In this document: in pieces, positions 1 through 36,933 of the stretch | Position numbering within the stretch: the first letter of the stretch is position 1 | How the letters are laid out: the number at the start of each line of letters is the position of its first letter | Assembly: GCA_947627075.1 (NCBI GenBank) | Contig: CANQUR010000003.1 | Span: 1 to 36,933, forward strand | DNA length: 36,933 bases | DNA from: an uncultured Clostridia bacterium | GTDB taxonomy: Bacteria; Bacillota; Clostridia; Christensenellales; Pumilibacteraceae | Direction of reading: 5' to 3' | Notes under the pieces: generated by a model | Databases searched by the model: none | What the model was told of the DNA's origin: nothing | What the model saw: only the letters and a program-made list of their open reading frames with translations | Translations under genes and position numbers: made by a program

Positions 1-458
1 AGGCGATAGGATACGACGACAAATTGTATCGCGCGCTCTACAAGGCGTTGCAGGCTTCGGGCATGAAGTTGCAAAATTACGGCACCGTGTTTGCGACAAT
101 TGCAGATAAGGACAAAGAGGAAGCGTTGCCGCTCATTCGCAGGTTCTACAACCTCGGCTTCAATATCGAGGCGACCGAAGGCACTGCGAAGTTCCTCAAA
201 GAGCACGGCATACGCACTCACGTGCTTCATAAGATAAGCGAAAACAACGAGATACACGACGCAATAAGGGCAGGTTACATAGCTTATGTAATAAATACGC
301 GCGATATAGGCACGGGCGGCGAGAGCGACGGCTATACCATTCGAAGCTATGCGATCGAAAATAACGTGACAATCTTCACATCGCTCGATACCGTAAACGC
401 GTTGCTCGACGCTTTGGAAGAAACGACGTTGTGCATTTCTCCTATAGACGCAAAATAA
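1..458 (+). CDS. carB: Carbamoyl-phosphate synthase large subunit, C-terminal MGS-like domain (5' truncated by window)
   Basis: ORF open at the window start; motifs GFNIEATEGTAKFL, INTRDIGTGGESDGYTIRSYAIENNVTIFTSLDT typical of the CarB C-terminus; followed by pyrK/pyrD. Confidence 0.9.
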   Translation, partial: AIGYDDKLYRALYKALQASGMKLQNYGTVFATIADKDKEEALPLIRRFYNLGFNIEATEGTAKFLKEHGIRTHVLHKISENNEIHDAIRAGYIAYVINTRDIGTGGESDGYTIRSYAIENNVTIFTSLDTVNALLDALEETTLCISPIDAK

Positions 459-476
459 TTTGAAAAAAGGAAGCAA

Positions 477-1205
477 ATGAAACAAGGAATTTTTGAGATT
501 ATTGAAAATAAGCCGCTTACGCAAAATGTGATGCGTATGCGGCTTGTCGGAGATACCTCGGCTTGCACAAAGTCGGGACAATTCGTAAATATCAAAATAC
601 AAGGTCTGTTTTTACGCAGACCTATTTCCGTTTGCGACATCGACGGGAACGAGCTCACTATCATATATAAGGTAGTGGGAAGCGGCACCGAAGCGATGCG
701 CAACATGAAAGTCGGCGAAAAGCTCGACTTGCTTACCGGTTTGGGCAATGGTTACGACCTTTCTGTGAGCGGAAACAGTCCGCTTCTTATAGGCGGGGGC
801 GTTGGCGTGCCTCCTTTATATCTGCTTTGCAAGCAACTTATTGCCCAAGGTAAAAAAGTTACGGTTATTCTGGGCTTCAATACGGCAAGCGAAGTTTTTT
901 ATAAGGAAGAATTTTCGGCGCTCGGCGCAAAGACCATTCTCGTCACGGCGGACGGATCAATGGGCGAAAAGGGCTTTGTTACCCACTGTATGGACCTTGA
1001 ATATTCGTATTTTTATACCTGCGGACCCGAACCTATGTTAAAGGCGGTGTACAATAAGTCCACGTCGAGCGGACAATTCAGCTTTGAGGAGCGAATGGGA
1101 TGCGGCTTCGGCGCTTGCATGGGTTGCAGTTGCAAGACGATAACGGGTTATAAGCGTATATGCAAGGACGGTCCCGTTCTGTATAAGGAGGAAATTTTAT
1201 GGTAG
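477..1205 (+). CDS. pyrK: Dihydroorotate dehydrogenase electron transfer subunit (FAD/2Fe-2S)
   Basis: RPISVCDID, GGGVGVPPLYLL, C-terminal Cys cluster MGCGFGACMGCSCKT; directly upstream of pyrD. Confidence 0.92.
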   Translation: MKQGIFEIIENKPLTQNVMRMRLVGDTSACTKSGQFVNIKIQGLFLRRPISVCDIDGNELTIIYKVVGSGTEAMRNMKVGEKLDLLTGLGNGYDLSVSGNSPLLIGGGVGVPPLYLLCKQLIAQGKKVTVILGFNTASEVFYKEEFSALGAKTILVTADGSMGEKGFVTHCMDLEYSYFYTCGPEPMLKAVYNKSTSSGQFSFEERMGCGFGACMGCSCKTITGYKRICKDGPVLYKEEILW

Positions 1206-2113
1206 ACACAAAGGTGACCTTATGCGGCATAGAACTCGATAATCCCGTCATTCCCGCAAGCGGAACGTTTGGATACGGCTATGAATTTGCCGAGCTGTAC
1301 GACATAAATATACTGGGAACGTTTTCTTTCAAGGGCACTACGTCGGAGCCGAGATTCGGCAATCCCACTCCGCGTATCGCCGAATGCACGGCGGGCATGA
1401 TAAATTCCGTCGGATTGCAAAATCCGGGCGTGGACAAGGTAATAAGCGAAGAATTGCCGAAATTAAGAAACTGTTTTCACAAGAAGGTAATGGCAAATGT
1501 AGGCGGCTTTTCGATAGATGAGTACGTCAAAACGGCTTCAAAGCTCGACAACTGCGATTGCGTGGGCTGGCTCGAAATAAACATAAGCTGTCCCAACGTA
1601 CACGGAGGAGGAATGAGCTTCGGCACGTCGCCGCTCGCCGCCGCCGAAGTCACAAGAGCAGTCAAAAAAGCGGTCAAAAAGCCGGTGATAATAAAGCTTT
1701 CGCCTAACGTTACCGACATAGCGGCAATAGCCGAGGCGTGCGAAGGCGAGGGCGCGGACGGAATAAGCCTTATAAATACGCTTCTCGGTATGCGCATAAA
1801 TTTGAGGACGAGAAAGCCTGTCATAGCAAATCGCAAGGGTGGCTTTTCGGGCGAGGCGGTGTTTCCCGTCGCGCTCCGTATGGTAAACGACGTTGCCGAA
1901 AGGGTACATATTCCGGTAGTGGGGATAGGCGGCGTAAGCTCGGCGGAGAATGTGCTCGAAATGATGATGGCTGGAGCGACCGCGGTGGAAGTCGGAGCGG
2001 CGAATCTCATAAACCCTTATGCGTGCAGGGACATAATAAACGATTTGCCGTCCGCAATGGAAAAATATAAAATAAACTCTTTAAGGGAGATAATAGGAGC
2101 GATAAATGGGTAA
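1199..2113 (+). CDS. pyrD: Dihydroorotate dehydrogenase B catalytic subunit
   Basis: [54 protein letters not shown]; overlaps pyrK by 7 bp. Confidence 0.95.
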
Positions 2114-2804
2114 AGACGTTATCATCGCGTGCGATTTCGACAGCGCGGAAAAGACTCTCGAATTTTTGGATAAGTTCGAGGGCAAGAAACCTTTTGTAAA
2201 GATAGGCATGGAGCTTTTTTATGCGGCAGGTCCGAGCATTGTGAGCAAAATCAAGGAACGCGGGCACAAGATATTTTTGGATTTGAAGTTGCACGACATT
2301 CCTAATACGGTAAAAAAAGCCATGTGTGTGCTTTCGCGTTTAGGTGTGGACATGTGCAACGTTCATGCGGCGGGCACAGGCAGAATGATGCAGGCGGCGA
2401 TCGAAGGGCTTACTCGCGAGGACGGTTCAAGACCGCTTCTTATAGCCGTAACGCAGCTTACGTCCACCGACGAGGAAACTATGCATAAGGACCTTTTGAT
2501 TGACGAGCCTCTCGACAAGGTGGTAATGCACTATGCGAAAAATGCCGCCGATTCGGGGCTCGACGGAGTGGTTTGTTCTCCGCTCGAAGCGGACAAGGTA
2601 CATTCGATTTGCGGAGGCAAATTTTTGACCGTCACGCCGGGCATAAGATTTGCGGGCGGCGAGGTGGGAGATCAAAAACGCGTTACTACTCCCGCCATGG
2701 CAAAGGAGCTCGGTTCGGATTATATCGTGGTCGGCAGACCAATTACCGCCGCGACCGATCCCGTAGAAGCTTACGAAAGATGTGTAAAAGACTTTATAGG
2801 ATAG
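2106..2804 (+). CDS. pyrF: Orotidine-5'-phosphate decarboxylase
   Basis: [51 protein letters not shown]. Confidence 0.95.
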
Positions 2805-2817
2805 GAGAAACAAAACT

Positions 2818-3453
2818 ATGGATACGAAAAAACTTATAGCAAAGGATCTGCTTGCAATACAAGCGATATTTTTAAGACCGGAAGAGCCGTTCATTTGGGC
2901 GAGCGGAATAAAAAGCCCGATCTATTGCGACAACAGACTTACGCTTACCACGCCTTGGGCGCGCACCGATGTGGAAAACGGATTTGTACAACTGCTGAAA
3001 GAGCATTTCCCCACTGCCGAGCTGCTTATGGGTACGGCGACCGCGGGAATAGCTCATGCGGCTATCACGGCACACTTACTCGATATGCCCATGGGATATG
3101 TTCGTTCGAGCGCAAAGGATCACGGCAGACAAAACAGGATCGAGGGTAGACTTCGAGAAGGAGAAAGAGTGGTTGTGGTCGAGGACCTTATTTCGACGGG
3201 CGGAAGCGTCATAGACGCCGTGGAAGCGTTGCGCGAAGCGGGCGCAGACGTGCTCGGAGTGGTGAGTATCTTCACTTACGGAATGAAAAAAGGGCTTGAA
3301 AGACTGAAAGAGGCAAATATAACAAATTATTCCCTTACCGATTTTGACGCGGTCATCGAGGCTGCGGTAGAAGAGGGATATATAAAAGCGGAGGATGTAA
3401 GCAGGCTCATTGCCTTCCGTAACGATCCGTCCGACGAAAGCTGGATAAAATAA
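2818..3453 (+). CDS. pyrE: Orotate phosphoribosyltransferase
   Basis: PRPP-binding motif [44 protein letters not shown]. Confidence 0.95.
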
Positions 3454-3454
3454 T

Positions 3455-4516
3455 ATGAAAAGCGTTATAGATATTTTGGATCTTTCGGTCGAAGAACTCG
3501 ACGACATGATAAAGACCGCGATAGATATTTCAAAGAACCCCGATAAGTACGCGAATAAGTGCAAGGGGAAAAAACTTGCCACGTTGTTTTTCGAGCCGTC
3601 CACGCGAACGCGACTCAGCTTCGAGGCGGCAATGTATGAACTCGGCGGCAACGTCATAGGCTTTTCGGAGGCAAACAGCTCTTCCGCGTCAAAGGGTGAA
3701 AGCGTTGCGGACACGGCGAAGATAGTGAGTTGCTACGCCGATATAATTGCCATGCGTCATCCAAAAGAGGGCGCTCCGTATGTGGCGGCGATAAACGCAA
3801 GCATTCCCGTGATAAACGCGGGCGACGGCGGGCACCATCATCCCACTCAAACGCTTGCCGATCTTCTTACAGTATATCGCGAAAAGGGAAGGCTCGACGG
3901 GCTTACAATAGGGCTTGTCGGCGATCTCAAATACGGCAGAACAGTACATTCGCTCATAAATGCCATGTCGCGTTACGAAGGCAATAAATTCGTGCTCGTT
4001 TCTCCGCGCGAGCTCAAACTTCCCGACTACGTGAGAAACGACGTGGGGAACAAAGCTCAATTCGTCGAAACTACCGACCTTATGGAGTATATGGACAAGT
4101 TCGATATTTTGTACATGACGAGGATCCAGCGCGAACGTTTTACCGATCTCGACGTATACAACAGGCTAAAAGACAGCTATATCCTTACACCCGACAAGCT
4201 CATAAACGCAAAGAAGGATATGTGCATACTTCATCCGCTTCCGCGCGTCAACGAGATCTCGGTAAAGGTGGACGACGACGAAAGAGCGTGCTATTTTAAG
4301 CAAGCGCTTAACGGCAAACTCATGCGCATGGCGCTCATATTGCACTTGCTCGAACTCAATGACGGAAAAAGATTCCCGAAACTCGACGGTGAAAGCGGTC
4401 ACGTTTGCAAAAATCCGACCTGCATAACCTCGACCGAGCAAGAACTCGAACACGTGTTCAAAAAAGGAAAGGACGGACTTCTTCGTTGCATTTATTGCGA
4501 CAAGACGTTGTCATGA
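3455..4516 (+). CDS. pyrB: Aspartate carbamoyltransferase catalytic chain with C-terminal PyrI-like zinc ribbon
   Basis: [37 protein letters not shown]-terminal extension [14 protein letters not shown]...[12 protein letters not shown]. Confidence 0.93.
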
Positions 4517-4532
4517 CAAGCGAAAATATCAT

Positions 4533-4563
4533 AAAAAAGGGCTGTCCGGTGACGGCCCTTTTA
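4533..4563 (+). terminator. Rho-independent terminator of pyr operon
   Basis: AAAAGGGCTGT-CCGGTG-ACGGCCCTTTT hairpin 17 bp after the pyrB stop. Confidence 0.8.
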
Positions 4564-4583
4564 ACGTGTCTGCTTAATGTGCG

Positions 4584-5597
4584 CTATTTAATCGAATATT
4601 CCTTGAGAGTGATCTCCATAAGGTTATTGTATTGAGGAGGATCCTTTTGAACGTCTGTTTCGTCCGAATAATAATCTATAAGCTTAAGTAAGATCTTTTG
4701 AGTTTTTGCGCTTTCGGAAGTATTGCCGTTATATTCTCCTTGAGTGTAGTAGGCGTAATGCGCTTGACCTTTTTGCTTGCCGTCGTCCATGAGCGTTGCG
4801 GCGACGCAATGACTGTTTATGAGTTTAGTTCCGTCATCTTCGGTAGAAGTGTATTGGCTGTCGAAATGCTCGATAAATTCGGGATTATCGATTTTGATAT
4901 TTTCCCAATCCTTTTTCGAGAGCGGACTTATGGCGGAGCCGGCACTCATGGAAGAAGTCGAAAATTTATCTTGGGAAAAGCATTCAAACCAATTGACTAT
5001 CGCAAAGTCTTGTCGATAAGAGGAAGATTGCTCAAGGGCAGTCGTAAGTCCCTTCATGGCGCGGATATAATAGTATAGGTATTCGTTATCCACATAGTTG
5101 CCCTTTGGAAACTCGATTATCTTTGCGCTATCCGTATCCGCCTCGCTTTTGCTTTGAGCGAATTTGGCAATGCCGTTCACATAGTCTGCCTCAAAATAAT
5201 AGTTTGCGTTCGCGGAGAGTACTTCTTTTTCGGTGTATATGGCATAAAGATTGTCCATATCGAATTTTGCCGTGGAATGCATATTGAAGTTCTTTTCGGG
5301 ATCCGGATAAGATATTTGATAATCGGTGTCGAGCACATATATCGTGGCGCTATTTACGCCGTCGGTGCTTTCGTAAATTTTGAATTCCAAAAAGCTGTCG
5401 TCATTGCTCAAAGCGTATTTGCTCTCGCCGTCCAAGCGATAATCTATAACATCGTATCTCGCCGTTTCGGATACGAAATAACGCGACCACCACGGTTTGT
5501 TTATGTCCAATTCCACAGTAGTGTTGACGGGCATACTGCAACCGACGAGCGCTGCTACGAGCGCAATGGATATCAATAAAGCCGAGATTTTTTTCAT
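4584..5597 (-). CDS. Uncharacterised lipoprotein
   Basis: 337 aa; MKKISALLISIALVAALVGC lipoprotein signal peptide/lipobox. Confidence 0.8.
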   Translation of the reverse strand: MKKISALLISIALVAALVGCSMPVNTTVELDINKPWWSRYFVSETARYDVIDYRLDGESKYALSNDDSFLEFKIYESTDGVNSATIYVLDTDYQISYPDPEKNFNMHSTAKFDMDNLYAIYTEKEVLSANANYYFEADYVNGIAKFAQSKSEADTDSAKIIEFPKGNYVDNEYLYYYIRAMKGLTTALEQSSSYRQDFAIVNWFECFSQDKFSTSSMSAGSAISPLSKKDWENIKIDNPEFIEHFDSQYTSTEDDGTKLINSHCVAATLMDDGKQKGQAHYAYYTQGEYNGNTSESAKTQKILLKLIDYYSDETDVQKDPPQYNNLMEITLKEYSIK

Positions 5598-5613
5598 TTA
5601 TATAGCTCCGTAA

Positions 5614-5654
5614 AAATCAAGTTTTTATTAAGTGTACCACATTTAACTTGATTT
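5614..5654. promoter_or_regulatory. 10-bp inverted repeat in the divergent lipoprotein/addB promoter region
   Basis: AAATCAAGTT (5614-5623) and AACTTGATTT (5645-5654), perfect inverted repeat; right arm covers the addB -35. Confidence 0.5.
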
Positions 5655-5676
5655 GGCAATCTAAAAAGGTTATAAT
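5648..5676 (+). promoter_or_regulatory. Sigma-A type promoter of addB
   Basis: TTGATT-N17-TATAAT; ATG begins 8 nt after the -10. Confidence 0.7.
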
Positions 5677-5684
5677 ATAATAAA

Positions 5685-8444
5685 ATGAGTACGAAAATTC
5701 TTACATTTACAAGCTATCATGCGGCGCTGAGGTCGATCATAGCCGAGATCAACAAAAGAAAAGTCGATTTGGATGTTCGGCACCTATTGATCGTGCCCGA
5801 GCGTTATACTTTGCTTGCCGAAAAATATCTTTATGAACGCTCGCAAGGCTCATTCGATATAGAGGTGCTTTCCTTAAGCAGATTGTTTTACAAAATGCAA
5901 ATAAAGACGCCCCTTTTGAGTCGAGAGGGCGCGATCATGCTTTTGCGCGGGATGCTACCTTCCATAGAGCTCAAATGCTATTATCGCTCGGCTTCGTTTC
6001 GAGGCTTTTGCGAAAAACTTTATGACGCGATAAACGATTTCGCGGCGAGCGGGATAGGACCGGAGGATATCCCCGACGCGTCTTATAAACTTCGCGATCT
6101 CAAGACCATTTATTTCGAATACAAAAAAAGGATAGAAGGCAGATTTGTAGACAGCATGGGCAAATTGGACCTTATCGCGCGGGAGGCTGCCACAAGCGAA
6201 TATCTCGACAACGTACATATTTATGTCGCCAATTTCGACTATGTCGACAAAGCCACACGCGATGTCTTTGACGTGCTTGAAAAAAGGGCGCTTTCCTTTA
6301 CGGAATGCGCTGTTTGCGACGATGAAGAAATACGCGGCAGAAGGGAAAAATTTTTCGGAGACGGTGCGGTTGCCGTAAAGGAGGTCGCAAAGCGTATCAG
6401 ATATTTGGCATACAAAGGTGTGCCGTATGAGGACATGGCGGTCATTATGGGAAACGCTTCGGCTGCGCGCGTAAGACGTATATTCAAGGAATTCGAATTG
6501 CCGTGCTTTATATCCGAAAACAAACGTCTTTACGAATTGCCGCTTGCGTCTTATGTACTTTCGCTCATCGAATGTGCTCGACGCAAGAACAGGGAAAGTT
6601 TCATAATTTTGTCCAAAAACTTGTATATGGGTATAGAAAAACACACTGCGGACGAATTCGAAAATTATGTAAACTCACATCTTATAGACTACAAGGAGTT
6701 TTATGAAGCATTTGCGGATTGTCCGATAGAAGTGGAACGGGCAAGGCAAAAGCTTGTGAATATCGTTAGCGTTGCCGAACGCGGCATGAAAAACACCGAC
6801 GACGCAAGAAGTTTCGGGGAGTTCCTCGAAAGCATTATTGACGCCGACGTGGAAGCGATCACCGAAAAGGCGTTCGATTCGATAGCTGCGGTGGAAAAGA
6901 TGAAAGCGCTCGTATCGCTCATGGAGCAGGTCGGCATAAAGGGAACGTTTGACTTTATTTCCGCTGTTTTCGTCGAGGGATTAAAGGCGACCGAGATGTC
7001 GTCGATCCCGTATCAAGGCGGAGTGATAGTGGGAGACCCCGCGGCATTCAGAGGCGGAAAGTACAAGTTTGTTGCGGTGCTCGGCTTCGACGACGGATTT
7101 TTGCCGCAAATATACGATGACGGTTCGCTTATAAGCGATGATGAAAAGGAAACATTCTCTCAAATGGAACGCGCAGCGGCGATCAATCACAGGTATGAGC
7201 GCGAGTTGTGCGCGGTGCTCGCTAGCGCGGACAATATCTTTGCCACTTATTCTTCTCCGTCGGGTATGATGAACGAAATTTTCGCCGATGATCTGTGCGT
7301 CGACGTCTATGAAAATGATCCGATCTTTTCGGCGGGTAGCAAGGTCTATGCCACAGAACGTATGCTCGAATTGATACGTTTGAGCGAAATCACTCCAAGC
7401 GACGAAAGAAGAACCATCAATGCTTTGTTTGTCGCGACGGGCTCAGGCGAATCGTTGCTCATGTCGCACAGGACCGAAATGATAGAAAACGCCGAAAAAC
7501 TGTTTTTTCCCGTAAGTACGACGAGCGTAAGCAAATTGCAAAGCTTTTTTGCTTGTCCATATAAACATTTTATCGATTACGGATTGCGTTTGAAAGAGCG
7601 CGACAAGGGCGAGATCTCCGCTATAGATACGGGAAACTTTTTTCACCTTGTGGTGGAAAAAATAGTGGCAAGCGGCGACTATTCGGATATAAACGTAGCC
7701 GTGAACAAGGCGGTGGACGAAATAGCGAATGAAGGCAAATTTTCTCTTTCGGGCAACAAGAGTTCGATAGAAAGGCTCAAAGAAGAAGCGGTCGAAATAA
7801 TCGAGATTTATACAAGACATTTGCAAAAAAGCAAGTTCAAGCCGATCGGAGAGGAACTGGTGGTATCGCTGGATCTCGACGGAACGACGCTTACCGGCAA
7901 GATAGATATGGCGGATGAATACAACGGCTACATAAGACTTATCGACTATAAAACGGGCGAGTACAAACTTAAATATTCCGACGTTTATTACGGCGAAAAA
8001 ATTCAACTTCCGCTGTATATGGCGGCTTGTTCCGAAAAATACAAGCCGGCGGCAATGTTTAATTTCCCGTTTTCGTACAATTGGACAGACGACAAAAATT
8101 CGCACAGGTTTTCGGGGTTTTTGCTCGATGACGACGACGTAATAAACGCCGTAGCGGGCGAATTCGAAGATGAAAGCGAAGTGTTTGATCTAAAGCGTGA
8201 GGCAGGCAAGATCGACGGCGGCGATTATCTTGTGGATGAGGAGACGATGAAAGCGCTTTCCGATTATGCCGTACGCATAAGCAAAGAAGCTTTGAAGGAT
8301 ATAAAGAGCGGATATGCGGCAGCCTCTCCTTGCGGCACCGCGCCATGTGATTATTGCGAATATAAATGCATTTGCGCCAACAGGAAAGTGCGGGCTACGG
8401 CGACGATCCGCAAATCGGTTTTTTCGGAGAAGAAAGATGGATAG
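5685..8444 (+). CDS. addB: AddB subunit of ATP-dependent helicase/exonuclease
   Basis: 919 aa, upstream of addA; CPYKHFIDYGLRL, IRLIDYKTGEYKL nuclease motif, C-terminal Cys cluster CGTAPCDYCEYKCIC. Confidence 0.9.
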   Translation: MSTKILTFTSYHAALRSIIAEINKRKVDLDVRHLLIVPERYTLLAEKYLYERSQGSFDIEVLSLSRLFYKMQIKTPLLSREGAIMLLRGMLPSIELKCYYRSASFRGFCEKLYDAINDFAASGIGPEDIPDASYKLRDLKTIYFEYKKRIEGRFVDSMGKLDLIAREAATSEYLDNVHIYVANFDYVDKATRDVFDVLEKRALSFTECAVCDDEEIRGRREKFFGDGAVAVKEVAKRIRYLAYKGVPYEDMAVIMGNASAARVRRIFKEFELPCFISENKRLYELPLASYVLSLIECARRKNRESFIILSKNLYMGIEKHTADEFENYVNSHLIDYKEFYEAFADCPIEVERARQKLVNIVSVAERGMKNTDDARSFGEFLESIIDADVEAITEKAFDSIAAVEKMKALVSLMEQVGIKGTFDFISAVFVEGLKATEMSSIPYQGGVIVGDPAAFRGGKYKFVAVLGFDDGFLPQIYDDGSLISDDEKETFSQMERAAAINHRYERELCAVLASADNIFATYSSPSGMMNEIFADDLCVDVYENDPIFSAGSKVYATERMLELIRLSEITPSDERRTINALFVATGSGESLLMSHRTEMIENAEKLFFPVSTTSVSKLQSFFACPYKHFIDYGLRLKERDKGEISAIDTGNFFHLVVEKIVASGDYSDINVAVNKAVDEIANEGKFSLSGNKSSIERLKEEAVEIIEIYTRHLQKSKFKPIGEELVVSLDLDGTTLTGKIDMADEYNGYIRLIDYKTGEYKLKYSDVYYGEKIQLPLYMAACSEKYKPAAMFNFPFSYNWTDDKNSHRFSGFLLDDDDVINAVAGEFEDESEVFDLKREAGKIDGGDYLVDEETMKALSDYAVRISKEALKDIKSGYAAASPCGTAPCDYCEYKCICANRKVRATATIRKSVFSEKKDG

Positions 8445-11400
8445 AGTATGGTCGGAAGGACAAAAAGAAGTAATATATTCGAACGATGACAGAATATTGG
8501 TCTCCGCGTCGGCGGGCAGCGGAAAGACGACCGTCATGATAGAGCGTATCCTTCGACTTTTGAGCGAGGGAGCGAAACTTTCCGATATGCTTATATGTAC
8601 ATTTACAAAGGCGTCCGCTGCCGATATGCGAGCGAAATTATATGGCGAAATGACCAAAAGGGGCATGAAAGATGAAATAAAAGAACTTTCGCGCGCGGAT
8701 ATATCCACCATAGACAGCTTTTGCCAACGCCTTGTGAGCAAATATTTTTACGAGTTGGGGATCGATCCGCAATTCGACGTTTTGGATGAACTCGAAAGCA
8801 AGACGCTCATAAGCGGCGCGGTGGAAAAAGCCATAGAGGAATGCGAGGACGACGATGACTTTTATGAACTCGAGCGCATACTTCGCGTCAACAGAAAAAA
8901 CAAAACGCTCAAAGACGCCATATCGGCGATAATGAATTTTTCCGCGATAAATCAAACGTTCCCGTCCTATTCTTATGACGAGGAACAAGTTCGCAAGGAA
9001 GCCGAAGATTATATGTTCGGCTTGAAAAAGAAGGTGAGCGAGAGCATCGAAAGGCTTTTTGAGGTGATTGATGAGGATGTCGCTCATGCTCAATTTTGTG
9101 CGGCTTTGGAAACGGGTAGCTTAAATTTCACAAAAAGACAGCTGAAAAACAAGGAATTCGGCGCTTGTATTGACTATTTGAGGGATAAGATCGACGACTA
9201 CTATAAAGTTTTGGATAAGTTTGAGAATTTGAAACCGCAATCGGATTCGGAACGATTTATAAGAACGCTCATAAAAGCGGCAAAAAAAGCCCAAAAAGAT
9301 TATGCGGATGAAAAATCAAAGCGTTCGGCGGTTGATTTTGCCGATCTCGAAAGCATGGCGATGAAAATTCTCATAAGCGACGCCAAATATGAGATAAGGA
9401 AAAAGTACAAATATATTTTCGTAGACGAATATCAAGATATAAATCCATTACAAGAGTCCATTTTGTCGTCGATAGCGGAAGGCAATTCGCTGTTTATGGT
9501 GGGCGATATCAAGCAGAGCATCTATGCTTTTCGCGGCTGTGCACCCGAAATCTTCAAGAACAAATACGATCTTTACAAAAGGGAAGGCGGAGGCAAGGTA
9601 ATAAATCTCGACATCAATTATCGCAGTTCCAAAAAGGTGGTCGAGTTTGTCAACAAGGTCTTTTCGGAATTGATGAGCGAGGAGTTCGGCGGTGTGGATT
9701 ACAAAGCCAATCCTATGATCTCGTTTACAGACGACGAGGGCTATGTCAAGATCCATCTCGTCACGGGCAAGGAAACAAAGTACAAGCCCGATGATGCGTA
9801 CAGTGTGCGTGATCAACGCGATCACGTCAAGACGCGCTCGGAAGCCGAAGCCGATATTATAGCCCAAAGGATAGTGGAGTTGATAGGCGGGCCGGACAAC
9901 GTGACGTTCGGCGATATAGCCATATTGTCTCGCTCCATGAAAACGTTCGAAAAGGGAGTTGCCCGACGCCTTAAGGATATGAACATTCCTATCTCGCTCA
10001 AGGAGGACGCACATTATTTGGATAGTCCTATCACCGGTCAACTTATCGAGTTTTTGCGCCTTATTGACAACAAATGCGACGATAAGGCACTCGCTATGAC
10101 AATGCTTTCTCCTCTCGGCGGCTTTTGCGAAAACGAGTTGGCTACCGTAAGGATCAATGGGAATGGGAACTTTTATGAATGTGTCTATTGCAGCGACGAT
10201 CCGAAAATAGCTGAATTTGTGCAAAAGTTGGACAGGTATTGCGAATATAGCCTTGTAAAAAGCGCGGACGAGTTGGCGGACATGATAGTTTCCGAGAACG
10301 GCTATTTCAACTATGCGTTCAGGCTCGGAGAGGATTCGCCCGAGATACTCGATAAATTTTTGGAATTTCTGAAGGAATGCCCGTATAAGAGCTGTTTGCG
10401 CTCTACACTTAAATTCATAGACGATCACGATCCTTTTGCTCAACTTACGGGCGAGGAAAACGCCGTCAAATTCATGACAGTACATAAGAGCAAAGGGCTC
10501 GAATTCAAGTATGTCTTTTTGATAGGGCTCGAAAAAAGTTTCAAATTGAGAGATCGGATCGGATCGATCTTCATTGACAAGCATATCGGCATGAACGTGT
10601 ATGAGGATCATTGCGCATACAAAAGCGACTTGCAATTCGTAGACGAAATAAAAATGAGAAAGGATATCCTTGAGGAGGAACTGCGGATATTTTATGTCGC
10701 GCTCACGAGGGCAAAGCATGGACTCGAGCTCTTTGGATCGTTGAGCGACAGTAAACATACCATATCGGCATACGAAACGCAACCTGCTCGTATCGTCGAG
10801 TTGTCGGAATGTGGGTCCGCGCTCGAATGGCTTTCTCCCGTGCTCAAATTTGCGAAAAGGTACGACATTTCGCAAATTCCCGTGGATGAAGCGCAAAAAC
10901 GAGACGTGTTTATAGGCAAAGCGGACGACGAGTTTGTAAACGAACTCAAAAATTATTTCGATTTCTCCTTGCCGAATAATGCGCCCGTAAAGAGTTATGT
11001 CAGTAAGCTTGCGCATGAGGACGATGATGCGATAGTAATGATCCCCGAGCCAAGGTCGGAGGGCAATGCTATAGAGAGGGGGAATGCCTATCATCGAGCC
11101 ATGGAAGCGATAGATTTTTCATCTCCGGACATCTCGGTGGTCGACGAAAAGGATATGGAGCTCATAGACAGTGAAAAATTGCTCGAAGCGGCGGAAAAAA
11201 TGAAGGCTTTTTCGGGCAAGATATATAAAGAAAAGCCTTTCATGTTAAAGCTCGACGCAAGCGAAGCGGGAATAGAAGGCAATGGCAATATGCTTGTTCA
11301 GGGCGTTATAGATTTGTTGTTTATAGACGGAGACGACGCGATAATAGTCGATTACAAGACGGGTGCGGCGCACGGCTCTTTCGAAAGTGGCTATTTCAAA

Positions 11401-11505
11401 CAGGTCGAACTTTATGCGCTTGCAGTTGAAAGACTTCTTTCAAAGCATGTGACGGGCAAGTACCTTTACTATTTCGACAGCGGGATATTCGTCGAAGTGA
11501 AATGA
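8437..11505 (+). CDS. addA: AddA subunit, UvrD-like helicase/nuclease
   Basis: Start taken at MDRVWSEGQKEVI; Walker A SASAGSGKTTVM, VDEYQDINPLQ, VGDIKQSIYAFRG, FMTVHKSKGLEF, nuclease VDYKTG; overlaps addB by 8 bp. Confidence 0.93.
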   Translation: MDRVWSEGQKEVIYSNDDRILVSASAGSGKTTVMIERILRLLSEGAKLSDMLICTFTKASAADMRAKLYGEMTKRGMKDEIKELSRADISTIDSFCQRLVSKYFYELGIDPQFDVLDELESKTLISGAVEKAIEECEDDDDFYELERILRVNRKNKTLKDAISAIMNFSAINQTFPSYSYDEEQVRKEAEDYMFGLKKKVSESIERLFEVIDEDVAHAQFCAALETGSLNFTKRQLKNKEFGACIDYLRDKIDDYYKVLDKFENLKPQSDSERFIRTLIKAAKKAQKDYADEKSKRSAVDFADLESMAMKILISDAKYEIRKKYKYIFVDEYQDINPLQESILSSIAEGNSLFMVGDIKQSIYAFRGCAPEIFKNKYDLYKREGGGKVINLDINYRSSKKVVEFVNKVFSELMSEEFGGVDYKANPMISFTDDEGYVKIHLVTGKETKYKPDDAYSVRDQRDHVKTRSEAEADIIAQRIVELIGGPDNVTFGDIAILSRSMKTFEKGVARRLKDMNIPISLKEDAHYLDSPITGQLIEFLRLIDNKCDDKALAMTMLSPLGGFCENELATVRINGNGNFYECVYCSDDPKIAEFVQKLDRYCEYSLVKSADELADMIVSENGYFNYAFRLGEDSPEILDKFLEFLKECPYKSCLRSTLKFIDDHDPFAQLTGEENAVKFMTVHKSKGLEFKYVFLIGLEKSFKLRDRIGSIFIDKHIGMNVYEDHCAYKSDLQFVDEIKMRKDILEEELRIFYVALTRAKHGLELFGSLSDSKHTISAYETQPARIVELSECGSALEWLSPVLKFAKRYDISQIPVDEAQKRDVFIGKADDEFVNELKNYFDFSLPNNAPVKSYVSKLAHEDDDAIVMIPEPRSEGNAIERGNAYHRAMEAIDFSSPDISVVDEKDMELIDSEKLLEAAEKMKAFSGKIYKEKPFMLKLDASEAGIEGNGNMLVQGVIDLLFIDGDDAIIVDYKTGAAHGSFESGYFKQVELYALAVERLLSKHVTGKYLYYFDSGIFVEVK

Positions 11506-11548
11506 AATCTGTCGAATAACTTGGAATTTTGCTTTTGTGCGTACAAAA

Positions 11549-11586
11549 AAAAGCCTCGTGTGCTAAAATGGCATTAGGAGGCTTTT
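11549..11586 (+). terminator. Terminator-like hairpin that also contains the SD (and a possible extended -10) of the next small ORF
   Basis: AAAAGCCTC (11549-11557) pairs with GAGGCTTTT (11578-11586); loop carries TGCTAAAAT; 3' arm overlaps TAGGAGG. Confidence 0.6.
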
Positions 11587-11754
11587 ATGATACCGAAATT
11601 GATAAAAAGCGAAACCGAAAAATCCTTTGACGTTAAGATCGAAGACGTGGAAAAGGTTTTGTCCGAAAATTATTATAAAGAGGGAAGCGCGCAAAAAAGC
11701 TTGGAAATATTAAAGAGCTTACTTGCCGCCGTCGATAAACAAAAGATCATATGA
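11587..11754 (+). CDS. Small hypothetical protein (55 aa)
   Basis: MIPKLIKSETEKSFDVKIEDVEKVLSENYYKEGSAQKSLEILKSLLAAVDKQKII*; SD TAGGAGG 5-6 nt upstream; below the length cut-off of the ORF track. Confidence 0.6.
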   Translation: MIPKLIKSETEKSFDVKIEDVEKVLSENYYKEGSAQKSLEILKSLLAAVDKQKII

Positions 11755-12016
11755 GGACGGCGAACGCCGCTATCGATACGATAAACGAAATTGCCGAAAT
11801 TATCCCGCACGCTTTGCACAGTTTGCTTTTGGACAAGATCACGCTTACGGAGCAACAAACTGCCGATATCGTGAAACCCAACAAAATTGCAACTAATGCA
11901 AACGGAGCGAATAATTGAGTAAGTTCGCACGAGATGGCAAGCGCAAGTCCATATCCGGATAAGGCGCAACCCAAAACGCTCGAGATGATTAAGATTACGG
12001 GCACGATCTTTTTCAT
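11747..12016 (-). CDS. Small hydrophobic membrane protein (89 aa)
   Basis: About three hydrophobic segments; TTGACA-N17-TAGACT promoter immediately upstream. Confidence 0.65.
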   Translation of the reverse strand: MKKIVPVILIISSVLGCALSGYGLALAISCELTQLFAPFALVAILLGFTISAVCCSVSVILSKSKLCKACGIISAISFIVSIAAFAVLI

Positions 12017-12064
12017 GCCTTTAGTCTACCATATAAAAAGAACGCTGTCAATTTTATTTATGCA

Positions 12065-12103
12065 AAAAAAGGCGGGTCTCGCTTAAAATGCAAGAGCCCG
12101 CCT
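12065..12103 (-). terminator. Terminator of SpaA-like gene
   Basis: GGCGGGTCT...GAGCCCGCC stem followed (minus strand) by a T7 run. Confidence 0.75.
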
Positions 12104-12116
12104 ATCAAACAGGCGC

Positions 12117-12404
12117 TTATCTGCAATCCACGCCGTATTTGATGATCTTGATGCTGCCCGTTTTGCGTTTGTTGACAAATTCCACGCAACGGTGGTCGTT
12201 ATTTTCGTCTATGACGATCTCGACTTCTTCGCAGCAACGGTGGTAGCCTTGGGGCGGCTCCACTTCACGTAAGTAATACTTGCCGAAAGGCAAGCAATCG
12301 ATGATAGCTTCGCCGTTTGCGTCGGTCTTTATGCACATGATCTGTTCGTGATGACAGTCCATAAGCACAAACTTGGCTCCGCTCAATCTTGTTTTTTCTT
12401 GCAT
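12117..12404 (-). CDS. Single-domain SpaA/Cna-B (prealbumin-like) protein, Cys-rich, no signal peptide
   Basis: LSGAKFVLMD...TDANGEAIIDCLPFGKYYLREVEPPQGY...VEFVNKRKTGSIKIIK matches the SpaA-type repeat pattern; start at 12404 supported by SD AAGGAG. Confidence 0.75.
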   Translation of the reverse strand: MQEKTRLSGAKFVLMDCHHEQIMCIKTDANGEAIIDCLPFGKYYLREVEPPQGYHRCCEEVEIVIDENNDHRCVEFVNKRKTGSIKIIKYGVDCR

Positions 12405-12491
12405 GGTTTTCTCCTTGAAAAATTTCAATGCGGCTTAATATATAATATTTGTTCACGCTCGATAGTGTGAATAAAATTTTCGCGAATATGC

Positions 12492-12520
12492 TTGACTTTT
12501 TTTCGCTTTTCGTCTATAAT
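12492..12520 (+). promoter_or_regulatory. Sigma-A type promoter
   Basis: TTGACT-N17-TATAAT. Confidence 0.75.
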
Positions 12521-12537
12521 TATCGATGAGGAGATTT

Positions 12538-12927
12538 ATGAAAGGCTTTGCGATAATATTAATTGCCGTATCGATCGCCATTATGTGTATCGGATGCGGT
12601 CCGTATGCCGACGTTGCGGGCACATATGTCTATCGCGACGGCAATAATTTCACCTATACCGTGACGCTGAAAGGCGACGGCGGATTTAGGTTTGCTCGCA
12701 AGATCCCAAAGACGAGTTCGCTTTACGGATCGCCTCTCGACAATGACGATCATAATGTAAGGGAAGGATCTTTCACGTATGACAACGGCACGATAAGCAT
12801 CGAATTTTCTTACTATGAGGAAGCGCAAAAGGGCATTGTCCACGGCACAGCGAAGGCTCGTATCGCCAACAATAAGCTCATCATTTCGGGTAACGATCAA
12901 ATCAACGGAACCTTTACCAAGCAGTGA
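12538..12927 (+). CDS. Small lipoprotein
   Basis: MKGFAIILIAVSIAIMCIGCGPY lipobox; SD GAGGAG upstream (alternative start 12526). Confidence 0.7.
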   Translation: MKGFAIILIAVSIAIMCIGCGPYADVAGTYVYRDGNNFTYTVTLKGDGGFRFARKIPKTSSLYGSPLDNDDHNVREGSFTYDNGTISIEFSYYEEAQKGIVHGTAKARIANNKLIISGNDQINGTFTKQ

Positions 12928-12954
12928 TTTTCTATAAGGAGAAGGAGAGACTTT

Positions 12955-13350
12955 ATGAAAAAATTTTATGCGGTGTTTGGAGTTTTGCTTATTTCCATAG
13001 CGTGTCTATGCGCTTGTACGCCTAAATATGACGACATAAAAAATACCTATGCCGAAGCGGGATATAAAATTTATGCCATACCTTTGGATTCGGATATAGC
13101 CGAAATGAGCGCAACTACCGCCGGATTCGATCTCAGCAAGACGGATAAAATGTTTTACGCGATAAAAAACGAGGGCAATATTCCCAATCGTAACAGAGTC
13201 GACGTCGTATCCTTTACCGATGGGAAGGAAGCCACGGCTTTTTATAACAGTCAAAAGGAAAACGAAGCCGTCACGGCGGACTTCAGCGTCATAAAAAAGG
13301 GCAATACCGTGATATACGGCACAAAGGACGCGGTCAATGTGATCAAATAG
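12955..13350 (+). CDS. Small lipoprotein
   Basis: MKKFYAVFGVLLISIACLCACTPKYDD lipobox; SD AAGGAG. Confidence 0.75.
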   Translation: MKKFYAVFGVLLISIACLCACTPKYDDIKNTYAEAGYKIYAIPLDSDIAEMSATTAGFDLSKTDKMFYAIKNEGNIPNRNRVDVVSFTDGKEATAFYNSQKENEAVTADFSVIKKGNTVIYGTKDAVNVIK

Positions 13351-13379
13351 ATCGGTATTGTAATTATGATATTTGTTTG

Positions 13380-13404
13380 GAAGCGGCATATTTTATGCCG
13401 CTTC
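13380..13404 (+). terminator. Terminator-like hairpin
   Basis: GAAGCGGCATA-TTT-TATGCCGCTTC perfect 11-bp stem. Confidence 0.55.
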
Positions 13405-13547
13405 ATTATATGCTTTTAAGGGAGCTTTTTCGATAAAAAATTATATTTTTCGCTTTTACATACGCAAAAGAGTTGTTTTTTGTGAATTCAATATGATATA
13501 ATTATCAAGTTCGGAGTAACGATCCGAAATAAAAAAAGGAGAGAGTT

Positions 13548-15770
13548 ATGAACACTCAATTACTTATCATTGTAGTAATGTTTGCGGCTGTTCTCGGACT
13601 CAGCTATGCTGCGCTCAACTTTTACCTCACCAAAAAGCTTAAAGAGGGAAACGAGCGTATGCAGTTTATCGCTTCGAAGATCCGTGAAGGTGCAAACGCA
13701 TTTATTCGCTACGAATATAAAATAGTGGCGATCATAGGAGCAATAGTTGCCGTTGTCCTCGGACTGTTTATCGCTTGGGAAGCGGGCGTTGCCTTTGTTA
13801 TAGGCGCAGTCATGTCGGCTACGGCAGGCTTTATAGGCATGAAGATCGCCACATATGCCAACGTTCGAGTTACCAATGCGGCAAATGAAACCCGCAACAC
13901 CGGCGACACACTTAAGGTGGCGTTCCGCGGCGGTTCGGTCATGGGACTTTGCGTATCCGGTTGCGCGCTTTTCGGAGCCGTTATCGTATTTTGTATATTC
14001 GGTATAGCAATGAAGATGACTTCTTTCGAAGGCGGCAAGGTCGTAGAACATGTCAATTTCATTACTGGACAATCGTATAACCTTTCGATAATCCTTTCCG
14101 GCTATGCGCTCGGTTGCTCTATAATAGCGCTTTTCAATCGTGTTGGCGGCGGAATTTACACAAAGGCTGCCGATATGGGCGCAGACCTTGTGGGCAAGAC
14201 CGAAGCTCATATACCCGAGGATGATCCTCGTAACCCCGCGACAATTGCCGATAACGTAGGCGATAACGTAGGTGACGTAGCTGGACTCGGCGCAGACCTT
14301 CTCGAAAGCTACATGGGCGCTATCATGTCCACCGCGATCCTTGCGATAGAACTTTTCGCCAACAGCTTGGCATTGCAATTGGGATTTTACGAACAGCTTT
14401 ATCAAAAGATGATATTGTTCCCGTTCATTTTCTCGGCAATAGGACTTATCGGTTGCGTTATAGGAATTTCATATCCTCTCGTTAAACGCAAGCTTTCGGA
14501 TAATCCGCACCGTGAACTCAACCTTGCCACTTGGATAAGCGCGGGCGTTACGGTAATAGGCGGCGGAGTTCTTACATATTTGTTATTCAACGGCGAGGAT
14601 GCCGAGGTATTAAAAGAGTTAGTCAATTTCAAACTCGGTGCCATCACTCCGTGGGTAGCCGCAACGCTTGGTATCGTTGCCGGAATAGTAATAGGTATCA
14701 TTTCGGAATATTATACGAGCTATGACTTTAAGCCCACTAAAAATATAGCGCATGCGAGCAAGGAAGGCCCCGCTCTTACCGTAACTCAAGGTATGGCAAC
14801 GGGTATGATATCCACAATGCTTCCCGTAGTCGTATTGGGCGTAGCTATTTTCGTTTGCTATGCGCTCGGCGGAATGTACGGAGTCGGATGCGGCGCTATG
14901 GGTATGCTTTCCTTTGTAGCGGCAACGGTTTCGGTGGATACTTATGGACCGATCAGCGATAATGCGGGCGGTATTGCCGAGATGAGTCGTCTCGACGAGG
15001 ACGTTCGTGCGATCACCGATAAACTTGACTCGGTTGGTAATACAACTGCTGCGATAGGCAAGGGCTTTGCTATCGGTTCGGCAGCTCTCGCTACCATGTC
15101 CATGATGTCCAGCTACCTTTATGCGGCAGGCAACGAATTCATGACGAGTGGCACACAATTGCTTCTCAATATCATCCGCGGCGACGTTATAGTAGGTGCA
15201 ATAGTGGGAGCGGCGATCCCGTATCTGTTCAGCGGTATGCTTATCAACGCGGTCGCCAAGGCGGCACGTCATATGGTGGAAGAAGTGCGACGTCAATTCC
15301 GCGAGAATCCGAAGATCCTCACAGGCGAAGAAGATCCCGATTCCACAAAATGCGTGACTATTTCTTCACAGGGTGCTTTGAAGCAAATGGTGGTTCCCTC
15401 TATCGTGGCAATAGCAATTCCGGTGGTTTGCGGATTTATTTTCGGACCGGGTTTTGTAGGCGGTATACTTATCGGCGCAACGCTTTCGGCGATCATGCTT
15501 GCCATATATACCGGTAACGCGGGCGGCGCTTGGGATAACGCAAAGAAGTTCATAGAGTCCGGTGGAGTAGAGGGTGCAAAGAAGGGCGATCCCACTCACG
15601 AGGCGGCTGTCGTAGGCGATACGGTAGGCGATCCGCTTAAAGATACTGTCGGACCTTCTCTCGACATACTTATCAAGATAATGTCCACCATTTCGCTCGT
15701 ATGCGTAGTAGTGTTCAGCAAATTCAATCTTATGTCGGCTTTGGATCTCGGATCCGTATTCGGATTTTAA
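13548..15770 (+). CDS. hppA: Membrane-bound K+-dependent-type cation-translocating pyrophosphatase
   Basis: 740 aa; EDDPRNPATIADNVGDNVGDVAGLGADLLESY; DTYGPISDNAGGIAEM; GNTTAAIGKGFAIGSAAL. Confidence 0.95.
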   Translation: MNTQLLIIVVMFAAVLGLSYAALNFYLTKKLKEGNERMQFIASKIREGANAFIRYEYKIVAIIGAIVAVVLGLFIAWEAGVAFVIGAVMSATAGFIGMKIATYANVRVTNAANETRNTGDTLKVAFRGGSVMGLCVSGCALFGAVIVFCIFGIAMKMTSFEGGKVVEHVNFITGQSYNLSIILSGYALGCSIIALFNRVGGGIYTKAADMGADLVGKTEAHIPEDDPRNPATIADNVGDNVGDVAGLGADLLESYMGAIMSTAILAIELFANSLALQLGFYEQLYQKMILFPFIFSAIGLIGCVIGISYPLVKRKLSDNPHRELNLATWISAGVTVIGGGVLTYLLFNGEDAEVLKELVNFKLGAITPWVAATLGIVAGIVIGIISEYYTSYDFKPTKNIAHASKEGPALTVTQGMATGMISTMLPVVVLGVAIFVCYALGGMYGVGCGAMGMLSFVAATVSVDTYGPISDNAGGIAEMSRLDEDVRAITDKLDSVGNTTAAIGKGFAIGSAALATMSMMSSYLYAAGNEFMTSGTQLLLNIIRGDVIVGAIVGAAIPYLFSGMLINAVAKAARHMVEEVRRQFRENPKILTGEEDPDSTKCVTISSQGALKQMVVPSIVAIAIPVVCGFIFGPGFVGGILIGATLSAIMLAIYTGNAGGAWDNAKKFIESGGVEGAKKGDPTHEAAVVGDTVGDPLKDTVGPSLDILIKIMSTISLVCVVVFSKFNLMSALDLGSVFGF

Positions 15771-15850
15771 TATATCGATAAGGTGCGAGGCGAGAGCTTC
15801 GTGCCGATAGAAAATCGAAAACAAAATTTTGGAACTGTGCTTTCAATGAT

Positions 15851-15883
15851 AAAACTCTCGGATGAATTCGTCCGAGAGTTTTT
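15851..15883 (+). terminator. Terminator of hppA
   Basis: AAAACTCTCGGA-TGAATTCG-TCCGAGAGTTTTT. Confidence 0.85.
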
Positions 15884-15944
15884 GTGTTTTGCTATTACGA
15901 TTGTTATAATTTAAGGAATCGAACACCAATAAATGATTATTGTC

Positions 15945-16289
15945 TTATTGAACATTTGTTTTATAGTCGTTTTCCTTGTTTTCACTTTCCTCGATCTGTT
16001 TTTTGTACTTACGGACTTTGACGTAAAAGAAAATTTCCGACGCAGAAAGTATCAAGAAAATAGCAAGCAAAATCCCCATAAATATCTTGCTGTAAAGAAA
16101 AGGCGCTTTCTCTTCAAGATCGGTAAATTCTTTCAGTATAGTCAACAAACATGGAACAACTCCAAAAACCCCAATGACAGTTGTCGTGATAATGCAATTT
16201 TTAGACCATTTTACAAATTTCTCAAAGTTGTTGTTAATATCGTTGTTTTTCGTTTTTATTGTCTTATCGGACATTTGTTTCATTGTCAT
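15945..16289 (-). CDS. Hypothetical membrane protein (about 114 aa)
   Basis: MTMKQMSDKTIKTKNND... with two hydrophobic segments (CIITTTVIGVFGVVPCLLTIL; IFMGILLAIFLILSASEIFFYV); start chosen inside the longer ORF. Confidence 0.5.
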   Translation of the reverse strand: MTMKQMSDKTIKTKNNDINNNFEKFVKWSKNCIITTTVIGVFGVVPCLLTILKEFTDLEEKAPFLYSKIFMGILLAIFLILSASEIFFYVKVRKYKKQIEESENKENDYKTNVQ

Positions 16290-16581
16290 TCCCTTTATTT
16301 TTGTTTGTCTTTGATTGCAACTCGTCTTTGCTCTTTGCTGCAAATGATATTTCATTATCATATCGAGTTTGGAGAGCGGAACGGTAGCGAAAACAAGTGC
16401 TTGCAATGTTGATACAATAGCCACTTTAACCGCAAATGCTTGGACACTACAAATATACCATAAAAGCACCTTACAAGTCAAGCGGACCTCCGTTTTCTGT
16501 TTACAATTGCCGAATTCGGGCGAAAAAAGGAGTTACATTCTATCTTTTTTGCCGGATTTGCTATAAAGACCCGAAATTCAG

Positions 16582-16610
16582 TTGACTTATTTGGGCGATT
16601 TCTTTATAAT
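16582..16610 (+). promoter_or_regulatory. rpmH promoter
   Basis: TTGACT-N17-TATAAT. Confidence 0.85.
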
Positions 16611-16646
16611 ATATAAGCGCAATTTTATTTACAAGAGGATTAGACT

Positions 16647-16799
16647 ATGAAAAGAACTTATCAACCCAAAAAGAGAACTCGTGCAAAGGTACACGGCTTC
16701 AGACAAAGAATGAGGACACAAGGCGGAAGAAGAGTGCTTGCTCGCCGCAGAATGAAGGGCAGAAAGAATATTGCCGCAAAGCCTCTCGGCTCTCATTAA
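16647..16799 (+). CDS. rpmH: 50S ribosomal protein L34
   Basis: [50 protein letters not shown]; 50 aa, below ORF-track cut-off. Confidence 0.95.
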
Positions 16800-16826
16800 G
16801 ACCTTAACGTCCACCCAAACGGGTAT

Positions 16827-17153
16827 ATGCTTAAAAAAGCTTACAGACTGACAAAACACGGATCGTTCGGATTTGTATATCGCAAAGGAGAGAACAAAGC
16901 TTCGGCGGCGTTTTCTCTATTTTATGTTAGGTCCGCTTCGTTCAGAATAGGCTTTTCGGTGAGCAACAAAATAGGCAAGGCTACCGTTCGAAACAAACTT
17001 AAACGCCGTATGCGCGCGGCAATAGGCGAATTGATGCCGTTGCCGAAATATCAAATGGTGCTTGTGGCAAAAATCGACGCGACGCAACTCGATTATCATG
17101 GGATAAAAAGCGATATCGAGCGACTTTTGACCAAAGCAAAGCTTGTGGGATAG
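16827..17153 (+). CDS. rnpA: Ribonuclease P protein component
   Basis: RIGFSVSNKIGKATVRNKLKRRMR; between rpmH and yidD. Confidence 0.93.
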   Translation: MLKKAYRLTKHGSFGFVYRKGENKASAAFSLFYVRSASFRIGFSVSNKIGKATVRNKLKRRMRAAIGELMPLPKYQMVLVAKIDATQLDYHGIKSDIERLLTKAKLVG

Positions 17154-17158
17154 ATGGC

Positions 17159-17440
17159 ATGAAGAAGAAAAGACGCAATTGGCTTATATATATTTTGAGC
17201 CTTAAGTGGTTACTTGTTTTGCCTGTACTTTTTTATAAGAAATGTCTGTCTCCGTTGATGCCGAATGTTTGCATATATTATCCAAGCTGTTCGACTTATA
17301 TGCTCGAATGCATAAAGGAATTCGGCTTAAAAGGCGTGTTTATAGGGCTTAAACGCCTATGTAGGTGCACACCGGCTCATGACGGCGGATACGACCCGCC
17401 ACCTATCAATCGTAAAGGAGATATCAAATGGCTTTTTTGA
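17159..17440 (+). CDS. yidD: Membrane protein insertion efficiency factor YidD
   Basis: FYKKCLSPLMPNVCIYYPSCSTYMLECIKEFG...RCTPAHDGGYDPPP. Confidence 0.93.
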   Translation: MKKKRRNWLIYILSLKWLLVLPVLFYKKCLSPLMPNVCIYYPSCSTYMLECIKEFGLKGVFIGLKRLCRCTPAHDGGYDPPPINRKGDIKWLF

Positions 17441-18876
17441 CTTCGGCAGTTCAGATGACCGAGCCCAATGGACTATGGCAATGGTTCATTCTAAACGTAT
17501 TCGGTTTTATAGGCGATTACGGCTGGCGAATAGTTTTATTGGTAGTTTTCCTTAAGCTTATATTGTCGCCCCTTGACTTTTATCAAAGATACAAGATGCG
17601 CAAAAATCAAAGCATCACCGAGGCGCTTAAACCCCAACTTGAAAAGCTTGAAAAGCAATATGGCGAGGATAAACGTACCTTGCAACAAAAGCAGATGGAG
17701 CTTAACCGCAAGGCAGGTTTCAGCTATATGTCCGCATGTATCCCGCTTATAATAACGCTGGTTTTGTTTATCACGTTCTTTACGGGCTTCCGTTCTGTCA
17801 GCGCATATATGGAATTCAAGCAATATGTCGAAATGCATGAGTCGTATGTCAATGCCTATAACGAAACGGGCTTCGATTATGGAGTCAGAAAGAATGCAAA
17901 AGGCGAAAGATACAAGCTTACCTATGACGCAAACAAGGACTATAGCGAAATCGACGAATGGCTTAGCGGTATCTTTTTGAGCGATGATCCGGCGGCGGAA
18001 TTGAAAAACAGCGTCGACGACGTCATAAATGACGAATTCAATAACGTCGGTTTGGCGGACTATGCTACTATTTTGATGAGATACAAGGAAGAAATAGTCG
18101 ATAGCGGCAAGACGTATAAAGATTTTTTGATCCAATATCAAGGTGAGACCGATCCCGTAAAAGAAGACGATCCTCAGGATGTCAAAGAGCAAAAGATGGC
18201 GCTCAACGACTATTTGTGCTCCATGAGCATTCTTATGCAAGCAAAAGCTCAAGACGGGACGGTAGAAGCATTCAAGGAAAACCGAACGCCGTTCCTTTGG
18301 GTAAAGAGCATTTGGGTGGCAGATGTGCCTTGGGCAAAGGCTTTGCCGGAATGGAACACGTTCAAAACTACGATGAACAGCTACGGCTATCTTGCCGACA
18401 ACATAAACAACAACCCGAGCAATGTCTACAAACATGACGACAACAGTGAGGACTATAAATACTACAGCCTCATCGACCAATCTACCTATGAGATCGTGAC
18501 TTCGAAGGTCCGCAAGGAAAGCGATCTCTACAATACCAACGGTTATCTTATTTTGGTGGTGTTGGTTCTCGGTCTCAGTATACTGTCGCAAGTCATATCC
18601 AATATGCAACAAAAGAAGTCCGGACAGGCGGCGCAAGGCGACGGAATGGGCATGATGAAGGTAATGCTTTGGATAATGCCGATAATGCTCGGAGTTTTTG
18701 CGCTTACGAGCTCGAGCGCGTTCACTTTGTATATGGTAGTGAACTCAGTCATGTCGCTTGTCATCAACCTTATCACGTCGCTTATAGTCAATGCGATCTT
18801 CGGCAAGAAAAAAGGCGATTCTATGGTAGTAAAGCACGGGCGTGTCGATCCGAATGAAAAAATAAATAAGAAATAG
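17428..18876 (+). CDS. yidC: Membrane protein insertase YidC/OxaA with a large extracellular-loop insertion
   Basis: Position after yidD; core TM motifs LSPLDFYQRYKM, FFTGFRSVSAYMEF, VADVPWAKALPEW; 482 aa. Confidence 0.9.
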   Translation: MAFLTSAVQMTEPNGLWQWFILNVFGFIGDYGWRIVLLVVFLKLILSPLDFYQRYKMRKNQSITEALKPQLEKLEKQYGEDKRTLQQKQMELNRKAGFSYMSACIPLIITLVLFITFFTGFRSVSAYMEFKQYVEMHESYVNAYNETGFDYGVRKNAKGERYKLTYDANKDYSEIDEWLSGIFLSDDPAAELKNSVDDVINDEFNNVGLADYATILMRYKEEIVDSGKTYKDFLIQYQGETDPVKEDDPQDVKEQKMALNDYLCSMSILMQAKAQDGTVEAFKENRTPFLWVKSIWVADVPWAKALPEWNTFKTTMNSYGYLADNINNNPSNVYKHDDNSEDYKYYSLIDQSTYEIVTSKVRKESDLYNTNGYLILVVLVLGLSILSQVISNMQQKKSGQAAQGDGMGMMKVMLWIMPIMLGVFALTSSSAFTLYMVVNSVMSLVINLITSLIVNAIFGKKKGDSMVVKHGRVDPNEKINKK

Positions 18877-18890
18877 GAGTAAAATTTTTA

Positions 18891-19757
18891 ATGATCGTAA
18901 TTGAATCAACAGGTAGAAAGTTAAAGGACGCTATCGACAACGGACTTAACGAGCTTAAAAAGACGCTCGACGAAGTGGAAGTTGAGGTGCTCGACAACGG
19001 CGGTTTGTTCCGTAAGGCAAAGGTAAGGATCACTGTACACGGAGAGGATCCCGTACCTACCGAGAAAAAAGAAATCGAAAAAAAGACAGACGAAATAAAG
19101 ACAGACGAAATAAAGGTGGAAAAGCAAGAGCGCCCCGTGACTCACGAGCGTGTTCCCGAAAGATCGAAGGAACGCAAGGAGCATCGTCCCAAGGAAGTCA
19201 AAGAGCAAGTTGCAAAGACTACGCAAAAGGAAACTCCCGAACAAAAGACGATCGAGGAACACGTTGAGGCGGAAAAGAAAGAGCCTCGCCATTATGAACC
19301 CGTCACTCCCGAGGTCGTAAAGAAGGCAGAAGATTTTGTTACCGCATTGATACAAAAAATGGGATTTGACGCAAAGATCTCTACCACTGTGGACGATGGA
19401 AAATTGACTATAGCTCTCGAGACCGAAAGCAGCCCGCTTATAGGGTATCACGGCGAAGTACTCGACTCGATAGAATATATCACAAACTACGTCATCAATC
19501 GTGAGGCGGAAAAATTTTATCATGTGGTCGTGGATTGCAACGGTTATCGAGATAAGAGAAGGGAAAATCTTGTCGCTCTTGCCAACAAAATGGCGGCAAA
19601 GTGTTTGAAAACGCACCACAAGGTCTCGCTTGAAGCTATGAACAGCAACGAACGTAAAATAATCCATTCCACGCTTTCGGATAATGATCGAGTGATCACC
19701 CGTAGCGAAGGACATGAGCCCAATCGTCATGTCGTTATCATGTGCAAAAAAAAGTAA
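18891..19757 (+). CDS. khpB: RNA-binding protein KhpB/Jag (Jag_N, KH, R3H)
   Basis: Jag_N MIVIESTGRKLKDAIDNGL; KH ETESSPLIGYHGEVLDSIEYITNYV; R3H NSNERKIIHSTLSDNDRVITRSEGHEPNRHVVI. Confidence 0.92.
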   Translation: MIVIESTGRKLKDAIDNGLNELKKTLDEVEVEVLDNGGLFRKAKVRITVHGEDPVPTEKKEIEKKTDEIKTDEIKVEKQERPVTHERVPERSKERKEHRPKEVKEQVAKTTQKETPEQKTIEEHVEAEKKEPRHYEPVTPEVVKKAEDFVTALIQKMGFDAKISTTVDDGKLTIALETESSPLIGYHGEVLDSIEYITNYVINREAEKFYHVVVDCNGYRDKRRENLVALANKMAAKCLKTHHKVSLEAMNSNERKIIHSTLSDNDRVITRSEGHEPNRHVVIMCKKK

Positions 19758-19804
19758 GATCGAATGTACGAGGAAAATAGGATTGGGAACAGAAGAAATT
19801 TTAT

Positions 19805-19832
19805 AGAGTAGAGTACAAGCTCTGCTCTTTTA
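19805..19832 (+). terminator. Terminator of rpmH-khpB operon
   Basis: AGAGTAGAG-TACAAG-CTCTGCTCTTTT. Confidence 0.7.
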
Positions 19833-19995
19833 TTTTATTTGTCGTTTGAAGGTTTCGACCGTTATGGATATAAAAAGTTAAAAAAAGAAGTCGGGAAATG
19901 GATCTCGACTTCTTGATTGCCTGTTCGAAAGCGTAAAATGATGTAATATTTCATTATTTTACGCCGAAGCGTTTATGCTATCGTATTATACAGAG

Positions 19996-20562
19996 CTATT
20001 TCAGAAATTTTTTTCCGGCGTTCCAAGCTTGACCGACTTTTTTACCTATCGAATAATATCCGTTTTGGAATTGATCAAACACAAGGGCGTTGAGCTTGAG
20101 AGGATCTACTTTGCCATTGTCAAGCACTTTTTCGTCGGCGAGCACATTTACGATCTTGCCGAGAACTCTGAAGCCCGTTTCGGTGTATTGGAACTCCTTT
20201 ACCTTGCATTCGAGAGTAAGTGGAAAGTCGGTTATGATAGGTGCGTTCACTCGCGTGCTTTTTTCGGCATGTAAGCCCGATCTTTCGAACTTGTCGTCGG
20301 TATTGTTTCCGGAAGCAATGCCGAAGTAATCGGCTTCTGCCATATGCGGTATGTCGGCAATGCTCAAGGTAAAGGCACCGCGCTCTTTGATATTTTGCGT
20401 GGTCTTGTGACTTTCGCTGATATTGAGGGCGACTTGATCCTCATCGCAAATACCACCCCAAGCCATGTTCATTACATCGATTTTGTCATCCCTGCCGTAT
20501 GTCGCTATCATAAGCACGGGCATGGGAAAAACAAAAGGTTTTATACCGAGATCTTTTAACAT
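19996..20562 (-). CDS. Flavin reductase family protein (flavoredoxin-like)
   Basis: PMPVLMIATYGRDDKIDVMNMAWGGI...DQVALNISESHKTTQNIKERGAFTLSIA; SD TAGGAGG. Confidence 0.85.
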   Translation of the reverse strand: MLKDLGIKPFVFPMPVLMIATYGRDDKIDVMNMAWGGICDEDQVALNISESHKTTQNIKERGAFTLSIADIPHMAEADYFGIASGNNTDDKFERSGLHAEKSTRVNAPIITDFPLTLECKVKEFQYTETGFRVLGKIVNVLADEKVLDNGKVDPLKLNALVFDQFQNGYYSIGKKVGQAWNAGKKFLK

Positions 20563-20678
20563 AAATTCTACCTCCTAATGTATATATTAACATAAAGAGT
20601 GAAAGGCTGCAAGCTTTTTGCACGGAGAAAAAGCCGTTTCCTCAAAAAAAGATAAAAAATTCTATAATAAAAAATAAT

Positions 20679-21038
20679 ATGCGCATATATCCATTTTATA
20701 ATATGTATATGGAAATATTGTTGGATAAACACAAGCAAGAGCTCATAAAAAATTATGTGCCTACCGACGGAAGCTTGAAGGATCTCGCGTTCTTTTTTGA
20801 TATGTTATCGGATAGAACGAGGCTCAAGATACTTTCCGCTTTGTCCATTTGCCCTATGTGTGTAAACGACCTTTCTGCATTATTGGGGCTAAATCAAACC
20901 ACGCTTTCGCACCAGCTCGGCAAACTGCGCGCCGGCAAAATAGTGGACTTTCGCAGGCAAGGTAAGATATCATTTTATTATATAAGTTGCAAAGCGATAA
21001 CAGATATTTTGCTTACCGCCGTTCAAGCCGCTGGATAA
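20679..21038 (+). CDS. ArsR/SmtB-family transcriptional regulator
   Basis: LSDRTRLKILSAL...CVNDLSALLGLNQTTLSHQLGKLRAGKIVDFRRQGKISFYYI wHTH. Confidence 0.85.
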   Translation: MRIYPFYNMYMEILLDKHKQELIKNYVPTDGSLKDLAFFFDMLSDRTRLKILSALSICPMCVNDLSALLGLNQTTLSHQLGKLRAGKIVDFRRQGKISFYYISCKAITDILLTAVQAAG

Positions 21039-21098
21039 GATCAACAAAAAAGTAGCGCCGGGGCATTTTACAAAGCGTTGTTTGTAACGGTAGGATAA

Positions 21099-21812
21099 TT
21101 ATACCTTGTGTATGTGATTGGCTGTCCTATAGTAGCTCGGTTTTTCTTCTCCCGCGGTATTTGTCCAATCTATGGGCAACTTTCCGTGCTCGACAAGGTA
21201 CTTGTTCGCTTTGCTGAATGGTTTCGAACCGAAGAATCCGCGATAAGCCGAGAGCGGGCTCGGGTGGGGCGACGAAATAATAAAATTTTTAGGTGAGATA
21301 ATGCTTTTTTTCGCGATCGCACCTGCGCCCCAAAGAATATAGACCACGGGATCATCGCGTTTGTTCAAACATTCTATGACGCTGTCGGTAAATTTTTGCC
21401 AGCCGAGATGCGAATGACTGAGCGGATCGCCGGCACGAACGGAAAGTACGGTATTCAGCAATAAAACGCCTTGTTTTGCCCAACCTATAAGCGTGCCGCT
21501 TTCTTGCGGTTTGGCGCCGATATCGTCCTCGATTTCCTTGTAAATATTAACGAGCGAGGGTGGGAGCGGGATCCCATCGTTTACAGCGAACGCCATTCCG
21601 TTGGCTTGACCTGCGCCATGATAAGGATCTTGTCCGAGAATGACTACCTTTACATTTTCGTACGAAACATAATCGAGGGCGGCAAAAATCTTGTCTCTCG
21701 GCGGGTAGATCGTGTGAGTATTGTATTCCTCGTCCAATGCGGTAAGGAGTTTTGTAAAATACGGCTTTTCATATTCTGCGCTTAAATATTTGTCCCAATT
21801 TTCGTTTATCAA
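21099..21812 (-). CDS. ung: Uracil-DNA glycosylase (TTG start)
   Basis: VVILGQDPYHGAGQANGMAFAV; LLLNTVLSVRAGDPLSH; SSPHPSPLSAYRGFFGSKPFS. Confidence 0.96.
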   Translation of the reverse strand: MINENWDKYLSAEYEKPYFTKLLTALDEEYNTHTIYPPRDKIFAALDYVSYENVKVVILGQDPYHGAGQANGMAFAVNDGIPLPPSLVNIYKEIEDDIGAKPQESGTLIGWAKQGVLLLNTVLSVRAGDPLSHSHLGWQKFTDSVIECLNKRDDPVVYILWGAGAIAKKSIISPKNFIISSPHPSPLSAYRGFFGSKPFSKANKYLVEHGKLPIDWTNTAGEEKPSYYRTANHIHKV

Positions 21813-21934
21813 TTTTCGGACCTCAAAAAGTTATTTATAAGAATTTTATCACCAATTACAAAAAAAATCAAGTCGTAAAGGACAAAATTACCGATATAAA
21901 ATTACAAAACTATGTAAATAACTTCGAAAAACTT

Positions 21935-21963
21935 TTGATTTTTGCGATATATTGTGTTAAAAT
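21935..21963 (+). promoter_or_regulatory. Promoter of GT4 gene
   Basis: TTGATT-N17-TAAAAT. Confidence 0.65.
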
Positions 21964-22032
21964 AAATTTGCAAACGATCGACGCTAGCTTAAAAACAGTT
22001 GTTTAATTAATTTTTCGGAGGCGGATAACGAC

Positions 22033-23208
22033 ATGGCAGAAAAGATAAATGTAGGATTATTTATCGACGCATTTTTCCCCATGATAGACGGAGTTGTGAT
22101 GGTAGTCGACAATTACGCCAAAAGATTGAGCAGCTTTTGTAATGTTACGGTTTTTACATTGAAACCGCGAGGCTATAAAAAATATAAACGCGAATATCCA
22201 TATAAAGTAGTTCAATGCAAAAAGCTTATCGTGCCTTTTTTGGATTATGATCTTGCCCTTCCGAAGTCTGACAGACAATTTATGAAGGAGCTTAATGCCG
22301 CAAATCTCGATATTGTGCACATTCATTCTCCGTTTACTCTCGGCAAGTTGGGAGTGGAATATGCACGAAAACATGGCATTCCCGTCATTGCAACATTACA
22401 TTCGCAGTTCAAAATGGATATGATGAGAGAGACGAAAAGCAAGCGCTTGACCAACGCATTGCTTAAAAAGATCGTAAAAGTTTTTAACGATTGCGACGAG
22501 ATGTATGCCGTAAACGATTCCCTTGCGAAGGTGTTTGTGGAATATGGTGCCGATCATTTGCCGAAGGTACAGCAGAACGGTACGGATATGCAGCCTGTGC
22601 AAAACGAAGCCGAGGCTATCGAGACAGTCAATAACAGATTCGGCTTGACAAAGGACGAAGAAGTGTTTTTGTTTGTCGGCAGAATAAATAAGCTTAAAAA
22701 TATTTATTTTTTGCTCGACTCTCTTAAAATGATCAAAACCGAAAATTTCAAAATGATTTTCGTGGGCGACGGACAGGATTTCAACGATTTCAAAAGTAAA
22801 GTTGCCGCAACGCCCATTTCGGATAAGATTATTATGACGGGAAAAATTACCGATCGGGAATTGCTCAAAGCGCTCTATTTACGCGCCAAACTTTTTCTGT
22901 TTCCCTCCATGTACGATTCAAGTTCTTTGGTGCAAATAGAAGCCGCTTCTCAAAGGACTCCCACCGTATTTTTGAAAGGATCGGTCACGAGCGGAATGGT
23001 AACGGATAATGTAAACGGATTTTTGAGCGATCCGACACCCGAAGCCTTTGCAAGAAAAATAGATGAAATATTGTCCGACAAAGAACTTTATAATAGGGTG
23101 TGCGACGGAGCTTTCCGCGACATTTATGTAAGTTGGGACAGCTGCATAGGTGAAATATACTCAAAATACCTCGGACATATCGAAGAATATCGCCTTAAAA
23201 AACAATGA
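22033..23208 (+). CDS. Glycosyltransferase family 4, diacylglycerol glucosyltransferase-like
   Basis: VGLFIDAFFPMIDGVVMVVDNYAKRL; HIHSPFTLGKLGVEYARKHGIPVIATLHSQF; FVGRINKLKNI; FPSMYDSSSLVQIEAAS. Confidence 0.85.
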   Translation: MAEKINVGLFIDAFFPMIDGVVMVVDNYAKRLSSFCNVTVFTLKPRGYKKYKREYPYKVVQCKKLIVPFLDYDLALPKSDRQFMKELNAANLDIVHIHSPFTLGKLGVEYARKHGIPVIATLHSQFKMDMMRETKSKRLTNALLKKIVKVFNDCDEMYAVNDSLAKVFVEYGADHLPKVQQNGTDMQPVQNEAEAIETVNNRFGLTKDEEVFLFVGRINKLKNIYFLLDSLKMIKTENFKMIFVGDGQDFNDFKSKVAATPISDKIIMTGKITDRELLKALYLRAKLFLFPSMYDSSSLVQIEAASQRTPTVFLKGSVTSGMVTDNVNGFLSDPTPEAFARKIDEILSDKELYNRVCDGAFRDIYVSWDSCIGEIYSKYLGHIEEYRLKKQ

Positions 23209-23296
23209 ATTTTTTTTGTTGATTCGGCGCATACTCATTTTATACAAAAGAAAAACCAAAGATAGGGACGGAATTTATTTCCGCCCCTTGATTTTT

Positions 23297-23497
23297 TTAA
23301 TTATCCGATCTGCCCAAAAGATAGTCGCATGAAACTTCAAAGTAATCCGCTAATTTTATTATATATCCTGCCTTTGGCTCATTGATATCACGTTCCCAAT
23401 AATCTATGGCTTTTTGACTGACTCCTATAATTTCCGCGAGTTTGGTTTGAGATAAACCTTTATCGATTCGAAGCTCCTTAATGATTTTGCCTATCAT
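23297..23497 (-). CDS. XRE-family HTH repressor-like protein (66 aa)
   Basis: MIGKIIKELRIDKGLSQTKLAEIIGVSQKAIDYWERDINEPKAGYIIKLADYFEVSCDYLLGRSDN; divergent from patatin gene. Confidence 0.88.
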   Translation of the reverse strand: MIGKIIKELRIDKGLSQTKLAEIIGVSQKAIDYWERDINEPKAGYIIKLADYFEVSCDYLLGRSDN

Positions 23498-23532
23498 AAA
23501 TATATATTTTACCAAACACCAATAAAAATTAC

Positions 23533-23561
23533 TTGACAAAGAAGATTTCTTCTTGTATAAT
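23533..23561 (+). promoter_or_regulatory. Consensus promoter of patatin cassette with palindrome in the spacer
   Basis: TTGACA-N17-TATAAT; spacer AAGAAG-ATTT-CTTCTT. Confidence 0.85.
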
Positions 23562-23571
23562 ATAGTCGGTT

Positions 23572-23593
23572 TTCAAGAAGAAAACTTCTTGAA
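23572..23593. promoter_or_regulatory. Second operator-like palindrome just downstream of predicted TSS
   Basis: TTCAAGAAG-AAAA-CTTCTTGAA perfect inverted repeat sharing AAGAAG-N4-CTTCTT with the spacer palindrome. Confidence 0.75.
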
Positions 23594-23636
23594 TGGCAAA
23601 GAATATATTATATCTTTTTTACTTTAGGATCATTTG

Positions 23637-24590
23637 ATGAACATAGGATTGGTTATTTCGGGCGGAGTTGCTAAAGGATCCTATCAGGTGGGTTTTTTAA
23701 AAGCTCTGAATGAAGAAATTAAACATACGTCGATCAAGGTGAGTGCAGTCTCGTGCTCGTCTATAGGTATATTCAGCGGATATGCTTATGCCGCGGATAA
23801 AATGGATGCTTTAAGTGATATATGGAATAGAGTACATTTCGATTCCACCGTTGACCTATTATATGACGTATGGTTCAAACATTTTTTGAAAGACGCGATC
23901 CATGAACTCGTAAAAGAAAACGATTCGTTGAAGATACCCATGTATACGCCCATATGTTATTTGCCTTTTGTGCATATGGACTATTTTAGATTATACGGAG
24001 ACTTCTATAAAAAGTGGCCGCGTTTTATGTTGGGCGCAGCTTCTTATCCTTTTTTATCCGGCGGGATACATTGGTTCAAGGGTCAAATGTCATTTGACGG
24101 CGGAGCTATGGATAATATCCCCATTATGCCGTTATTGTTCGATGGCAGTCCGGAGCTTATCTTAGTGCTGCATTTTGAAGCAGGATTCAAACCGCGAAAA
24201 AAATATTTGGATTATGGTATCCCCATAATCGACTTTGACATTTCAATAGACAGTGTTTTGCGTAAGCATTCGTTTGATTTTCATCATGATACCAATATCA
24301 GGAGAATGGAAGACGGATACATATATGGAAAGAAAATATGCTCTGTCTTGTTTGACCGAGGCAATAATGGCTTAAATGAGATCCTTAACGCGGCGAAGGA
24401 ACAAAAGGATAAAGAATTTACCAAACGTTTAAGCAGTGTCACCTTTGAAACTTGGGTTCAAAGATTAAATGAAATATTTTATCCGTTCATTTCGAGGACT
24501 AATATAAAAATTAACAATTTGAGTGGGCGCAAAAAAGAAGAAAAAGTATGTTATTCGGAGGAAAAAACATTAGTCGATGATAAAATGTAA
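23637..24590 (+). CDS. Patatin-like phospholipase
   Basis: GLVISGGVAKGSYQVGFLKAL oxyanion motif; SCSSIGIFSGYAYA nucleophile region; FDGGAMDNIPI Asp motif. Confidence 0.88.
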   Translation: MNIGLVISGGVAKGSYQVGFLKALNEEIKHTSIKVSAVSCSSIGIFSGYAYAADKMDALSDIWNRVHFDSTVDLLYDVWFKHFLKDAIHELVKENDSLKIPMYTPICYLPFVHMDYFRLYGDFYKKWPRFMLGAASYPFLSGGIHWFKGQMSFDGGAMDNIPIMPLLFDGSPELILVLHFEAGFKPRKKYLDYGIPIIDFDISIDSVLRKHSFDFHHDTNIRRMEDGYIYGKKICSVLFDRGNNGLNEILNAAKEQKDKEFTKRLSSVTFETWVQRLNEIFYPFISRTNIKINNLSGRKKEEKVCYSEEKTLVDDKM

Positions 24591-25248
24591 CAATTGCGGA
24601 GTATTGAATTCGGAGGACGGAGAGTATTGTTGTAATTGCGGGACTAAATTGCCGAAGCCTGTAATGGTCAAGCTCGGCGGCTTTAAGTTCAGTATTTTCG
24701 ATATCATTTTTATAATAATATGCAATATATCATTCGTCTTGGTGGTCATTAATCTCATTGTCGGCGGAGAATGTTGGTGTCATTATCCGGTCATAGGGTT
24801 GTACTTTATTTATTTTATAGCATTTTCATGCGCCGCTCGAACGACAAAAAGATTTTTGACGCGATATCGTAATACCGTAATGATGATGAATTTTATTTGC
24901 GGTGTTTTCGCGTTGATATGCAACGCTTTGCATACGGGCAACACTTTTTGGGTCTACGATTATTTTATCCCTTGCAATATAATTGCAGCTTGCCTTGTCA
25001 TGGTGCTTCTTTTGATAAGAAAAGATATATATATGCGCAATGTTTTGATATCGGTGTTTATGCTTTCTTTTCAAAGCTTGGTTCAGTTTATATTTATGCT
25101 GTGTAAACTGACGGCGCAAGGCAATGTATCTCAGATTCTGTCCTCTGTTGCTTTCGGTTTGAATGTTATCACGCTCGTGAATTTGATTTTTCTTTATATA
25201 ATTAAATATAAAAATAATGTTGTGGAAAAATTCCGAATTTGGGAGTGA
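24577..25248 (+). CDS. N-terminal zinc-ribbon polytopic membrane protein
   Basis: CNNCGVLNSEDGEYCCNCGTKL then about six hydrophobic segments; overlaps patatin gene by 14 bp. Confidence 0.75.
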   Translation: MIKCNNCGVLNSEDGEYCCNCGTKLPKPVMVKLGGFKFSIFDIIFIIICNISFVLVVINLIVGGECWCHYPVIGLYFIYFIAFSCAARTTKRFLTRYRNTVMMMNFICGVFALICNALHTGNTFWVYDYFIPCNIIAACLVMVLLLIRKDIYMRNVLISVFMLSFQSLVQFIFMLCKLTAQGNVSQILSSVAFGLNVITLVNLIFLYIIKYKNNVVEKFRIWE

Positions 25249-25285
25249 TCTCGTTTGGATTAAAATACAAAAAGGAGGTAATCAT

Positions 25286-25687
25286 ATGGCTAATTTTTGT
25301 ACGAAATGCGGAGCCGAACTCAATGACGAAGCGGTGGTTTGCCCATCTTGCGGAACTGCCGTTAAGGGTATTAAGCAAAAGATGAATAGCGGTTCTTATT
25401 TCGACGGAGGTGTACTCGGTTGGATAGGACATTCGATCTTATTTGTGCTTTTGTGTTTAATCCCATTTGTCGGAATAGCATTTGCTATTTGTAACATGGG
25501 CAAGTGGATAGCGTCACATACATATGTTGACGGTAGACGGCTTAAGTTCGTTGGTTCGGCAAGCAGCTTAATCGGCAGTGTGATTATATGGGAGATATTG
25601 ACCATAATCACTCTTACGATATATGGTTGGTGGGTACCCGTAAAAATATGCAAATGGGTAGCGTCAAATTTGACTTTTGCCGACTGA
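25286..25687 (+). CDS. Zinc-ribbon protein with DUF898-like membrane domain
   Basis: CTKCGAELNDEAVVCPSCGTAV then SYFDGGVLGWIGHSIL...GRRLKFVGSA...IITLTIYGWWVPVKICKWV; SD AAAGGAGG. Confidence 0.75.
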   Translation: MANFCTKCGAELNDEAVVCPSCGTAVKGIKQKMNSGSYFDGGVLGWIGHSILFVLLCLIPFVGIAFAICNMGKWIASHTYVDGRRLKFVGSASSLIGSVIIWEILTIITLTIYGWWVPVKICKWVASNLTFAD

Positions 25688-25693
25688 TCATCT

Positions 25694-25729
25694 TTTTAAG
25701 TGGCGAGGCTTTTGACTCGCCACTTAAAA
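25694..25729 (+). terminator. Intergenic hairpin/terminator
   Basis: TTTTAAGTGGCGAG-GCTTTTGA-CTCGCCACTTAAAA perfect 14-bp stem. Confidence 0.7.
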
Positions 25730-25759
25730 TTTACGCACTGATATAAAGGAGAAATATAA

Positions 25760-26092
25760 ATGAAATATTGTAGCCATTGTGGAAAAGAGGTTGCCGACGA
25801 TGCCGTCATTTGCGTTTCGTGCGGTTGTATGGTGGAAAATACGAGGATAAGAAAGGACGAGGATAGCGATACCGTAGAATTATTAGCCAAAATATTTATG
25901 ATCATATCTTGTATTGCTTCAGGCTGGTTGATAATACCGTTAGCTTGGATGATACCAATGACTGTTCATGTATTCAAATCGTGCAAATACAATTTGCATA
26001 TGGGTACGGGATTTAAGATATGCGTATTGATTTTTCAAAGCTTAATTGCGGGTATCGCATTACTTTGCAGGAATGAAGAAGGGCTTTTATAA
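25760..26092 (+). CDS. Zinc-ribbon small membrane protein
   Basis: CSHCGKEVADDAVICVSCGCMV then hydrophobic segments; SD AAAGGAGA. Confidence 0.7.
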   Translation: MKYCSHCGKEVADDAVICVSCGCMVENTRIRKDEDSDTVELLAKIFMIISCIASGWLIIPLAWMIPMTVHVFKSCKYNLHMGTGFKICVLIFQSLIAGIALLCRNEEGLL

Positions 26093-26162
26093 AAATTACA
26101 TATAGAGCAATACTTTTTTATGATTTCTTGCTTGAAAATAATTTACTTTTTACTGTAGTTTG

Positions 26163-26171
26163 TGGTATTCT
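26163..26171 (+). promoter_or_regulatory. Extended -10 promoter of GT28 gene
   Basis: TGGTATTCT ending 7 nt before the ATG; no SD. Confidence 0.45.
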
Positions 26172-26178
26172 ATTTATT

Positions 26179-27321
26179 ATGAAAAGAGTTCTTGTAACTT
26201 TTGTAGAAGCCGGACTTGGGCATATCATAGCAGCCCAAGCTATTTTGGACGCGCTGAATGTCATAAACGACGGCAGTATGGAGATCGTTACAAAGGACAT
26301 TTTCAAAGAAGACGAATATCTGGATAAATTTGAAAAATTTCTCATAAGCGAGACGCAAAAGGCAAGCAAGGCGCCGTTGCATTCCAATATACAGTTGGCG
26401 TCTATGAAGATCATCGGTTCGCAGAATACTTTGAAGCTTGTACATTCAACCGTTTATCGCAAGCAAATGACGATCTATGTCAAGAAGCTCAAGGAGATAA
26501 AGCCCGATATTATCATAGATACGCATTATTTCACATCATATGCGTCGGTGTATTATCGCGAAAAGATAGACCCTTCATGCAAGGTAGTTACTTACGATCC
26601 GGATAACAATGTGCACGGATGGTGGTGCAGAAGGGTGGATCGCTTTATAGTAAATAACGATATTGCTTACAAACAAGCGATAAAAAGCAAGTTCAAAACG
26701 GAAAACGTCATGCAAGTACCTTTTATTGCTCGACAAAATATTTTGAACGCTAACGAAAGCAAAAGCTATTACAGAAGCAAATACGGCATCGATACGGACG
26801 CATTCGTGGTGAAGATCGCCGACGGTGCGTATGCTCAAGCAAAACTCGAAAGCTTTGTGCGCGAGTTTGCAAATTGCTCCAAACCGCTTACTGTGCTTGC
26901 CATTGCGGGCAAAAGCAAACAGAAGTACGATATGCTCGTAAAATTGAGCGCCGAAATGCCTCAAAACGTCAAATTGATGCCGTTCGGCTTGGTGAAAAAT
27001 ATCGAGGAATTGTTTAAGGCAAGCGATCTGTTTGTTACAAAAGCCGGTCCCAATGCCGTGCTCGACAGTGTTTTTATGCAAACGCCTTTTGTTATAAATT
27101 ATTGGGCAAACAAGATCGAAAAGACGACCAAGGAACTTTTTGTCGATAAGCTCGATTGCGGTTGCGTGATAAAAAATAAAGTCAAGGCAAGAAAATTTAT
27201 AGAACGCTGTATCGACGACAGAACTATCCTCGATCGATATATCGAAAACGAAAAGAAAATAGACAAAAATCAAAACGGAGCAAGAAATATTGCCGAATAT
27301 ATTTTGAGCTTATGCAAATAA
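26179..27321 (+). CDS. MGDG-synthase/GT28-like glycosyltransferase (processive glycolipid-type)
   Basis: MKRVLVTFVEAGLGHIIAAQAI; DTHYFTSYASVYYREK; VTKAGPNAVLDSVFMQTPFVINYWANKIEKTTKELF. Confidence 0.8.
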   Translation: MKRVLVTFVEAGLGHIIAAQAILDALNVINDGSMEIVTKDIFKEDEYLDKFEKFLISETQKASKAPLHSNIQLASMKIIGSQNTLKLVHSTVYRKQMTIYVKKLKEIKPDIIIDTHYFTSYASVYYREKIDPSCKVVTYDPDNNVHGWWCRRVDRFIVNNDIAYKQAIKSKFKTENVMQVPFIARQNILNANESKSYYRSKYGIDTDAFVVKIADGAYAQAKLESFVREFANCSKPLTVLAIAGKSKQKYDMLVKLSAEMPQNVKLMPFGLVKNIEELFKASDLFVTKAGPNAVLDSVFMQTPFVINYWANKIEKTTKELFVDKLDCGCVIKNKVKARKFIERCIDDRTILDRYIENEKKIDKNQNGARNIAEYILSLCK

Positions 27322-27323
27322 AA

Positions 27324-27356
27324 AAGTCGATGACCTTGTTTTCATCGACTTCTTTT
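27324..27356. terminator. Bidirectional terminator between GT28 gene and galE
   Basis: AAGTCGATGA-CCTTGTTT-TCATCGACTT with A/T flanks. Confidence 0.75.
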
Positions 27357-27370
27357 CTTGTAAGCGTGTC

Positions 27371-28390
27371 TTATTGATCCCCGTATCCGTTCGGGTTCTT
27401 TTTTTGAAAATTCCAGCTGTCTCGCACCATATCGTCAATGTCAAACTCGGCTTTCCATCCAAGCTCCGAATAAGCTTTGTTCGCGCTCGCATAGCATGAG
27501 GCTATGTCGCCCGCTCGACGCGGCTTAAATGAGTAGGGTATTTTTATGCCGTTCACCTTTTCGAAACTTTTGACCACATCCAAAACGCTGTAACCGTTGC
27601 CTGTGCCGAGATTATATATCGAAAGCCCCGAATTGTCCTCTATCTTTTTAAGCGCCTTTACATGAGCTTTGGCAAGGTCTACCACGTGAATATAGTCGCG
27701 TACTCCCGTGCCGTCCGGCGTATCGTAATCATTACCGAATATGCCGAGTTCTTTGAGTTTGCCTATGGCGACTTGCGTTATAAACGGCATGAGATTGTTG
27801 GGAATGCCGTTCGGATCTTCGCCTATAAGTCCGCTCGGGTGCGCTCCTATCGGATTAAAATAGCGAAGCAAAACCACATTCCACTTTTCGTCCGCCTTTT
27901 GAATATCGCAGAAAATTTGTTCGAGCATGGACTTTGTCCAGCCGTAAGGATTTGTACATTCGCCCTTCGGACATTCTTCGGTGATGGGTACGATCACATT
28001 CTTGCCGTAAACCGTCGCGGAGGAAGAAAAAATTATATTTTTTACGCCGTGTCTATTCATCGCTTCAATAAGGTTGAGCGAGCCGCAAAGGTTGTTGTTG
28101 TAGTACTTGTAAGGCTCCTTGACCGATTCTCCGACCGCCTTCAGACCGGCAAAGTGTATTACACAATCTATATGTTCTTTATCGAAAATTTCGCCAAGCT
28201 TTTCTTTGTCGAGCATATCGACCTTATAAAAAGTAGGCATTATGCCCGTTATTTTTTCGATCCGCTTCAAGACTATTTCGCTCGAATTTATAAGGTTGTC
28301 CATTAAAATGGCGTTGTGTCCGTTATTTATCAGCTCAACAACGGTATGACTGCCGATAAAACCGGTTCCGCCCGTCACCAAAATATTCAT
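27371..28390 (-). CDS. galE: UDP-glucose 4-epimerase
   Basis: MNILVTGGTGFIGSHTVVELINNGH; SSSATVYG; NPYGWTKSMLEQI; RYFNPIGAHPSGLIGEDPNGIPNNLMPFI. Confidence 0.96.
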   Translation of the reverse strand: MNILVTGGTGFIGSHTVVELINNGHNAILMDNLINSSEIVLKRIEKITGIMPTFYKVDMLDKEKLGEIFDKEHIDCVIHFAGLKAVGESVKEPYKYYNNNLCGSLNLIEAMNRHGVKNIIFSSSATVYGKNVIVPITEECPKGECTNPYGWTKSMLEQIFCDIQKADEKWNVVLLRYFNPIGAHPSGLIGEDPNGIPNNLMPFITQVAIGKLKELGIFGNDYDTPDGTGVRDYIHVVDLAKAHVKALKKIEDNSGLSIYNLGTGNGYSVLDVVKSFEKVNGIKIPYSFKPRRAGDIASCYASANKAYSELGWKAEFDIDDMVRDSWNFQKKNPNGYGDQ

Positions 28391-28518
28391 ATGAAATTTC
28401 TCCTTATCTCTGCTTGAAATTGTAACATATTTTTTTCATTTAAGTAAATCGTTTTTTAACGGAAAGGAAAGCGTTCGACCGAATAGGGGATTTTGTTTGA
28501 CGATTTCGCCGCAATAAT

Positions 28519-28866
28519 TTATTGTCTTTCGTTTTTTTCGATTTTGTCTTTGATCGCGAGGAATAAAACGATTGCTTCCCAAACGCAAGTAAGACCAAGC
28601 GATATAGTGTATATGGTAAAAAACGAACGGGTGATTTTTGAAAAACCTTGAGTTATCTCATATGATACAAGGCTTGCAAACATAATGGCGATGTATAAAA
28701 AGACGACTATCTGTAACTTGTATGTAAGGCCGTGAAATAGCTGATACAGGCACAGTATCAAATATATCAAACTGTAAATTATCCATAAAACGTCTCCCCA
28801 TATAAAATAATGGCACATGGAGATCACAAGCAATAGAATGGATAAAGAAAGTTTTGAATATTTCAC
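28519..28866 (-). CDS. Hypothetical membrane protein (GTG start)
   Basis: 115 aa, several hydrophobic segments; SD AAAGGA. Confidence 0.6.
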   Translation of the reverse strand: MKYSKLSLSILLLVISMCHYFIWGDVLWIIYSLIYLILCLYQLFHGLTYKLQIVVFLYIAIMFASLVSYEITQGFSKITRSFFTIYTISLGLTCVWEAIVLFLAIKDKIEKNERQ

Positions 28867-28972
28867 TGTAATTCCTTTCGATTTGCGTCAATTCGACTTT
28901 GAAATTATAGCATATTTTTTTGTTAAAGTAAATTGTTTTATTCGTAAACAATCGCTTTAACTTTGTAAACAT

Positions 28973-29000
28973 AAAAAAAACGACAGGCAATACCTGTCAT
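28973..29000 (-). terminator. Terminator of zinc-ribbon gene
   Basis: GACAGG-CAATA-CCTGTC followed by T8 on minus strand. Confidence 0.7.
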
Positions 29001-29029
29001 TTCTTTTGTTTTTGATTTTCGGCTATCGA

Positions 29030-29347
29030 TCATGCAATCAGCGCCGCAAAAGTCACTATGTAAATTATGATGCTTATGAATTCCAAAACCAAACTTATTA
29101 TAGAGATTATCATGCCCGCAGTGGCAAGCCCCATGCCTTTTTCTCCCGATTCACGAATTTGTTTGCGTGCGATGACAGAGCAGATAAGCCCCGCGATGGC
29201 AACTAAAAACGAAAGTACGAAGCCCACTATTGCAAGCGTATTGGTTTTGTTTTGATCGGCAATAGTACTTTTTCCCGTAGCGACGCCGCATTTCGGGCAT
29301 ATGACCGTATTGTCGTCGATATTGTTTCCGCAATTTTTACAATACAT
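29030..29347 (-). CDS. Zinc-ribbon DUF4190-like membrane protein
   Basis: MYCKNCGNNIDDNTVICPKCGVATG then NTLAIVGFVLSFLVAIAGLICSVIARKQIRESGEKGMGLATAGMIISII; SD AAAAGGAG. Confidence 0.8.
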   Translation of the reverse strand: MYCKNCGNNIDDNTVICPKCGVATGKSTIADQNKTNTLAIVGFVLSFLVAIAGLICSVIARKQIRESGEKGMGLATAGMIISIISLVLEFISIIIYIVTFAALIA

Positions 29348-29364
29348 ATTTTTTCTCCTTTTGT

Positions 29365-29410
29365 AGTAAAAAATTTCTATAAACTCATTATAACAGTAAA
29401 AAATTTCCAT
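29365..29410. promoter_or_regulatory. Paired operator-like direct repeats within/around the zinc-ribbon promoter
   Basis: AGTAAAAAATTTCTAT (29365-29380) and AGTAAAAAATTTCCAT (29395-29410), offset 30 bp. Confidence 0.7.
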
Positions 29411-29415
29411 GTCAA
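29387..29415 (-). promoter_or_regulatory. Consensus promoter of zinc-ribbon gene
   Basis: Minus strand TTGACA-N17-TATAAT (with TG extended -10). Confidence 0.85.
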
Positions 29416-29468
29416 GCGAAATAAAGTATATTCATAGTAAAATTACTTGCGTGGAGAAAAATATTAGT

Positions 29469-29750
29469 ATGAACAGATTGAGAGAATTGCGAGAGGATAG
29501 AGATCTGCGTCAAATCGATGTTTCGCAAGCAACAAATATAGATCAAAAGACATTATCGAACTACGAAACGGGAAAAACAAATCCCGACAGTTGGGCAATT
29601 ATTAAGCTTGCGGAATTTTTCGGAGTAACCTGCGACTATCTTTTGGGTGTCTCCGATAGAAATTTAAGAAATATGAGCGACGCTCTCGATGAATTGGACG
29701 CTATAAAAGTGCGTATAGACGAAATAAAAAGATTTTTGACAAAAGGGTAG
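29469..29750 (+). CDS. XRE-family HTH repressor-like protein
   Basis: MNRLRELREDRDLRQIDVSQATNIDQKTLSNYETGKTNPDSWAIIKLAEFFGVTCDYLLGVSDRN. Confidence 0.88.
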   Translation: MNRLRELREDRDLRQIDVSQATNIDQKTLSNYETGKTNPDSWAIIKLAEFFGVTCDYLLGVSDRNLRNMSDALDELDAIKVRIDEIKRFLTKG

Positions 29751-29772
29751 AATAGCAAAGAAAAAAGTGACC

Positions 29773-29877
29773 TTAGTCACTTTTGAAAACAACGGCTCCA
29801 AACGTCGAAAGATACCGTTCAATAGTGCTATCCACGACTCTTGGCTTGTAATTGTTCTCCCCGATAATTTTTGTCAT
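29773..29877 (-). pseudogene. 5' remnant of a DUF4143-type AAA ATPase gene (34 codons)
   Basis: MTKIIGENNYKPRVVDSTIERYLSTFGAVVFKSD*; resembles the N-terminus of DUF4143 ATPases (KPRVVD..IE.YL..FGAV.IEGPKWCGKT) and stops before Walker A; retains SD and TTGCTT-N17-TATAAT promoter. Confidence 0.6.
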
Positions 29878-29940
29878 CGCAAAACCTCTCGCTTCTTTTT
29901 ACTTATTATAGCACGTTTTTCGTAAAGAAGCAAGCCCATT

Positions 29941-30032
29941 CCGACAGATTTTGGATTTTCAACCCGACAGATTTTGTTTCATTAATCCGACGGATTTTAG
30001 ATTTTCAACCCTACAGATTTTGAGATGCTGAG
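29941..30032. repeat. Four tandem 23-bp units
   Basis: CCGACAGATTTT-type cores start at 29941, 29964, 29987, 30010 (exact 23-bp period). Confidence 0.8.
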
Positions 30033-30055
30033 ATAAGGGAGATAATTCTTTTTTT

Positions 30056-30189
30056 TGGTAGGGAAGAGTGGACGCGTCACATACGGCGAAGCCGTATTCA
30101 CGGAGCGGAGCGAAGTTACACACCGACCTCCACTTATTTGCTAACGCAATGTTGCAGGGTGATGCTCTAACCGACTGAGCTACAAACCT
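30056..30189 (-). pseudogene. tRNA-Ile-derived element, copy A, with hairpin insertions in anticodon loop and T arm; acceptor mismatched
   Basis: AGGTTTGTAGCTCAGTCGGTTAGAGC...CCACTCTTCCCTACCA; 17-bp anticodon-loop insert and roughly 45-bp T-arm replacement. Confidence 0.75.
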
Positions 30190-30237
30190 TTAATTAGATT
30201 ATTACACACCGACCCCCACCTAATTTACGGAAACAAA

Positions 30238-30259
30238 AAAAGTGACCTTCGTCACTTTT
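30238..30259 (-). terminator. tRNA-array terminator, copy 2
   Basis: AAAAGTGAC-CTTC-GTCACTTTT; same hairpin at 29763-29784 and 30440-30461. Confidence 0.7.
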
Positions 30260-30392
30260 GGTAGGATTGAGTGGACGCGTCACATACGGCGAAGCCATAT
30301 TCACGGAGCGGAGCGAAGTTACACACCGACCTCCACTTATTTGCTAACGCAATGTTGCAGGGTGGTGCTCTAACCGGCTGAACTACAATCCT
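30259..30392 (-). pseudogene. tRNA-Ile-derived element, copy B, same two insertions, acceptor stem intact
   Basis: AGGATTGTAGTTCAGCCGGTTAGAGCACCACCCTG|CAACATTGCGTTAGCAA|ATAAGTGG...CCACTCAATCCTACCA; same 134-nt length as copy A. Confidence 0.75.
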
Positions 30393-30460
30393 TTAATTAT
30401 ATTATTACACACCGACCCTCACTTATTTACGGAAACAAAAAAAGTGACCTTCGTCACTTT

Positions 30461-30537
30461 TGGTAGGATTGAGTGGACTCGAACCACCGACCCCCACCTT
30501 ATCAGGGTGGTGCTCTAACCGGCTGAGCTACAATCCT
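30461..30537 (-). tRNA. tRNA-Ile(GAT)
   Basis: AGGATTGTAGCTCAGCCGGTTAGAGCACCACCCTGATAAGGTGGGGGTCGGTGGTTCGAGTCCACTCAATCCTACCA; full cloverleaf, encoded CCA, terminator adjacent. Confidence 0.95.
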
Positions 30538-30551
30538 TTATTTACATTATT

Positions 30552-30624
30552 ACACACCGACCCTCACCTTATTTGCTAACGCAATGTTGCACGGTGGTGC
30601 TCTGACCGACAGAGCTATGATTTT
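30552..30624 (-). pseudogene. tRNA-derived fragment, copy C, with the same 17-bp anticodon-loop insertion, 3' truncated
   Basis: TAGCTCTGTCGGTCAGAGCACCACCGTG|CAACATTGCGTTAGCAA|ATAAGGTGAGGGTCGGTGTG. Confidence 0.65.
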
Positions 30625-30647
30625 TTATCTTCGCATTTGCGCTTACA

Positions 30648-30723
30648 TGGTGGAGGTAAGCGGGATCGAACCGCTGACCCCCTGCTTGCAGGGCAGGTGC
30701 TCTACCAGCTGAGCTATACCCCC
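30648..30723 (-). tRNA. tRNA-Ala(TGC)
   Basis: GGGGGTATAGCTCAGCTGGTAGAGCACCTGCCCTGCAAGCAGGGGGTCAGCGGTTCGATCCCGCTTACCTCCACCA. Confidence 0.95.
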
Positions 30724-30885
30724 ACGCGCGTAAACAGCTTACATATAATAACAAATAAGAAGGCGTTTGTCAAATAAAATCAAACGGTTTTGAAATTTTT
30801 TTCTAAAAAATATTTATCGTCGGAATTTTATGCTTTTTTGGACGATAATTATTGTCATATTAGCATAAAGTTTTTGTAAAAGTGA

Positions 30886-30914
30886 TTGACGAAGCATTTT
30901 TTATATGTTATAAT
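30886..30914 (+). promoter_or_regulatory. glnA promoter
   Basis: TTGACG-N17-TATAAT. Confidence 0.8.
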
Positions 30915-30983
30915 TAACTTGTAGAGTTGCCTATACGGCAGTCTTATTTGGCAAAAAAGTTGCTTAAAGGAGTGAAATTCATA

Positions 30984-32414
30984 ATGCTTAAAAACATACA
31001 AGAAGTATTGGCTTTTTGTGAAGAGAAAGGGATCAAGATGATCGACTTTAAGATGGTAGACATTGACGGCAGATGGCATCATTTGTCCATTCCAGTAACG
31101 AGATTCAACGAAGATACCATGAAATACGGTATTGGCTTCGACGGATCCAATTACGGTTTTGCCCCGGTAGAAAAGAGCGATATGGTGTTCATACCCATTA
31201 TCAGCTCGGCGGTTATCGATCCGTTCGCCGAGATCCCCACGCTTACCATGTCGGGCGATGTCAGAATAATAGATGCAAACAACAGCAGATTCGATCAATA
31301 TCCGCGTAACGTTGCGCTTGCCGCCGAGGATTATATGCGCAAGACAGGGATCGCCGACAGAATGGTAATAGGACCGGAATTCGAATTCCATCTTTTCGAT
31401 CATGTGGCGTTCGAAAACAGACCGGATAAGGCAATGTATCATGTAGACGCGTGGGAAGCCGATTGGAATAGCGGCGACGACGAGTCACAAAATAACGGTT
31501 ATCACACTCCTCACAAGGGCGGTTATCATGCTTGCAAGCCGCAAGATATTACATACGATATTCGCAGTCGTATGTGTATGATGCTCGAGGATTGGGGCGT
31601 AAAGGTAAAATATCATCATCATGAGGTAGGCGGACCGGGACAGGTCGAGATCGAGGTCGAGCTCGGCGATATGACCAAGATGGCAGATAATACCATGATA
31701 GTCAAGTACATCGTAAAAAATCAAGCTATAGCCGAAGGCATGACCGCAACGTTTATGCCGAAGCCAATCTACGGCGAGGCGGGAAACGGAATGCATGTAC
31801 ATATGCTCCTCTTTAAGGACGGCAAGCCCGTATTCTATGATGAGAACGGCTATTCGCAACTCAGCGAAACCGCACACTACTTTATGGGAGGACTTTTGAA
31901 ACACGCGGCAAGCCTTTGCGCTTTCACGAACCCGTCCACAAACTCATATAAACGTCTTGTGCCCGGCTTCGAGGCTCCCGCAACAATAGGCTATGCGACC
32001 GCTAACCGTAGCTCCGTAATTCGTATACCTGCCTATGCAAAGTCGCCCGACAAGAAGCGTTTCGAACTTCGCAATCCCGACGCAACCTGCAATCCGTACT
32101 ATGCCTATGCCGCGATTTTAATGGCGGGACTTGACGGAGTTGTAAACAAGATAGATCCCCGTAAAAACGGTTGGGGTCCGTTCGACTTTAACCTCTTTGA
32201 TTTAAGCGACAAGGAGAAAAAGAGGATCCAACATCTTCCCACTTCGCTTGATGAAGCGCTCAACGCACTCGAAAAGGATCATGAGTATCTTGTAAAGGAC
32301 GGAGTTTTCCCCGTAAGACTTATAAAACTTTGGATAGACAAAAAGCGTAAAGAGCTTGACAAGATCAACAAGATACCTACGCCGGTGGAATTCGAACTCT
32401 ATTACGATCTATAA
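30984..32414 (+). CDS. glnA: Glutamine synthetase
   Basis: IGFDGSNYGFAPVEKSDM; IGPEFEFHLFD; GNGMHVHMLLFKDGKPVF; NPSTNSYKRLVPGFEAPATIGYATANRSSVIRIP; SD AAAGGAG. Confidence 0.95.
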   Translation: MLKNIQEVLAFCEEKGIKMIDFKMVDIDGRWHHLSIPVTRFNEDTMKYGIGFDGSNYGFAPVEKSDMVFIPIISSAVIDPFAEIPTLTMSGDVRIIDANNSRFDQYPRNVALAAEDYMRKTGIADRMVIGPEFEFHLFDHVAFENRPDKAMYHVDAWEADWNSGDDESQNNGYHTPHKGGYHACKPQDITYDIRSRMCMMLEDWGVKVKYHHHEVGGPGQVEIEVELGDMTKMADNTMIVKYIVKNQAIAEGMTATFMPKPIYGEAGNGMHVHMLLFKDGKPVFYDENGYSQLSETAHYFMGGLLKHAASLCAFTNPSTNSYKRLVPGFEAPATIGYATANRSSVIRIPAYAKSPDKKRFELRNPDATCNPYYAYAAILMAGLDGVVNKIDPRKNGWGPFDFNLFDLSDKEKKRIQHLPTSLDEALNALEKDHEYLVKDGVFPVRLIKLWIDKKRKELDKINKIPTPVEFELYYDL

Positions 32415-32440
32415 TATCGCTTAAGATAGAAGGGATCATT

Positions 32441-33718
32441 TTGAAATCTTTCGAAAAGTTTATTTTTATAATGATTTTGGCAGCGTTAGTCGGACTTTCG
32501 GTAAGCCCGACCGACGCTGTTTTTGCGTCATCCGCACCTGCGCCGATGATGTCGATGCACATAGTACCAATTGCGATCGTTGATACCAAAGCGGATATTC
32601 GAACACAGTTAAAGCTGGAGTTTTCCGAAGCCGACTCCGGGGAATTTATTCAAAGTTTCACAATATCGGACGTGACGGATACCGAGCGCGACATACAATG
32701 CTATATTCCTTATTCGGGCGAGGATCTATCAGTAGCAGTGGATAAAAAAATCGTTTCTACAAATCTCAGATATGCGTATTATCGCGACATGAACAATTAT
32801 CTTTACAGCGCATATACGTTAAGAGACGAATTTATTTCCGATCCGAATAAGCCGGTAATCAAATATACATATCGACTCAACGCCGACGCCTTTACTGCAA
32901 ACGCATGTATATCTCTTGAAATTGCTCCCGACACTTGTATAGTGACCGAAAAATACTACAAAACGGATATCGGACAGAAAATAACCGTTTACGACGACTT
33001 GTATGACGAAATGTTCGTTTTTTATGCGATAGGAGGAGAGCCGTCTACGCTCGAAATAAGTTTTTCGGAAAAAGAGAACTTAATAGGAGCAAATGGCAGC
33101 TATGAATTTGTGGGCAAAGAGAACATGACTTTATTGGAGTTTACGGACAGCATACGCAAGAATGAAATATCCCAAGTCGATTGGTTCAATATAGTTGCTT
33201 CTCAAATCAATGACGGCAGCAGATACAAGGGTGGGATAATCAATTTTTCAGAGCTTGAAAGTAGCTTGGCTGAATTTTCGGAATTTACTATTCATGTAGG
33301 GGCAGGGCACAGCGCGGAATGCGAGATATCTATGCCTGTCGAACCCTTGTATATCGAAACTAATTATATCAATGGATATACTTATGTATACTACGTCGAT
33401 CTTTCGTTTGCCAAAGACACATATATCGATAACACTCAAATTATGTTGACCACTCCGTTTTCAGTCAGAGCACCCGAATTTTCATATGACAAAGAGCAAG
33501 AGTGTTATATATGGAACGGCAACGAGAATAAAGATAGCGTAAGATATTTGTATATTTATTTGAAGGATGAAAGTTTGTCCGACGGCAATCGCTCGACCTT
33601 GGATATATTCCAATCGGGAATTCTCAATATTTTGGCAAGGTTGATAATTGTGCCGCTTTCGTTTGTCGCTGTTTTCGGCATATACAAAGCAATAAATAAG
33701 CATAGGCGAGAGCGATGA
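32441..33718 (+). CDS. Secreted/membrane-anchored hypothetical protein (TTG start)
   Basis: N-terminal signal peptide ILAALVGLSVSPTDAVFA; C-terminal TM ILARLIIVPLSFVAVFGIYKAI followed by basic tail. Confidence 0.6.
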   Translation: MKSFEKFIFIMILAALVGLSVSPTDAVFASSAPAPMMSMHIVPIAIVDTKADIRTQLKLEFSEADSGEFIQSFTISDVTDTERDIQCYIPYSGEDLSVAVDKKIVSTNLRYAYYRDMNNYLYSAYTLRDEFISDPNKPVIKYTYRLNADAFTANACISLEIAPDTCIVTEKYYKTDIGQKITVYDDLYDEMFVFYAIGGEPSTLEISFSEKENLIGANGSYEFVGKENMTLLEFTDSIRKNEISQVDWFNIVASQINDGSRYKGGIINFSELESSLAEFSEFTIHVGAGHSAECEISMPVEPLYIETNYINGYTYVYYVDLSFAKDTYIDNTQIMLTTPFSVRAPEFSYDKEQECYIWNGNENKDSVRYLYIYLKDESLSDGNRSTLDIFQSGILNILARLIIVPLSFVAVFGIYKAINKHRRER

Positions 33719-33737
33719 AACATGCTTTACAGCAAAC

Positions 33738-33771
33738 AAAAAAGGCACTTCGCTTATGCAAAGTGTCTTTT
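33738..33771. terminator. Convergent terminator
   Basis: AAAAGGCACTT...AAGTGTCTTTT stem. Confidence 0.6.
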
Positions 33772-33798
33772 GTACGTTTACGGTATTTTGAAATAATA

Positions 33799-34725
33799 TT
33801 ACGAGCGCTTGGTGCGGGCGTTCGGTTTTGCATATTCCGAAGTTCGAAGGTCTTTGTCGGACAAGGCGAAGCCGGCACTTTGGCGCGAGCCGAATAGGCG
33901 CGAATATGTGCGTTCGCCGTAGCGCGTCCGTATCATGTCGTCGTCGAGATTAGTGGTAAATACGGTATGCTTACCGGCATTCATACGTTCGTTTACGACA
34001 TGAAAGAGATATTCCACCGTCACGTTTTTGAATATATTTTCACTGCCGAGATCGTCGATTATCAACAGATCGCAATCTATAAGCGGTTCGAGATAGGCAA
34101 GCTTATCCTCGTCGAAGGTCGTGTGATATTTGAGCATTCTGTTTACGAAGGCAAACGACGAAAGCATTATTACGCTGAAACCGTTTTTTGACAGCGCGGA
34201 CGCAATACAAGAGGCAAGAAAAGTCTTGCCGGAACCGCATTTGCCCATAAAAATGAGATTCAGTTTATTTGTAAAAGGGAATTTTTCGCAAAACGCCTTT
34301 GCCGTATCGTAGATCTTGCCGATCCTTTCTCTTTCATGCGGCGGAAAGATGTCGAGATCGGAAGCTTCGAAATTTGCCGTTGTCTCCATTCCGTCGGTCG
34401 TACAGCTTTTTATAATACAACTGCAAGGCTTGCCGTCAATAAGTCCCGTATCGCGGCATTTGTTGCATTCATAAGGAGGATCGAGCATTTCTTTGGTGAC
34501 TCCGAGACTTGTAAGAATTTCTTCGCGCTTGTGCTTGAGAGTATCCAAGGTCTTGCTGTCCGTACTTTTTCCTTTTACACCATCCATTAAAAGCCCTCGA
34601 ATGGCTTTTTCGGTCTCATACAGATCGGGATGGCGGCGCAAAAGCTCGAGATACATAAGATGGGCTTCGGTCTCGCGTTGCTTGCGCCTCGAAACTTTTC
34701 CGATTATAGCCTTTTTGTAGTCCAT
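33799..34725 (-). CDS. DnaC/DnaI-like helicase loader ATPase
   Basis: CNKCRDTGLIDGKPCSC; Walker A FMGKCGSGKTFLAS; LLIIDDLGSE; TTNLDDDMIRTRYGERTYSRLFG. Confidence 0.88.
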   Translation of the reverse strand: MDYKKAIIGKVSRRKQRETEAHLMYLELLRRHPDLYETEKAIRGLLMDGVKGKSTDSKTLDTLKHKREEILTSLGVTKEMLDPPYECNKCRDTGLIDGKPCSCIIKSCTTDGMETTANFEASDLDIFPPHERERIGKIYDTAKAFCEKFPFTNKLNLIFMGKCGSGKTFLASCIASALSKNGFSVIMLSSFAFVNRMLKYHTTFDEDKLAYLEPLIDCDLLIIDDLGSENIFKNVTVEYLFHVVNERMNAGKHTVFTTNLDDDMIRTRYGERTYSRLFGSRQSAGFALSDKDLRTSEYAKPNARTKRS

Positions 34726-34728
34726 ATG

Positions 34729-36141
34729 TTAAATATCCTCCGGGTCGAGGTGAGCAAACAATGCGCTCAATTGTTCGGCACTTTTTGCGGTGACGACGTT
34801 TTGTTTTTCCTTCGGCTCGCCGTAGGAGCATTTTTTTGCTTCTTCTATGGATGTGACATTTTGCTCGTGCCAAGAGGCGAGTATGGCGTTTATGTAAGCG
34901 CTCACATTGCCTTTTCCTTCGGCAAGCGTTGCCGCATATTCTATGACGTCGAGCGGCATTTTCCAAGAATAGGTCCAGGTTCTGTAATAATCTCGATCCC
35001 AAGCCGTGATATTTCGATTTATGCCCGCGAGAGAAAGTATGCGTTTTATGTCTTCGTCGATGGACACCGCTTCGCTTATAAACGAATTAATGGAATTTTC
35101 GGTAAGCAAGCCTTGTCGATAGAACTTTTTGACCGTTTCGTCCATGACCGATAGAGTACGCATATCGTGCGCGTAGCAATATTTTGCTATAAGTATGAGC
35201 GTGTCGTCGTCAAAGCCGAAGGACAGCCATTTATTGGTATAAGTCTCTATTGTGTAGTCGAGCTGTTCGAGATATATTCCGAGTATTCGCGTTATTTCCT
35301 TTGTCAAGGCGTAAAGTCTGTCGCGATTGGCATTATACGCATTGATTTCGTCGATCGAGAAAACGTGATTTTCGTAATATTTCGTAAGTTTTGTATCCAA
35401 CCTTTCCATGCCGCCCTTTTTAAGGTCTTTTGCCACACGAATGATTACCTCGGGAGTAAAACCTAGCGCCTTGGTCCATTTGACGTAAAGTTGACTGTCA
35501 TTGTGGTCGGGCGTTTTTTTGGAACCGAGCGCTTTGAGAATTGCCGACAGCTCGGACTGATACAAAGAAAGCTCGTTCAATTTTTCGTTTACGCGTTCGA
35601 AGTTGGTTGCCCCTTGATAAGCGAGGTTACGAGCTACGGCAAGTATGTAAGGATAACCGATACTTTCGCCCTTTAATCTCACACAGTAAGCGATTATGGC
35701 GAGCATAGCGTCGACATCTATATGCAAAAGCTCCATTATGCTGTAATATTCGTTATATTCGCTGGGCAAAAAGCTTCTGTGCGGAAGCATTGCATGCAGT
35801 TGATTATTAAAGGATTCGTATTTTGTCTTGCTGAATTTCTTCACTTGAGCGCTTAACGGTTTTACTTCGAGATATTCTATTTCGGGCGGGTCGGAGGACA
35901 GTATGTTTACGATACCTTGCTCGCTCCAATATCCGAACGCTTCCATTATGACCGACTTGTCCAAACCGAGCAAGATGGAAATCTGCTCGATGTTGTTTTC
36001 GGGCGTATAAGCAAGGGACAAGCCAACAATGTATATCTTGACATAGTTTTCGGGCGCATACGGCATATACTCGGTAATAAAAAGATTATCGAGTTCTACA
36101 TTTCGTATTTGATTTTTTTCTCTTGACAGCTTTGCGAACAT
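34729..36141 (-). CDS. DnaD-domain replication initiation protein
   Basis: Upstream of the dnaI-like gene; C-terminal repeats like IDEDIKRILSLAGINRNITAWDRDYYRTWTYSWKMPLDVIEYAATLAEGKGNVSAYINAILASWHEQNVTSIEEAKK; SD GGGAG at the 36141 start. Confidence 0.82.
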   Translation of the reverse strand: MFAKLSREKNQIRNVELDNLFITEYMPYAPENYVKIYIVGLSLAYTPENNIEQISILLGLDKSVIMEAFGYWSEQGIVNILSSDPPEIEYLEVKPLSAQVKKFSKTKYESFNNQLHAMLPHRSFLPSEYNEYYSIMELLHIDVDAMLAIIAYCVRLKGESIGYPYILAVARNLAYQGATNFERVNEKLNELSLYQSELSAILKALGSKKTPDHNDSQLYVKWTKALGFTPEVIIRVAKDLKKGGMERLDTKLTKYYENHVFSIDEINAYNANRDRLYALTKEITRILGIYLEQLDYTIETYTNKWLSFGFDDDTLILIAKYCYAHDMRTLSVMDETVKKFYRQGLLTENSINSFISEAVSIDEDIKRILSLAGINRNITAWDRDYYRTWTYSWKMPLDVIEYAATLAEGKGNVSAYINAILASWHEQNVTSIEEAKKCSYGEPKEKQNVVTAKSAEQLSALFAHLDPEDI

Positions 36142-36307
36142 ATTAACTCCCGACAAAATCACTTGCTTTAATCAGCCGTTTGATATATAATATCTTATAA
36201 CAAATTGTAACATAAAAAGCGATTTTTTTCAAGCAAAAAATATCGTAAAAAAACGTTCACAACATCTTGTATGCTCGTGAACGGCATAGTACCAAAAGAG
36301 GTTTTTT

Positions 36308-36933
36308 ATGAAGATAGCGCATACAGCCGATTGGCATCTCGGCAAAAGACTTGAAAATAAAATAAGATTGAGCGAGCAACAGGACGCCATATTCGAACTT
36401 GCAGAGCTATGCGACCGAGAGCGAGTCGACATAGTGATAATCGCCGGTGATGTGTTCGATACAGCAGTTCCTTCGGCAGAAGCGGAAGAACTCTTTTACA
36501 AGGGCGCACTCATGCTTGCGAAGGGACGTCCGGTCGTCGTGCTTGCGGGCAATCACGATGACGCCGACCGACTTGCGGCTCCTTTTGCGGTGGCTAAATC
36601 GTCCGGCATATATCTTATAGGCGGCTTAAACAACACGCGTATTTCGACCGACGAGGTAAAGGGCGGCTTCGGCTGGCTCAAATTCGATTTGAGCGGAGAA
36701 AGATTGAATCTCGCGGCTTTACCGTTTCCGTCGCGCAGCCGAATGGAAAAGTTCATGCCGGGGCAATACGAGGACTACCCCAAATTCGCTTCGGCACTCA
36801 TAAGCAAATGCACCGAATGTTTCGGAGTAGGCGTAAACGTCTTTGCGTCTCACTTGTTTATGGACGGGTGCCTTACGAGCGATGAGCGACAAGGCAATGC
36901 GGTCTTGCTCACGAGGGATCTTTTGCCCAATGC
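36308..36933 (+). CDS. sbcD: Exonuclease SbcD (3' truncated by window)
   Basis: MKIAHTADWHLGKRLENKIRLSEQQDAIFELAELCDRERVDIVIIAGDVFDTAVPSAEAEELFY...VLAGNHDDADRLA; not in the ORF track because it runs off the end. Confidence 0.93.
   Translation, partial: MKIAHTADWHLGKRLENKIRLSEQQDAIFELAELCDRERVDIVIIAGDVFDTAVPSAEAEELFYKGALMLAKGRPVVVLAGNHDDADRLAAPFAVAKSSGIYLIGGLNNTRISTDEVKGGFGWLKFDLSGERLNLAALPFPSRSRMEKFMPGQYEDYPKFASALISKCTECFGVGVNVFASHLFMDGCLTSDERQGNAVLLTRDLLPN

Follow-up and report, generated by a model that had tools for sequence, protein, structure and literature searches.

Hairpin inserts in a nest of tRNA-Ile copies point to a hardly known type of miniature mobile DNA lodging in tRNA genes

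Large integrating elements classically dock at tRNA genes. What has happened, then, at a tRNA-Ile gene that stands among damaged copies of itself, each of them interrupted by the same small hairpin? The question is raised by a contig of an uncultured Clostridia bacterium of the Pumilibacteraceae (GCA_947627075.1, contig CANQUR010000003.1), of which the whole stretch analysed here, 36,933 nucleotides, is called the window. Read along the minus strand, the locus runs from tRNA-Ala(TGC) through copy C, the intact tRNA-Ile(GAT) with its terminator and unit B with a terminator copy to unit A. We favour the explanation, with a probability of about 0.68, that miniature palindromic elements, among them a ~45-nt double-hairpin family that favours tRNA genes, were inserted into a nest of tandem, partly deleted tRNA-Ile duplicates. 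The features of the locus are listed below in window coordinates.

30648..30723, minus strand: tRNA-Ala(TGC), which opens the tRNA pair (ARAGORN; Rfam tRNA, 66.5 bits)
30555..30624, minus strand: copy C, a damaged tRNA-Ile (BLAST of the intact tRNA to the window; sequence)
30573..30589, minus strand: 17-nt hairpin insert CAACA-TTGC-GTTA-GCAA of copy C (exact search; BLAST)
30461..30537, minus strand: intact tRNA-Ile(GAT) (ARAGORN; Rfam tRNA, 70.7 bits)
30435..30460, minus strand: tRNA-Ile terminator AAAGTGACGAAGGTCACTTTTTTT (sequence)
30401..30424, minus strand: relic of the 3' anticodon strand and T stem before unit B, GTGAGGGTCGGTGTGTAATAAT (sequence)
30259..30392, minus strand: unit B, a complete damaged tRNA-Ile copy with CCA, followed by a terminator (sequence; BLAST)
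30341..30357, minus strand: 17-nt hairpin insert of unit B (exact search; BLAST)
30279..30319, plus strand: T-loop module of unit B, GTCACATACGGCGAAGCCATATTCACGGAGCGGAGCGAAGT (pattern search; BLAST)
30233..30258, minus strand: terminator copy behind unit B (sequence)
30198..30224, minus strand: relic before unit A, TTAGGTGGGGGTCGGTGTGTAATAAT (sequence)
30056..30189, minus strand: unit A, a damaged tRNA-Ile copy with CCA and no adjoining terminator (sequence; BLAST)
30138..30154, minus strand: 17-nt hairpin insert of unit A (exact search; BLAST)
30076..30116, plus strand: T-loop module of unit A, GTCACATACGGCGAAGCCGTATTCACGGAGCGGAGCGAAGT (pattern search; BLAST)
29761..29785, no strand assigned: outlying tRNA-Ile terminator copy at the 3' end of an HTH gene (sequence; BLAST)

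An earlier reading made from the letters alone (the sequence-only reading) had described tRNA-Ile copies with hairpins inserted precisely in the anticodon and T arm, and ARAGORN, BLAST and the sequence itself bear this out. Units A and B, 134 nt each, differ at ~9 positions, and in both the T loop is replaced by a 41-nt module, GTCACATACGGCGAAGCC(G/A)TATTCACGGAGCGGAGCGAAGT in the plus-strand reading. Copy C joins the 5' part of tRNA-Ile and the 17-nt insert to the stretch from A35 through the 5' strand of the T stem, where it is truncated. That each unit keeps CCA and the same terminator was too strong a statement, because copy C lacks both and unit A has no adjoining terminator; CCA is present in A and B, and the GTGAC..GTCAC terminator directly follows the intact tRNA-Ile and unit B only. 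The T-arm relic that had been seen to precede the units, GGTCGGTGTGTAATAAT, does lie upstream of both A and B, and it also precedes the intact tRNA, where it forms the end of copy C. The acceptor strands of unit B are, as stated earlier, still complementary, and those of unit A are mispaired (AGGTTTG/CTTCCCT). By BLAST, the intact tRNA-Ile(GAT) is the sole full-length match to itself in its own genome, and the Rfam scan matched tRNAs and no other family. Beside unit A, window 29935-30030 holds a degenerate tandem repeat of (C)CGACAGATTTTGGATTTTCAA. The HTH_3 regulator gene (window 29409-29785), whose 3' end holds the outlying terminator copy, is syntenic with G006, in which an array of at least eight tRNA-Ile pieces (L050, G006:C19:2500-10500) is followed, after the last ATAAGG junction, by a possible lipoprotein gene, a terminator copy and the same HTH gene.

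The 1.5-Mb draft genome contains the 17-nt insert CAACATTGCGTTAGCAA exactly three times, always on the minus strand and in A, B and C; elsewhere in that genome, none was found with up to 2 mismatches allowed. In all three copies it lies at 35|36 of the 77-nt tRNA query, that is, between G34 and A35. This is the site that members of the ~45-nt module family use in other genera. The letters of the insert do not match those of that family, and it may be a second kind of element, or a remnant. An insert resembling it, CAACATTCGCCGAAGGCGAA, is found in G116 (L127). An intergenic repeat of ~150 nt in G059, G057 and G044 (L004-L006) has CAAGATTGCGTTAGCAA, one letter off the window insert, together with further hairpins.

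The same kind of damage recurs among relatives. In the 74 genomes of the family that were searched for tRNA-Ile, partial copies lie next to the intact gene in many genera, and breaks at exactly 35|36 return in BLAST matches of other genera (G054, G055, G058, G105; reversed-pattern controls 0). Copies with hairpins at G34|A35 are found in at least six genera of the family, with the isolate Anaerocaecibacter muris (NZ_CALPCE010000002.1) among the carriers, and also in further families of the same order. An assembly artefact, against which the sequence-only reading had cautioned, is rejected, since independent genomes and an isolate show the same architecture. The sequence inserted at 35|36 varies by genus: it is CAACATTGCGTTAGCAA-like in the genus of the window, CTACGAAGCACGAGCGAAGCGAGT or CTACGAAGCAACCGCGAAGCGGTT in that of Anaerocaecibacter, and longer, with two hairpins, in another. 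The complete interrupted copies of G054 and G055 reach 39-44 bits as tRNA. A sequence-pattern scan, whose nine records include some unrelated coding matches, led to G114, G115 and G116; in these genomes, and in G147 and G182 from another family of the order, downstream units carry an inverted anticodon-arm copy or other hairpins in place of the tRNA 5' half. Except in G116, such units retain the 3' half, CCA and a terminator. In G147 (L148, G147:C4), protein genes, one of them HIT-like, lie between tRNA-Ile-derived units near 135-330 and 1290-1480; these genes could be cargo, or have simply been caught between duplicates.

Arrays come and go, since in the congeners G001, G002, G004 and G005 the gap between tRNA-Ala and tRNA-Ile is 12-31 nt and holds no copy. 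Truncated tRNA-Ile duplicates devoid of any insert (G019, G032, G038) show that duplication also happens alone, or that inserts can exit cleanly; because such copies exist, duplication is not accounted for by insertion alone.

The T-loop inserts lead beyond tRNA-Ile. In its fuller form the module is ~45 nt long, CTC-AGCCGAG-(stem 1)-CGAACGCCACGAG-(stem 2)-CGAGT, and folds into two hairpins; the letters AGCCGAG-(stem)-CGAACGCC are found in tRNA-Ile inserts of several families. Twelve copies are present in the genome of the window (reversed-pattern control 0), and 36 of the 74 family genomes hold copies. The window T-loop insert shares with the family the 18-nt 3' half CACGGAGCGNAGCGNAGT, which occurs 8 times in the genome, 2 of these being the window inserts themselves (reversed-pattern control 0). 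To judge by this shared half, the T-loop inserts of units A and B are members of the dispersed module family. That the inserts might be found nowhere else, an outcome that the sequence-only reading had envisaged, thus holds for the 17-nt insert within its genome but fails for the T-loop module and for the same-site inserts of relatives.

Modules interrupt damaged arrays of tRNA-Ile, Thr(CGT), Thr(GGT), Met, Arg(CCT), Arg(ACG), Leu and others, mostly adjoining an intact gene of the same kind, and they also lie inside some non-tRNA repeats. On contig 132 of the genome itself (L217; G000:C132:2500-3980), three interrupted copies of tRNA-Arg(CCT) flank the intact gene on both sides, with modules at the T-loop site TTCG^ATTCCC. 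The presence of such relatives of the T-loop insert in many kinds of tRNA points to a hardly known type of miniature mobile DNA at home in tRNA genes. Outside the family, a class-level scan of 391 genomes gave only two matches beyond the genome of the window, in G157 and G576. The match in G157, of the same order, is the only folded one outside the family in that sample; the one in G576, of another family, was taken as chance. The phage collection gave no match to the module, and the 57 matches in viral contigs are put down to chance, as 2 pass the stem cut and neither carries the module. Two further viral-contig matches proved to be unrelated coding sequence.

The stems have kept their pairing. 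When 17 distinct modules sharing one length are compared, 99% of the cells of stem 1 are paired and 33 cells are changed on both sides; slid controls fall to 19-44% paired; covariation is 0.838 against 0.184 in shuffled sets, and none of 500 shuffles reaches the observed value. The stem sequences of these 17 modules are hypervariable and the joining letters invariant. The earlier view that the locus is not random decay is therefore upheld for the stems of the module family by their strong covariation, and does not extend to the tRNA bodies, with the mispaired acceptor of A and the truncation of C.

When the module was removed and its flanks were joined, a tRNA match ran across the junction in 39 of 70 copies, compared with 6.6% when each left flank was joined to a wrong right flank; the count of 39/70 includes a few junctions at which the right end was misplaced (L047, L107), and it overstates the number of events, because copies lying in tandem within an array cannot be taken as independent. 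After correction of the right ends, 41 of 74 modules rejoin a tRNA, and with one locus sampled per genome the figure is 9 of 20 complete modules. tRNA genes make up well under 1% of a genome. The rejoined tRNAs, in the case of Ile and Met, extend to 77 nt at 96-99% identity. Every one of the 41 tRNA junctions has G or C immediately before the insert, and 37 have AT after it, giving a target rule S^AT, in either orientation, with no visible target duplication and no letters repeated at the ends. Each kind of tRNA is entered at one or two sites (Ile G34|A35, Met C34|A35, the T loop of Arg and Leu, and sites in Thr and Leu-taa). Insertions are sense in Ile, Met, Arg and some Thr, and antisense in Leu-taa, Thr-ggt and most Thr-cgt. 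The double-hairpin DNA thus interrupts tRNA genes precisely, as it does a small number of other repeats, at S^AT and in both orientations.

The following course of events may be proposed. The module would insert as DNA between G or C and AT, preferring the anticodon loop, the T loop and the D side of tRNA genes, and would move, perhaps to this day, probably as a folded single strand acted on by a putative enzyme supplied in trans. Insertion would kill the tRNA, and lineages would therefore survive only with an intact copy alongside, insertions persisting only where a duplicate retains the function. Unequal recombination would multiply and trim the dead copies, and rounds of duplication, insertion and deletion would lead to the order [leader-5' part-insert]n, intact tRNA, terminator, [insert-3' part-terminator]n. 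The earlier suggestion of tRNA-derived mobile repeats came near to this, although the mobile part is better seen as the insert, and the tRNA pieces as tandem, partly deleted duplicates of the host gene. An RNA route is disfavoured because both orientations and non-tRNA targets occur, and RNA-level reverse splicing is rejected in view of the antisense insertions. A group I intron is rejected on size (inserts of 9-58 nt against at least about 200 nt), and there is no Rfam intron match. Nor does a Y1/RAYT transposase qualify as the mover, as PF01797 matches do not track module number: G003, G006, G008, G011, G014, G054 and G111, holding 9-28 modules each, have no match, and G018 has 6 matches and 0 modules. 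One might speculate further, though we lean somewhat against so broad a claim, that the modules form a shape-defined class of bacterial mobile DNA, double hairpins with hypervariable stems that a putative enzyme reads as folded strands, which home to S^AT in tRNA genes and drive repeated tRNA duplication, so that ordinary tRNA loci become nested arrays throughout an order of gut Clostridia.

Among the other explanations, the one that survives best, and which we nonetheless regard as unlikely, is a graveyard of integrative elements, in which tyrosine integrases used the tRNA as att site, the elements restored the tRNA, their later deletion left only displaced tRNA pieces and att remnants, and the hairpins are relics of integrase sites. 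Integration is known to leave pieces of tRNA next to intact tRNAs (PMC9897764; Islander, PMC4383910), and here too partial copies stand next to an intact gene; the anticodon loop and T loop are the classical points of integration, protein genes lie between two units in G147, and such a history would account for 3' pieces ending in a terminator. However, there is no integrase among the nine window proteins scanned around the array, the units are 100-300 bp apart, several units occur per tRNA, and the breaks carry a common hairpin module, unlike the fragments left by integrative elements. This 45-nt module, moreover, occupies non-classical positions in many tRNAs (Thr 9, Leu 17), lies in either orientation and is present in non-tRNA repeats as well; it has no match among phage records, and the viral-contig matches lack the stem. 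Integrative elements may contribute to the duplicates, yet they leave the common module unexplained.

Less probable again, and frankly doubtful, is that the units are functional structured RNAs, that is, transcribed tRNA mimics serving as decoys for a tRNA nuclease, synthetase or modification enzyme, or processing signals of the operon, with stems kept by selection on the RNA. The strong covariation of the stems speaks for it, as do the folding of the units, better than that of shuffles (z about -2.3 and -2.5), the upstream unit sitting between tRNA-Ala and tRNA-Ile, and the tRNA scores of the complete copies in G054 and G055. Set against these are the antisense insertions, the presence or absence of units among close relatives, the acceptor mispaired in A and missing in C, the modules in non-tRNA repeats and the lack of an Rfam family. 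The decoys or processed RNAs proposed by the sequence-only reading thus give way to events at the DNA level, which insertion in both orientations and into non-tRNA repeats favours. Very improbable, finally, is neutral slippage, in which template switching at tRNA cruciforms would form and perfect palindromes in the absence of any mobile element: inverted half-site copies beside some inserts (L121, L122, L148, L206) and hairpins stacked in loops would fit, but local template switching predicts neither letters joining the two hairpins that are identical across families and different tRNAs nor clean empty sites, although it may have shaped stems and inverted half-sites.

Taking the inserts as mobile palindromic elements, we find by analogy that the module family appears, in the way it works, to come closest to the mobile GC clusters and the hairpin elements known from mitochondrial genomes. 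Yeast GC42 (PMC4478555) and sponge RHE (PMC2800124) are mobile palindromic elements whose mechanism of movement is not established; like the module, they are ~40 nt long, non-coding and dispersed, have one or two hairpins, merge with one another and interrupt sequences that are recognisable after their removal (39/70 versus 6.6% for the module). The module differs in being bacterial and in its strong preference for tRNA genes, in showing no target duplication, where GC42 is flanked by AG or ACT repeats (PMC4478555), and in having hypervariable stems and conserved joining letters, whereas GC42 and RHE have conserved stems and variable loops. REP/REPIN sequences, which go with RAYT (Y1) transposases (PMC3733652, PMC2817692, PMC3116915), are likewise small, dispersed and often clustered bacterial palindromes, of 20-40 nt and with mismatched stems; their defining mark is a GTAG or CGTC tag at the palindrome's foot (PMC3733652). 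The ends of the module, CTC-AGCCGAG and CGAGT, carry no such tag. It lies inside tRNA copies and its stems are hypervariable, whereas REPs are mostly extragenic, and the module-richest genomes have no PF01797 match, unlike REP with its RAYT. Rickettsia palindromic elements are small palindromic bacterial elements within genes, as here; likened by general description only, they have, to our knowledge, no preference for tRNA genes. A literature search, in which few subscription journals were covered, returned no description of such hairpin elements in tRNA copies.

That gene-free elements of ~45 nt recur in copies of many tRNAs, leaving an intact copy beside the damage, makes several questions testable: which enzyme moves the hairpins, why tRNA genes are preferred, and how an essential gene survives as a favoured target. 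The modules also offer natural series of hairpin sequences in which the stems are free to drift as long as they go on pairing. For annotation they are a warning, as tRNA scanners score some of the interrupted copies as tRNAs.

Some modules lie in more complex settings. In L226, L206 and L191 the module is succeeded by the tRNA half-site and then by an inverted copy of that half-site (ATTCGTAATCTTACGAAT, ATAACCCGAACGGGTTAT), and these inverted half-sites look as if they were folded-back broken ends. At L178 (G025:C2), L203 and L204, modules lie in or beside palindromic repeats of the GTCATTGCGAGG type, a palindrome within a palindrome. In the genome of the window, nine modules (L210-L216, on C17, C25, C27, C35, C36, C81 and C126) are housed in a second, larger composite palindromic repeat, CCTTCCCC..GGGGAAGG, CTCCGCCGTAGGCGG, many of them near contig ends.
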